DNA from: a virus
Virus record (IMG/VR): IMGVR_UViG_3300042467_002144
Coordinates: 1 to 40,193 of that record
DNA length: 40,193 nucleotides
Direction: 5' to 3' (one strand)
In this document: positions 1 to 40,193 of the stretch, piece by piece
Numbering within the stretch: position 1 is the stretch's first letter
Layout: every line of letters begins with the position of its first letter
Translations under genes and position numbers: made by a program
The notes under the pieces: model-generated
Told to the model about the DNA's origin: nothing
Seen by the model: the letters and a program-made list of their open reading frames with translations, nothing else
Databases searched by the model: none

Positions 1-108
1 TCCATTTGCTCCGCGATAACGCCCGCTAATTGGGTCGTAGTTCCATTCGGCATCAAAGCGAACAATGGAAGCGGAGAATTCCGAAAGCGGATTAAGAGGG
101 TTGGACAT
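1..108 (-). CDS. Partial structural gene, 3' end beyond the left edge
   Basis: Only the first 36 codons are visible. ATG at 108-106 starts MSNPLNPLSEFSASIVRFDA, followed by a YDPISGRYRG segment, and the frame stays open to base 1. The start overlaps the last codons of the portal gene (stop at 92-94), so the two are translationally coupled. Genes just after a portal often encode head-morphogenesis (MuF-like) or capsid-maturation proteins, and the RYRG stretch is vaguely like the start of such proteins. That is inference from position; the fragment is too short to identify. Confidence 0.6.
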   Translation of the reverse strand, partial: MSNPLNPLSEFSASIVRFDAEWNYDPISGRYRGANG

Positions 109-2191
109 CCTCGGCCTCCAGAATGTCCTTAAACCGTTCCGGCGCTTCTTGTTTCCATTGATTCAATGCGGCGTCAATATCTTCTTCCGAAATCAACGAA
201 GCCTCGTCCACATCTCCCAGCACTAGGCCGCTGGTTTTTAATGGGTCAATAGCATCCACTTTGCTGCTGACCATCTTCGCCGGGCCACGGCGCTCTGGAT
301 CAGGATCAGCTTTGCGCTTGCGAGCAACAATGGTTTGCCGCTCTTCTTTGCTCATGGCTTGAGCCTTGGCCTTAGGCAGGCACTTTGGCTTGCCCTCTTT
401 TTCTTCACGTCCGCCGCATGGCCCCATGATTTCGCCATTGGCGCCAATCCTCACCCACTCTTCTTTGAACCATTGCTCAAGATCATCGGCATGAATTTCA
501 CCTTCGTCTCCTTTGAAAGCACCGCTCAATGAACCGTGCTTCTTCTTAAACATTTGCTTATATTGCTGCACCACATAGCCGCTGGCGTAAGCTGAAGGCC
601 ATACTTTGAACTTCGCCTTGGCTGCGCTAACAGCGCGAGAATGCAGCTCCTTGTCAGTAAATTCCACGTCGCCACGCACTTTCTTAAGATCACGGGGCAG
701 GAACAAACCAGCCGAATCTTCCACTTCCCGGCTGCCATCCATCGGCAACGTGCCATTCTCTTCGTTCATTGGATCGCGACCACCAGGCGGTACAGCAAAA
801 CCACCCCGTCCTTGAGTGGAACCACCCCCACCTTGAGCAGGAAGTTCGCGAATGACAGTTGGATCGAGCGTAAGCTCCATGCTCCACTCAGAACCGCCGT
901 AACGGGCGTCCGCCACTTCCTTCGGACTCAATACGCCAAGCTGGATGTAGCGGCCATCCACAGCCGCCACACGCGCCCGCACGTCCGCCATTTCCCGTTC
1001 GTTCAGCTCAAACAATGGGTTGAAGGAGATGCGCCAAGATTCAGGCAGCTTTCCATTCGTTGGCCCCTCTTTGCTCAGCATGATGTATTCCATCAGCTTC
1101 TTAATAGGCCGTTTGAAATGGACGCTCTGATAGTCAGCAAGCGTCTTGGCAAAATCACGCTCCTCACTGCGGCCAGTCGAACCCAGTCCGCTCGGGCTTT
1201 CGCCAAACAGCACGGTATGAGGAATTTTGCTGGCGCCAATAATGTCCACGCGCAGTTTCTCCAACACTTCCCCAATGCCGCCAAAATTGCGGCTAATAAA
1301 TTCAAGCTCTTCTTTTTCTGCATCAATCGCATAACCGCGATAGATGCTCTTGCTCATATCATTCACTTGCAGCCTATCCCTAACAGCGCCTTCCTTTCCG
1401 GCTGCCAGCATCGCCGCAAGCCCCTTCACTTTATGCACAAAAATGTCAAACTCAGTGAGCAACGTAGCCGCTGAATTCAAACCCGTCCAATAATGCCGGA
1501 AGCTGTCATAAACAGTTTGAAGGCTGCTCATGCCCCAGCCATAATTCCGTTGCCTAATGCGGTAGGGCAGCCAATCCCCATCAAAACGCAAAATCCTATC
1601 TCTATGGATGTAGGACAAAGTGGGCTCGTTAATTAAATCGCCAGAAATAATTTGATAGTACGTTGCCTTGGAATAGTCGTATAGATTTTCTTCAGTGATG
1701 ACTGGTGCAATTTGCCAACGGTCTAAACATTCAATTTCTTCGATGCGACGAATGTTACGTTTATCCACTGGCATATAGGCCGGACGGCCATCATCAATAA
1801 ACAGCAGCAAACAGGCCCCGCCATAAAGGCGAGAGTTCTTTGCCGCCAAATTTAAATATTCCAGGATATATAAATCTTCAATTACTTGCTCAATGCCTTG
1901 CACTTCTTCGGCTCTAACGCCATCTCCGCCAAACAATACCTTGAAGCCTTTCCGAGTGGCTTGGTCAGCATAAATGTCAACAATGCGACGAGGCAACCAT
2001 TCACCATATAAATTCTCCAGCTCCTCTTGCGCTAGGAAAATTGTAGCCGTGGTCTTGGTGTACTGGCCCTTATCGCGACTAGTGCCCATGCCGATGAGCA
2101 CGTTTTGCAGGCCGTCAGCACGCAGTCCGCCTTCGGAAGCGTGCCCCAAATCAACCATTTCGTTATCCATTGATTTTCTTAAGGCCATCAT
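92..2191 (-). CDS. Phage portal protein with C-terminal DUF5872-like extension
   Basis: 699-residue protein. Roughly residues 35-430 look like a DUF1073-type portal: an N-terminal IVDIYADQATRKGF segment, a central SRLYGGACLLL stretch, and FGESPSGLGSTGRSEERDFA near residue 340. The portal forms the ring at the head vertex through which DNA enters. After a Gly/Pro-rich linker (about residues 455-500) comes a different module: KFKVWPSAYASGYVVQQYK, then a tryptophan-rich WFKEEWVRIG segment, then GPCGGREEKEGKPKCLP. This matches my memory of DUF5872, usually a small separate protein in cyanophages and giant viruses. ATG at 2191 or 2188. It is divergent from the 2236 gene with only 45 bases between starts, so the promoters overlap. 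Portal identity is fairly sure; the C-terminal function is unknown. Confidence 0.88.
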   Translation of the reverse strand: MMALRKSMDNEMVDLGHASEGGLRADGLQNVLIGMGTSRDKGQYTKTTATIFLAQEELENLYGEWLPRRIVDIYADQATRKGFKVLFGGDGVRAEEVQGIEQVIEDLYILEYLNLAAKNSRLYGGACLLLFIDDGRPAYMPVDKRNIRRIEEIECLDRWQIAPVITEENLYDYSKATYYQIISGDLINEPTLSYIHRDRILRFDGDWLPYRIRQRNYGWGMSSLQTVYDSFRHYWTGLNSAATLLTEFDIFVHKVKGLAAMLAAGKEGAVRDRLQVNDMSKSIYRGYAIDAEKEELEFISRNFGGIGEVLEKLRVDIIGASKIPHTVLFGESPSGLGSTGRSEERDFAKTLADYQSVHFKRPIKKLMEYIMLSKEGPTNGKLPESWRISFNPLFELNEREMADVRARVAAVDGRYIQLGVLSPKEVADARYGGSEWSMELTLDPTVIRELPAQGGGGSTQGRGGFAVPPGGRDPMNEENGTLPMDGSREVEDSAGLFLPRDLKKVRGDVEFTDKELHSRAVSAAKAKFKVWPSAYASGYVVQQYKQMFKKKHGSLSGAFKGDEGEIHADDLEQWFKEEWVRIGANGEIMGPCGGREEKEGKPKCLPKAKAQAMSKEERQTIVARKRKADPDPERRGPAKMVSSKVDAIDPLKTSGLVLGDVDEASLISEEDIDAALNQWKQEAPERFKDILEAEDVQPS

Positions 2192-2235
2192 GTATTGCTT
2201 TCATTCTAAAAGCTGGCTACATTGGCCTGGTTGCT

Positions 2236-2733
2236 ATGGCCAGTATGGCTAGCCCTCTGCAATTTGCCTTCAGCGACGAGCAGCGAAAGGCTGTCTACGC
2301 CGAAGCTCACCGCCGTCAAGCCGTCAATTCCGCACTAGGTCTTAAGGGCCGGAATAATGGCCCAACCTCAGGCAGTGAAGCCCTTCGTCTCCATCTCATT
2401 GGAGCGGCGGGAGAGATGGCCGTCGCCGCCCTGCTCGATATGGAACACTTTCTCTACCAGGAAACCACGGCCAAACGAGGCTCCGCAGACCTCCCTCCCA
2501 ATATTGATGTTAAAACTCGCGCTCGCCACTACTATGATTTAGTGGTGCAATTAGACGAAAAGCCTGGGAAAATATTTGTTCTCGTGACCATTGAAAATCG
2601 AAAAACTCTCGTGCATGGCTGGATAAAAAGTGAAGATGCCATGAAAGATCAATGGAAAAAAGAGCACGTTAAAGGCCGCCCGGCCTTCTTCGTCCCCAAG
2701 CACTATTTACAGCCTCTTTCGTCATTATTGTAA
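2236..2733 (+). CDS. PD-(D/E)XK nuclease-like protein upstream of terminase
   Basis: 165 residues from ATG 2236 (a second ATG lies at 2245; the frame is open from 2170 without a better start). The features are an early Glu in GAAGEMAVAALLDME, then NIDVKTR (D-x-K), spaced as in the restriction-endonuclease-like fold, with a LVVQLDEKPGKIFVLVTI beta-strand pair next to it. The stop codon TAA shares its last base with the terminase ATG (TAATG at 2731-2735), so the two genes are coupled. The position suggests a role with packaging or DNA end processing. No family name is recognised; the nuclease call rests on these motifs only. Confidence 0.7.
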   Translation: MASMASPLQFAFSDEQRKAVYAEAHRRQAVNSALGLKGRNNGPTSGSEALRLHLIGAAGEMAVAALLDMEHFLYQETTAKRGSADLPPNIDVKTRARHYYDLVVQLDEKPGKIFVLVTIENRKTLVHGWIKSEDAMKDQWKKEHVKGRPAFFVPKHYLQPLSSLL

Positions 2734-4100
2734 TGCTTCGCTGTTCAGACTTCGCCAAACACGCTCTTCATTTAGAGCTTTTCCATAAACAGGCTGAAAT
2801 TCTTGATGAATTCTTTCAGCCCGGCAAGTCGCATGCAGTGTGGGCTCTCGGGCGACGCTCAGGCAAGACGCTCATGGCAGCCATTGCCTGCATCTATATG
2901 TGTTTCGTCCTAGAAGAACAATATCGTCGTAAAGTAAGAAAAGGAGAACGCTGGTACGTTGTAACTGTTGCAAACAGTCAAGATCAGGCTCGTATTGCCC
3001 TAAACAACATCCGGCAGCTCATCATCGAAAGTCCCTTCGCTCAGGAGATTGTTCGTGAAACTGCCGACATCATTGAAATTAGTAACCACTGCGTTTTTAA
3101 AGCTATACCAACTTCCGGGCGTGCTGCTCGTGGTCTCGCTTGCGCCGGTGCTGTTTTTGATGAACTTGCATTCGCCACAGAAGGCGATGCTAACTCCGGC
3201 GGACGTGGCATTTATGACGCTCTTTCTCCTTCTATCGCTCAGTTTGGCGGTCATGGGCGCATCCTAGAACTCTCCTCCCCATGGCTGACTGACGGCATCT
3301 TCTATCAGCATTTCAAAGAAGCAGCGTCTGGCCGCTTCCCTTTCATGCAGGCCGTAAACCTCCCAACGTGGGAGATGAACCCTCGCATTTCGCAAGAGTT
3401 TCTTGACACAGAGAGGCAGCGCGACCCCGAAAAATTTAAAGTGGAATATGGCGCTCAATTCGCCAGTAATCTTTCCGCTCTTGTTGCTAGTGATGTTGTT
3501 GACGCCTGCATTGATGACCGTCGAGCGGCTCTACCACCCAGAGCCCAATTCCAAGGTGCTTATGTCTTGGCCTTGGACCCTGCCCGAGGTGGGGTTGGCC
3601 GTGATGATTACACTGCTTGTATTGTTCATTTTGAAAACGGCACGTTAGTCGTTGATAAATTCCATTCCTTTGCTGCTGATTTTGAAATCAATGGAAGAAT
3701 GGAAGTGAATATCAATGCAGTGGAAGATTGGATAAAAGAACAGCATCGCCTATACGTTTTCGACACGATTGTGATGGACCAGTTCAACAGTGCTGGCACC
3801 ATTCAAACCTTGGCAGGCGATCTGCCCATCACTGAACTCACTTGGACCGTTAGCTCCAAGATGAAGGCTTTCAGCAAAATGCGAGAGCTGTTCAATGCAG
3901 GGCAGATTAATTTATACCGTCACGAAAAGGCCGTCATGCAAATCAAAAATCTTACTGTCACTTACAAGCCCAGTGGGCAATGGACGGTTACTGGCGGCAA
4001 GGCCACTGGCATTGACGACTTAGCGTTTGCCATGGCTGGTGCAATCTTGGCCGCATCTAAAGATGATGACATTGGGTGGATCGAAAGTTTAATCTCCTAG
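2733..4100 (+). CDS. terL: Terminase large subunit
   Basis: 455 residues, the usual size. The ATPase domain has Walker A GRRSGKT at residues 40-46 and Walker B-like AVFDELAFA near 140-147. The C-terminal RNase H-like nuclease has its first acidic motif in ALDPARGG near 281, a second in TIVMDQFN near 347, and the last in GIDDLAFAMAG near 427. The enzyme pumps DNA into the prohead through the portal and cuts it. Start overlaps the previous stop. It is unusual that terL reads plus while the portal reads minus, divergent from the 2236 gene. No small terminase gene is adjacent; the HTH protein at 19.7-20.5 kb is the best candidate for that role. Confidence 0.95.
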   Translation: MLRCSDFAKHALHLELFHKQAEILDEFFQPGKSHAVWALGRRSGKTLMAAIACIYMCFVLEEQYRRKVRKGERWYVVTVANSQDQARIALNNIRQLIIESPFAQEIVRETADIIEISNHCVFKAIPTSGRAARGLACAGAVFDELAFATEGDANSGGRGIYDALSPSIAQFGGHGRILELSSPWLTDGIFYQHFKEAASGRFPFMQAVNLPTWEMNPRISQEFLDTERQRDPEKFKVEYGAQFASNLSALVASDVVDACIDDRRAALPPRAQFQGAYVLALDPARGGVGRDDYTACIVHFENGTLVVDKFHSFAADFEINGRMEVNINAVEDWIKEQHRLYVFDTIVMDQFNSAGTIQTLAGDLPITELTWTVSSKMKAFSKMRELFNAGQINLYRHEKAVMQIKNLTVTYKPSGQWTVTGGKATGIDDLAFAMAGAILAASKDDDIGWIESLIS

Positions 4101-4131
4101 TATGATTTTCAAACAATAGTTCTTTATTGGC

Positions 4132-4395
4132 GTGACTTATTGCAAATTAACTATGCAAGAAACGCAGTTTTTAATTGCGCTCCTTGAAAATGGCACCACT
4201 AGCAAGCAAACTTCCTTGCAGCTTTTAGCGGCCGAACATCTTTATATTCCCGTGCTATTGCCCAAGCTTAAGGACTATGCCAAGCGCTTGGGGCAAATTG
4301 AAGCGCTGGAGCAATGCCTCGACGAGGAAGGCACGTTTGACGACTATTGCCGGGCCCACCCCGACAGCCAAGAATGCAAGGAATATGACGTGTAG
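4132..4395 (+). CDS. Small conserved-looking protein after terL
   Basis: 87 residues with GTG start at 4132, or 80 from ATG 4153 (MQETQFLIALLENGTTSKQT), which looks like the better start. Predicted mostly helical with an acidic C-terminus (CLDEEGTFDDYCRAHPDSQE). No membrane segment and no recognised family. It follows terL by 31-52 bases on the same strand and immediately precedes the RNA island, so its transcript may run into the tRNA region. Confidence 0.65.
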   Translation: MTYCKLTMQETQFLIALLENGTTSKQTSLQLLAAEHLYIPVLLPKLKDYAKRLGQIEALEQCLDEEGTFDDYCRAHPDSQECKEYDV

Positions 4396-4399
4396 GCAA

Positions 4400-4560
4400 C
4401 ATGCGTGCTATGCTTTTGGGGCTTTCGCGAAGCACGCTGGCCAGCGTTACAACTAGACAGTGGCAGGCACTGTCTTGCAGACCAATCGAGGCTATGGGCC
4501 TACCCATAGTTAAATGTCGTACACAGGCGGATTGAAGCCCCGCCTCGACGCCTCGATGTC
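4400..4560 (+). ncRNA. Structured RNA of unknown class upstream of the tRNA
   Basis: No reading frame fits here, but the segment is packed with perfect complementary pairs in order: GCGTGCT 4403-4409 with AGCACGC 4431-4437; the 12-base palindrome CGCTGGCCAGCG 4435-4446; AGACAGTG 4455-4462 with CACTGTCT 4468-4475; and an outer 8-base helix ATCGAGGC 4485-4492 with GCCTCGAT 4550-4557. The outer helix encloses two hairpins, CTATGGG/CCCATAG (4492-4509) and AGGCGG/CCGCCT (4525-4545), making a multi-branch junction. It lies directly 5' of the tRNA and riboswitch and may share their transcript. The class is not recognised; it could be a leader, a decayed tRNA array or a new regulatory RNA. The plus strand is assumed from its neighbours. 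Confidence 0.5.
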
Positions 4561-4562
4561 TA

Positions 4563-4636
4563 GCCCTTGTAGCCCAACCGGCAGAGGCAAGCGACTTAAA
4601 ATCGCTCCAGTGTGGGTTCGACTCCCACCGAGGGTA
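4563..4636 (+). tRNA. tRNA-Leu(UAA) with a short variable arm
   Basis: 74 nt. Acceptor 4563-4569 pairs with 4629-4635 (including a G-U at the first pair and another at the sixth). D stem is GCC/GGC. Anticodon stem AGCGA/TCGCT encloses loop CTTAAAA with anticodon TAA (4597-4599). T arm is GTGGG-TTCGACT-CCCAC. Discriminator base is A and no CCA is encoded. The anticodon reads UUA leucine codons. The oddity is the 5-nt variable loop (4607-4611): bacterial tRNA-Leu normally has a long variable arm. Folding is convincing; the amino acid identity is inferred from the anticodon only. Confidence 0.85.
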
Positions 4637-4649
4637 TCGTGCTAAGCTG

Positions 4650-4708
4650 CATCTACGTTCACCCCACATGGGGCGCATGACACCCACCTACGGAACGGGA
4701 GGTGGACC
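4650..4708 (+). promoter_or_regulatory. Glutamine riboswitch, downstream-peptide (glutamine-II) class
   Basis: The sequence has the plan I know for the downstream-peptide/glutamine-II aptamer. Outer helix CGTTC 4656-4660 pairs with GAACG 4693-4697. Inner hairpin CCCC-acat-GGGG spans 4662-4673. Then comes a GCATGACA strand and a pseudoknot CCACCT 4684-4689 with AGGTGG 4700-4705. The second pseudoknot strand is the Shine-Dalgarno sequence of the ORF starting at 4709, so glutamine binding should hide the ribosome site and switch translation off. The short ORF directly after it is the hallmark of this class. Known members come mainly from picocyanobacteria and marine metagenomes. Confidence 0.88.
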
Positions 4709-4822
4709 ATGGAGAGCGCCATGAACACTCTGTTGCTCGTGAAGCAGCAGCTTGAAAAAGCTGCCCGTCTTCGCAAGGCTCAGTTGGCCTCATTGCACGG
4801 CCATCGCTATTGCGTGGCTTAA
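4709..4822 (+). CDS. Riboswitch-controlled 37-residue peptide
   Basis: ATG 4709, 4 bases after the AGGTGG that serves as ribosome site and pseudoknot strand. The product is 37 residues: a short hydrophobic patch (NTLLLVKQQ), a basic amphipathic helix (QLEKAARLRKAQLASL) and the end HGHRYCVA. No signal peptide. In cyanobacteria, small ORFs behind glutamine riboswitches can encode glutamine-synthetase inactivating factors such as IF17. The basic helical character is compatible with that, but I cannot show homology. Expected to be translated when glutamine is low. Followed within 8 bases by an intrinsic terminator, so it ends its transcript. Confidence 0.82.
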   Translation: MESAMNTLLLVKQQLEKAARLRKAQLASLHGHRYCVA

Positions 4823-4829
4823 GCTCATC

Positions 4830-4853
4830 GGCCCGCTACGGCGGGCCTTTTTA
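4830..4853 (+). terminator. Intrinsic terminator of the tRNA-riboswitch-peptide unit
   Basis: Stem GGCCCGC 4830-4836 with GCGGGCC 4841-4847, loop TACG, then a run of five T. It stands 7 bases after the peptide stop and separates this plus-strand unit from the convergent minus-strand gene ending at 4851. Confidence 0.88.
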
Positions 4854-5048
4854 TTTGCCTTCTCTTTTGTGGATGTAAGCCTTAAGCTCTCTTAAATAGT
4901 TCCTCAACATTGCAGCCTGTTGCAAATGCCAAGGGTCACGATATTGGAAATACAGGCCCATGTGATTATCAATGGCCTTCAAAATATTATGAATGGGCGC
5001 GTTCCATGGCTCCCTGATCGGCGTGTTAAACGTCCGACGCTCGTCCAT
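4851..5048 (-). CDS. Small hypothetical protein after the phosphoesterase gene
   Basis: 65 residues from ATG 5048 (MDERRTFNTPIREPWNAPIH); the frame extends to a TTG at 5060. Contains an aromatic YFQYRDPWHLQQAAMLR helix and a basic end (AYIHKREGK). The first 23 bases overlap the end of the phosphoesterase gene in another frame, so it is part of the same minus-strand operon. Family not recognised. Confidence 0.65.
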   Translation of the reverse strand: MDERRTFNTPIREPWNAPIHNILKAIDNHMGLYFQYRDPWHLQQAAMLRNYLRELKAYIHKREGK

Positions 5049-5568
5049 GGCCCAGGCCAAAATAGTTTTGTATACAATCTAACGCCACTGGCATAAAATT
5101 ATTAACTTCCACGCATGCATTGAAATATCTTTTGTCCACGCTTCCATCATCATGCCGAATTAAATGGCAATGCAAATGGCCATGCACATTACCAATGTAT
5201 CGTCCAGTTAAATTAGCGGGATGCACTGGAATGTGCGTATAAATTAAGCCATCACGAAAGAATGCCCCTCGGATGTCATGGAAATATTTTGCATAATCTT
5301 GAAACTTAAAAATATCATGATTCCCGCGAACTAGCACTTTACTACCGTTTAGACGGTCTAAAACATGCAAGCCAGATCGTGGGATGGCCACGTCTCCCAA
5401 CACGTACACTCTATCCTTCGCGTGGACAATATTGTTCCAACGCTCTACGAGCGTTTCATGCATTTCTTCCAATGAGACAAAAGGACGCAGCCGTTCTCCG
5501 TCTGGACGCATAAATTCCAGAATCTTGGCATGGCCAAAGTGCGTATCGCTTGTGACGAAGGCGCTCAT
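5026..5568 (-). CDS. Calcineurin-like metallophosphoesterase
   Basis: 180 residues from ATG 5568 (an upstream TTG at 5577 is less likely). Metal-binding motifs are in family order: SDTHFGH (D-x-H), VYVLGDVA (GD-x), LVRGNHD (GN-H-D), THIPVHP and NVHGHLHCH (GH-x-H). The family hydrolyses phosphodiesters or phosphomonoesters with two metal ions. Phage members are usually annotated only as phosphoesterases, and the substrate here is unknown. It is the last substantial gene of the nrdA-nrdB operon, after the tRNA-like element, so a role in nucleotide or RNA metabolism is plausible. Confidence 0.87.
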   Translation of the reverse strand: MSAFVTSDTHFGHAKILEFMRPDGERLRPFVSLEEMHETLVERWNNIVHAKDRVYVLGDVAIPRSGLHVLDRLNGSKVLVRGNHDIFKFQDYAKYFHDIRGAFFRDGLIYTHIPVHPANLTGRYIGNVHGHLHCHLIRHDDGSVDKRYFNACVEVNNFMPVALDCIQNYFGLGHGRASDV

Positions 5569-5584
5569 TAGAAACAATTAATAA

Positions 5585-5700
5585 TGGAAAGGCCGGGAAT
5601 TGCACCCGGCTCTTCTAGGTTATTTGCCTAGCGCTGTCTTAGCTTCCCAAGCCAGGAAAGGCGCTCCACTACCAACGGTGGACCTCAGAACTGGCATGGC
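5585..5700 (-). ncRNA. tRNA-like structured element between nrdB and the phosphoesterase gene
   Basis: A 140-base gap inside a minus-strand operon, dense with hairpins (plus coordinates): GCCGGG/CCCGGC 5592-5610, which on the minus strand resembles a T arm with loop TGCAATT; CTAGG/CCTAG 5615-5631 with a 7-base loop, like an anticodon arm but lacking U33; and TCCAC/GTGGA 5665-5682, whose minus-strand loop CGTTGGTA is like a D loop. Minus-strand GGGAAG (5643-5648) can pair with either of two CTTTCC copies (5655-5660 or 5586-5591), giving two alternative folds. It could be a decayed class II tRNA, a tRNA mimic used for processing, or a switch. No clear acceptor stem, so not called a tRNA. Confidence 0.4.
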
Positions 5701-5717
5701 TCAATATTAACAGTGTT

Positions 5718-6482
5718 TCACCGCCCGTAAGAAGGCAGATCATTGTTTGCTGCCTCAAAGAACGCCGGCATCCGACTGCGAGCCGTGTCGTTCAGTTCCT
5801 CAGCCCTGCCCTTCTCAAACAAATTGTCACTTTGACGCAACCAAAAGTCTTTGTCCAACCATTTGTTGCTATGGGCACCAAGCTGATCAAAGGCCCACAA
5901 TGCAGTGGCCCGGCGCAGTTTGTTCAGGCTCTGCCCAGCAGTTTCGCCAAGCTCCCGAGCAATCAGACTATGCACGCCAACGTGCGTAATCTCATCCCGA
6001 CTAATATCAGCAGCCACAGTACGAATGCCAATATCGCCGTTGAAACGGAAAAATGGCAAAACGACAAAGAAAATGCTGCGCTCCAAAATGGCAGCTTTCA
6101 AAATGGGATGGGCAGGATGCTCTTGCCATGCTTTCAGGATGTTCAGGGCTTCTTTCTCAGCTTTTTCATTCGTGCCATGGGCAGCCGTCACATAGTTCAG
6201 CGCCTCATCATGACGCTGCTCATCCTGCTGGTTATGACGCAGCGCCTCAACAATGCCAGGCGTAGAAGGAAGCTCTTTCTGCAGCCCCTGCTCCAGAAAG
6301 TCCTTCACAGGCAGTTCCAAATGGCGCAACGCAAGAAGCGAGAAAATCGTATCCTCGCCGCCTTCTTGCAACTTGCCTTTGCTCACAGGCACGGCCTGCC
6401 AAGGCCGTTTCTTGGCAATCATGGAAAGATAGGGGCCTTCATTTTCAACGGAAAGATCGGGGCTCTTGGTCTCGGCAATCAT
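5718..6482 (-). CDS. nrdB: Ribonucleotide reductase small subunit (class I, compact cyanophage type)
   Basis: 254 residues, short for NrdB (usually 320-400). A four-helix ferritin-like protein with di-iron-type motifs: HLELPVKDF near residue 53, NQQDEQRHDEALNY near 85-97 (E-x-x-H), an aromatic FFVVLPFFRFNGD helix, and ADISRDEITHVGVH near 160-172 (second E-x-x-H). It should generate the radical that the large subunit uses to reduce ribonucleotides. Very divergent small subunits of this kind were described in cyanophages next to an RNR large subunit earlier taken for class II. Follows nrdA after 62 bases that hold a hairpin. Family call fairly sure; metal type not visible. Confidence 0.82.
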   Translation of the reverse strand: MIAETKSPDLSVENEGPYLSMIAKKRPWQAVPVSKGKLQEGGEDTIFSLLALRHLELPVKDFLEQGLQKELPSTPGIVEALRHNQQDEQRHDEALNYVTAAHGTNEKAEKEALNILKAWQEHPAHPILKAAILERSIFFVVLPFFRFNGDIGIRTVAADISRDEITHVGVHSLIARELGETAGQSLNKLRRATALWAFDQLGAHSNKWLDKDFWLRQSDNLFEKGRAEELNDTARSRMPAFFEAANNDLPSYGR

Positions 6483-6514
6483 TGTCGTACTATTATGCGA
6501 TGGTGTGAGGAGCA

Positions 6515-6540
6515 GAAAGGGGGCGCAAGCCCCCTTTTTC
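6515..6540. terminator. Hairpin between nrdA and nrdB
   Basis: GGGGGC 6519-6524 and GCCCCC 6529-6534 with loop GCAA. On the minus strand the stem is followed by TTTCTG, a modest T tract; on the plus strand by TTTTTC. Between two co-directional operon genes it may attenuate nrdB or protect the nrdA 3' end. Confidence 0.6.
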
Positions 6541-6544
6541 TTTG

Positions 6545-7987
6545 TTATTCAGCGCATGCAGCGCAGAATCCAGCCTCTAAAGAACAAGATGCAGAAGAGC
6601 TATCAGCTTCAGACTCATCGTCTAAGCCAAACATGCTCTTAAAATCGTCGTCCAATGCAGCATATGCATCATCCTTCCGTTGAGTGTCCGGAAGAACTTG
6701 CAGGCTGTAATAGAGGCTTGTCTGAGGAGATTCTAGCCAATCCTTCAGGAAGGCTTCGTCATAAACAACCACATCGCTCCACGAATTGAACGAATAGCCA
6801 TGGAGCAATCCGCTCGCTTGATACATGCGAATAAGCTCGTCTGTAACAAGCTTGTAAGCGTCCCAGCCCACCTCTGCTGCAGTCTCCACGGGACCATAAT
6901 CAAAGCTTTCCACGCCAAACGTGCCACTGTCCCTATCTACTTCCCGAGCAATGGGAGGGGCAATCTCGGGCGTGGTTGTAAAGCCACGAAGATCCTGATA
7001 GCGATAGGAACACGATGCAGTGGGAGCAATGGCAAAGGCACGGTCCATTCCAGCCTCACGCGCAATGTCAGCCGCAGCATGAATGCCTTGGTGAATGGCA
7101 AACACAGCATTTCCCACTGGTTTGTCCATCACTTCATACCAATCTTCTGGATCTTCCTGATTAAACGCCTTTAGCGCTTTGCCAAATTCGGCATAGCTAA
7201 TTTCATGAATGCTCAAGAAATTAGCCAGACCTAACAGGCCAAGCCCCACTTGCTTGTCAACAATGGGAGGAAGATATTCACCAGTGTCGCCAACGCCTGT
7301 TTGAGCATGAAGCTCGCACAATTGCGTCATGCCTTCAATAAAAGCCCCTTTAATTTCATCAATGCTGCATGCGCCAAGATTAATGTGCTGCAATAAGCAA
7401 GTGCCACGATGCGGAAGATAAACTTCCAGGCAGACATTCGCTCTGATGCGCTCGCCTTTGTCGTTGTAGCGAATTTTATTGAGCCAGAGGTCGCCAGCAG
7501 AGATGGCACGAAGAGCGGCATTAATCAGCTCAGGCGAAGCCTTGTCCAGAAACTGCTCGTCCACATTAAGGCAACGCTTCGTCCAGGGCAGGTCCTGTCT
7601 GGAAACATTGACAAATTCCATGGCGTCAGGGTGGGTGTAGTCCAAATGCAGGACCACAGCTCCATTTTTGTATAAACCACCACGCCTCAGAATTTCATTG
7701 AGCGTCGAATAGATTTTGCCGAAGCTAATAGGCCCGCTAGCAACCAAGCCCTTGCCATTTTCTTCGCCCCTGGGGCGAAGCTCAGAAAGATGCACCGCCA
7801 CTCCTGCACCATTACGCAGGCCATGGCTAACAAAGCGCCAAGACGCTTCAATGCCGTCTTCTCCTTCCATTGAATCTTGCACGTTAAAGACCGTGCAGCT
7901 AACCGGCAGCCGTCCATTCGGGCTTTCCATCCAGCTTTGCACCCTACCAGTGCGGGCAATTTTGTCAACCATTGGTTCCAGAGACAA
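6545..7987 (-). CDS. nrdA: Ribonucleotide reductase large (catalytic) subunit
   Basis: 480 residues, compact for the family. Visible features: SCTVFNV near 31 (first redox cysteine), GGLYKNGAVVLHLDYTHPD, RANVCLEVYLP near 209 (active-site cysteine and glutamate region), APTASCSYRYQD near 325 (phosphate-binding turn and second redox region), and a C-terminal CSLEAGFCAACAE tail with C-x-x-C for re-reduction. No ATP-cone domain at the N-terminus, so no overall allosteric activity switch is expected. Reduces ribonucleotides to deoxyribonucleotides with the nrdB product, feeding phage DNA synthesis. First major gene of the operon driven from the promoter at 8314-8342; a hairpin lies just upstream of its start. 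Confidence 0.9.
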   Translation of the reverse strand: MSLEPMVDKIARTGRVQSWMESPNGRLPVSCTVFNVQDSMEGEDGIEASWRFVSHGLRNGAGVAVHLSELRPRGEENGKGLVASGPISFGKIYSTLNEILRRGGLYKNGAVVLHLDYTHPDAMEFVNVSRQDLPWTKRCLNVDEQFLDKASPELINAALRAISAGDLWLNKIRYNDKGERIRANVCLEVYLPHRGTCLLQHINLGACSIDEIKGAFIEGMTQLCELHAQTGVGDTGEYLPPIVDKQVGLGLLGLANFLSIHEISYAEFGKALKAFNQEDPEDWYEVMDKPVGNAVFAIHQGIHAAADIAREAGMDRAFAIAPTASCSYRYQDLRGFTTTPEIAPPIAREVDRDSGTFGVESFDYGPVETAAEVGWDAYKLVTDELIRMYQASGLLHGYSFNSWSDVVVYDEAFLKDWLESPQTSLYYSLQVLPDTQRKDDAYAALDDDFKSMFGLDDESEADSSSASCSLEAGFCAACAE

Positions 7988-8008
7988 GAAAGGGCCTTAC
8001 GGCCCCAA
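7985..8008 (-). terminator. Hairpin ahead of nrdA
   Basis: GGGCC 7992-7996 with GGCCC 8001-8005, loop TTAC; on the minus strand the stem is followed by TTTCTTG. It ends the small upstream gene and may attenuate transcription into nrdA, whose ATG is 5 bases further. Confidence 0.5.
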
Positions 8009-8063
8009 AACTTACAACAGGCAGGCTAGCCAATTTTCCCCATGCAGGAATGGAAAACTTCCT

Positions 8064-8255
8064 TTAATCGCATAGCCCCTCCGGGTCTTCCACTGCCAGC
8101 AGATCATTGAAAAATAATTTCGCCTCATTGGACGTGCGGAAATAAAGAGGCTTACCATCTACTGCTGCAAACCATTGAAATTCTGGCCTACTAAAACAAG
8201 GCCAAAGTTTATAGGGGCCAATGTTAAATGGTTGACGTTCTGGCAGGCCCCACAT
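8064..8255 (-). CDS. Small hypothetical protein, first gene of the nrd operon
   Basis: 63 residues, ATG 8255. Starts MWGLPERQPFNIGPYKLWPC; rich in Trp, Phe and Pro, with a FQWFAAVDGKPLYFRTSNEA segment that reads like a small beta-rich domain. No membrane segment. Lies about 55 bases downstream of a good sigma-70-type promoter (8314-8342) and upstream of nrdA. Family not recognised. Confidence 0.65.
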   Translation of the reverse strand: MWGLPERQPFNIGPYKLWPCFSRPEFQWFAAVDGKPLYFRTSNEAKLFFNDLLAVEDPEGLCD

Positions 8256-8313
8256 AATTAATTAGCGGCGATCATTTCAGGCTAGTCACTATCAACAATT
8301 TGACTGGTAGTTT

Positions 8314-8342
8314 TTAATACATTCTTCTTCATTGCCTGACAA
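8314..8342 (-). promoter_or_regulatory. Sigma-70-type promoter of the nrd operon
   Basis: On the minus strand TTGTCA (8342-8337), spacer of 17, TATTAA (8319-8314). It points at the small gene at 8255 and then nrdA. The hexamers match bacterial consensus at 5 of 6 and 4 of 6 positions. Confidence 0.65.
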
Positions 8343-8384
8343 AACAGAAAACACTCTTAAGAAACGGGCAATTTTTCCATGGTT

Positions 8385-8410
8385 TTCGGGGCCTTTTAGG
8401 CCCCTTTCTA
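8385..8410 (+). terminator. Hairpin terminator of unclear purpose
   Basis: GGGGCC 8388-8393 with GGCCCC 8399-8404, loop TTTTA, followed by TTTCTAG on the plus strand. No plus-strand gene is seen upstream; it may insulate the divergent promoters at 8.3 and 8.44 kb. Confidence 0.5.
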
Positions 8411-8434
8411 GTGGTAGCAAGGGAAGTGAGCCTC

Positions 8435-8463
8435 TTGACAAAGCTTGACAGAGCATTTACGAT
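8435..8463 (+). promoter_or_regulatory. Sigma-70-type promoter for the 8.5 kb RNA
   Basis: TTGACA 8435-8440 (perfect -35), spacer of 17, TACGAT 8458-8463. A second TTGACA sits at 8445-8450. The predicted start is near 8470, just before the first helix of the structured RNA. Confidence 0.68.
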
Positions 8464-8469
8464 ATGCGT

Positions 8470-8733
8470 AAGCGCAGCAGCGTCTAAATTTTGCCCCTCC
8501 AGAGCAATTAGACGCTCCTCGCTAGCCTCTCCCGAGCACCTTCCCCTCCAACGAAGCGCCTAAAGCGCGGAGTGACGGGCTAAAAAGGCTAGACAAGCCA
8601 CGGTGCTCTTGACAATGCGGAGTCCCCAAAGGACGGAGCTACTGACGAGTGGCGAAATACAAAAAGGCTGGACCAGCTCCTAAGTAATGGTCTTGGGAAA
8701 CTATGCTCAGCAGCCAGAACGGGCTGTTTTTTT
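8470..8733 (+). ncRNA. About 265-nt structured RNA of unknown class
   Basis: Non-coding in all frames, but bounded by a good promoter and a terminator. Perfect helices: GCGTCTAA 8480-8487 with TTAGACGC 8508-8515; GAGCACC 8534-8540 with GGTGCTC 8602-8608, a closing helix around GCGC/GCGC (8556-8568) and GGCT/AGCC (8587-8599); GTCC/GGAC 8622-8634; and GGAGCT 8635-8640 with AGCTCC 8675-8680. AAAAAGGCT occurs twice (8582 and 8661), each followed by GAC inside a small hairpin. The pattern suggests a folded functional RNA. Not tmRNA, RNase P, 6S or a group I intron by the signatures I know. Its position just before an HNH gene may mean the two move together. Confidence 0.65.
8708..8733 (+). terminator. 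Intrinsic terminator of the 8.5 kb RNA
   Basis: CAGCC 8711-8715 with GGCTG 8722-8726 and seven T directly after (8727-8733). Marks the 3' end of the structured RNA. Confidence 0.75.
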
Positions 8734-8757
8734 AAGAAAAAGCAATATTGTCTAGAA

Positions 8758-8782
8758 CAGCGGCCCTTTGTGGGCCGCTTTA
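8758..8782 (+). terminator. Second hairpin downstream of the RNA
   Basis: GCGGCCC 8760-8766 with GGGCCGC 8772-8778, loop TTTGT, followed by TTTAAG. A back-up terminator or a separate stem. Confidence 0.5.
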
Positions 8783-8886
8783 AGCAATAGACGATGCAAA
8801 GGGAAATGCGCGAATTTAGAAAATGCCAGCTTCCTAGTGCATCATTACGGCGCTTTAGGCGCCTCCATTAGAGGAGAAGGAGGAGA

Positions 8887-8924
8887 ACGCTTCAAGCTGC
8901 GCCCTTCGGGCTTGCTTTCAGCGT
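8887..8924 (+). other. Long interrupted hairpin upstream of the HNH gene
   Basis: Three stacked stems: ACGCT/AGCGT (8887-8891, 8920-8924), AAGC/GCTT and GCCC/GGGC around a TTC loop, with small internal loops between. The space between it and the ATG at 8976 has no gene. It may control translation of the endonuclease; hairpins before free-standing homing endonuclease genes are known to do so in other phages. Confidence 0.5.
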
Positions 8925-8975
8925 GTGCCAACTAGGTTTTTGCTAGTTAAGATTTGTGACAATTGCTTGCCTCGC

Positions 8976-9473
8976 ATGGAAGCCCAGCAAAAACAATGTA
9001 CTAAATGCGGAATTGTCAAAAAGTTTGACAGTTTTTCAAGAAACAACTATCACAAAGATGGATTGCAGTCCTATTGCAAACAATGTGGGCACGCAATGAA
9101 AGAAAAATACTCCAAAAATAATCCGATAATGGTGCAAACCAATGGCATGCTTAACGATGCCCGTAAAAGAGCCAAGACTAAAAATATTCCTTTTGACATT
9201 GACATTAATTATGTGCGCTCTCTGGTTGTTCCTTATTGTCCAGTGTTTTCAACTATGCCTCTTGAATGGTCTTCTCGACGCAGCAGTAAAACTGGTCCCC
9301 TTCCCAATAGCCCCTCCCTAGATCGCATTGATCCAACCAAAGGCTACGTAAAAGGAAATGTATGGATAATTAGTAGCAAAGCAAATACTTTCAAAAGCTA
9401 CGCTACGCACGAAGAATTAAAAATTCTCGCTGAAGCCGTGGGACGCGCTATTGTCGATTCTCTTGATTGGTAG
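8976..9473 (+). CDS. HNH endonuclease with N-terminal zinc ribbon
   Basis: 165 residues from ATG 8976; the frame is open from a GTG at 8925 that lies inside the upstream hairpin. Two C-x-x-C pairs (CTKCG and CKQCG, residues about 8-40) form a zinc ribbon. The HNH core follows: PSLDRIDPTKGYVKGNVWII near residues 108-130, then SSKANTFKSYATHEELKIL. This is the layout of free-standing phage homing endonucleases. Stands alone between two structured non-coding stretches, typical of mobile endonuclease genes. Target site unknown. Confidence 0.88.
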   Translation: MEAQQKQCTKCGIVKKFDSFSRNNYHKDGLQSYCKQCGHAMKEKYSKNNPIMVQTNGMLNDARKRAKTKNIPFDIDINYVRSLVVPYCPVFSTMPLEWSSRRSSKTGPLPNSPSLDRIDPTKGYVKGNVWIISSKANTFKSYATHEELKILAEAVGRAIVDSLDW

Positions 9474-9499
9474 GTAATTGTACTTATTGCTGGCCATTT

Positions 9500-9660
9500 T
9501 CGATCATTTTTGGTTGCACATTTGACGAGGTATGCCGCGCCCCCAAAACCGTAGGGAGGCTTTCTACTGCTCCCTACACTGGCGTTTGGCCCGTGTCTGT
9601 TCACGGTAAACAGTTGTAACGTATTGAAATAATCCCGACCTGGCAGGTCGGTGTTTCTCT
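9500..9660 (+). other. Non-coding stretch with successive hairpins after the HNH gene
   Basis: No credible gene in 9474-9804. Hairpins: GTAGGGA/TCCCTAC 9551-9577, CCGTG/CACGG 9591-9606, and CCGACCT/AGGTCGG 9635-9651 followed by TGTTTCTCT, a possible terminator. GCGCC (9537) and GGCGT (9581) could close around the first hairpin. It may be a small RNA or simply the 3' region of the endonuclease transcript. Confidence 0.4.
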
Positions 9661-9769
9661 GATGTGGCGATGCTCCCCATTTTCAGCCTCCCATTGCACC
9701 GCAGCTCGAAATGGCCCCCTAGAAGCCCCGCCACCCTATCCTATGGGCAGGCTATGGGGGAAGATAGCC

Positions 9770-9800
9770 AGACAGAAAGAAGGGGCCCTATAGGGGCCCC
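9770..9800 (-). terminator. Terminator of the 9.8-11.0 kb minus-strand operon
   Basis: GGGGCCC 9782-9788 with GGGCCCC 9794-9800 around TATAG; on the minus strand the stem is followed by TTCTTTCT. It lies 5 bases after the stop of the 9805 gene. Confidence 0.65.
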
Positions 9801-9804
9801 TAGG

Positions 9805-10011
9805 CTAGTCTGCTGTTTCTTTATAGTTTCTGAGCTGATCTTCTAGGTCTAGTATAGTTTGGCGGATGGAATGGGCTTGGCTGATTGTTGCATCTTCTAG
9901 GCTATCTTCTAGCGTTGTGATGAAACTTTCCGCATCTTCTACAGTGTAGAAAGTCTCGGGAGAATAGCCCACGCCATACTCGTCTATGGCGAAAGTTTCA
10001 AACTTTATCAT
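9805..10011 (-). CDS. Small acidic hypothetical protein
   Basis: 68 residues from ATG 10011, preceded by GGAGG with a 7-base spacer and overlapping the stop of the DUF7227-like gene (TGATG). Starts MIKFETFAIDEYGVGYSPET, then an acidic helical DAESFITTLEDSLEDATI and a coiled DLEDQLRNYKE end. No family recognised. Three of its codon runs are GAAAGTTTC/GAAACTTTC repeats of the local motif cluster. Confidence 0.75.
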   Translation of the reverse strand: MIKFETFAIDEYGVGYSPETFYTVEDAESFITTLEDSLEDATISQAHSIRQTILDLEDQLRNYKETAD

Positions 10012-10712
10012 CACTGAGCCTCCGAAAGTTGCGCTTCAGCTTTACGCTTACCAACGCCGTGGGCTAAGAAAGCAATGGCTACTTTCTTCCCCCGTCTGTG
10101 ACATAGCATGCAATCGTTGCAGGTTACAGTGTCACTACGTTGTGCGGGACAAACTAGAACAATGTTCCCATCGTTTGTTCTCCATTGTGTGCGTTGTTCG
10201 TCAGACTTTGCCACTACAACAGCGGGAAGATCTGCCGCAATGGCTGCATCAACTTGTACTTCACTTTCGCAGCTCACGTTGATAGTGAAGCCCGCACGGT
10301 TAGCCTTTCTAATTAAGGAAAGATTCTCACCTAGTGTGATGTTGTGGTGAGAATAGGTGTAGGCTTTAAGATGCGAGACTGCCTTTATCATCTTCCGGAT
10401 GAAAGTTTCTGAAATCTTGCCATTATTATGCGGAAGATCCCCCGCCTGATTGTGACGAAAGGCTGAACCTGCGGGAAGTTCTTCTAACTTTGAGAGGAAA
10501 GTTTGAAAGTTTGTGCCACGTTCGCCGCTTGTAACTTTCAGCCAGTGTAGATTAAGCGGCCCGGACTGAGCGTAGCATCCCCCGCCATTCTCGGGCAGAA
10601 AAGGACACGATGGAGCGCAAGTGGACTTTGAAGATGTAGAGACTGCCATTGGGCCAGTCTTAGCATTGTTGCTTTTTACGGAAAGATGAAAGGAAAGGGC
10701 AGAAAGTTGCAT
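10011..10712 (-). CDS. Cysteine-rich phage protein of the DUF7227 type
   Basis: 233 residues, ATG 10712. The N-terminus SVKSNNAKTGPMAVSTSSKS followed by TCAPSCPFL, GGGCYAQSGP and HW is the pattern of a widespread phage family (DUF7227 as I recall it). The C-terminus has VTCNDCMLCHRRGKKVAIAF, a likely second metal or iron-sulfur site. Conserved cysteines and histidines suggest metal binding; biochemical function unknown. The start codon follows a CTTTC-rich tract instead of an ordinary ribosome site, and the gene contains several GAAAGTT repeats. Confidence 0.8.
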   Translation of the reverse strand: MQLSALSFHLSVKSNNAKTGPMAVSTSSKSTCAPSCPFLPENGGGCYAQSGPLNLHWLKVTSGERGTNFQTFLSKLEELPAGSAFRHNQAGDLPHNNGKISETFIRKMIKAVSHLKAYTYSHHNITLGENLSLIRKANRAGFTINVSCESEVQVDAAIAADLPAVVVAKSDEQRTQWRTNDGNIVLVCPAQRSDTVTCNDCMLCHRRGKKVAIAFLAHGVGKRKAEAQLSEAQ

Positions 10713-10758
10713 GGTTGAAAGGAAAGAAAGGAAAGGAAAGGAAAGAAAGACTAAGAAA
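10713..10758 (+). repeat. GAAAG simple repeat before the DUF7227-like gene
   Basis: About nine copies of GAAAG or GGAAA in 45 bases. On the minus strand this is a CTTTC tract immediately 5' of the ATG at 10712, where a ribosome-binding site would be expected. Such tracts slip during replication and could vary expression of the gene. Confidence 0.75.
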
Positions 10759-10761
10759 GAA

Positions 10762-10998
10762 TCAACGTTCGCCGGGAAGTTTGGCGGACGTTACAACAAC
10801 TGCAGAAAGTTTGCGGCCCCATTGTTTCGCCATGGCGAAAGTTTCGGCGTCTGAACTTTCTTCTATGAACTGCCGATACGTTGCATCGGGCATCGTTTCT
10901 GCGTCCACCAGATAGCATGTAGCAGCATCTAGGACAGTGCCGGTAGAGTCAACAATCAAGCAGCCATCTAGCGGGCTGCGGGTGAAAGAATAGGCCAT
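10762..10998 (-). CDS. Small hypothetical protein
   Basis: 78 residues from ATG 10998 (MAYSFTRSPLDGCLIVDSTG); an upstream in-frame start at 11079 would add an unlikely basic leader. Predicted mixed alpha/beta, with YRQFIEESSDAETFAMAKQW and a VVVTSAKLPGER end. First gene of the GAAAGTT-rich trio. No family recognised. Confidence 0.65.
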   Translation of the reverse strand: MAYSFTRSPLDGCLIVDSTGTVLDAATCYLVDAETMPDATYRQFIEESSDAETFAMAKQWGRKLSAVVVTSAKLPGER

Positions 10999-10999
10999 G

Positions 11000-11715
11000 G
11001 GTGAAAGTTGCGGAGGGTGGCGGCTGGCGAGTCGCCTCGCTTGCCGTTGGTAGAAGTATGGGCCCAAACTGGCCCACAATCCAGGAAGTTAGGACACTCC
11101 CATAGGTGGCACAATCTCCGGGAGGCTATGGCGGTTTGTGTGGTTGGTGCGTTGTCCGGGAACCTACAGGATCGGCACCATAGAAGAAAGAAAGAACGCG
11201 CGCGTGCGCGGATACCATGGCACCCCCCGAACGGTCAACCACTAGCGCAACATTTGGCAACATTTGGCGCCCATACCACGAGACCGGCGAGACTACGGCG
11301 TCGCGTTACATTCTGAAATATTTATATTTAGCGCGAAACAGTAGGCTACATCCTGCCGAGTGGCAGTTAGCTACATTTAGTGGCGCAAGATGCAACGATG
11401 AGAATATTTTATCGCGTGCAATTCTTTACATCAACTGCGCTTATCAGATAAGCGGAGCTGATGGGAGGGCCGGGGAATGATCAGGATGCCTGATATGATA
11501 AGGGATGCTGATGGATCGGCCCGGAATGATCAGCTCAGCTTATCAATGGCCAAAAGTAGTACAAATGTACTACCCGGTGAAAATGAGAATCATTATCAAC
11601 AAGGCGGCGGGAAAATCGGGCAGGGAGCCTGATACGCAGCCAGCCGGACCCTAGATACGAACCTAGCCGGGTCTTATACGATGCCAGCCGGGTCTTATAC
11701 ATTTTCAGCCGGGTC
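11000..11715. other. Repeat-rich non-coding region, candidate replication origin
   Basis: 715 bases without a credible gene inside a minus-strand array. From left to right: tandem CAACATTTGG at 11248-11267; an A+T-rich patch near 11310-11330 (GAAATATTTATATTTAG); inverted repeat CGCTTATC-A-GATAAGCG 11438-11454; GGAATGATCAG at 11474-11484 and again at 11523-11533; inverted repeat GTAGTACA-aa-TGTACTAC 11556-11573; then four or five iteron-like repeats. This mix of iterons, inverted repeats and an A+T-rich stretch is typical of replication origins or partition/operator sites. No initiator gene is adjacent, so the assignment is inference. Confidence 0.5.
11640..11715. repeat. Iteron-like direct repeats of about 21 bp
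   Basis: AGCCGG occurs at 11642, 11665, 11686 and 11707 (steps of 23, 21 and 21). The middle two copies read AGCCGGGTCTTATAC exactly; the outer two are degenerate. Two helical turns per unit puts all sites on the same face of the DNA, as for repeated protein-binding sites. Confidence 0.75.
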
Positions 11716-11874
11716 TCACCAACCATGGCCATCAAAGGCCGCCTGAATGGCGGCCTCTTCACTTTCAAACGGTCCCCCAATGATGGAATCATCGCTATCG
11801 GAATAGAAATACCACCCTTCGATTAATTCAGTGCCTTTGCAGCAATCTTCGCTAAAGAAATCAATGAGAATCAT
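11716..11874 (-). CDS. Small acidic hypothetical protein
   Basis: 52 residues, ATG 11874, stop TGA 11716-11718. Sequence MILIDFFSEDCCKGTELIEG then YFYSDSDDSIIGGPFESEEA and AAFDGHGW. The GGPFES-E-A segment is common in small phage proteins that follow acidic helices. The start lies 2 bases after the stop of the 11877 gene, so it is coupled to it. Last gene before the repeat-rich region; its stop sits at the edge of the iterons. Confidence 0.72.
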   Translation of the reverse strand: MILIDFFSEDCCKGTELIEGWYFYSDSDDSIIGGPFESEEAAIQAAFDGHGW

Positions 11875-11876
11875 GA

Positions 11877-12182
11877 TTAACGTTTCTTGAATTTAGAAAG
11901 ATGAAGGTTCCACATGCCTGCACTCATGCTGCCAGGCCGATATAGCACATAGCAAGGCTTTTGCAGAACCATTCCACCTTCGCCATCGGGCTCTGGTTCG
12001 GCTTCATCTAACCACATGCCCTTACATTCATTGTTTTCATCAAAGATGCCTATTTGATAGTCCCCATCTTCCATACACACGCGAACGTGCATAATTAGTT
12101 CTTTGAGGCGGGCCGCTTGGTAGCGGCCCTGTGTGGCGGGCCAATACGGGCCGTTTTCGCTGTAGTTGCAAACATAATGCAT
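11877..12182 (-). CDS. Hypothetical protein
   Basis: 101 residues from ATG 12182, with GAGG 7 bases upstream. Starts MHYVCNYSENGPYWPATQGR; contains acidic AEPEPDGEGG and ends WNLHLSKFKKR. Start overlaps the end of the 12185 gene. Part of a four-gene overlapping minus-strand operon (12659 to 11716). No family recognised. Confidence 0.7.
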   Translation of the reverse strand: MHYVCNYSENGPYWPATQGRYQAARLKELIMHVRVCMEDGDYQIGIFDENNECKGMWLDEAEPEPDGEGGMVLQKPCYVLYRPGSMSAGMWNLHLSKFKKR

Positions 12183-12184
12183 AA

Positions 12185-12370
12185 TCAATCCTCAGAAACA
12201 ATGCGAAAATCAGGGTCGTTGTCTTTCTTTATCCATCGACATTGATTCATGCCAGGAATGACAATGAAAAGCTTGTCGTGATGGTTTTGCTCAACAATGG
12301 CAGTGGTGAGGGCCTTGCCGATACGGCTGCGGCCCTTGCTGCTGATTGCGAGGATGTTAACGGTTTCCAT
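12185..12370 (-). CDS. Small hypothetical protein
   Basis: 61 residues from ATG 12370, inside the 3' end of the 12357 gene in another frame. Sequence METVNILAISSKGRSRIGKA then HDKLFIVIPGMNQCRWIKKD. The frame is open further upstream, but that part is antisense-like and lacks a start context. No family recognised. Confidence 0.62.
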   Translation of the reverse strand: METVNILAISSKGRSRIGKALTTAIVEQNHHDKLFIVIPGMNQCRWIKKDNDPDFRIVSED

Positions 12371-12659
12371 TGGCCTCCTCCTGTGCTTTCCATTGCTTTT
12401 CCATCCAACGCTGGCGATCATCGGGGCTTTCAAAGAGAGCCACGGGCTCTTCGCTGCTGGTCTTGGTGCAGAAGAAGCGCTGCGTGATGATGCGGCCAGA
12501 GTGGGCATCACGGAAGTCTGCAGTCCAGAGCCAGAAGCCAAGGTGAGCTGCAACCAGCTTCACGCGGCGTTCGATGTTGCGCGAAGTGTCGTGGCGCCAC
12601 CACTGGCCTTGAGTGGGGCGGAAGCTGTCGAGGGTGAAGAAGAGAACGGGAGCAGTCAT
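12357..12659 (-). CDS. Hypothetical protein
   Basis: 100 residues, ATG 12659. Aromatic-rich start (MTAPVLFFTLDSFRPTQGQW), a WLWTADFRDAHSGRIITQRF middle and a charged RQRWMEKQWKAQEEANGNR end. Leader has a GGGCC/GGCCC hairpin and a promoter with TTGACA and TAATTT (12702-12730) but no visible Shine-Dalgarno. No family recognised. Confidence 0.7.
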   Translation of the reverse strand: MTAPVLFFTLDSFRPTQGQWWRHDTSRNIERRVKLVAAHLGFWLWTADFRDAHSGRIITQRFFCTKTSSEEPVALFESPDDRQRWMEKQWKAQEEANGNR

Positions 12660-12701
12660 GGTTTCGAAGGAGGACGGGCCTCGCGGCCCTGTACGAAATA
12701 G

Positions 12702-12730
12702 AAATTAGTTCATTTCCAGGAGGCTGTCAA
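12702..12730 (-). promoter_or_regulatory. Sigma-70-type promoter of the 12.66 kb operon
   Basis: Minus strand TTGACA (12730-12725), spacer of 17, TAATTT (12707-12702). The -35 lies inside the 3' end of the upstream gene, in the loop of AGGC-TTGACA-GCCT. The 18 bases from the -10 onward (12691-12708) recur exactly at 13537-13554. Confidence 0.7.
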
Positions 12731-12982
12731 GCCTTGTTGCGTTTCTTCACAAACGCCCTTGGCATGGTTCATGATCCAGCCCCTGTAATGCGGCGCTGAG
12801 CGATCCACGCTGATGAGCCCCTTGACTTCTAGAGCCTCTAGGGCATTGAGATAGAGGGGAAGATTGGAGCCTGCTAGGGGAAGCTTAGGTACAAAGCAGG
12901 GAGCGTGCTTGTGGCGTTTCTTATGGGCCAGGAAATAAGAAAACAGATTGCGTTGGTTGATGGAAAGGCCATGAGCTTGCAT
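12710..12982 (-). CDS. Hypothetical protein, possibly winged-helix-like
   Basis: 90 residues from ATG 12982 (GGAG with a 7-base spacer; ATG 12988 also possible). Begins MQAHGLSINQRNLFSYFLAH, with LPLYLNALEALEVKGLISVD resembling the recognition helix and wing of small winged-helix proteins, and ends GLTASWK. A DNA-binding role is only suggested by that pattern. Confidence 0.68.
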   Translation of the reverse strand: MQAHGLSINQRNLFSYFLAHKKRHKHAPCFVPKLPLAGSNLPLYLNALEALEVKGLISVDRSAPHYRGWIMNHAKGVCEETQQGLTASWK

Positions 12983-12984
12983 GG

Positions 12985-13260
12985 TCATGCTCCTTGGGCG
13001 TCGATGCCTTCAACGATGCGGCCTGCATAGTCGCGAACGGCATAGAGGCAGGAGAAGGCTTCATTGCGTTGATCACGGGCCTCATAGTATGCATCAGGCC
13101 CTTGGGGGTAAAAGTCGCGGCCATTGAGCGTGGCTTCGCTAAGTGCGTCGATGGCATCCTGCACTGCGTAGTAAAGCTTCTCGTATTCAAGGCGGAGCGT
13201 TGTGGCTCCAGTGCCGTTGAGATGGACGGTGGGGATGTGGGGGACGATGGAGGCGGGCAT
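12985..13260 (-). CDS. Hypothetical phage protein
   Basis: 91 residues, ATG 13260. Starts MPASIVPHIPTVHLNGTGAT, then a long helical segment (LEYEKLYYAVQDAIDALSEA) and ARDQRNEAFSCLYAVRDYAG. The stop overlaps the next start. The NGTG-x-L-x-EY pattern recurs in cyanophage and other phage small proteins in my memory, without known function. Confidence 0.75.
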   Translation of the reverse strand: MPASIVPHIPTVHLNGTGATTLRLEYEKLYYAVQDAIDALSEATLNGRDFYPQGPDAYYEARDQRNEAFSCLYAVRDYAGRIVEGIDAQGA

Positions 13261-13262
13261 GA

Positions 13263-13523
13263 TCAGGAGATGCGACGGTAAGCGAAGGTGACGTTACGGA
13301 TGGAGGGGTTGATGTCTTGCCAGGAGGAGAGGTAGTAGGCAGAGGCAGGCACCACCCAGATGCCGAAGTTATTGACAGGCGGGAGGTCGTGGAATTTGGT
13401 GAGCAGGGCAGTGGTTTCTTTGGTGCAATGCTCAGCCACAGTGCCGTCTTGGAAATGGAGCATTTCTTTGACGATGAAGCGGCCAGAGGGGCCACTGTGC
13501 TGGCTCATATTGATGGAGGTCAT
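13263..13523 (-). CDS. Hypothetical protein
   Basis: 86 residues, ATG 13523. Starts MTSINMSQHSGPSGRFIVKE; contains FHDLPPVNNFGIWVVPASAY and ends FAYRRIS; predicted mainly beta. First gene of a tight trio with the 12985 and 12710 genes. Leader carries the repeated CTAATTTCTATTTCGTAC element, but I see no matching -35. Confidence 0.72.
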   Translation of the reverse strand: MTSINMSQHSGPSGRFIVKEMLHFQDGTVAEHCTKETTALLTKFHDLPPVNNFGIWVVPASAYYLSSWQDINPSIRNVTFAYRRIS

Positions 13524-13599
13524 GGAAGGAGGGCGTGTACGAAATAGAAATTAGCTGGAAAGCGGGGGCTTGCGCCCCCTTGTTTATAAAACGAAACAA

Positions 13600-13974
13600 T
13601 TAGTCCAGGATGGTGGCCTGGATGCCCATGGCCTTGGCTTTCTTCCACAGGGCACGAGCCTGATCCACGTCATCAATGCGGATGCACCACAGATCGCGGC
13701 CCCAGTTGTGATAGTTCTGCTTCACGCCATTGATAGTGGAAGAATCGTTAGTCCAGGTGCGGCAACGGAGCGAAGCCTGGTAGAACTTGCCACGAAACAT
13801 TTCCACATCCAGCACAACGTCTTTATTGGAGCCGATGAAGTCGCGGAGCTGGAGGGTGCCAGTGCCCTGGCAGGCGAAGCAGTCGCCGTTGGCAATGTGG
13901 CTGTAGTGGGGAAGCTTGCCGGTGCCGCCGCAATTGGGACATTGGCAGGAGGCGGTGAAGACTTTGGCGGTCAT
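13600..13974 (-). CDS. DnaJ-type zinc-finger-containing protein
   Basis: 124 residues from ATG 13974 (open frame extends to 14064 but overlaps the promoter). Two C-x-x-C-x-G-x-G elements, CPNCGGTGKL and CFACQGTGTL, near residues 11-40, as in the DnaJ cysteine-rich zinc domain; no J domain. The C-terminal half has NWGRDLWCIRIDDVDQARAL, like a small ligand or RNA-binding fold. Such short zinc proteins are common in phages; partner unknown. Has its own promoter (14016-14045). Confidence 0.75.
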   Translation of the reverse strand: MTAKVFTASCQCPNCGGTGKLPHYSHIANGDCFACQGTGTLQLRDFIGSNKDVVLDVEMFRGKFYQASLRCRTWTNDSSTINGVKQNYHNWGRDLWCIRIDDVDQARALWKKAKAMGIQATILD

Positions 13975-14015
13975 GGCTTGGAGAGCAGTGGGACTCGCGC
14001 CCCTCAACGAAACTA

Positions 14016-14045
14016 AAGTTAGTTCATGACAAAGGGGGCTGTAAA
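14016..14045 (-). promoter_or_regulatory. Sigma-70-type promoter of the 13.97 kb gene
   Basis: Minus strand TTTACA (14045-14040), spacer of 18, TAACTT (14021-14016). The -35 hexamer forms the loop of the terminator hairpin at 14034-14051. Confidence 0.6.
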
Positions 14046-14051
14046 GCCCCC
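14030..14051 (-). terminator. Terminator of the DUF932 gene
   Basis: Minus strand GGGGGCT-TTAC-AGCCCCC (14051-14034) followed by TTTGTC. Twenty bases after the stop at 14071. Confidence 0.7.
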
Positions 14052-14070
14052 TGACCATCAGCATGGCTTA

Positions 14071-15072
14071 TCAAGCCAGCGCCAAGGCATGAGCGCGGGT
14101 GATCGTGGCGCCAGCACTACCCCAGTAGAGGCTTTCCAAGCGCTGGCGAGCGGCTTCCGTAGAATCCTTAGCGCGGCCTGCATCGTGAGTGAAATACTCC
14201 GTGATGGCCTGATAGGCGCCCCACATGGTCCCTTCCACACCAGGGATGTTGAAGCCAATACCTTCACCAGCGAATTTGTTGGCCACGCTGTCCCATGCAG
14301 CAAGATCTTCCAGCTTCTTGGGGCGGGCGGTGGTGGTGTCGCCACGCTTGTCGTTGGTCATGCCCGCAAGCTGATCAGTAAACACTTCCTCGCAATAGGC
14401 CCGGAACTGAGCAGCAGTGCAGGGCTTGCTAGCCATGGCCTTCAGTTCTTCCATGCCGCCGGTGAACTGCTGGCGTTGCATGTCGATGAGCTGAGGAAGC
14501 TTGCTGATAAGCGTGTTGGCGTTGGTGGTGTGGCGAATGGCAAATTTCTTCGCCTTGCTACCAGCAGCAGCACGACCAAGGGCAGCCGAGAGCGTGTTCT
14601 GGCAAACAACGCGCACGGGGCTGAACATAACTTGGAAGGCAACGGTGCCGTCGTGGCTGGTGCAGCCAACGAGATATTGGTGAACAGTGTCGCCCTTCAC
14701 CACCTCACCTTCCGCATTGTTCACCTTTGCAGTGAATGCCACGCGGCGACCCTCTGCCAGCACCACCACTGCATCCATCGTGGCATCTTCGTGCAGGGCC
14801 TCTGCAATGCGGATGAGCTGTTCGTTCTGAACGATGCTGTAGGAGTCTTTCTGAATGGAGAGGACGGTGCCGTTGTCAGCGCGGGTGATGGCCTTGTGGC
14901 CGGGAATTTCCAGCATGTCGCTGGTGAAGATGGGCGAGGCTTTCACTTGCCAATCAGCATTGGCCATTTTGAAAGCTTCACGGGCGAGGAGGGTGCCGTC
15001 GAGGACAGTGCCCAGTTTGTGCCAGGCGGCTTGGCCGTGGAAGAAAGCGCCGGAGGTGAATTGGTGGCTCAT
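14071..15072 (-). CDS. DUF932 / phage-plasmid-like protein
   Basis: 333 residues, ATG 15072. Typical DUF932 (TIGR03299-like) features: N-terminal HGQAAWHKLGTVLDG, the DNGTVLSIQKDSYSIVQNEQ block near residue 67, VFQVMFSPVRVVCQNTLSAA-type core near 165, and the C-terminal NTLLG-like helical region ending EAARQRLESLYWG. Widespread on phages and plasmids, often highly expressed early; function unknown, some members are linked to defence or counter-defence. It stands alone with its own promoter and terminator, consistent with strong independent expression. Confidence 0.88.
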   Translation of the reverse strand: MSHQFTSGAFFHGQAAWHKLGTVLDGTLLAREAFKMANADWQVKASPIFTSDMLEIPGHKAITRADNGTVLSIQKDSYSIVQNEQLIRIAEALHEDATMDAVVVLAEGRRVAFTAKVNNAEGEVVKGDTVHQYLVGCTSHDGTVAFQVMFSPVRVVCQNTLSAALGRAAAGSKAKKFAIRHTTNANTLISKLPQLIDMQRQQFTGGMEELKAMASKPCTAAQFRAYCEEVFTDQLAGMTNDKRGDTTTARPKKLEDLAAWDSVANKFAGEGIGFNIPGVEGTMWGAYQAITEYFTHDAGRAKDSTEAARQRLESLYWGSAGATITRAHALALA

Positions 15073-15114
15073 GGTTTTGAAGAGAGGATGAGGCGGAGGT
15101 GCCGCTTGAAAAAG

Positions 15115-15143
15115 AAATTAGATGGAAGCGAGCAGAGCGTCAA
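15115..15143 (-). promoter_or_regulatory. Sigma-70-type promoter of the DUF932 gene
   Basis: Minus strand TTGACG (15143-15138), spacer of 17, TAATTT (15120-15115). Confidence 0.68.
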
Positions 15144-15172
15144 GCCTTTTGGCCATCAGCGCTGCTTATGGT

Positions 15173-15451
15173 TCAGAAGATTACAGTTTGGCCATTGGCC
15201 GTGATCTTAGTCACGCGCTCGCAATCAAAGCTGCGCCAAGCGCCTTGACCTTCGTTGCGGGCGATGGAGAAATCGCGGCAGCGGATGATGGAGGGCTTGG
15301 TGCTGGGCTTGCCAGTTCCTTTGATCTCCTTACTGTCGCGAGGGTTGAAGCGAAGCGTGCGGACGGAGCCGTCTTGCTTAACAAAGCTCACGCCAACGAT
15401 GGAGGGGCCAGCGTTGAAGATGAACTGGCGGATGAAGGAGGTTTTGTCCAT
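15173..15451 (-). CDS. Small hypothetical protein, SH3/WYL-like appearance
   Basis: 92 residues from ATG 15451. MDKTSFIRQFIFNAGPSIVG then VSFVKQDGSVRTLRFNPRD, and WRSFDCERVTKITANGQTVI at the end. The DGS-R-L-F-NPR and F-D-x-ERV-x-I pattern looks like a small beta-barrel seen in phage regulatory proteins. Binding partner unknown. Preceded by its own leader with a strong terminator upstream. Confidence 0.75.
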   Translation of the reverse strand: MDKTSFIRQFIFNAGPSIVGVSFVKQDGSVRTLRFNPRDSKEIKGTGKPSTKPSIIRCRDFSIARNEGQGAWRSFDCERVTKITANGQTVIF

Positions 15452-15493
15452 GGTTAAGAAGAGAGAGGGCCTCGCGGCTTGAGCTAATAGTAC

Positions 15494-15516
15494 GAAAAAA
15501 GGGGCCTGATGGCCCC
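15494..15516 (-). terminator. Strong intrinsic terminator
   Basis: Minus strand GGGGCC-ATCA-GGCCCC (15516-15501) followed by six T. Separates the 15762 gene from the 15451 gene. The 245 bases from 15517 to 15761 otherwise hold no complete gene. Confidence 0.82.
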
Positions 15517-15761
15517 TTCTGTAACAAAAAGAAACAAAAGGCTGGGGACTTACGAGCATGCGCTTGATGCAGGGTCAATCGCGGGATGAAGCCGCTGGAA
15601 CTCCCTGCACTGTTCGATGACACCCTTGGTTACAAAACAGAGGCTAGATTATCAATTGACGCCAATCAATTGTTTTTCCCCACCACTTAGCCCAAGCAGT
15701 GGCCAGCATGTTTAGGGAGCGCAATGTGGAACCACATGCAAATTCCGCTCTGCCCCATTAA

Positions 15762-16028
15762 TTACAACGTGCGCCAGATTTCGTCTTTCATTGCATCAGC
15801 AAGCGTGCGGACAAAATCTTTCGTGCGCTTATGCTTCTTTCCTTCCATTGCTTTTACAAATTCCTTTGGAGAAAGTTGCTCGGGGGCTTTAGCCATGTGC
15901 TCCAGGAGAACGGAGCGTGCAATGGCACGATCAGCAGTGTTGTAGGAAGTAAGTTTAAAACCAACCGTGTCCGTAACCATGCGGGAAATGGCACGTTGCG
16001 TGTTGGTGAGAAAAGGAGTTTGCGTCAT
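15762..16028 (-). CDS. Hypothetical protein
   Basis: 88 residues, ATG 16028. Helical throughout: MTQTPFLTNTQRAISRMVTD, IARSVLLEHMAKAPEQLS and KDFVRTLADAMKDEIWRTL. Basic centre (AMEGKKHKRTK). No family recognised. Own promoter at 16061-16089. Confidence 0.72.
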   Translation of the reverse strand: MTQTPFLTNTQRAISRMVTDTVGFKLTSYNTADRAIARSVLLEHMAKAPEQLSPKEFVKAMEGKKHKRTKDFVRTLADAMKDEIWRTL

Positions 16029-16060
16029 GGTTTGAGCTGTCGCCAGCAGTGAACAGAGGA

Positions 16061-16089
16061 AGTATGAAGGAGGAAAAGCCCCCTGTCAA
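16061..16089 (-). promoter_or_regulatory. Sigma-70-type promoter of the 16.03 kb gene
   Basis: Minus strand TTGACA (16089-16084), spacer of 17, CATACT (16066-16061). The perfect -35 is the loop of the terminator hairpin at 16077-16096. Confidence 0.68.
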
Positions 16090-16096
16090 GGGGGCT
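16073..16096 (-). terminator. Terminator after the 58-residue secreted protein
   Basis: Minus strand AGCCCCC-TTGACA-GGGGGCT (16096-16077) followed by TTTTCC; 15 bases after the stop at 16112. Confidence 0.75.
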
Positions 16097-16111
16097 GTCA
16101 GGAAAGCTTGA

Positions 16112-16288
16112 CTAAGGCTTGATGCTCACGGGAAAACCGTTAGCAATGCGGCAGTAGCGCTCAGGGTGAAGCTTCAGGCACTTAGCCAGCCCCTGATGAT
16201 CAGCAGCCGGATCTGGCGCCTTCATGATTGCCATGGCAGCAGCCGAGAAGACGATGGTGGTGAGAAAAAACGAAGCGAAGTCTTTCAT
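16112..16288 (-). CDS. Small secreted or membrane-anchored protein
   Basis: 58 residues, ATG 16288, stop TAG 16112-16114. Hydrophobic N-terminus MKDFASFFLTTIVFSAAAMA is a signal peptide or anchor, followed by APDPAADHQGLAKCLKLHPE and RYCRIANGFPVSIKP. Two cysteines (C-x6-C) could form a disulfide in the periplasm. It follows the RlpA-like gene by 3 bases, so both probably act at the cell envelope. Family not recognised. Confidence 0.75.
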   Translation of the reverse strand: MKDFASFFLTTIVFSAAAMAIMKAPDPAADHQGLAKCLKLHPERYCRIANGFPVSIKP

Positions 16289-16291
16289 GGT

Positions 16292-16642
16292 TTAAAGGCG
16301 AGAAAGGCAGATGCGGGCAACGCCCTGGCCGGGGGAAGCAATGCGAGAGAAGCTTCCGTAGGACAAATCAAGGATGCGTCCGCCAGAGTATGGGCCGCGA
16401 TCATTAATTGTCACCACTACGGTCTTGCCATTGTCACGATTCTTCACTTGCACTTTGGTGCCCATAGGAAGCGAGGGGTGGGCAGCAGTGAGACCGTAGG
16501 CATTGAAGCGAGCGCCGCTGGCAGTGGTTTGGCCGTGATAGCCATCGCCAATGCCATAGTGACTGGCTTGTCCGCACGACAAAGCCGCCGCTTGGACAGG
16601 AGCGCTGCCAAGCAGCAGAAGGGGGAAAATGAAACGTAGCAT
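16292..16642 (-). CDS. RlpA-like secreted double-psi beta-barrel protein
   Basis: 116 residues from ATG 16642. Signal peptide MLRFIFPLLLLGSAPVQAAA, then the RlpA core: ASHYGIGDGYHGQTTASGAR (usual ASWYG...G-x-T-A-x-G), LTAAHPSLPMGTKVQVKN, VVVTINDRGPYSGGRILDLS. RlpA proteins bind, and some cleave, denuded glycan strands of peptidoglycan. The LPFGT-V-VTNL-G and NDRGPF motifs are intact apart from small changes. A phage copy could assist lysis or remodel the wall of the infected cell. Far from the lysis cassette at 31 kb. No SPOR domain. Confidence 0.87.
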   Translation of the reverse strand: MLRFIFPLLLLGSAPVQAAALSCGQASHYGIGDGYHGQTTASGARFNAYGLTAAHPSLPMGTKVQVKNRDNGKTVVVTINDRGPYSGGRILDLSYGSFSRIASPGQGVARICLSRL

Positions 16643-16756
16643 CAAAACAGAGAGAGTGGCTAGCGAGGAACGCAAGCATCGCTGCAGGCGTTCTGACTAT
16701 TGTGACACGCTTGTCAAGCTCCCTGTGAACCAAACGGCCAATGGGGGTGTATAGTA

Positions 16757-16988
16757 AGGAAGTGGTCGGCTTAGGCGGCTTAATCGCTGCTCCCGTCGCA
16801 AGGCGGGCCGTAAGGACAAGCGCGACTGACAATGCGGGCCAGACTGTATGGTTCGGCCAAGGGTCTATCATGGTTCCCTGCGAGGCGCATTGTCCCCATT
16901 GCTGATCTTCTGGAGGAGGGCTCGATGGGAGCCGTCGTATCGGAGGCCACACAAAGGGAAAGGAGGGCGAAAGCCCTCCTTTCTTTTT
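16757..16988 (+). ncRNA. About 230-nt structured plus-strand RNA
   Basis: Between the RlpA-like gene and 17037 there is no good gene, but a -10-like TATAGT at 16749-16754 and a very strong terminator at 16959-16988 bracket this stretch. Helices: CCCGTC-GCAA-GGCGGG with a GNRA tetraloop near 16791-16806; GACAATGCG with CGCATTGTC, a perfect 9-base helix closing about 70 bases; GGCTC/GAGCC near 16920-16934. It runs opposite to the surrounding genes. No known class recognised. The -35 is poor, so the promoter is uncertain. Confidence 0.55.
16957..16988 (+). terminator. Very strong intrinsic terminator
   Basis: AAAGGAGGGC 16959-16968, loop GAAA, GCCCTCCTTT 16973-16982, then CTTTTT. Ten perfect base pairs with a GNRA loop; marks the end of a plus-strand transcript. 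Confidence 0.88.
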
Positions 16989-17036
16989 GCCTATACGAAG
17001 CCAGCTAGACTCGGCCTATACATTGCTGGCCGGGGC

Positions 17037-17189
17037 ATGAAACTGTCGCCTGAGCAAGATTGTGAGCGTTTAGCGCGATGGCTGAGGAACGGGGAGGAAT
17101 ATGACGATTGGGAATATGGCACTGAGCCCATCCCTGGCGACCATTCATGGACAAAAGAAAAAGCCCCTGATGGGGCTTTAGAGGATTGA
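17037..17189 (+). CDS. Possible small acidic protein
   Basis: 50 residues, ATG 17037: MKLSPEQDCERLARWLRNGE then EYDDWEYGTEPIPGDHSWTK and ending GALED. The sequence reads like a real small protein, but its last third coincides with the minus-strand terminator at 17152-17176, and no clear ribosome site is present. Convergent with the minus-strand operon ending at 17190. Confidence 0.45.
   Translation: MKLSPEQDCERLARWLRNGEEYDDWEYGTEPIPGDHSWTKEKAPDGALED
17150..17176 (-). terminator. Terminator of the 18.4-17.2 kb operon
   Basis: Minus strand GCCCC-ATCA-GGGGC (17176-17163) followed by TTTTTCTTTT; 14 bases after the stop at 17190. Confidence 0.8.
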
Positions 17190-17447
17190 CTATGGAAGGG
17201 GAGGCTCGGATGGAGAATTTTCGTCAGGGCCTAAAAAGTCAGCAAAGAATTTATCCCTGTCCGGCAGTTGATTGGCAACGGCATTGGCCATATGCAGCAT
17301 TTTGATGCGCTGCATGTCAACAGTGGCTTCTAAAGCTTCGATTGTTTCGCGAAGGTCTGGAATGCCATCAACAATATTGATATCTTCCCACGTTTTACTT
17401 TTGCCATTGAATCGTTGCAGCTTATAACTATATGGAAGTGGCGGCAC
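17190..17447 (-). CDS. Hypothetical protein
   Basis: 85 residues with GTG start at 17447, which has GGAG 7 bases upstream and overlaps the end of the 17428 gene; the frame is open to 17546 but that would overlap the previous gene by over 100 bases. Contains KLQRFNGKSKTWEDINIVDG, a helical RETIEALEATVDMQRIK and a proline-rich acidic tail. No family recognised. Confidence 0.62.
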   Translation of the reverse strand: MPPLPYSYKLQRFNGKSKTWEDINIVDGIPDLRETIEALEATVDMQRIKMLHMANAVANQLPDRDKFFADFLGPDENSPSEPPLP

Positions 17448-17595
17448 GGTAAAGCTCCAGGTAAAGAGTGTTTTGTCGCTCTCGCCAAAAAGCAAGACGA
17501 TCTTCCAATTGTTGCAACGTAAGCGGACGTTGTTTCCGTTGCTCATAGTCCCAATCCAGCAGCGGATCGTTTTCGTAGTCTTCAGGAATTATCAT
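17428..17595 (-). CDS. Small hypothetical protein
   Basis: 55 residues from ATG 17595, chosen because GGAGG lies 8 bases upstream; earlier ATGs up to 17628 would deepen the overlap with the 17582 gene. MIIPEDYENDPLLDWDYEQR then a long charged helix QQLEDRLAFWRERQNTLYLE. No family recognised. Confidence 0.65.
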   Translation of the reverse strand: MIIPEDYENDPLLDWDYEQRKQRPLTLQQLEDRLAFWRERQNTLYLELYRAATSI

Positions 17596-17935
17596 TATTC
17601 TTGCCTCCATTGTCATTGATGTCTCCATGCCAAAAGTCTTTTAGGGCTTCTTGCATGCTGTCCTTAAGACTGCCTGGTCTTACATAGAAGCCAGCGTCGT
17701 CGCCCTTGTATTCAGGATGAGCCCGTTCAAAGTCGTCTGTCGCTGCATAAATAATTTCATCGGCAACATGGCGAATGCAATCAACGAGAGGGCCGCTGAG
17801 CTGCGTGTAGGAATAGCCAGGAAACATGGCCTCCTTCACATCTTGAAGACAGTCAAGGTAGCGGCTTTTGTAATGGTCAAAGATGTGCCAATATTCAGCC
17901 TCATGACCATCGTTTTTAAATGCAGGAATGTTCAT
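17582..17935 (-). CDS. Hypothetical protein
   Basis: 117 residues, ATG 17935. Starts MNIPAFKNDGHEAEYWHIFD; tyrosine- and aspartate-rich with YTQLSGPLVDCIRHVADEII and an Asn-rich, repetitive-looking tail (DNGGKNNDNS). Overlaps the stop of the preceding gene by 4 bases. No family recognised. Confidence 0.72.
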   Translation of the reverse strand: MNIPAFKNDGHEAEYWHIFDHYKSRYLDCLQDVKEAMFPGYSYTQLSGPLVDCIRHVADEIIYAATDDFERAHPEYKGDDAGFYVRPGSLKDSMQEALKDFWHGDINDNGGKNNDNS

Positions 17936-18111
17936 GGTTCAAAAGCAAGAGAAGAAAGACGACTGACCACGGGAGCTAATGCTTGCTCCTTGGTTCGATA
18001 GCAATCATAAAGCTCATTAACTACTTGCATAAAGTCAGGCAAGAGCTGATGGGCTTTTCCATCTTCGATGTAGTCAAACACCACATCATGCAAATGATTA
18101 ATATTTGCCAT
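17932..18111 (-). CDS. Small hypothetical protein
   Basis: 59 residues from ATG 18111, whose A is the last base of the preceding stop region (overlap). MANINHLHDVVFDYIEDGKA then QVVNELYDCYRTKEQALAPV; helical. No family recognised. Confidence 0.65.
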   Translation of the reverse strand: MANINHLHDVVFDYIEDGKAHQLLPDFMQVVNELYDCYRTKEQALAPVVSRLSSLAFEP

Positions 18112-18446
18112 TAGAAGGTGCCTTTGATTGCTTTGCAATAGCTGGTCAGATATTCTTCAAGATCAGCGCCAGTGGGAGCATATTGTATGAATTCTTCGTG
18201 GTTTTCCTTAAGCGTGTCAATGCTCACGACAAAGCAGCAGAGAATACGTTGCAATGCCAGACGTTGCGTGAAATTAGGCTCTTCTTCAATAGCCTTTTCT
18301 AATGTGCAGGTAAATTCCTGCAGTTCATTAACAGTGAAATGGCGCTGAACCAAGGGCTCGCCCATGCTCATGATCATTTGGCCTCTGACATTGAAGGCGC
18401 TAATGCCTTCCTTAGCCAATGGTCGATAAAAAGAGGAAGCAGTCAT
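18111..18446 (-). CDS. Hypothetical protein
   Basis: 111 residues, ATG 18446. Starts MTASSFYRPLAKEGISAFNV; middle VNELQEFTCTLEKAIEEEPN; end LEEYLTSYCKAIKGTF. Helical and acidic. First gene of an overlapping operon down to 17190 and driven by the promoter at 18486-18514; the leader ends TTTTTCAAACCATG, a form shared with several genes here. Confidence 0.72.
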   Translation of the reverse strand: MTASSFYRPLAKEGISAFNVRGQMIMSMGEPLVQRHFTVNELQEFTCTLEKAIEEEPNFTQRLALQRILCCFVVSIDTLKENHEEFIQYAPTGADLEEYLTSYCKAIKGTF

Positions 18447-18485
18447 GGTTTGAAAAACGAGGCAAGATCGGTCTTGCTTGCTGGC

Positions 18486-18514
18486 AATTTACAGGCCAGC
18501 CATTTCCTCGTCAA
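18486..18514 (-). promoter_or_regulatory. Sigma-70-type promoter of the 18.4 kb operon
   Basis: Minus strand TTGACG (18514-18509), spacer of 17, TAAATT (18491-18486) with TG directly before the -10. Confidence 0.65.
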
Positions 18515-18526
18515 GCCCTGCAATGA

Positions 18527-18928
18527 TTAGCGTTTCTTATTGCTCCGCAAGTGTTTAGCCACTACGCCAGTGCTCAGCGGCTTCTCCCGCCACTTCACGG
18601 CCATGCAATGGCAATGCCCCATAGGCTCCAGCTCAGCATGTCTATAAGCCCTGTCTAGGAGGATCTGGAGGGCCTGCCGCTTAGCCTTCGTTAGGGGAGC
18701 AGCCGGTTCCTCGATGCAGCAGCGAGCAAAGTCTGCGATCTCCGAAATGTCATCGAGATTGTTGGTGCTGATGACAAAATGCCGGCCACGACGCTTGGCC
18801 TTAGCCCATGCAGGATGAATGGGCGGGTTTTCTGCAGCTAATGCCCTAGCATCTTCTTCCAGTTCAGGAGGGATGCATATATGCACTGTTGGAACAAGCT
18901 CCGTCAGGAGCGCTAGTTGCCCGTCCAT
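18527..18928 (-). CDS. Hypothetical protein
   Basis: 133 residues, ATG 18928. VPTVHICIPPELEEDARALA, then a basic AWAKAKRRGRHFVISTNNLD, a RALQILLDRAYRHAELEPM-like helix (actual: LQILLDRAYRHAELEP) and HCHCMAVKWREKP with a short Cys/His cluster. Basic C-terminus (KHLRSNKKR) suggests nucleic-acid binding, unproven. Confidence 0.72.
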   Translation of the reverse strand: MDGQLALLTELVPTVHICIPPELEEDARALAAENPPIHPAWAKAKRRGRHFVISTNNLDDISEIADFARCCIEEPAAPLTKAKRQALQILLDRAYRHAELEPMGHCHCMAVKWREKPLSTGVVAKHLRSNKKR

Positions 18929-18931
18929 TGT

Positions 18932-19114
18932 TCAATGGAAAAGAAAAGAACGATTGCCCCAGGATAGGGAAGTTTCGCCAAAACAATTGTAAAGATGCTC
19001 ATAACCATTCCCATAGATGAAAGTGCCGCTAGGCACTGCATTTCGCCAGACCATGCATAGCTTGCCAATACGGAGATGGCCAGTTGTGCTGTTGCAATGA
19101 AAAGAAAGGCGCAT
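18932..19114 (-). CDS. Small hypothetical protein
   Basis: 60 residues from ATG 19114, overlapping the stop of the 19114-19278 gene (TGATG). MRLSFHCNSTTGHLRIGKLC then VPSGTFIYGNGYEHLYNCFG; Cys/His- and Gly-rich. Ends 3 bases before the next start. The overlap and composition favour a real gene; no family recognised. Confidence 0.55.
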   Translation of the reverse strand: MRLSFHCNSTTGHLRIGKLCMVWRNAVPSGTFIYGNGYEHLYNCFGETSLSWGNRSFLFH

Positions 19115-19278
19115 CACAGCTCAGGCTCTGGCAATGGTTTAATTTCTTCCACCAATGCCACCTTCAAATCAGGCCGTATAACGGCCAGGAAGTGCTCTGC
19201 CTGTTTAGGAGAAATGGCTCCAAGGGCAATGCGCTGGCCGTCAGCAGTGATGATCAGGAAGGTGCGACAGACGTTCAT
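19114..19278 (-). CDS. Small hypothetical protein
   Basis: 54 residues, ATG 19278, stop TGA 19114-19116. MNVCRTFLIITADGQRIALG then AISPKQAEHFLAVIRPDLKV and an acidic-proline tail. Overlaps the previous gene's stop (ATGA) and the next gene's start, so it sits in a coupled trio. Family not recognised. Confidence 0.7.
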   Translation of the reverse strand: MNVCRTFLIITADGQRIALGAISPKQAEHFLAVIRPDLKVALVEEIKPLPEPEL

Positions 19279-19700
19279 CGCTCTTCAATGTCTTCCAAAA
19301 TGGCCTGACTGATTTCTTTCTCCAGCATTTCCTTCCAGTCTTCACTGCCGCCAAGACTGCCCACTTCACAAACAAGATGAAGACTGTCGCTGATGCGCGT
19401 GGCGTCCATCAAGCAAGCACAGGCTTCGGAAAGCTGACTATTGTCAAAGAGATCCTCTGCTGCTTCAGTATGGGCCTCAAACCACTTACCAAGGGCAAAT
19501 AACGCAATTTGCCGATAGGCTTCATCGCCATAGTTACTAACAAGATGGTCAATGCTCCTGGCAAACTTAGGAGGCACGCCAACAGTACCAGGATCCTGTA
19601 GGTGAGGGGAGATGGAGGAGGCGATAGCCTCCTTTTTACTGGCCTTGGCATCGGTTGCCTGGCGCAGGAAGTCATTGACGGTGGAGAAGGAAGAGTCCAA
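19275..19700 (-). CDS. Hypothetical helical protein
   Basis: 141 residues, ATG 19700. Starts MDSSFSTVNDFLRQATDAKA; GVPPKFARSIDHLVSNYGDE, FALGKWFEAHTEAAEDLFDN and KEISQAILEDIEER follow. Helical and acidic. Promoter at 19721-19749 directly upstream. No family recognised. Confidence 0.75.
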   Translation of the reverse strand: MDSSFSTVNDFLRQATDAKASKKEAIASSISPHLQDPGTVGVPPKFARSIDHLVSNYGDEAYRQIALFALGKWFEAHTEAAEDLFDNSQLSEACACLMDATRISDSLHLVCEVGSLGGSEDWKEMLEKEISQAILEDIEER

Positions 19701-19720
19701 GAGGATCTGGCAACTATGGC

Positions 19721-19749
19721 AGTATGCACAGGCTAGCCATGCCTGTCAA
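19721..19749 (-). promoter_or_regulatory. Sigma-70-type promoter of the 19.7 kb gene
   Basis: Minus strand TTGACA (19749-19744), spacer of 17, CATACT (19726-19721). The -35 overlaps the stop codon of the HTH gene. Confidence 0.7.
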
Positions 19750-20495
19750 TAGTCATCTTCATTAATTGTTTGTAAAGGCATCGTCTCGGGCCATGGCTCG
19801 TTTTCTGGCGATGGGTCGAAACTGATAGCCTCTGCACTGGCGGGCAGGGCATTCTCCCTGCGTTCCTCTGTAGCTTTAGATTCTTTTTCTTTTTGAATGG
19901 TTGTGGACAAATCCTGGAGGAATTTTCTGTAGCTGGTGTCTTGCTGTTCTGCTGGCCGGGCCTCATGGAGGCCCAATAGCTTGGCCTGTTCTACGAGACT
20001 ATTTTTTGCCACTGTCAAAAATGCTGAATCACCAGCAGTTTCCTCAAGCCTCACTGTTTCATTACTTTGCCCGTTATTGTCAGACATTGTAATAATTCGT
20101 TTCTTTTTACTATTCTCAAAGCTTTGTAGGGCCATGTCCTTAAGGTCCATTTGCTCTTTAAGAAGACGTGCTCGATGCACGTCTTGATTCTTCAAAATTT
20201 CTTCTGTATAAAGCAGGCGATTAAACTTCCTGTCACCATTGACTGTTTCTTTACTTAGCTTCAGAACATTCGCAATCTGGCGATTGCTCATTGACGCCGC
20301 CAATAATTCTTGCACCATCCATCGCCTAAGGCCAAGCATATCTTTGCTATAGCCTGCTGCACCAGTACCACCATGCACTTGCGTGTCACGAACTGCTTCA
20401 AACTGGCTTTCAGAAATACCAGCTTTCTTCAATGCATTGGAAGCATATTCAAGCTCCTCTTCTGGACTGCCAAACGTAATCTCAGGCCGTGCCAT
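19746..20495 (-). CDS. HTH DNA-binding protein, candidate small terminase
   Basis: 249 residues, ATG 20495. Residues about 55-90 (RRWMVQELLAASMSNRQIAN then VLKLSKETVNGDRKFN) form a homeodomain-like helix-turn-helix as in phage small terminases and resolvase-type HTH proteins. A long helical region follows (HRARLLKEQMDLKDMALQSF), then FLTVAKNSLVEQAKLLGLHE, the kind of oligomerisation segment ending KLLGL seen in small terminases. The tail is disordered and acidic. The terS call is inference from architecture; the gene is 15 kb from terL. Confidence 0.7.
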   Translation of the reverse strand: MARPEITFGSPEEELEYASNALKKAGISESQFEAVRDTQVHGGTGAAGYSKDMLGLRRWMVQELLAASMSNRQIANVLKLSKETVNGDRKFNRLLYTEEILKNQDVHRARLLKEQMDLKDMALQSFENSKKKRIITMSDNNGQSNETVRLEETAGDSAFLTVAKNSLVEQAKLLGLHEARPAEQQDTSYRKFLQDLSTTIQKEKESKATEERRENALPASAEAISFDPSPENEPWPETMPLQTINEDDY

Positions 20496-20507
20496 ACGCT
20501 TTTCTAT

Positions 20508-20690
20508 TCATCCATGCATTGTATCTCCCTTTCCATGGAGAGTACGCACGAATAGCTCAGTGAAACGTTCCATTTGCGAGGCCACGACAGTGGCCGGAGC
20601 TTCATCAATGGCAGCTTTCAATTTGCAAAGTTCTTGCCATTCATTATCAGACAACTCTTGGGATGCCGGAAATTCAGGGGCGAAGGTCAT
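20508..20690 (-). CDS. Small hypothetical protein
   Basis: 60 residues, ATG 20690. MTFAPEFPASQELSDNEWQE then LCKLKAAIDEAPATVVASQM; helical. The start lies within the end of the preceding gene. No family recognised. Confidence 0.65.
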   Translation of the reverse strand: MTFAPEFPASQELSDNEWQELCKLKAAIDEAPATVVASQMERFTELFVRTLHGKGDTMHG

Positions 20691-20832
20691 GATTCAATAA
20701 ACCAATGGCATGAAAGATGCCTAGAAAAAGAGCGGCGCCAATAGCGCCGCTTGTCAGAGCCACTCTAATTTCGTGCTGGCGAATTTTTTCGTCAATGAGA
20801 CGATTAATTTCATCAGCAGAAAGCTTGGTCAT
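20674..20832 (-). CDS. Small single-span membrane protein
   Basis: 52 residues, ATG 20832, stop TGA 20674-20676. A charged N-terminal helix (MTKLSADEINRLIDEKIRQH) is followed by a hydrophobic span ALTSGAIGAALFLGIFHAIG. Overlaps the previous gene by 4 bases (ATGA) and the next by 17. Membrane topology is clear; role unknown. Confidence 0.72.
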   Translation of the reverse strand: MTKLSADEINRLIDEKIRQHEIRVALTSGAIGAALFLGIFHAIGLLNHDLRP

Positions 20833-21062
20833 TGCTCAGCATTGTCAATAGCAAAGCCTTTATCTATTAATTGTTGAATTTCGTCAAGACTAGAGCGCCA
20901 ATGGCGCTCTCCATTGTTATCGCGTGCTCCATAGAGAGTGCGAGAAGCTGGACGTGGCCCTTTATTAGGCGATGAAAAGCCGTAATGAATAATTGGCTGA
21001 ATTTCCACTCCGTTATGCACTAGCAAGGGCAAGTGGTCAACAGAGCGCGGAGCGTTAAGCAT
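20829..21062 (-). CDS. Hypothetical protein
   Basis: 77 residues, ATG 21062. MLNAPRSVDHLPLLVHNGVE, then IQPIIHYGFSSPNKGPRPAS and SLDEIQQLIDKGFAIDNAEQ. First gene of the 21.06-20.5 kb run; upstream is the repeated non-coding stretch. No family recognised. Confidence 0.7.
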   Translation of the reverse strand: MLNAPRSVDHLPLLVHNGVEIQPIIHYGFSSPNKGPRPASRTLYGARDNNGERHWRSSLDEIQQLIDKGFAIDNAEQ

Positions 21063-21104
21063 TGTTTGGAATTAATCGTTGCAATGCTAGTAGCAGGATT
21101 TTTG

Positions 21105-21380
21105 TTTGAAGGCTTCTTTGGCCTTTGTCCTGCACGTTCCGCCCTTGGGGGCTCCACTATGTCTTGACCGGCCTGGCGGAGGTTTATGGCCTCGTCTAGC
21201 CCGTTGTTTTTAGGGAGTTTTGGCCTGGGTCTGGAGCGCTCCGCCCTTGGGGGCTACGCTTGGTCTAGAAGGCCAGGGAGGCTGGAGAAGCTCGCTTTGG
21301 TGAGTGGTTACTCGCGGGACTTTCCGGAACCACTATAAGCACACCGGCCAAGCGCAATTGTGCCAGTGCTCAGAATGGCA
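21105..21380. repeat. Non-coding region with a diverged 102-bp-spaced duplication
   Basis: No gene between 21063 and 21385. CCGCCCTTGGGGGCT occurs at 21139-21153 and 21241-21255. Similarity extends on both sides: TTTGGCCT before each, and GTCT-x-GA then GGCC after each, about 50 bases with many differences. Each copy can form a GCCC/GGGC hairpin. Further right are AGTGGTT/AACCACT-type (plus 21304-21335) and GTGCCA/TGGCAC (21361-21382) hairpins. It may be a pair of related RNA structures or protein sites. Confidence 0.6.
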
Positions 21381-21385
21381 CACGC

Positions 21386-21544
21386 TCAAGAGCCAAAGCC
21401 CTGTCCCCGCCAGGAGCACGCTGGCGAATCCTCCTCTTCCTCCTCTTCCTCTTCATCGAGAGGCTCTAGTTCTTCTTCCGCTTGAGGTGCAGCAAAAAAC
21501 GGCGCTTCAGGCGCCGTTGGCTCATCGTTCCAAGTAATCTTCAT
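21386..21544 (-). CDS. Small acidic protein with a run of eight glutamates
   Basis: 52 residues, ATG 21544, stop TGA 21386-21388. MKITWNDEPTAPEAPFFAAP, then an acidic block with eight consecutive Glu, ending SWRGQGFGS. Strongly acidic tails of this type occur in DNA mimics and SSB-like partners; no evidence beyond composition. A GGCGC-type hairpin inside the gene (around 21499-21518) is in frame. Confidence 0.62.
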   Translation of the reverse strand: MKITWNDEPTAPEAPFFAAPQAEEELEPLDEEEEEEEEDSPACSWRGQGFGS

Positions 21545-21633
21545 GGCAATGACAAATATTTCTTACAATCTAATAAGTCGTCCGCTGCGGTAGACGGCGG
21601 GGAGGCTAGCTACAGAGCCTCCCTCACTATTGA

Positions 21634-23598
21634 CTAGAACCAGATATCGTCGTCTTCAACGATAGGTTCAGGAGCAGCGGCAACAGTGAAATCTTCTTCT
21701 TTATAGTTCCATGATTGGTAGAGGCGGGTGCGCTCACCATTCGGACCCACGTTAAAGCTGCTAGTTAACAGCCCTTGACGGCGGGCCTGTTCAGCAAGAC
21801 GGCCAGCCAAATTGCTATCAAAGCTGCTTACGTGCCGGGACAATGCCATGCGGTCAAACCGTCGCGTGTTCTGCGTGTCAACGGCCTGCACCAAACGATC
21901 AAGATCATCCCTGCCGCCATTGACTGGCCCTTCATAAAACCAACCATACGTAGCTGGGTCTCGCCGTAGGAAATGCTTCCCAGCCAGGCCACTTCGGCTC
22001 TTCGTCCATTCAAAGATGAACTGCGTCGTGTCGTAATTGTTGTCCTGCCGATACAGTTTGACCACTTCGCTGACGTTGGCCTCAAAACTGGAACTGTCAC
22101 GAATGCCACCACTTTTGTTTAAGTGGTGAAGGATGACAATGCTGCATTCATATTCATTGGCAATGTCACGGAGTTCGTAAATGCAATTACCAGCGTCAGA
22201 GCGAATCAAATCCACGTCCATGCCAGCAAGGCAGGAGGTGAGACTGTCAATCATGATGAGCTGCGGGCGATGCTTTTTGATATAAGACAAAAGCTGAGGG
22301 ATGTTATTGAAGCGCCAGCGGTCAATAAAACCAATGTCGCCCTTGTCTAAATTTTCGTTGTCGTCGTAGCCAATAATTTGCATCTTTTCTGCAGCATCGA
22401 CCACTGGCTCGTCGCATTGAATGATGAGAGATTTGCCTTTCTTGCAACGGCGACGGCTCCATGGAGAGCCAGTGGCAACGTGCAATGCCCAGTTGTACAG
22501 AAGCGTGCTCTTGCCGCTACCAGGCGCTGCAGCCAGCAGCATGACGCTGCTCTCCGGCAGGATGCCTGCAATGGTCCAAGCGCGAGAATCTTCAGACATG
22601 GCGATGGTCTTGGCGTCCATCACTTCCATCTCCTCGCGGCCATGCACGCGAGACCTTGCTTCAGCCAGGAGCTTCTCCACTTCCGTGGCTGGCATCTTCA
22701 CTTCATGAAGCGTTAGCCACTCTCTCGCTTCAAAAATTACTCTCGCATCGTTGTTGTAAAGGCCAACCATGCGTTCAAATGTGGCGATAATCTCCTCAAA
22801 AGAGGGCCGCCCGTCGCGGCCTTCGTGCCGGTCTTTAAAGACGATGGAGGCAAGAATCAGTTCTTGGTCGGCACCGTCATCCAACCAATCGGCCATGTCA
22901 TAGCCGCCGTTTTGTGGCAGGCTTTCCCATTCAAAACTGTCCGGCTCCGCATAGAGCCACTGTGAGCCAGGATTATCAGCCGCCACTTCGCGCATGAGCG
23001 CAACGCCAGGCTCATCACGATCTGGGCAAAGAACTAATTGGTGCTGGCGAAACAGTAAAGAATAGTCACCGTTGCTTCGATATTGCCCACTGCCACCAAG
23101 AAAAGTAACAGCAGGAAGCCCTACTTCCCAAAGCCTGTCACAACACAATTCGCCTTCAACAACAAAGATTGGAAGACTATTTGCCTTAGAAAAATCAAGG
23201 GCTTCTTGATAGCGATAGGGCAGTATGTTTGTTCTAATTTCATCAATTACTTTCTTGCGTTTTTGTACATCAGAGGGAATGGTTGGATATTGCTGGCGAA
23301 TGCTTTTCTTGCCCGACGAATCGTCGCGCACCACCTCCAGAACCGTTGCGCCGTCACGGTTTGCGTAGGGAAAAGTATATCTTTGATAGGGGCGCTGCGG
23401 ACGCTCCCATCGTTCTAATGGCGCGATGGCGTTGCGTATTTCAGCGCGATGTTTGGCAGAGGTGTCGTTGAAACAGTTGTATGCGCCGGTTTCTTCGTTG
23501 ACGGAAAAGTCGTTTCCGTCGCATGCTGGGCAGATATATTTGCCTGCGTGATCGCTGGGCTCCAGTTTGCCGAGGTGCTCCAGAATAGAAAATGCCAT
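21634..23598 (-). CDS. TOPRIM primase with RecA-like ATPase/helicase domain
   Basis: 654 residues, ATG 23598. N-terminal zinc site YICPACDGND with a later C in GAYNCF; a TOPRIM-like domain with FVVEGELCCDRL near 165 and LVLCPDRDEPGVALM near 212; then a RepA/AAA_25-type ATPase with Walker A AAAPGSGKST near 375, Walker B LIMIDSLTS near 450, and a motif ILHHLNKSGGIRDSSSFEA near 490. This layout is a phage primase/helicase that lays primers and unwinds DNA at the fork. Driven by the promoter at 23620-23648 and divergent from the recombination operon. Polar or processive activity cannot be read from sequence. Confidence 0.88.
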   Translation of the reverse strand: MAFSILEHLGKLEPSDHAGKYICPACDGNDFSVNEETGAYNCFNDTSAKHRAEIRNAIAPLERWERPQRPYQRYTFPYANRDGATVLEVVRDDSSGKKSIRQQYPTIPSDVQKRKKVIDEIRTNILPYRYQEALDFSKANSLPIFVVEGELCCDRLWEVGLPAVTFLGGSGQYRSNGDYSLLFRQHQLVLCPDRDEPGVALMREVAADNPGSQWLYAEPDSFEWESLPQNGGYDMADWLDDGADQELILASIVFKDRHEGRDGRPSFEEIIATFERMVGLYNNDARVIFEAREWLTLHEVKMPATEVEKLLAEARSRVHGREEMEVMDAKTIAMSEDSRAWTIAGILPESSVMLLAAAPGSGKSTLLYNWALHVATGSPWSRRRCKKGKSLIIQCDEPVVDAAEKMQIIGYDDNENLDKGDIGFIDRWRFNNIPQLLSYIKKHRPQLIMIDSLTSCLAGMDVDLIRSDAGNCIYELRDIANEYECSIVILHHLNKSGGIRDSSSFEANVSEVVKLYRQDNNYDTTQFIFEWTKSRSGLAGKHFLRRDPATYGWFYEGPVNGGRDDLDRLVQAVDTQNTRRFDRMALSRHVSSFDSNLAGRLAEQARRQGLLTSSFNVGPNGERTRLYQSWNYKEEDFTVAAAPEPIVEDDDIWF

Positions 23599-23619
23599 GG
23601 CGTAGCAAGAGATAGGGCG

Positions 23620-23648
23620 GTTCTAGCAGGAAAAAGCCGTCCTGTAAG
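23620..23648 (-). promoter_or_regulatory. Possible promoter of the primase gene
   Basis: Minus strand CTTACA (23648-23643), spacer of 17, TAGAAC (23625-23620), in the 110-base divergent space. Hexamers are only moderate. Confidence 0.45.
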
Positions 23649-23707
23649 CCCCCTGCTGTTTCTTAAGGCGAGCTTCAGAAAGCCCGTGGTTGACGCCCCA
23701 GGGAACT

Positions 23708-24019
23708 ATGGCTAACATGGCCACGTTGTCCATGCTGGCCATGATTGCATTGCCCGTAAAACCACCTGGCTACGGGGAGACCAAGAAAGGGCGTCATTTC
23801 ACGATGACTGACACCGCCTTTCTCCATCTCACCAACATCGCCCATGAGGCGCGTCTGTCCCTGAGCGAAACCATGGAGCGTCTTGTGCGTTCCACCCCCG
23901 TTTGGGAAGGCAGCGCCACTCTCGCGGATGGTGCGTTCTCTTTGATTGAGGACTATGCCGTCTCCCTCAACAACTCCCCTGATTCTCTGCTTGCTGACGA
24001 TGAAAGTTTCTCAGCTTAA
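23708..24019 (+). CDS. Ribbon-helix-helix-like DNA-binding protein
   Basis: 103 residues from ATG 23708 with AGGGA just upstream. After a short leader comes GRHFTMTDTAFLHLTNIAHE then ARLSLSETMERLVRS, a beta strand followed by two helices in the pattern of small ribbon-helix-helix proteins common in cyanobacteria. The rest is acidic. As first gene of the plus-strand replication/recombination operon and divergent from primase it may be the local regulator. Family assignment is by eye. Confidence 0.65.
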   Translation: MANMATLSMLAMIALPVKPPGYGETKKGRHFTMTDTAFLHLTNIAHEARLSLSETMERLVRSTPVWEGSATLADGAFSLIEDYAVSLNNSPDSLLADDESFSA

Positions 24020-24260
24020 AAACGCAGCCGAACAGTTTTTGATTTCCCATGGCGATGGAGAAGTCAAACTAGTTTGGGAGCTTGGTTGCTTTGAAGAGGG
24101 CTACAACCCCGACTACGAAGAGCCCATTAATGATGTTCGCGTGGTGCCGGATTGGCCTTTGCCAGGATGCTCTCTCGTTTTCCCCAACGAAGAAATAGAA
24201 CAGAAGTTTGTCCTGTTCTATGGCGATGACGCCAAAGAGAAACGCACTATTTACGAATGA
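24000..24260 (+). CDS. Hypothetical acidic protein
   Basis: 86 residues from ATG 24000, which overlaps the end of the previous gene. MKVSQLKNAAEQFLISHGDG, then ELGCFEEGYNPDYEEPINDV and FPNEEIEQKFVLFYGDDAKE. No family recognised. The 3' end overlaps the annealing-protein ATG by 4 bases. Confidence 0.72.
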   Translation: MKVSQLKNAAEQFLISHGDGEVKLVWELGCFEEGYNPDYEEPINDVRVVPDWPLPGCSLVFPNEEIEQKFVLFYGDDAKEKRTIYE

Positions 24261-25198
24261 CCAGTTCCTTTACGCTTTATTCTCCTTCCGACTTTTCCCA
24301 AATGGACGACTTTTCCAAACAAGCAATGATGGATCGCTACAACGGTGTGTTCGCCCCTCTGGAAATCACTGCTGGTGAATTCAAGAAGGCTTACGACACC
24401 CCTGACATTGGCCCCCACATCGAAAAGGATTACAAGGGCCTGTCCTATCTGTCGTGGCCATTTGCCTACCGCTACCTCAAGGAGCATTTCCCCGCCCTCT
24501 TCGTGGCTTTTGAAGAAAAGACCATTGGCGAAGTGGTGTTTGGCGGACCTGGCTACTATTATCTGCGCCCTTATTTGACGGACGGCATCAAGCGCACAGT
24601 GGCGCTGATCTTTCCCGTGATGGACCGCAAGCACAATGCCATCCAACAGCTTGATGGTCGCGCTATCAGCGACAACTGCCAGCGTGCTGCCGTTAAGTGT
24701 ATTGCCACCTTCACTGGCCTCGGCCTGCGTCTTTATGCAGGCGAGGACATTCCCAAGGAAGATGAAAAAGCAACGACCAAACTCGCGCTCCAACAGGAAA
24801 CTCCGAAGCCTGCAACGCGGGGAAGCAAGAAGGAAGCGCCAGTTGCAGCAGATGCTGCTGATGCTGGAGCAGAGGCAGCTCCTGCCGCCGCTTTCGATGC
24901 CAAAGAGGCCCTGACAAGCTTCTGCAAAGCCGATCCGCTGGGCTACCAAGATGAACAGCGCAGCCTCACTGCTGGCAAAGCTGCCCTTGACACACTTGGC
25001 ATGACCCGCGCCACGGAAATCAAGAGCTGGCAGCATTTTGGCAATGTTGTTTCTGCCATGGTCACCCTCTGGGCGAAGGACCAGCAAATTCGCATTACTA
25101 AGGCCGATATGCGAGCTGAGCTGGACATCATCATTGCGGCCACAACAGTGGACGAGATGGCAGCCAAAGTGGCAGCGTTCGTCGCAAAAAAGCAATAG
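24257..25198 (+). CDS. Single-strand annealing protein, DUF1071/Sak-type
   Basis: 313 residues, ATG 24257. The diagnostic core is LSYLSWPFAYRYLKEHFPAL near 65-85, then VALIFPVMDRKHNAIQQLDG, ISDNCQRAAVKCIATFTGLG and LRLYAGEDIP near 140-175, as in DUF1071 annealing proteins (Rad52-like Sak group). These coat ssDNA and anneal complementary strands during phage recombination. An Ala-rich linker (about 200-215) joins a helical C-terminal part. Operates with the exonuclease (26142) and SSB-like protein (27014). Confidence 0.9.
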   Translation: MTSSFTLYSPSDFSQMDDFSKQAMMDRYNGVFAPLEITAGEFKKAYDTPDIGPHIEKDYKGLSYLSWPFAYRYLKEHFPALFVAFEEKTIGEVVFGGPGYYYLRPYLTDGIKRTVALIFPVMDRKHNAIQQLDGRAISDNCQRAAVKCIATFTGLGLRLYAGEDIPKEDEKATTKLALQQETPKPATRGSKKEAPVAADAADAGAEAAPAAAFDAKEALTSFCKADPLGYQDEQRSLTAGKAALDTLGMTRATEIKSWQHFGNVVSAMVTLWAKDQQIRITKADMRAELDIIIAATTVDEMAAKVAAFVAKKQ

Positions 25199-25204
25199 AC
25201 CTGG

Positions 25205-25232
25205 CAGCGGCCCGCCTTGCGCGGGCCTTTGC
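25205..25232 (+). terminator. Hairpin after the annealing-protein gene
   Basis: GGCCCGC 25209-25215 with GCGGGCC 25221-25227, loop CTTGC, followed by TTTGC. Weak T tract; probably partial termination. Confidence 0.5.
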
Positions 25233-25255
25233 TGGATCCTTGTGCTTAGACAGCG

Positions 25256-25390
25256 ATGGACTTCCCATTTCTGAATCTCCTTCCGCCTTATTTGGCTCAT
25301 GACCCATTAGGACTTTTCCTTTTGGTTTTTCTCATTGCCCTTATCGTTGCCCTCCTCGTTTATTTGCTATGGACCATGATTTCCCGATAG
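25256..25390 (+). CDS. Small single-span membrane protein
   Basis: 44 residues, ATG 25256. MDFPFLNLLPPYLAHDPLGL followed by LFLLVFLIALIVALLVYLLW, a clear membrane span, ending TMISR. Overlaps the next start. Role unknown; too far from the lysis genes to call a holin. Confidence 0.68.
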   Translation: MDFPFLNLLPPYLAHDPLGLFLLVFLIALIVALLVYLLWTMISR

Positions 25391-25596
25391 GAAAATGGAC
25401 TTATGGCTATCGCGAAGGCGATCTCCATTTAACCATGACTTCCGACACTAATTTTTGTCGTGAAGTGATTGAAAACTTTTCCCACTTCCTCCGTGGGGCT
25501 GGCTTTTGCGACAGCAACATTATTGATGGTTTTGCTGCCGTTCTAGAAGAAATGGAAAGTATTCGCCCATCAACCATCGTTCATGAAGAATCATGA
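25369..25596 (+). CDS. Hypothetical protein
   Basis: 75 residues, ATG 25369. MDHDFPIGKWTYGYREGDLH, then TNFCREVIENFSHFLRGAGF and IDGFAAVLEEMESIRP. Acidic, alpha/beta. Overlaps the flanking genes on both sides. No family recognised. Confidence 0.68.
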   Translation: MDHDFPIGKWTYGYREGDLHLTMTSDTNFCREVIENFSHFLRGAGFCDSNIIDGFAAVLEEMESIRPSTIVHEES

Positions 25597-25903
25597 AGCC
25601 CTCCTTGACAAATGCCACGAGGCATTTTGGAATTGGCCTGACGATGGCCTCAGTAGCGATCTTCGCATTGCTGCTGTTTTCAAAGTTCTTGCTGACGATC
25701 CTCTTGTGGATCGCCAATACCTTGCTCAAATTTCAAACAAAATCCTCATGCCTGACATTGCAATGTGCGAAGGGGGCGAATGTCCTGTCCGCGAAAATTG
25801 TTGGCGTTATCTCGCGCCTGCTGATCGTTGGCAAAGCTATTTCGGCACGCCGCCATTCACTGAAGAAGGCTGCGATTACTTTTGGGACGTAAACGAAAAA
25901 TGA
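25583..25903 (+). CDS. Cysteine-rich phage protein
   Basis: 106 residues, ATG 25583. N-terminal helical half; C-terminal CEGGECPVRENCWRYLAP then QSYFGTPPFTEEGCDYFW, a four-cysteine arrangement (C-x4-C-x5-C...C) that recurs in many phage genomes in my memory and probably binds a metal or iron-sulfur cluster. Biochemical role unknown. Coupled to both neighbours by overlaps. Confidence 0.74.
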   Translation: MKNHEALLDKCHEAFWNWPDDGLSSDLRIAAVFKVLADDPLVDRQYLAQISNKILMPDIAMCEGGECPVRENCWRYLAPADRWQSYFGTPPFTEEGCDYFWDVNEK

Positions 25904-26142
25904 AAACTATTCTCGCCATTTGCTGCATTGCAGCAGCGCCATTCTCCGCATTGGCGCAAACATTTCCTATTCAGCAAAGTGGCAATAGTTGCCCTCTTGG
26001 CTACTATTCCTCGTCTGGATATTGCGTGCCAAGCTACGGTAATCGCACCAAATGGTCGATACCAGCATCGCCGGGTGCAAGCTGTCCGCTTAATACGTAC
26101 CAAAATGGAAATTATTGCACGAAGAGCTATGGCAGCCGCTGA
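25900..26142 (+). CDS. Secreted cysteine-rich protein with two repeats
   Basis: 80 residues from ATG 25900 (ATGA overlap with the previous stop). Signal peptide MKTILAICCIAAAPFSALAQ, then two copies of a motif: SCPLGYYSSSGYCVPSYGNR and SCPLNTYQNGNYCTKSYGSR. Each has two cysteines able to form a disulfide. Similar short CP-G-Y...YC repeats occur in cyanobacterial secreted proteins. Exported to the periplasm or surface; role unknown, placed oddly in a recombination operon. Confidence 0.76.
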   Translation: MKTILAICCIAAAPFSALAQTFPIQQSGNSCPLGYYSSSGYCVPSYGNRTKWSIPASPGASCPLNTYQNGNYCTKSYGSR

Positions 26143-26942
26143 TGGCCTGTTACGATCTGTGTCTAAACAGGCTCATGATGCCCAAGCTCGCACGATACGA
26201 ACCCAACCGGCTGCAGATCAACAAAAAGAGATACTACGTTTGCGACGATTTTCCCAATGTCCCCGGAGGGTGTGTTTTGCCCTCTGTGACGACTATTGCG
26301 AGCGCGTGTTCGCCCCCTGGCAAAATTGCGGCGCTCATGAACTGGCGCAAGAAAGTGGGCGATGCGGAAGCGAATCGCCGCACTCGTAATGCCGTAGATC
26401 GTGGCAATTGGCTGCATGGCGTGTTGGAGGATCTATGGAATGGAGAGGATGTGAATTGTCATCTTGATTCCCATCCAAACTACGTGCCCTATTTCACTTC
26501 CATTTCATCGTTCCTTGAGAAAGTAGATAGTCCTCTTCTCATTGAAAGCGCCATCGCTTGGTATGACAATGCCAGACAAATTGGCTATTCAGGCACGTTT
26601 GACATGCTCGCCAAGATGAATAATGGTGACTATGCGCTGCTCGATTGGAAGACCAGCTACAAGCAAAAGCCTGATACACAGCTAGCCGATTATCGCATGC
26701 AGCTCGGAGCCTATGTGCAGGCCATTGAGCAGATGTATGACATTGAAATTAATGAAGCGCATTGCGCCATCGCCATTTATGATCCCGACACGGAGAAAGG
26801 TCAGGAAGCGCAAGTGGTGAGCTTGTCGGCAGGGGAGCTTGCCATGCAAGCGGGGCTGATGGTGCAAAAGACGCAACAGTATTTCTTCGACCACTATCCA
26901 GGCGGGATGCCCTTAACAATTTCTATAGATCGCGGGACATAG
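26142..26942 (+). CDS. RecB/Cas4-like PD-(D/E)XK exonuclease
   Basis: 266 residues from ATG 26142 (TGATG overlap); ATG 26172 or 26175 (MMPKLARYEP) is an alternative and may be the true start. Motifs: RGNWLHGVLEDLWNGED near 87-103 (H and E), SGTFDMLAKMNNGDYALLDW then KTSYKQKP (D...D-W-K catalytic core) near 160-185, and LADYRMQLGAYVQAIEQM (Q-x3-Y). This is the arrangement of phage and mitochondrial single-strand exonucleases. It would process ends for the annealing protein. Confidence 0.87.
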   Translation: MACYDLCLNRLMMPKLARYEPNRLQINKKRYYVCDDFPNVPGGCVLPSVTTIASACSPPGKIAALMNWRKKVGDAEANRRTRNAVDRGNWLHGVLEDLWNGEDVNCHLDSHPNYVPYFTSISSFLEKVDSPLLIESAIAWYDNARQIGYSGTFDMLAKMNNGDYALLDWKTSYKQKPDTQLADYRMQLGAYVQAIEQMYDIEINEAHCAIAIYDPDTEKGQEAQVVSLSAGELAMQAGLMVQKTQQYFFDHYPGGMPLTISIDRGT

Positions 26943-27013
26943 TCTTTTGGTGAAACGGGCTTAAGCTGGAGCAGCCCGTCCAGGGCCCACTACACTCCTT
27001 TGAGGAACAAACA

Positions 27014-27298
27014 ATGCCCTCTGGCAACCTTCCCGTGTTTAGCGGCACTGTCGATCTCACCCCCGACATTCTTAATGCTGCTAAAAAAGCCGGCCCTAAC
27101 GCCCAGGGTAACTACAGCTTCCGCGTGGCGCTGTGGGACAACGACAAGCGCGATAAGGACACCTCCCCTCATTTCAAAGGGCAAGTGACCGTCAACAAGA
27201 TGGAGAACAGCCCTAAGGCTTATTCCAGCTTCTGGAAGAACGATGGCAACGGCGCTGGCAGCAGCAGCCGCTCCTCGTCTTCTGACGATCTGTTCTGA
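27014..27298 (+). CDS. SSB-like protein
   Basis: 94 residues, ATG 27014 with GAGGA upstream. Short beta-rich body (VDLTPDILNAAKKAGPNAQG, FRVALWDNDKRDKDTSPHFK, GQVTVNK) and a Ser/Gly linker ending SSSSDDLF, an acidic hydrophobic tip like that of bacterial SSB. With annealing protein and exonuclease it completes a recombination set. The fold call rests on the tail and context. Confidence 0.65.
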   Translation: MPSGNLPVFSGTVDLTPDILNAAKKAGPNAQGNYSFRVALWDNDKRDKDTSPHFKGQVTVNKMENSPKAYSSFWKNDGNGAGSSSRSSSSDDLF

Positions 27299-27300
27299 TC

Positions 27301-27501
27301 ATGAAGCGCTCCGAGCCTATTGATTGGCCCATCTACCTTTTGGCAGTGGCCATTGTTTTAGGCATTAGTTTTGGAGCGGCTTGTTTAGGGGCATGGGCGG
27401 TCCAGTCAATCTGGCCGTCTGTGCCCTTTTGGCCTGCCGCAATTCTTGTTTGGCTCTCTATGGGCTTGTTTTCTCGCTCTTCAAACAATGCTTCTCACTG
27501 A
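27301..27501 (+). CDS. Two-span membrane protein
   Basis: 66 residues, ATG 27301. Two hydrophobic stretches: IYLLAVAIVLGISFGAACLG and VPFWPAAILVWLSMGLF, with short charged ends. Overlaps the dCTP deaminase-like start by 14 bases. Holin-like size and topology, but not in the lysis cassette. Confidence 0.68.
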   Translation: MKRSEPIDWPIYLLAVAIVLGISFGAACLGAWAVQSIWPSVPFWPAAILVWLSMGLFSRSSNNASH

Positions 27502-28072
27502 TAAAGAAATCAGCATCCTCGCTGAAAACGATATTATCTTTCCCTTCACTGGCGAAAAGCGCCGTGAGCTTGACAATGGCACCAAGGCATTGTCCTATGG
27601 CCTGTCGCACGCTGGTTACGACCTTCGCCTGTCCCCTAAGGGCTTCATGGTCATCAACAACAACCAGGAAGTCAGGGCGCTGGATGTGAAGCGTTTTGAT
27701 GAGAGCATGATGTATGAAGCCACGCCTATCGAAGAACTTGGCAGCACATTTTTTGTTTTGCCTCCTTTTTCCTACGCATTAGGCGTTAGTCTTGAACGCA
27801 TCACGATGCCCAACAATGTGATGGGCATATGCGATGGGAAAAGTACGTATGCACGTCAAGGCACCATCATTAACGTTACGCCAATTGAGCCTGGTTGGTC
27901 TGGCTTTCTCACTATTTGTATTGTCAATCCCCTGGCTTTTCCGGCTCGCATTTATGCCAATGAAGGCATAGTGCAAATCATGTTTATGCAGCTTTCTGGC
28001 GACGTAGGCCAAGCCTATGGCAAAGGAAAGTATCAGAATCAAGGCGCTAAAGTATCTTTCGCTGCCGTCTGA
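27488..28072 (+). CDS. dcd: dCTP deaminase / dUTPase family protein
   Basis: 194 residues from ATG 27488. Family motifs: HAGYDLRLSPKGF near 41-53, MGICDGKSTYARQG near 112-125 (S-x-x-R phosphate-binding loop), TPIEPGWSGFLTICIVN near 131-147 and ANEGIVQIMFMQLSG near 157-171. The fold trimerises and acts on dCTP or dUTP. Notably, in the usual W-x-G-x-(I/L)-x-LE motif the catalytic Glu (E138 of E. coli Dcd) is replaced by Cys144 (TICIVN). So it may be a dUTPase, a non-catalytic nucleotide sensor or a variant. Near ThyX, fitting a dUMP/dTMP supply route. Confidence 0.85.
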   Translation: MLLTDKEISILAENDIIFPFTGEKRRELDNGTKALSYGLSHAGYDLRLSPKGFMVINNNQEVRALDVKRFDESMMYEATPIEELGSTFFVLPPFSYALGVSLERITMPNNVMGICDGKSTYARQGTIINVTPIEPGWSGFLTICIVNPLAFPARIYANEGIVQIMFMQLSGDVGQAYGKGKYQNQGAKVSFAAV

Positions 28073-28075
28073 TGC

Positions 28076-28435
28076 GTGAGTGCCCTTGAAGATCAGTTTC
28101 TCGGACTGTGGCAAGCTCACTATCCCGATCTCACATTGATCAGAGAATTCAGTGATGTTCCCACTTGGGAAGCTGATTTTCAAGAGCGCTATGCAAAATC
28201 AAAACGATCTAAGCGTTATCGGGCTGACTTCGCTCACCTCCCATCCAATAGCCTCATTGAAATCCAAGGCGGAACTTTCAATCGAGGCCGTCACGTTACC
28301 GGCAGTGGTTATGAGCGTGATGCCCGAAAGTTCAACCTCGCCACAATGGGAGGATGGAGAGTGTTTTTATTGACTAGCCAAACGGCCAAAGACGCCTTTT
28401 GGCTTGAGAAGATTGCCGCTGCACTTCGTCATTGA
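28076..28435 (+). CDS. Putative endonuclease, PD-(D/E)XK type
   Basis: 119 residues with GTG start at 28076, 4 bases after the previous stop. YRADFAHLPSNSLIEIQGGT then FNRGRHVTGSGYERDARKFN and GGWRVFLLTSQ; the D...E-x-Q(K) arrangement and the following R-H-x-G-x-G match small phage nucleases often labelled Holliday junction-like or VRR/DUF559-like. Lysine of the third position is replaced by Gln. The 3' end overlaps the minus-strand gene by 62 bases. Confidence 0.8.
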   Translation: MSALEDQFLGLWQAHYPDLTLIREFSDVPTWEADFQERYAKSKRSKRYRADFAHLPSNSLIEIQGGTFNRGRHVTGSGYERDARKFNLATMGGWRVFLLTSQTAKDAFWLEKIAAALRH

Positions 28436-28745
28436 CCATTTGCGTAGCTTCATCGAGCAGTTCAGCAGCAGCTTGCAAATCCCATTCTTTCACGGACATG
28501 GCTTGACGCAGCTCCAGGTTTTCCTTAACCAACGAGCCCACAGCCTCTTGCATGTTGGACCAACCTTCCATTAAATTTACTGCCACTTCCCGCAGTTTTT
28601 CCACGTCAGAGCATTCTGCAATGGCACGCTTATTGGCAGCCAAAGCGAAGTCTCTTTCTAAACTGCGTTCAAACGGACCCATGGCAGCAATGTAAGGACG
28701 GCCTTGATAGCTTAACTCTACTGGAATAGAGAAATGCGTGGACAT
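28374..28745 (-). CDS. Hypothetical coiled-coil protein
   Basis: 123 residues, ATG 28745. MSTHFSIPVELSYQGRPYIA, then a long helical region (SNMQEAVGSLVKENLELRQA and AAAELLDEATQMVNDEVQRQ) likely to form a coiled coil. A lone minus-strand gene overlapping two plus-strand genes at its ends. No family recognised. Confidence 0.68.
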   Translation of the reverse strand: MSTHFSIPVELSYQGRPYIAAMGPFERSLERDFALAANKRAIAECSDVEKLREVAVNLMEGWSNMQEAVGSLVKENLELRQAMSVKEWDLQAAAELLDEATQMVNDEVQRQSSQAKRRLWPFG

Positions 28746-29093
28746 TATTCCAAAACTGTTTGCTTTAGCCTAACCAGGAGGGGCTATGGCAGACAGTTTG
28801 TTTACAAGGTGGACGATGGAAAGAAAGCCGTAATTAAAGCTACGGAGCACCGTCCATTTCAGCTTCCACACACCCCGCGCGATCACGAATGGTGCCCTGG
28901 AGAAGAAGTGGTATATGTGCAGCCAACAGCAGCAGGATGGATGCTGACTAGCATTGTCGGTACTCTCATTGGTTTTGTTTTTAATGGTGGAAAGAAACGG
29001 GCAGTAGTTGTCTGGCATTCAGAAACCAAGATCTCGCCTACAATCAGCTTGCAGCGTTTACGCCCGGCCTCTCTGTTTCATGGCTCCCATTAA
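28734..29093 (+). CDS. Hypothetical protein, start uncertain
   Basis: 119 residues from ATG 28734, which overlaps the minus-strand start. Probably real from about residue 20: QFVYKVDDGKKAVIKATEHR, HEWCPGEEVVYVQPTAAGW, a hydrophobic TSIVGTLIGFVFNGG. A perfect ribosome site AGGAGG (28776-28781) precedes ATG 28786, but that ATG is in another frame and stops after 15 codons; GTG 28812 is an in-frame alternative. Either a start further in or frameshifting applies. No family recognised. Confidence 0.55.
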   Translation: MRGHYSKTVCFSLTRRGYGRQFVYKVDDGKKAVIKATEHRPFQLPHTPRDHEWCPGEEVVYVQPTAAGWMLTSIVGTLIGFVFNGGKKRAVVVWHSETKISPTISLQRLRPASLFHGSH

Positions 29094-29796
29094 CTCCTCT
29101 ATTGATCCTTTGAACGATGGCATCAGCTTTGTGCGTCTTATTGACTGGATGGGCAGTTCTATTGATATCGTCTGCGATGCTCGCCAATCTTTTGGCCAAA
29201 GCAGCGCTGAATGGTCGGAGAAAGACCAAAAACTCCTGAATTATTTAGTTAAGCATCAACATACCAGCCCGTTCCGTGGTGTTGTAACGAAGTGGCAAGT
29301 AAAAGCTCCTCTCTTCATTGCTCGGCAATGGTGGAAGCACGTTATTGGCGGCACTTATGCCAATGACCAATTGGGCTGGAACGAAAAAAGCTTTAGATAT
29401 TGTGAAGCTGATAGTGAAGAATTTTACATGCCTCGTGAGTTTCGCCAGCAAAGCGATAGCAATAAACAAGCCTCAGCCGGCCCCCTGGAAGGCCGCTCCA
29501 ATGAGATAGCCATGATTGAATATGCCAAGGGCTTGCAGGCCGCCAAAGGCGCTTATCAGACGCTCATGGCGCTTGGTGTGAGTAAAGAACAAGCTCGTGG
29601 CGTACTGCCCACGTCGCTCTATACTTCCTTCACCTGGACCTGTAGTTTGCAAGCATTGCTGCATTTCATCAGCCTTCGCTCACCAGCAGATGCTCAAGGT
29701 GAAATCCAAGCCTATGCTCAGGCACTATCCTTGCTGGCACGGCCTCTGTTCCGAGAGGCTTTTGATGCTTTTGAAGCCAATGACTGTTCCTTTTGA
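29080..29796 (+). CDS. thyX: Flavin-dependent thymidylate synthase
   Basis: 238 residues, ATG 29080. ThyX features: YLVKHQHTSPFRGVVTKWQV then APLFIARQWWKHVIGGTYAN near 75-105 (phage form of the RHR-x7-S motif), QLGWNEKSFRY near 107-117, YTSFTWTCSLQALLHFISLR near 185-205 (C-terminal dUMP-binding helix, R-x3). It makes dTMP from dUMP using methylene-tetrahydrofolate and FAD. Overlaps both neighbours. Complements the dCTP deaminase-like protein and RNR. Confidence 0.92.
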   Translation: MAPINSSIDPLNDGISFVRLIDWMGSSIDIVCDARQSFGQSSAEWSEKDQKLLNYLVKHQHTSPFRGVVTKWQVKAPLFIARQWWKHVIGGTYANDQLGWNEKSFRYCEADSEEFYMPREFRQQSDSNKQASAGPLEGRSNEIAMIEYAKGLQAAKGAYQTLMALGVSKEQARGVLPTSLYTSFTWTCSLQALLHFISLRSPADAQGEIQAYAQALSLLARPLFREAFDAFEANDCSF

Positions 29797-30151
29797 AGGT
29801 CGCCCTAAAGTGTTTGATCCAGTTAACAGCCCCATGCACTATGCATCTGGTGGCATCGAGGCCATTGAAGCACTAGAAGCTTGCATGAGCCCTGAAGCCT
29901 TTCGCGGCTTTCTCAAGGGCAATATCGTCAAATATGTTTGGCGCTATGAAAATAAAAACGGCCTGGAAGATTTAAAGAAAGCCAAGTGGTATCTAAAGGC
30001 TCTCATCTTTGCCATGGAAATGGAGCAAGAGAAGGAAGCCCTTGATGCCATTGAAAACAATTGTAAAGACGGCTTCTGCCCCATGCCTGGCGCTCGCATT
30101 GGAGAAAGGGCCATTGATGAGCCCATGTTCTCTCCTATCAACGATTGCTAA
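29780..30151 (+). CDS. DUF3310 protein
   Basis: 123 residues from ATG 29780 (ATG 29765 also in frame). SPMHYASGGIEAIEALEACM, then FLKGNIVKYVWRYENKNGLE and DLKKAKWYLKALI: the DUF3310 signature (HY...G-I-x-A-I, N-x-x-KY-x-WR, D-L-x-KA-x-W-Y). Common in phages next to nucleotide genes; sometimes called nucleotide kinase or MazG-like, without proof. Last gene of the plus-strand operon; terminator at 30175-30200. Confidence 0.87.
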   Translation: MTVPFEGRPKVFDPVNSPMHYASGGIEAIEALEACMSPEAFRGFLKGNIVKYVWRYENKNGLEDLKKAKWYLKALIFAMEMEQEKEALDAIENNCKDGFCPMPGARIGERAIDEPMFSPINDC

Positions 30152-30627
30152 GCAGCGCAAACTGTTCCTAATAGAAAGCCCCCGACAATGGGGGCTTTTT
30201 CTTGCGAAGGAATATAAAGGCCGCGATCCTCGGCATATGCTTCCACATCTTGCAGGGAGGTGTGGGCACTGACAAAGCTATGGCAATGCACCCAGCTCGT
30301 CAAAATTTCTTCTCGACGAGGCGTCCAGAATTGTTGCGGCCTCCACCATTCAAAAATACGCTCTGCCCCTTTATCTAAATTACAGCTCTTGCAAGATGGC
30401 ACTAAATTATATTTTGCAAAATGTGGACCTCCCTTGCTTTTGGGAACAATGTGGTCCAAAGTAAGCTTTTCGTTCCACTTGCCGCAGTAGGCACAGGCAC
30501 ACTGCCCGAACGGTCCTTTCAGTGGATAGTCTTCAAAAATGCTTTTTCTAAATCGGCGTCGTGCATCTCCAGGGCGAAGTTCAATGAGAGAATGTAACAG
30601 CTCATCGGGACCATTCGCTACTTGCAT
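30148..30627 (-). CDS. HNH endonuclease
   Basis: 159 residues, ATG 30627. Zinc-site cysteines CAYCGKW and CKSCNLDKG frame the HNH core LTLDHIVPKSKGGPHFAKYN then LVPSCKSCN near residues 45-85. The C-terminal part is less typical. A second HNH gene, unlike the one at 8976, again isolated on its own strand between operons, which suggests a mobile homing endonuclease. Confidence 0.9.
   Translation of the reverse strand: MQVANGPDELLHSLIELRPGDARRRFRKSIFEDYPLKGPFGQCACAYCGKWNEKLTLDHIVPKSKGGPHFAKYNLVPSCKSCNLDKGAERIFEWWRPQQFWTPRREEILTSWVHCHSFVSAHTSLQDVEAYAEDRGLYIPSQEKAPIVGGFLLGTVCAA
30173..30201 (+). terminator. Terminator of the plus-strand operon
   Basis: AAAGCCCCC 30175-30183, loop GACAAT, GGGGGC 30190-30195, then TTTTTC. 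Lies within the 3' coding end of the minus-strand HNH gene. Confidence 0.82.
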
Positions 30628-30715
30628 GGGAGCATATTTAATTTTCTTGCCACTAATCTAACGGCTCAATTTGCCTCAATGAGAATGTTTATAATTAATA
30701 AATGCACTGCTATCA

Positions 30716-30925
30716 ATGAAAAATTTTCAAGAAGGTCTTGCAAATTTTGTAGCCACATTGACGGCTGGCATGCTGCTGTCCACTGGAGCAATGTTAATTA
30801 CAGTAGGGAACCAACAAGTTAAGGTGGCCACGCAAATTGAAAGTATCACGGAAAAGCTTGACACTCTTACGGAAAATATCACCACTCTTGAAACTAGGGT
30901 GCGTTCTTTAGAAATTCGACGCTAG
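30716..30925 (+). CDS. Membrane-anchored coiled-coil protein of the lysis cassette
   Basis: 69 residues, ATG 30716. One membrane span (FVATLTAGMLLSTGAMLITV) followed by a coiled coil with heptads (ITEKLDTLTENITTLETRVR). Resembles XhlA-like or spanin-like small lysis proteins. Two genes before the endolysin, so a role in lysis is likely. Confidence 0.7.
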   Translation: MKNFQEGLANFVATLTAGMLLSTGAMLITVGNQQVKVATQIESITEKLDTLTENITTLETRVRSLEIRR

Positions 30926-30954
30926 GCTGTAAATATAAATTCGCTTATCAAACA

Positions 30955-31098
30955 ATGAGCGGCGCTGAATGGTTTGTTATTGGTGGCATTTTAATTGCTG
31001 CTGCAGATCAAATTCTTGATCGTTCCCCTTGGAAAAGCAACAACGTGCTCCAGCTTCTTCTGGAAGGACTGAAGACTATTTTCCGCGTGAAGGGCTGA
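30955..31098 (+). CDS. Small membrane protein, holin candidate
   Basis: 47 residues, ATG 30955, stop TGA 31096-31098. Amphipathic/hydrophobic start MSGAEWFVIGGILIAAADQI, then SNNVLQLLLEGLKTIFRVKG. One span with a basic C-terminus. It lies 9 bases before the endolysin gene, the usual holin position. Confidence 0.66.
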   Translation: MSGAEWFVIGGILIAAADQILDRSPWKSNNVLQLLLEGLKTIFRVKG

Positions 31099-31107
31099 GG
31101 CTTAGTC

Positions 31108-32052
31108 ATGTGGGCTGATAGTAGGGCGTTCTGGAATGAATGCTTCCAGACAGCCCGTCGTTGCGGCGCTCGCTATCCCGAGCTTGTCGCAGCACAATGC
31201 TGCTTAGAAAGTGGCTTTGGTAAGCACACCAGTGGCAAAAACAATTATCTTGGCTTGAAGGGACCTGGCACTGCCACAACCACTCAAGAATGGTACGACG
31301 GTCAGTGGGTGACCATTAAGGCTGGTTTTATTGATTTTCCCAGCCTTGCTGCATGCATTGATTATCTTGTCACTCGCTGGTATAAAGACTATCGTCATTT
31401 CAAAGGTATCAACAATGCGCCCAATCGTTACGCAGCGGCCCGTGCATTAAAGGAGCAGCACTATGCCACTGATCCTGACTATCCAATAAAACTGTCTAAG
31501 CTAATGAAAGAATATGCCCCTGAATCAACGCAAATTATCATGATTGGTCCCAAGAAAAAGCCCCAACAGTTTGGTTTTAAAAAGGGAGATTCCCATCTCA
31601 TTGTTAATGACATAAGTGAAACAATGAAAGCCTTTAATTTTGAAGGCGAATTTTTATGGGAAATTCCTTGTCTTGCTCGCGGGCAATATTCTGACAATGA
31701 ATTTAAGCTGCAAAATTCTGACACGCCGCCTGGCGTTTATAAAATTGGTGCCATTTACAAAGACTATGAAAGCAAGAAAGATAAGCCCGCCTATGATCGC
31801 ACTCTTATGGCCTACGGTTGGTATAGTTTTGATTTAATTGATTTAGAAGGGCAAGAAACTGGCATTGGCCGCGCCGGTCTGATGATTCATGGGGGCGGCA
31901 GTGCATGCGGCTGGCCTGGCGCATGGGCACCCAAGCAACCTCTTTTCCCAACGCATGGTTGCGTGCGCTGTCATAATATTGATCTTCGTGATCGCATTCT
32001 GCCTCTCACTAAAGCTGGCACCGTCTTTGCCAGTGTTTTCCAAGAAGGATGA
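31108..32052 (+). CDS. Two-domain endolysin: glucosaminidase plus YkuD-like L,D-transpeptidase
   Basis: 314 residues, ATG 31108 after GAGG. Residues about 1-145 match the glucosaminidase/muramidase family (WNECFQTARRCGARYPELVA, CCLESGFGKHTSGKNNYLGL, WYDGQWVTIKAGFIDFPSLA): catalytic Glu in LESGFG. Residues about 165-310 have the YkuD fold with GLMIHGGGSACGWPG and FPTHGCVRCHNIDLRDRI, the H-x2-H...HGCVR catalytic signature near 281-290. The first domain cuts glycan strands. The second could form or cut 3-3 peptide cross-links. No signal peptide, so it relies on a holin. Confidence 0.9.
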   Translation: MWADSRAFWNECFQTARRCGARYPELVAAQCCLESGFGKHTSGKNNYLGLKGPGTATTTQEWYDGQWVTIKAGFIDFPSLAACIDYLVTRWYKDYRHFKGINNAPNRYAAARALKEQHYATDPDYPIKLSKLMKEYAPESTQIIMIGPKKKPQQFGFKKGDSHLIVNDISETMKAFNFEGEFLWEIPCLARGQYSDNEFKLQNSDTPPGVYKIGAIYKDYESKKDKPAYDRTLMAYGWYSFDLIDLEGQETGIGRAGLMIHGGGSACGWPGAWAPKQPLFPTHGCVRCHNIDLRDRILPLTKAGTVFASVFQEG

Positions 32053-32453
32053 GCGGCCAAAGCTGGTTTAATGCTTTGTGCTATGAAGCAGGACTGTGGG
32101 CCGTTACAAAACGGCCCTCTCTTGCTTTTCAACCATGGTTCAAAATGTTCATGGCTTATTGCCGGCCAGATTGGGCAGAATGGAAAACCAAAATTGTCAT
32201 GGAAAAAGTGGACGAGCAAGCGGCAGCATTAGTAAAACAATGGGAAAAAAAAGAAAGAGAAACAAAAGCCAATGCTTTGGCTGATCAAGCTAAAAAGCTT
32301 TTTCCTGATGCCATTGTCACGCCCTTGCCTAATGCCATTGTTCCGTCTGTCATGATTGAGAAAGCCCTGCCAGCGGATGCCAGCGAGGCTGTGAAGGCCC
32401 TCGGAGGAGAGCTTCGCATCACTTACCAGCTCAAAGGCCCAGAAGAGCTTTAA
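32049..32453 (+). CDS. Hypothetical protein after the endolysin
   Basis: 134 residues, ATG 32049 (ATGA overlap). Trp/Phe-rich start MSGQSWFNALCYEAGLWAVT, a charged helix VKQWEKKERETKANALADQA, then Pro/Ile-rich DAIVTPLPNAIVPSVMIEKA. Last plus-strand gene of the lysis cassette. No family recognised. Confidence 0.7.
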   Translation: MSGQSWFNALCYEAGLWAVTKRPSLAFQPWFKMFMAYCRPDWAEWKTKIVMEKVDEQAAALVKQWEKKERETKANALADQAKKLFPDAIVTPLPNAIVPSVMIEKALPADASEAVKALGGELRITYQLKGPEEL

Positions 32454-32628
32454 GCCGGTTCCATTTGGCCAGTTCCTCTTCGTGATAACTGGTCCACGAA
32501 GCAATGGAATCAATCAGCCCTTGCTTGGCCTTGGCTGCATCGCCATCAGTAAGAAGCTCCTGAAGAGCTTCAGAGATCATTTCAATTTTTTGCTCATACC
32601 ATTTGTCAGGCCACAGTTCAGGATTCAT
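32431..32628 (-). CDS. Small hypothetical protein
   Basis: 65 residues, ATG 32628. MNPELWPDKWYEQKIEMISE then LTDGDAAKAKQGLIDSIASW; helical. Ends the minus-strand tail operon and overlaps the plus-strand gene by 23 bases. No family recognised. Confidence 0.68.
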   Translation of the reverse strand: MNPELWPDKWYEQKIEMISEALQELLTDGDAAKAKQGLIDSIASWTSYHEEELAKWNRLKALLGL

Positions 32629-32658
32629 GGAAAGAAAGCGTTTGCCGCCATCTTAGCC

Positions 32659-33621
32659 CTAATACGAACCACCATCAATCTCTACGCCATCAATGCTGCC
32701 GCCAGTGATGCTCACATTATTGGCATTCTGTGTGGACATGGTGCCAAGACCAAGCGTCGTGCGGGCAGCAGCAGCGTCAGCATCGTCAATGAGGCTACGG
32801 CCAAAACTGGTGAGCGTAGCCACATCAGCCGTGGCAGTGCCTGTGAAATAGGGCACTTTATCAGCAGCAGACGTAACGCCCGCCAATGCCGCAAGATCTG
32901 CGTCATAAGCCTGCACGTTTGTGCCAATAATCAGCCCAAGATTGGTGCGGGCTCCGGAAGCAGTGGCAGCACCAGTGCCGCCATAGGCCACTGCAACAGC
33001 CGTGCCTTGCCACGTGCCACCACTAATCGTGCCAACGCTAGTAAGGCTTGACGAAACCACGCCCGCGCCCAAGGCAGTGGCGCTTAATACCTGCGTGGCA
33101 TTGATATAAAAGGCTTTGCCATTGGCAAGGTCTAAATGCTCACTACTAGTCCATGCATCAGTGGCATTAGACCAATTAAAAGTTTTATCTGTAGAGCCTT
33201 TAAGGGTGATGCCGCCACCATCGGCAGTAGTATCGCTGGGACTTGCAATACTACCAAGTTCAATATTTTTGTCGTCTACAAGAACAGTTGTACTATTGAC
33301 AGTTGTAGTGGTGCCATTGACAGTAAGATTGCCACCAATCGTGGCATCACCAATCGTAGTTAATCCACTAACAGCAGAAAACGAAACAGTGCCAGTAAAA
33401 GTTTTATTACCACTAATAGTTTGGCTGCCAGTTAGCGTAACAAACGCTCCGCTTCCACCAATCGCCTCAACAGTAGTGGCAGTACCTCCTGCTCCACCAG
33501 TGCCTTTGCCGTAATAAAGAACGTCATCAACTTCATTAAAAGCAAGTTCGGCATTTGCCAGGCTCGTGGGGGCACCAGCGGCACCACTTGCACGCCTCTT
33601 AATGCGAATGGTATTCGCCAT
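32659..33621 (-). CDS. Tail fibre protein
   Basis: 320 residues, ATG 33621 (overlaps the next gene). N-terminal MANTIRIKRRASGAAGAPTS then LANAELAFNEVDDVLYYGKG, a phage fibre start common in cyanophages. Low-complexity Gly/Thr/Ser beta-helical body (GTVSFSAVSGLTTIGDATIG), YGGTGAATASGARTNLG and DDADAAAARTTLGLGT, the classic phage-fibre repeats. Trimeric fibre that contacts the host surface. C-terminus GGSIDGVEIDGGSY. Confidence 0.88.
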   Translation of the reverse strand: MANTIRIKRRASGAAGAPTSLANAELAFNEVDDVLYYGKGTGGAGGTATTVEAIGGSGAFVTLTGSQTISGNKTFTGTVSFSAVSGLTTIGDATIGGNLTVNGTTTTVNSTTVLVDDKNIELGSIASPSDTTADGGGITLKGSTDKTFNWSNATDAWTSSEHLDLANGKAFYINATQVLSATALGAGVVSSSLTSVGTISGGTWQGTAVAVAYGGTGAATASGARTNLGLIIGTNVQAYDADLAALAGVTSAADKVPYFTGTATADVATLTSFGRSLIDDADAAAARTTLGLGTMSTQNANNVSITGGSIDGVEIDGGSY

Positions 33622-34031
33622 TAGTAATTACCCCCGTCAGTCAAAGACAATGAAGTGAAAGAAGAATTAGCAACAAACTGTTGACTATTTCCATCATAAA
33701 CAAGCACGCTACCATTGGTTTTAGCGCTCACATTGACATCGGCTAAATCAGCAATATTTAGCGTTTTCCATTGCGTGTCATAATTTGCATTGCTTGTTTT
33801 TGCCAACACTTGCCCAGTGGTTCCACTAGGAATGATTCCAGGGCCAGGCACGCCTTGAGGACCATTGCCAAAGAAATCTAATTCAACAGAAGACGATGCT
33901 CCAATGGCAACAATTGGGACATCATTTGCCGTGACAACTATTTCATTGCCAGCTTGATCAACAATGATGACAGAAGCATTTTCTTCCGTCACATCGACTG
34001 TACTATTGCTTTCTTGAACAATAACTGTCAT
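33621..34031 (-). CDS. Tail fibre-associated protein
   Basis: 136 residues, ATG 34031. An N-terminal beta region (MTVIVQESNSTVDVTEENAS), then a collagen-like stretch FFGNGPQGVPGPGIIPSGTT and GQVLAKTSNANYDTQWKTL, repeated in the 35625 gene (VGQIIAKATSVDYDASWTS). Ends SLSLTDGGNY. Structural; probably a fibre or its connector. Start and stop overlap both neighbours. Confidence 0.82.
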   Translation of the reverse strand: MTVIVQESNSTVDVTEENASVIIVDQAGNEIVVTANDVPIVAIGASSSVELDFFGNGPQGVPGPGIIPSGTTGQVLAKTSNANYDTQWKTLNIADLADVNVSAKTNGSVLVYDGNSQQFVANSSFTSLSLTDGGNY

Positions 34032-34366
34032 TTATAGCTTAGCCCAGGATTTAAATATGCATTGCCCTCCAAAATATAATAAGCATCATTGCTGGGTTCA
34101 GTAATTAAAACATCATATTGCCCTTGTTCAGTGATGCCACTTGTCCCGGAAGCCGCCAAGCGAATTTTAAAAATACCACTAGCCTGGCTCACGTAAGAAA
34201 CTGTAAAATCCGCGAGTTTATTAATCCCCAAACGATCATATAGCTTAGAAGCAATTGTATAGCCGCTCATGTTGACGGGCGTGCCAGCATTGTCCTTATA
34301 TTGCACTTGCAGCTCAAAAGTGGCGCCTTGATAGATTGTAATATCGTGCTTGCCGGGAACAATCAT
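34028..34366 (-). CDS. Small tail protein, paralogue of the 36443 product
   Basis: 112 residues, ATG 34366. TIYQGATFELQVQYKDNAGT, PVNMSGYTIASKL and ASGIFKIRLAASGTSGITEQ; the pattern G-T-P-x-N-x-SGYTI and AASGIF recurs in the 36443 gene product. Beta-sandwich-like. Likely a baseplate or fibre adaptor. Late-type promoter just upstream. Confidence 0.8.
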   Translation of the reverse strand: MIVPGKHDITIYQGATFELQVQYKDNAGTPVNMSGYTIASKLYDRLGINKLADFTVSYVSQASGIFKIRLAASGTSGITEQGQYDVLITEPSNDAYYILEGNAYLNPGLSYK

Positions 34367-34379
34367 TTCAAAATGCCCT

Positions 34380-34398
34380 TTCTTTCATTGTAAGCAAA
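34380..34398 (-). promoter_or_regulatory. Putative late promoter element
   Basis: Minus strand AATTTGC-TTACAATGAAAG (34400-34382), upstream of the 34366 gene. Almost the same AATTTGC...TTACAATAAAG element lies at 37375-37393. Confidence 0.4.
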
Positions 34399-35622
34399 TT
34401 AAACCACTTCTACCCAGCCAATCAGTCCAAGGGCCTTAGCGCTTGTATCGCTGTCCACAGTAAGCACAAGCGTGTCGCTTACACCTGAAGCGTTTTGTCC
34501 TAAAGACAAACGAATGGCTTCTCCAATTGTGTAGTTAATAGCGCTTCCTTGTGCAACAAAACCAGAATCAATAATCGTGCCGCCGCTCACAGTGCCACTG
34601 GCAATTGTTTCCACGTTTCCTCTGCCATTATTAGCGGCCTGCCACGATGTTCCAGTGATGGTTGGATTGAGACGCAGACGCCACAAAACAATATCACTTG
34701 TTCCAACAGTAGTTGAAATTTTTACAGGCAAAATTACATTACCAGTGCGGCCACTAGCCATGCGAATGCCAGCAGTGATACGTTCTCCAGATGTATTAGG
34801 AACAGAGCCAATATCATGGGCAATGGAATAAATAGGACCATCTGGTTCATAGCCGCCCTCGCTTAAAATGCTGCAACAAATATGTTTAAACGTATGACCA
34901 GACGCCTGAGCCGAAGCATTGTGAATGCGATAGGACAATGGCAAAATAGCCGTTGTCATATAAACAGAGGAAAGCGTGTTGTAATGATTGAATTCGTGGC
35001 AATAAACAATTTCGCCGTTAATAATAAAACCACAACGCACTCTTCCCACTCCAAGCCATTCAAGATCGGCGGTGAAAATTTGAGCCTTAGAAATATCCAA
35101 GCTAGACAATGTATTAAGATTCCAGGCGCTTTGATTGACCACATCTTCCACCACGCTGCCAGAGGCATTGCTTCTAATGACAAACTGCAAAGTAGTGCCA
35201 CTAGCCCTAAACATCACCCCATCAGAATCATTAAATAGCCCCACTTCTTGAATTAAACCAGCAGTGGGAGTAGAGCCAACAAAGCTCTGTAGCATCATCA
35301 TGCTTTTCCCTGCTTGGTAAGGAAAATTTTGTTTTGTCCGGCGCAAAACAGTGTCGCCAGAAGCAGTGGTGGTAGCCATTGCCACACTGCTTTGATTGGT
35401 TAAAAACGTGGATGTACCACTACCAACAATTTTGTCAAACCATTGATCGGGCCGTTTGTCATAGCGCATTGTGCTATCAAACAGCGTATAAGGAGAACTG
35501 GTGCGAGCCCTGCCAAATGCATCTACAACGCCACTGTCTGGTCCTGTTTGTAAAAGTTGTCCGCGCCAATCAGCTTGAATGTGAGTTTCAAACTGTTCGT
35601 TGTTGGCAATAATTTGTCCCAT
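34399..35622 (-). CDS. Phage structural/tail protein
   Basis: 407 residues, ATG 35622. Starts MGQIIANNEQFETHIQADWR, then DAFGRARTSSPYTLFDSTMR and YDKRPDQWFDKIVGSGTSTF, the start of a family found in cyanophages and other siphoviruses. Rich in beta structure, no signal peptide. C-terminus SDTSAKALGLIGWVEVV. Probably a virion component of the tail; precise role unknown. Confidence 0.83.
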   Translation of the reverse strand: MGQIIANNEQFETHIQADWRGQLLQTGPDSGVVDAFGRARTSSPYTLFDSTMRYDKRPDQWFDKIVGSGTSTFLTNQSSVAMATTTASGDTVLRRTKQNFPYQAGKSMMMLQSFVGSTPTAGLIQEVGLFNDSDGVMFRASGTTLQFVIRSNASGSVVEDVVNQSAWNLNTLSSLDISKAQIFTADLEWLGVGRVRCGFIINGEIVYCHEFNHYNTLSSVYMTTAILPLSYRIHNASAQASGHTFKHICCSILSEGGYEPDGPIYSIAHDIGSVPNTSGERITAGIRMASGRTGNVILPVKISTTVGTSDIVLWRLRLNPTITGTSWQAANNGRGNVETIASGTVSGGTIIDSGFVAQGSAINYTIGEAIRLSLGQNASGVSDTLVLTVDSDTSAKALGLIGWVEVV

Positions 35623-35624
35623 AA

Positions 35625-36440
35625 TTATGCACGAATAAGGCCAAGATTTTGCAAGGCAAGAATGACGCCGCTTAGGGCCGTCAATACTTCAGCAGTGGAA
35701 GAACCGCCACTAGGAATGGAGATGCCAGATGGACAGACGACGGGCGATGCGCCAAAGAAGCCCATCGATGCGCCACTGGCAAAAATCGTTACGCCTCCAG
35801 AAGCAGTGATGGTTCCAGAAATGGTTGGAAAAATTAAAGCGGAAGACGAAATACTGGTGGCGGCTAAAGTGCCTCCTGAAAGCGTGGGGGAATTGACTGT
35901 GGAAGAAGCAAAAGTACCTCCGGATACTGTTGGCGAATTAATTGTGACATTGTTTAATGTGCCGCCAGAAATAGTTGGGGAAGTGATAACTGCATTGTTA
36001 TAAGTGCCACTGCTAACTGTGGCTACGTTAGTGATGGTGCCGGAAAGCGTTACGTTGAAAATTGTGCCGTCTTCAAACGTTGAATTGTCAAGAGTGCATT
36101 GATCAACAATTGCATTGGACAATGCCGTGCCATTGGCCGTGCCTCCATTAATTGTTGGCCCATTAATCGTGGCGCCAGTAATTGTTGCCGCTTGATAAGT
36201 GCCGCCAGAAATGGTCCCTAAAACAGTGGTGCCGGAAATAGTTGAATTACGAAGCGTCAGGCCAGAAGCCGTGGAAGTCCACGATGCGTCATAATCTACG
36301 CTTGTAGCCTTGGCAATAATTTGCCCCACGCTACCGCCAGACGGCAACGTACTCTGTCCCATCGGTCCTTGCACGCCAGGGATGGACAAACCAATAGCAA
36401 CTGGCTCACCACTAACAACAGTAAGAATGATATCGGGCAT
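35625..36440 (-). CDS. Tail fibre with Thr/Ser/Gly beta-helix repeats
   Basis: 271 residues, ATG 36440. N-terminal collagen-like IPGVQGPMGQSTLPSGGSVG; a central repeat of about 10-11 residues (ISGGTLNNVTINSPTVSGGT and so on) between about 70 and 215 forming a parallel beta-helix; helical C-terminus TALSGVILALQNLGLIRA for trimerisation. Likely host-recognition fibre. The repeats give a regular pattern in the DNA but are coding. Confidence 0.86.
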   Translation of the reverse strand: MPDIILTVVSGEPVAIGLSIPGVQGPMGQSTLPSGGSVGQIIAKATSVDYDASWTSTASGLTLRNSTISGTTVLGTISGGTYQAATITGATINGPTINGGTANGTALSNAIVDQCTLDNSTFEDGTIFNVTLSGTITNVATVSSGTYNNAVITSPTISGGTLNNVTINSPTVSGGTFASSTVNSPTLSGGTLAATSISSSALIFPTISGTITASGGVTIFASGASMGFFGASPVVCPSGISIPSGGSSTAEVLTALSGVILALQNLGLIRA

Positions 36441-36442
36441 GA

Positions 36443-36784
36443 TTAATTCCTAGAACAAGTGCCGGAAACAGTGCAAACGCCTTTTAGCCAGTAATAACGA
36501 TCTCCACCGGCTTGCGTGGCACTCACGTCATAATTATAAATTCCTACTTCCAGTCCGCTAGAAACACTTGGCGCCAATGTCAATTGAAAAATTCCGCTAG
36601 CTGCATTTGTAATAGCTGGTACAAAACTTGCAACAATTTCTCCGTCCAATGCGCCGCAAATATCGCTATCAATGGTATATCCAGAAAGATTGATGGGAGT
36701 GCCGCCGCTTTGCGTAGCAGTAATCTGCATGCGGTAAGTGGAGTTTTGCAGCACCACTATGTTGTAAGTGGCGGGATAATACAT
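36443..36784 (-). CDS. Small tail protein, paralogue of the 34028 product
   Basis: 113 residues, ATG 36784, preceded by AGGGAGAA. NIVVLQNSTYRMQITATQSG, TPINLSGYTIDSDI and ASGIFQLTLAPSVSSGLEVG; the same layout as the 112-residue product. Each paralogue is followed downstream by a collagen-containing protein, so the pairs look like a duplicated two-gene module. Confidence 0.8.
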   Translation of the reverse strand: MYYPATYNIVVLQNSTYRMQITATQSGGTPINLSGYTIDSDICGALDGEIVASFVPAITNAASGIFQLTLAPSVSSGLEVGIYNYDVSATQAGGDRYYWLKGVCTVSGTCSRN

Positions 36785-36813
36785 TTCTCCCTTTTCTCCC
36801 CAACTGTTTTGTT

Positions 36814-36824
36814 TTATTATAGCC
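36814..36824 (-). promoter_or_regulatory. Putative late promoter, perfect TATAAT
   Basis: Minus strand GGCTATAATAAAAC; TATAAT at 36821-36816, about 30 bases upstream of the 36784 start. No good -35. Resembles the TTACAAT elements of neighbouring tail genes. Confidence 0.45.
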
Positions 36825-36842
36825 TTGCATTGTTTTAAACAA

Positions 36843-36868
36843 GAAAAAAGGAGAGCATTGCTCTCCCT
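36843..36868 (-). terminator. Strong terminator after the basic protein gene
   Basis: Minus strand GGAGAGC-AAT-GCTCTCC (36866-36850) followed by six T (36849-36844); 8 bases after the stop at 36874. Confidence 0.88.
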
Positions 36869-36873
36869 TGGCT

Positions 36874-37011
36874 TTATTTACCTTGACCTCGCATGAGCTT
36901 GCGCCCATGAGAAGCTTTGCTATTTTTTCCTTGCCCTTGCTTCGTGGTTTTGGGCTTGCGGATGATAATGCGCTTTGACGAAGAAGCGCCAACTTTGCTT
37001 TTTACGGCCAA
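36874..37011 (-). CDS. Small very basic protein
   Basis: 45 residues from a TTG start at 37011; no ATG or GTG exists in this frame after the last stop. AVKSKVGASSSKRIIIRKPK then TTKQGQGKNSKASHGRKLMR, ending GQGK. About a third Lys/Arg. Similar basic KTT-QG-G-NS...HGRKL-RGQGK tails occur in cyanophages in my memory. Possibly a DNA- or RNA-binding or virion protein. The start is uncertain; the reading frame itself is convincing and is bounded by a strong terminator. Confidence 0.62.
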   Translation of the reverse strand: MAVKSKVGASSSKRIIIRKPKTTKQGQGKNSKASHGRKLMRGQGK

Positions 37012-37035
37012 TGGTGGACGTGCGAAAGCACTATA

Positions 37036-37356
37036 TTAGCTAGCCCAAGGCACGCCGGCGCCCGTGGTCGGGGCAATTTGTTGCTGAATTTGAGCGGCAA
37101 GAGCGGCTTCAATTTCAGCCACTTTCTCCTCGCCAATTTTCTCCTTCGTCCATTCCACTACCATTTCAGCAGTGAGATCAGCATACGGAATAAGCGAGTC
37201 GGGCTCAGGCGGTTCAAGACCGAGAGAGCCATACGCCCCCGAACGGTAAGTACCGTCAAAAGCATCAATGGTGTAATGAATGGTGTACACTACACCATCT
37301 GACAGCGTGCGCTCAAGATTAGCGACGCCCCAAGTAAATTCAATGGAAGAAGCCAT
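37036..37356 (-). CDS. Hypothetical phage protein
   Basis: 106 residues from ATG 37356. MASSIEFTWGVANLERTLSD then GVVYTIHYTIDAFDGTYRSG and YADLTAEMVVEWTKEKIGEE. The F-x-W-x-V-x-N-LERT...V-x-T-x-H-Y/W pattern followed by a VVEW helix is widely seen in cyanophage structural regions, with no known function. Late-type promoter just upstream. Confidence 0.8.
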   Translation of the reverse strand: MASSIEFTWGVANLERTLSDGVVYTIHYTIDAFDGTYRSGAYGSLGLEPPEPDSLIPYADLTAEMVVEWTKEKIGEEKVAEIEAALAAQIQQQIAPTTGAGVPWAS

Positions 37357-37372
37357 GATTAACAAAATAGCC

Positions 37373-37393
37373 TGCTTTATTGTAAGAGCAAAT
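37373..37393 (-). promoter_or_regulatory. Putative late promoter element
   Basis: Minus strand AATTTGC-TC-TTACAATAAAG (37393-37375), between the integrase st​op and the 37356 gene. Shared with 34380-34400. Confidence 0.4.
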
Positions 37394-38247
37394 TACAGCT
37401 CCGGCATTTCGTACTCCTTGGTGGTATTGCAATAATGCTTAAAAATAATTTCACTGGTATTACCAGCCCAGTTTGCCACCTGTGGCACTGGAATGCCCGC
37501 CTCAATCCAGCGGCTAATCGCGGTGTGCCTGCAATCATAAGGGCGATAAGCATGACTAATTAACTCTGCTTGGTGTAATGGCTGCAGTTTTTTACGAAAA
37601 TAACTCTGAAACGCCAAGCGATCCCATGGAAAAATATATTCATTGTCTTGAGAAAGTTGCGCCATAATTTCTTGACATTTATTGTTCAATGGCACCCATC
37701 GCTTTTTGTTTGTTTTAGTACTATCTTTTAATCCATGCGTAAGGGTCCAGTTTTGATGCACAAGAATCTTGTTGTCCTTGATATCGTCCCATCGCAATGC
37801 TCTTACTTCACCAGTTCGCATGGCGGTTTGAAGCATAAATTCTGTATACCAAGTCCAGTTAACATTTTTATAAGTTTGCTTGGCTTCTAGTGCTGCAAGG
37901 ACTAATCCCACTTCATCTCGCGGAATTACAACAATTTCCTCGTTTCTTTGCGGAGCTTTAGGCATTTTAAAGCTTGCAAGAGGATTCTTGTCCAAGTAAC
38001 CCACGTCTTCTTGTGCTGCCCAGCGAAACATTGTTTTTGCATACATTGCGACGCGTCTAGAAGAAAGCACCGGCTTTTCTCCCAACACCCAAATCATGAT
38101 TTTGCGTGCTTCATTTAAGTCTTGAATTGGGCAACGCTTTAACCATTTTGTTACTTGCCTGTAGTCGGAAGTCAAGCTGGTTGGACATAGAGAAATGGAG
38201 CGCTCTTCCAAGAAGGCACTCCAAAGCTCCGCAAGAGTGGTGGGCAT
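37393..38247 (-). CDS. int: Tyrosine recombinase / integrase
   Basis: 284 residues, ATG 38247. N-terminal SAM-like core-binding domain (WSAFLEERSISLCPTSLTSD). Catalytic residues: first Arg in TAMRTGEVRALRWDD near 140-155, a later Lys in TKTNKKRWVPL, H-x-x-R in YRPYDCRHTAISRW near 235-250, and the Tyr nucleophile in FKHYCNTTKEY near 270-277. It would integrate phage DNA at an attachment site. No attP was identified nearby, and no CI-like repressor is seen in the window. Confidence 0.9.
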   Translation of the reverse strand: MPTTLAELWSAFLEERSISLCPTSLTSDYRQVTKWLKRCPIQDLNEARKIMIWVLGEKPVLSSRRVAMYAKTMFRWAAQEDVGYLDKNPLASFKMPKAPQRNEEIVVIPRDEVGLVLAALEAKQTYKNVNWTWYTEFMLQTAMRTGEVRALRWDDIKDNKILVHQNWTLTHGLKDSTKTNKKRWVPLNNKCQEIMAQLSQDNEYIFPWDRLAFQSYFRKKLQPLHQAELISHAYRPYDCRHTAISRWIEAGIPVPQVANWAGNTSEIIFKHYCNTTKEYEMPEL

Positions 38248-38320
38248 GGTTTGAGGGCGAAGACGGCCAGACTAGTCGCTTGTACAGAAGCTGTCAACCC
38301 ATGCTTGGTATCGAAAGCAA

Positions 38321-38641
38321 CTACTGAAGCTGGTCTTTGGCGTGTTGGGCCTGGATCTCCGCGTAGTCCAGCGCGGTGCGGCTAAGTTGAGGAAAGTCTT
38401 CCTGCAGTTCTGTGGGAGAGACGCCAGCACGCAATTGCTCCACCACCACGGCCACGGGAATCCGCGTGCCGCTAAATACAAGCTGTCCCGAGCAGATCGC
38501 GGGGTCGCGCTCCACCACACCTTGGGAAAGCGGCTCCTGGCTTTGTTTTGACACATGGCGTAATTCAATTTTACGCTGCTCTATGCGCTCCCGGCGCTCA
38601 GCATTGAAGCCCTTGGTGAGTTCCCAAAAGGAGCGCGTCAT
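38321..38641 (-). CDS. DUF433 protein with XRE-antitoxin-like N-terminus
   Basis: 106 residues from ATG 38641 (GTG 38677 also in frame). N-terminal FWELTKGFNAERRERIEQRK resembles the start of small XRE-family antitoxins. The C-terminal RDPAICSGQLVFSGTRIPVA, VVVEQLRAGVSPTELQEDFP, LSRTALDYAEIQ is DUF433, a helix-turn-helix antitoxin domain that normally partners a DUF5615 toxin. No such toxin is visible next to it. Could be an orphan antitoxin, an antitoxin against host systems or a transcription regulator. Confidence 0.8.
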   Translation of the reverse strand: MTRSFWELTKGFNAERRERIEQRKIELRHVSKQSQEPLSQGVVERDPAICSGQLVFSGTRIPVAVVVEQLRAGVSPTELQEDFPQLSRTALDYAEIQAQHAKDQLQ

Positions 38642-38664
38642 GAGCGTTAAGGGGGAATGGTTAA

Positions 38665-38838
38665 TCAGCTTGGCCACGCTTTATCAGCGGTGGCACGCAA
38701 CTCCTGGATAAAGACTTCCAGTTCTTCGCGGCTTCGGAACTCTTCGGTGTAGTAACTGTCTTCTTCATTGGCTAAAAAGACTTTTCCGTCTTTAGCCCAA
38801 GATGTGTGGGGCGAGCCACGATATTCTTGTTTGGTCAT
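38665..38838 (-). CDS. Small hypothetical protein
   Basis: 57 residues, ATG 38838, stop TGA 38665-38667. MTKQEYRGSPHTSWAKDGKV then FLANEEDSYYTEEFRSREEL and IQELRATADKAWPS. Acidic. Its end precedes the DUF433 start by 23 bases (or overlaps the GTG alternative), so the two are likely co-expressed; it could be the DUF433 partner, without motif support. Confidence 0.7.
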   Translation of the reverse strand: MTKQEYRGSPHTSWAKDGKVFLANEEDSYYTEEFRSREELEVFIQELRATADKAWPS

Positions 38839-38938
38839 GGTTTTTGGGGAACTGTGGCCGTGGGCAGGAGCCGGAAACTCGCTGCCCTACCACATTACAA
38901 CACGGCGTCAAGCCCAGTAGAGAGTAGGACTAAGAGGT

Positions 38939-40193
38939 TTAGCAAGCCATCAGCACGCAAGGCACGCAGTAGCTGCCATCCTCGTAAGTGCAGGTGACGT
39001 GAGTGCTGGTCACTTTGGCGATGGTCTTGCTGCGGACAATGTCGTCGTCCTGCGGTTTAGCGGTTCCATCACCAGCGGACATCAGCAGGTCGCCCCGCTG
39101 CACCGTGACACCTTCGGCAATGCGGATGATGAAGTCACCTGTCATCGCGCAGTAGAAGTCTTCGGTGTAGGTGTCGTCGTCGTTGTCCCAATCGACAAAC
39201 ACGCCAGACACGTTCGGGTCACCTTCAACGTCAGAAACCTTCATGCGGTTGAGTTGTTCATTATCTTGATCACCCCACTCGCACATCTCATCCAGATTGC
39301 TTAGCACAGTGCCGCGCAGAATATCTTCGCGCCCGCCATTAAGAAGCTGGGACCAGCGAGAAAGGTGAGCGCCGTTGAGTTGAACAGTAGTTCCGGAAAC
39401 AGAAATAGTGCCTTCAACTACGTCTGCTTGGCGTAGTTCGACAAGAGTTCCGTCATCTCCGTTTCTATTTACAACTAAAGGAACTGCGCTGCTGCGATTG
39501 ATCCTGACAAAACCATCTGCATGTAATGAAATTCCTTGTCCATCGCCGTCAGCAATTCGACCAATGTAAGCATTTCCTGCGCTCGTAATCCTCATCCGCT
39601 CCGTCGGGCTGCTCGCTCCATCGGCGGTAGTGGAGAACACTAGGCGGCCCGGATAGTCATTCGATCCAGCGGTTCCATCAGCCGCGCAGACGATAGTGCC
39701 GAACTCGTTTCCGCTGCTATCTGTGAATGAAATTGCGCCAAGGTCTTCGCCGCTTGTGATAGATGTTGCGGTTTCACCCCTTGCGATATTGAGGATTGCT
39801 GATCCGCCTGACGACGAAGTATTGCCTTGGATCTTGATTAGACCAAACTGCGCGTAAGCACCTGCGCTAGAGGCAGAAGACGTGCCAACTAAGAGCCTGC
39901 CGGAGCTGTCGATGCGCACGCGCTCACTAGCATTGGTGGCAATAGCTAAAGCCCCACTGGCAGGTGAATACAGCCAAGGCGATGTTCCCAAGGATGGAGT
40001 TCCAGCATTATTGCGAATCAATAAATCCGTAACATAACTTGTTCCATTTACTTCAAGTGTTGTAGCAGGCGCAGTAGTGCCAATCCCTACTCGACCTGAG
40101 GAGTCAATCCTCATGCGTTCGCTGTTGCCAATACCAAAAATGAGATTTGCTTCTGATCGAATAAGTCCATCTGCGGTCGAAGACCCAGTAAGC
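38939..40193 (-). CDS. Tail fibre with C-terminal chaperone-like domain, 5' end beyond the right edge
   Basis: At least 417 residues; the frame remains open to 40193 without a stop, so the internal Met at 40114 is not the start. Repeats of the type MRIDSSGRVGIGTTAPATTL and VRIDSSGRLLVGT recur, as in phage fibre proteins ahead of an intramolecular chaperone. The C-terminal half has VVEGTISVSGTTVQLNGAHL, SRWSQLLNGG and GTVLSNLDEMCEWG followed by DNEQLNRMKVSDVEGDP, like the peptidase G2/chaperone domain that trims itself off after trimerisation. The end carries five cysteines (TCTYEDGSYCVPCVLMAC). Confidence 0.85.
   Translation of the reverse strand, partial: LTGSSTADGLIRSEANLIFGIGNSERMRIDSSGRVGIGTTAPATTLEVNGTSYVTDLLIRNNAGTPSLGTSPWLYSPASGALAIATNASERVRIDSSGRLLVGTSSASSAGAYAQFGLIKIQGNTSSSGGSAILNIARGETATSITSGEDLGAISFTDSSGNEFGTIVCAADGTAGSNDYPGRLVFSTTADGASSPTERMRITSAGNAYIGRIADGDGQGISLHADGFVRINRSSAVPLVVNRNGDDGTLVELRQADVVEGTISVSGTTVQLNGAHLSRWSQLLNGGREDILRGTVLSNLDEMCEWGDQDNEQLNRMKVSDVEGDPNVSGVFVDWDNDDDTYTEDFYCAMTGDFIIRIAEGVTVQRGDLLMSAGDGTAKPQDDDIVRSKTIAKVTSTHVTCTYEDGSYCVPCVLMAC

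Follow-up and report, generated by a model that had tools for sequence, protein, structure and literature searches.

Adjoining the 3′ side of a tRNA-Leu gene, a predicted promoter, a glutamine riboswitch aptamer, a short ORF and an intrinsic terminator follow one another on the plus strand of an IMG/VR virus record (Table 1). The window, by which we mean the whole stretch of 40,193 bases that was analyzed, also carries portal, TerL, phosphoesterase and ribonucleotide reductase genes and is syntenic with Synechococcus phage S-CBS4. It is a siphovirus-like cyanophage genome, from a virus of Synechococcus-type cyanobacteria. The portal protein (92-2191, minus strand) has a C-terminal DUF5872 domain (PF19197, 49.8 bits). 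Between TerL and the tRNA lies an 87-aa ORF (4132-4395, plus strand) whose C terminus matches the CP12 C-terminal module (PF02672, 22.8 bits against a cut-off of 22.7); this is a CP12-like GAPDH-binding tail, the rest of CP12 not being evident. Most relatives have a tRNA at the equivalent place, which in S-CBS4 is a tRNA-Thr.

Table 1. Features of the riboswitch locus in the window, with the evidence for each
Feature	Position	Strand	Evidence
tRNA-Leu (anticodon TAA)	4563..4636	+	ARAGORN, Rfam
Predicted extended -10 promoter TGC-TAAGCT	4640..4648	+	TGNTANNNT motif at fixed spacing in relatives
Glutamine-II riboswitch aptamer	4653..4706	+	RF01704 above gathering score
Pseudoknot 5′ strand CGTTC	4656..4660	+	Published structure (PMC6698751) mapped on the match; invariant in TerL clade
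P1 stem-loop CCCC-ACAT-GGGG (strands 4662-4665 and 4670-4673)	4662..4673	+	Rfam alignment; pair changes and covariation in relatives
P2 hairpin CCACCT-ACGGAACGGG-AGGTGG (strands 4684-4689 and 4700-4705)	4684..4705	+	18 distinct P2 helices, compensatory changes in columns 1-7
Pseudoknot 3′ strand GAACG, in P2 loop	4693..4697	+	Rfam alignment, PMC6698751 mapping, alignment of relatives
Predicted Shine-Dalgarno GGAG for ATG 4721, 6-nt spacing	4711..4714	+	GGGA/GGAG at same position in relatives
33-aa peptide ORF MNTLLLVKQQLEKAARLRKAQLASLHGHRYCVA, phrog_545	4721..4822	+	Homology with S-CBS4 gp007 and relatives; pN/pS; PHROGs
Intrinsic terminator GGCCCGC-TACG-GCGGGCC-TTTTT	4830..4852	+	Lies 3′ of the ORF

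The aptamer and its transcript

A cmscan search matched the full length of the Glutamine-II model (RF01704, positions 1-60 of 60) at 43.4 bits, with an E-value of 1.8e-7 computed for the whole window; the gathering score of the model is 33 bits. Apart from the aptamer, only the tRNA exceeded its Rfam threshold in the window. Sub-threshold matches at the terminator, RF00513 and TarB among them, were rejected as chance matches to its hairpin. None of 14 control genomes was positive in a covariance-model search with RF01704. Mapping the published crystal-structure description (PMC6698751) onto the match placed P1, the pseudoknot (CGUUC/GAACG), P2, the conserved GCA linker and the GGAACGG loop, all present within 4656-4705. 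The preliminary description had proposed a phage-borne riboswitch of the downstream-peptide class, and the covariance-model score, the full-length match and the small selected ORF located 3′ bear this out. Judged by its sequence, the aptamer is a genuine Glutamine-II riboswitch and a member of the known class. AGGTGG, previously taken for a pseudoknot strand, is in fact the 3′ strand of helix P2, and the pseudoknot pairs CGTTC with GAACG.

The TerL clade has 34 distinct upstream sequences, and in every one of them exactly 7 nt separate the end of TGNTANNNT from CGTTC; within spacings of 1-14 nt the hexamer pattern was found at no other distance. These sequences are related and do not represent 34 independent events. 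The upstream sequences of S-CBS4 (TGATATAGT), two further relatives (L204, TGCTAGATT; L213, TGCTACAGT) and the window (TGCTAAGCT) are sufficiently divergent for us to infer that the motif is maintained by selection. A scan for a -35/-10 consensus gave no match, as expected for an extended -10 promoter without a -35 element. Transcription is predicted to start at about 4655, the first base of the aptamer. Many relatives also have terminator-like hairpins 3′ of the ORF. Given the promoter 7 nt before the aptamer and the terminator after the ORF, we predict a stand-alone transcript of ~195 nt. Obligate co-transcription with the tRNA is an unnecessary assumption, as relatives that have no tRNA next to the unit retain the promoter motif. 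We also discarded a pairing between upstream TGATGGT and the ribosome-site sequence ACCATCA, as it is clade-specific and TGATGGT lies 5′ of the predicted transcript start.

Conservation of the RNA, the peptide and the cassette

Among 80 TerL relatives retrieved, 65 extend at least 1.5 kb beyond TerL and were used for counting. Of these 65, 58 have both the aptamer and the peptide and the other 7 have neither; no relative has just one of the two. The 58 include one contig (L193) that was first scored by script as aptamer-only, and whose peptide reads KRQLEKAA. Within the TerL clade P2 takes 18 distinct helices, each of columns 1-7 showing several types of compensated pair, and its 10-nt loop, A[C/T/G]GGAACGGG, is constant except at the second base. 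P1 also shows pair changes, and position 6/17 covaries in the phage clade (A6.C17 to G6.U17). Because the P2 loop is constant while the stem varies with compensation, and because 6/17 covaries, we conclude that there is selection for RNA structure. The pseudoknot strands are invariant in this clade, so the pseudoknot itself yields no covariation evidence. The S-CBS4 aptamer also scores above the RF01704 gathering score, and S-CBS2 has a 66-bit match 5′ of a homologous peptide. Of this unit, distant phages share the aptamer and the peptide only.

In two contigs (L180 and L185) whose TerL is 99-100% identical to that of the window, the match to the window runs as far as the tRNA region and the cassette is missing. 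These are natural deletions, from which we conclude that the cassette is dispensable. Both have a different tRNA-Leu 3′ of TerL, and the tRNA at this junction looks like a recombination joint.

The ORF previously reported at 4709-4822 (37 aa) exists, but its likelier start is the ATG at 4721, which gives 33 aa; this is where homology with S-CBS4 gp007 (MNPLALIKQQLEKAARLREAQMASLVYRGVAYVPKPHWF) begins, and the homologous leaders agree. The small basic peptide is real and under selection: pN/pS is ~0.12 over 37 distinct 39-codon coding sequences of relatives, and over 25 codons the window clade and S-CBS4 differ with pS 0.81 and pN 0.13. At tail codons 26, 28 and 29 all changes within the window's clade are synonymous, although the events are few. 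Contrary to the earlier statement that the peptide has no recognised family, residues 1-23 match phrog_545 (E 6.2e-7; 1.4e-11 for the S-CBS4 homologue). With the S-CBS4 homologue as query, tblastn gave matches in 228 cyanophage records, many of them T4-like, and in all four T4-like phages examined the peptide gene lies between nrdB and talC. Most phrog_545 members end in a YRGxxY motif that resembles DUF4278. In the window clade the tail HGHRYCVA stands in place of YRGVAYVPKPHWF and the YRGxxY motif is lost. The window peptide had no match in Pfam, DUF4278 (PF14105, cut-off 25.3 bits) included; the S-CBS4 homologue (P0001) scores 12.9 bits for DUF4278 and other phage peptides up to 26.8.

One scan of genome contigs for cellular relatives, which would miss host peptides that are too divergent, returned a single locus, on a MAG contig (L268; NHGE01000043.1, labelled Euryarchaeota archaeon TMED129). 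It has the nested-ORF and peptide arrangement of T4-like cyanophages described below and is probably a misbinned phage contig.

Proposed mode of action and competing explanations

The downstream-peptide motif of Synechococcus CC9902 is reported to bind L-glutamine, and a Prochlorococcus switch of this class to raise expression (PMC6316151, PMC6698751). An alternative structure that hides the ribosome site is presumed for the class (PMC6698751). As the published type-2 switches are ON switches, the window switch is likely a glutamine ON switch as well. We consider it probable that the locus is a self-contained phage unit of promoter, aptamer, ORF and terminator, from which glutamine favors production of a 33-aa peptide that acts as a protein-binding effector. 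The phage extended -10 promoter would start an RNA that opens with the Glutamine-II aptamer; L-glutamine would stabilize the CGUUC/GAACG pseudoknot between P1 and P2, and this would favor translation of the basic, predicted helical peptide from 4721 before transcription ends at the terminator. The peptide would be produced at high levels of host glutamine, most likely as a protein-binding effector.

Folding of the clade leaders gave no consistent switch at the ribosome site, and holding the pseudoknot strands left the site unopened on average. Accessibility with the pseudoknot strands blocked differed from that without by a mean of -0.24 and -0.12 kcal/mol (37 and 35 distinct leaders, respectively); in the second run (35 leaders) the pseudoknot opened the ribosome site by >0.3 kcal/mol in 14%. 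A strand-exchange model, in which the 5′ CGUUC pairs with GAAC of the Shine-Dalgarno or start region, was rejected, as the accessibility calculation gave no consistent opening of the ribosome site.

A rather unlikely reading casts the peptide as an inhibitor of host glutamine synthetase, a phage counterpart of the inactivating factors IF7 and IF17. According to PMC6316151, glutamine riboswitches control gifB, which encodes IF17 and whose product has DUF4278 as its N-terminal part, and an IF-like regulatory role is suspected for the DUF4278 peptides found behind type-2 switches. YRGxxY is present in related phage peptides, which are weakly DUF4278-like by the scores given above. Against this, the same source reports DUF4278 to be dispensable for IF17 function, and a search for solved structures (PDB) related to the window peptide found none. 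The loss of the DUF4278-like motif from the window's peptide weakens the idea further, as that motif was its best basis.

The preliminary description took AGGTGG for the ribosome site of ATG 4709, which would imply that ligand-stabilized folding hides it and that the switch is OFF. We regard this as improbable. GGAGGT (4698-4703), 5 nt ahead of ATG 4709, is indeed a perfect Shine-Dalgarno sequence, and no variant of the window clade has lost either element. But the site lies inside P2, a helix formed without ligand according to published in-line probing (PMC6698751), and ~13 kcal/mol would be needed to open it, compared with 6.2 for the site serving ATG 4721. Relatives outside the window's clade have no Shine-Dalgarno-like sequence in this strand, the homologous start is at 4721, and known switches of the Glutamine-II class are ON. 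ATG 4709, upstream and in frame, is the less likely of the two starts.

We likewise give little credence to the possibility that the unit is mainly a regulatory RNA with a secondary ORF. The predicted transcript is short, structured (fold z -2.9) and stands alone, and the 244-nt Yfr6 RNA, which has a 33-aa frame, was originally reported as non-coding (PMC1242208). Against this are the strong purifying selection on the amino-acid sequence and the fact that it is only the aptamer and the peptide that distant phages retain. In layout, the predicted window unit resembles Yfr6 of Prochlorococcus MED4 and SS120, a short stand-alone transcript with a downstream-peptide RNA as its 5′ region and a 33-aa frame (PMC1242208, PMC2864571). 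A TATA element precedes the mapped Yfr6 start, and the RNA is reduced on nitrogen depletion (PMC1242208). Promoter motif, aptamer, 33-aa ORF and terminator are all present in the window; the comparison is one of layout, between a host gene and a phage unit whose transcript is predicted from sequence and would be shorter than Yfr6 (~195 versus 244 nt).

That the aptamer is a decayed host-derived relic which no longer senses glutamine is very improbable, since the RNA is under selection, with compensatory P1 and P2 changes and an invariant pseudoknot strand and promoter, even though some near-identical phages lack the cassette.

Related systems in phages and hosts

The window aptamer has all conserved elements of the Glutamine-II class and, like its members, a small ORF just 3′, but it lies on a cyanophage genome rather than a cyanobacterial chromosome. 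The phrog_545 peptides of the T4-like phages syn9, S-SM1, S-BM1 and S-RIM2 and of the siphoviruses S-CBS2 and S-CBS4 belong to the same family as the window peptide. They too are preceded by glutamine aptamers, of the Glutamine-II type in S-CBS2 and S-CBS4 and of tandem divergent forms in the T4-like phages. They differ from the window unit in keeping one or two YRGxxY motifs and, in T4-like phages, in having tandem aptamers with a nested ORF. Host peptides behind glutamine switches also end in DUF4278-like YRGxxY, as do most phrog_545 members. The methylophage Melnitz likewise carries a glutamine riboswitch, glnA-like (PMC9004378), but that switch is closer to type 1, is associated with tmRNA and belongs to a phage that infects OM43 bacteria. 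The gifB 5′ UTR is another glutamine ON switch for a small nitrogen-control protein (PMC6316151), but with a type 1 aptamer and a 149-aa protein.

In the T4-like phages S-SM1, syn9, S-BM1 and S-RIM2 (L263:1214-1445, L264, L266 and L267) and at more than 40 IMG/VR loci, an ORF is nested in the P1 loop of tandem glutamine aptamers. In three of the isolates examined the tandem divergent aptamers 5′ of the peptide score below threshold, at 21-29 bits; in the fourth, syn9, where both aptamers contain a nested ORF, they give no match. The insert in the P1 apical loop is a 49-69-aa ORF, arranged as CGTTCATCCC-[ATG ... TGG GAC GCA AAC GAC TGA]-AGGAACGG. It belongs to phrog_504, often ends in WDAND, and has homologues in 311 cyanophage records. 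Pairing of the P1 strands across the ORF scored 5.93, compared with 4.70 for shuffled partners (0/2000). The body of the ORF is coding (pS 0.68, pN 0.31 and pS 0.57, pN 0.22), and its last five codons, which are the 3′ half of the aptamer, show zero synonymous change. The ATG of the ORF is frequently part of the P1 stem (CCCATG/CATGGG, CTTATG/CATAAG). It is possible that the nested phrog_504 ORF and the downstream phrog_545 peptide form a reciprocal switch. Literature searches gave no description of this arrangement, which is weak evidence of novelty.

One viral contig (L017:6132-6345) has a group I intron (RF00028, 83.2 bits) ~750 nt 3′ of a Glutamine-II aptamer. On four marine viral contigs (L144, L146, L157 and L173) a Glutamine-II-like aptamer is followed by a ~120-aa ORF (MKKLALALAATLASTPAMAGPYVNVEANSSYTG...) whose product looks like a secreted or outer-membrane protein; in L144 and L157 a minimal 16-18-aa YRG peptide lies between the two.

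Phage-borne glutamine riboswitches are already in the literature (PMC9964418, PMC9602691, PMC9004378). The papers found name them in T4-like cyanophages and a methylophage and discuss no peptide behind the cyanophage ones. Here a Glutamine-II switch is linked to a single conserved peptide family across cyanosiphoviruses. The promoter, ORF and terminator can all be examined experimentally with S-CBS4 and its cultured host Synechococcus CB0101, and phages that have lost the unit naturally are already known for comparison.

Sensor type and peptide family are each found elsewhere as well, but the unit is conserved across the phage lineage, which suggests that such phages read host nitrogen status. 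We raise, tentatively, the idea that two unrelated cyanophage types keep a dedicated glutamine-sensing module whose phage-specific phrog_545 peptide serves to steer host nitrogen metabolism, the T4-like version being a two-output device in which the ligand-bound fold would hide the inner ORF start and favor the outer peptide. If the peptide acts on nitrogen assimilation, these phages would both read and steer the nitrogen status of their hosts through a 195-nt gene.
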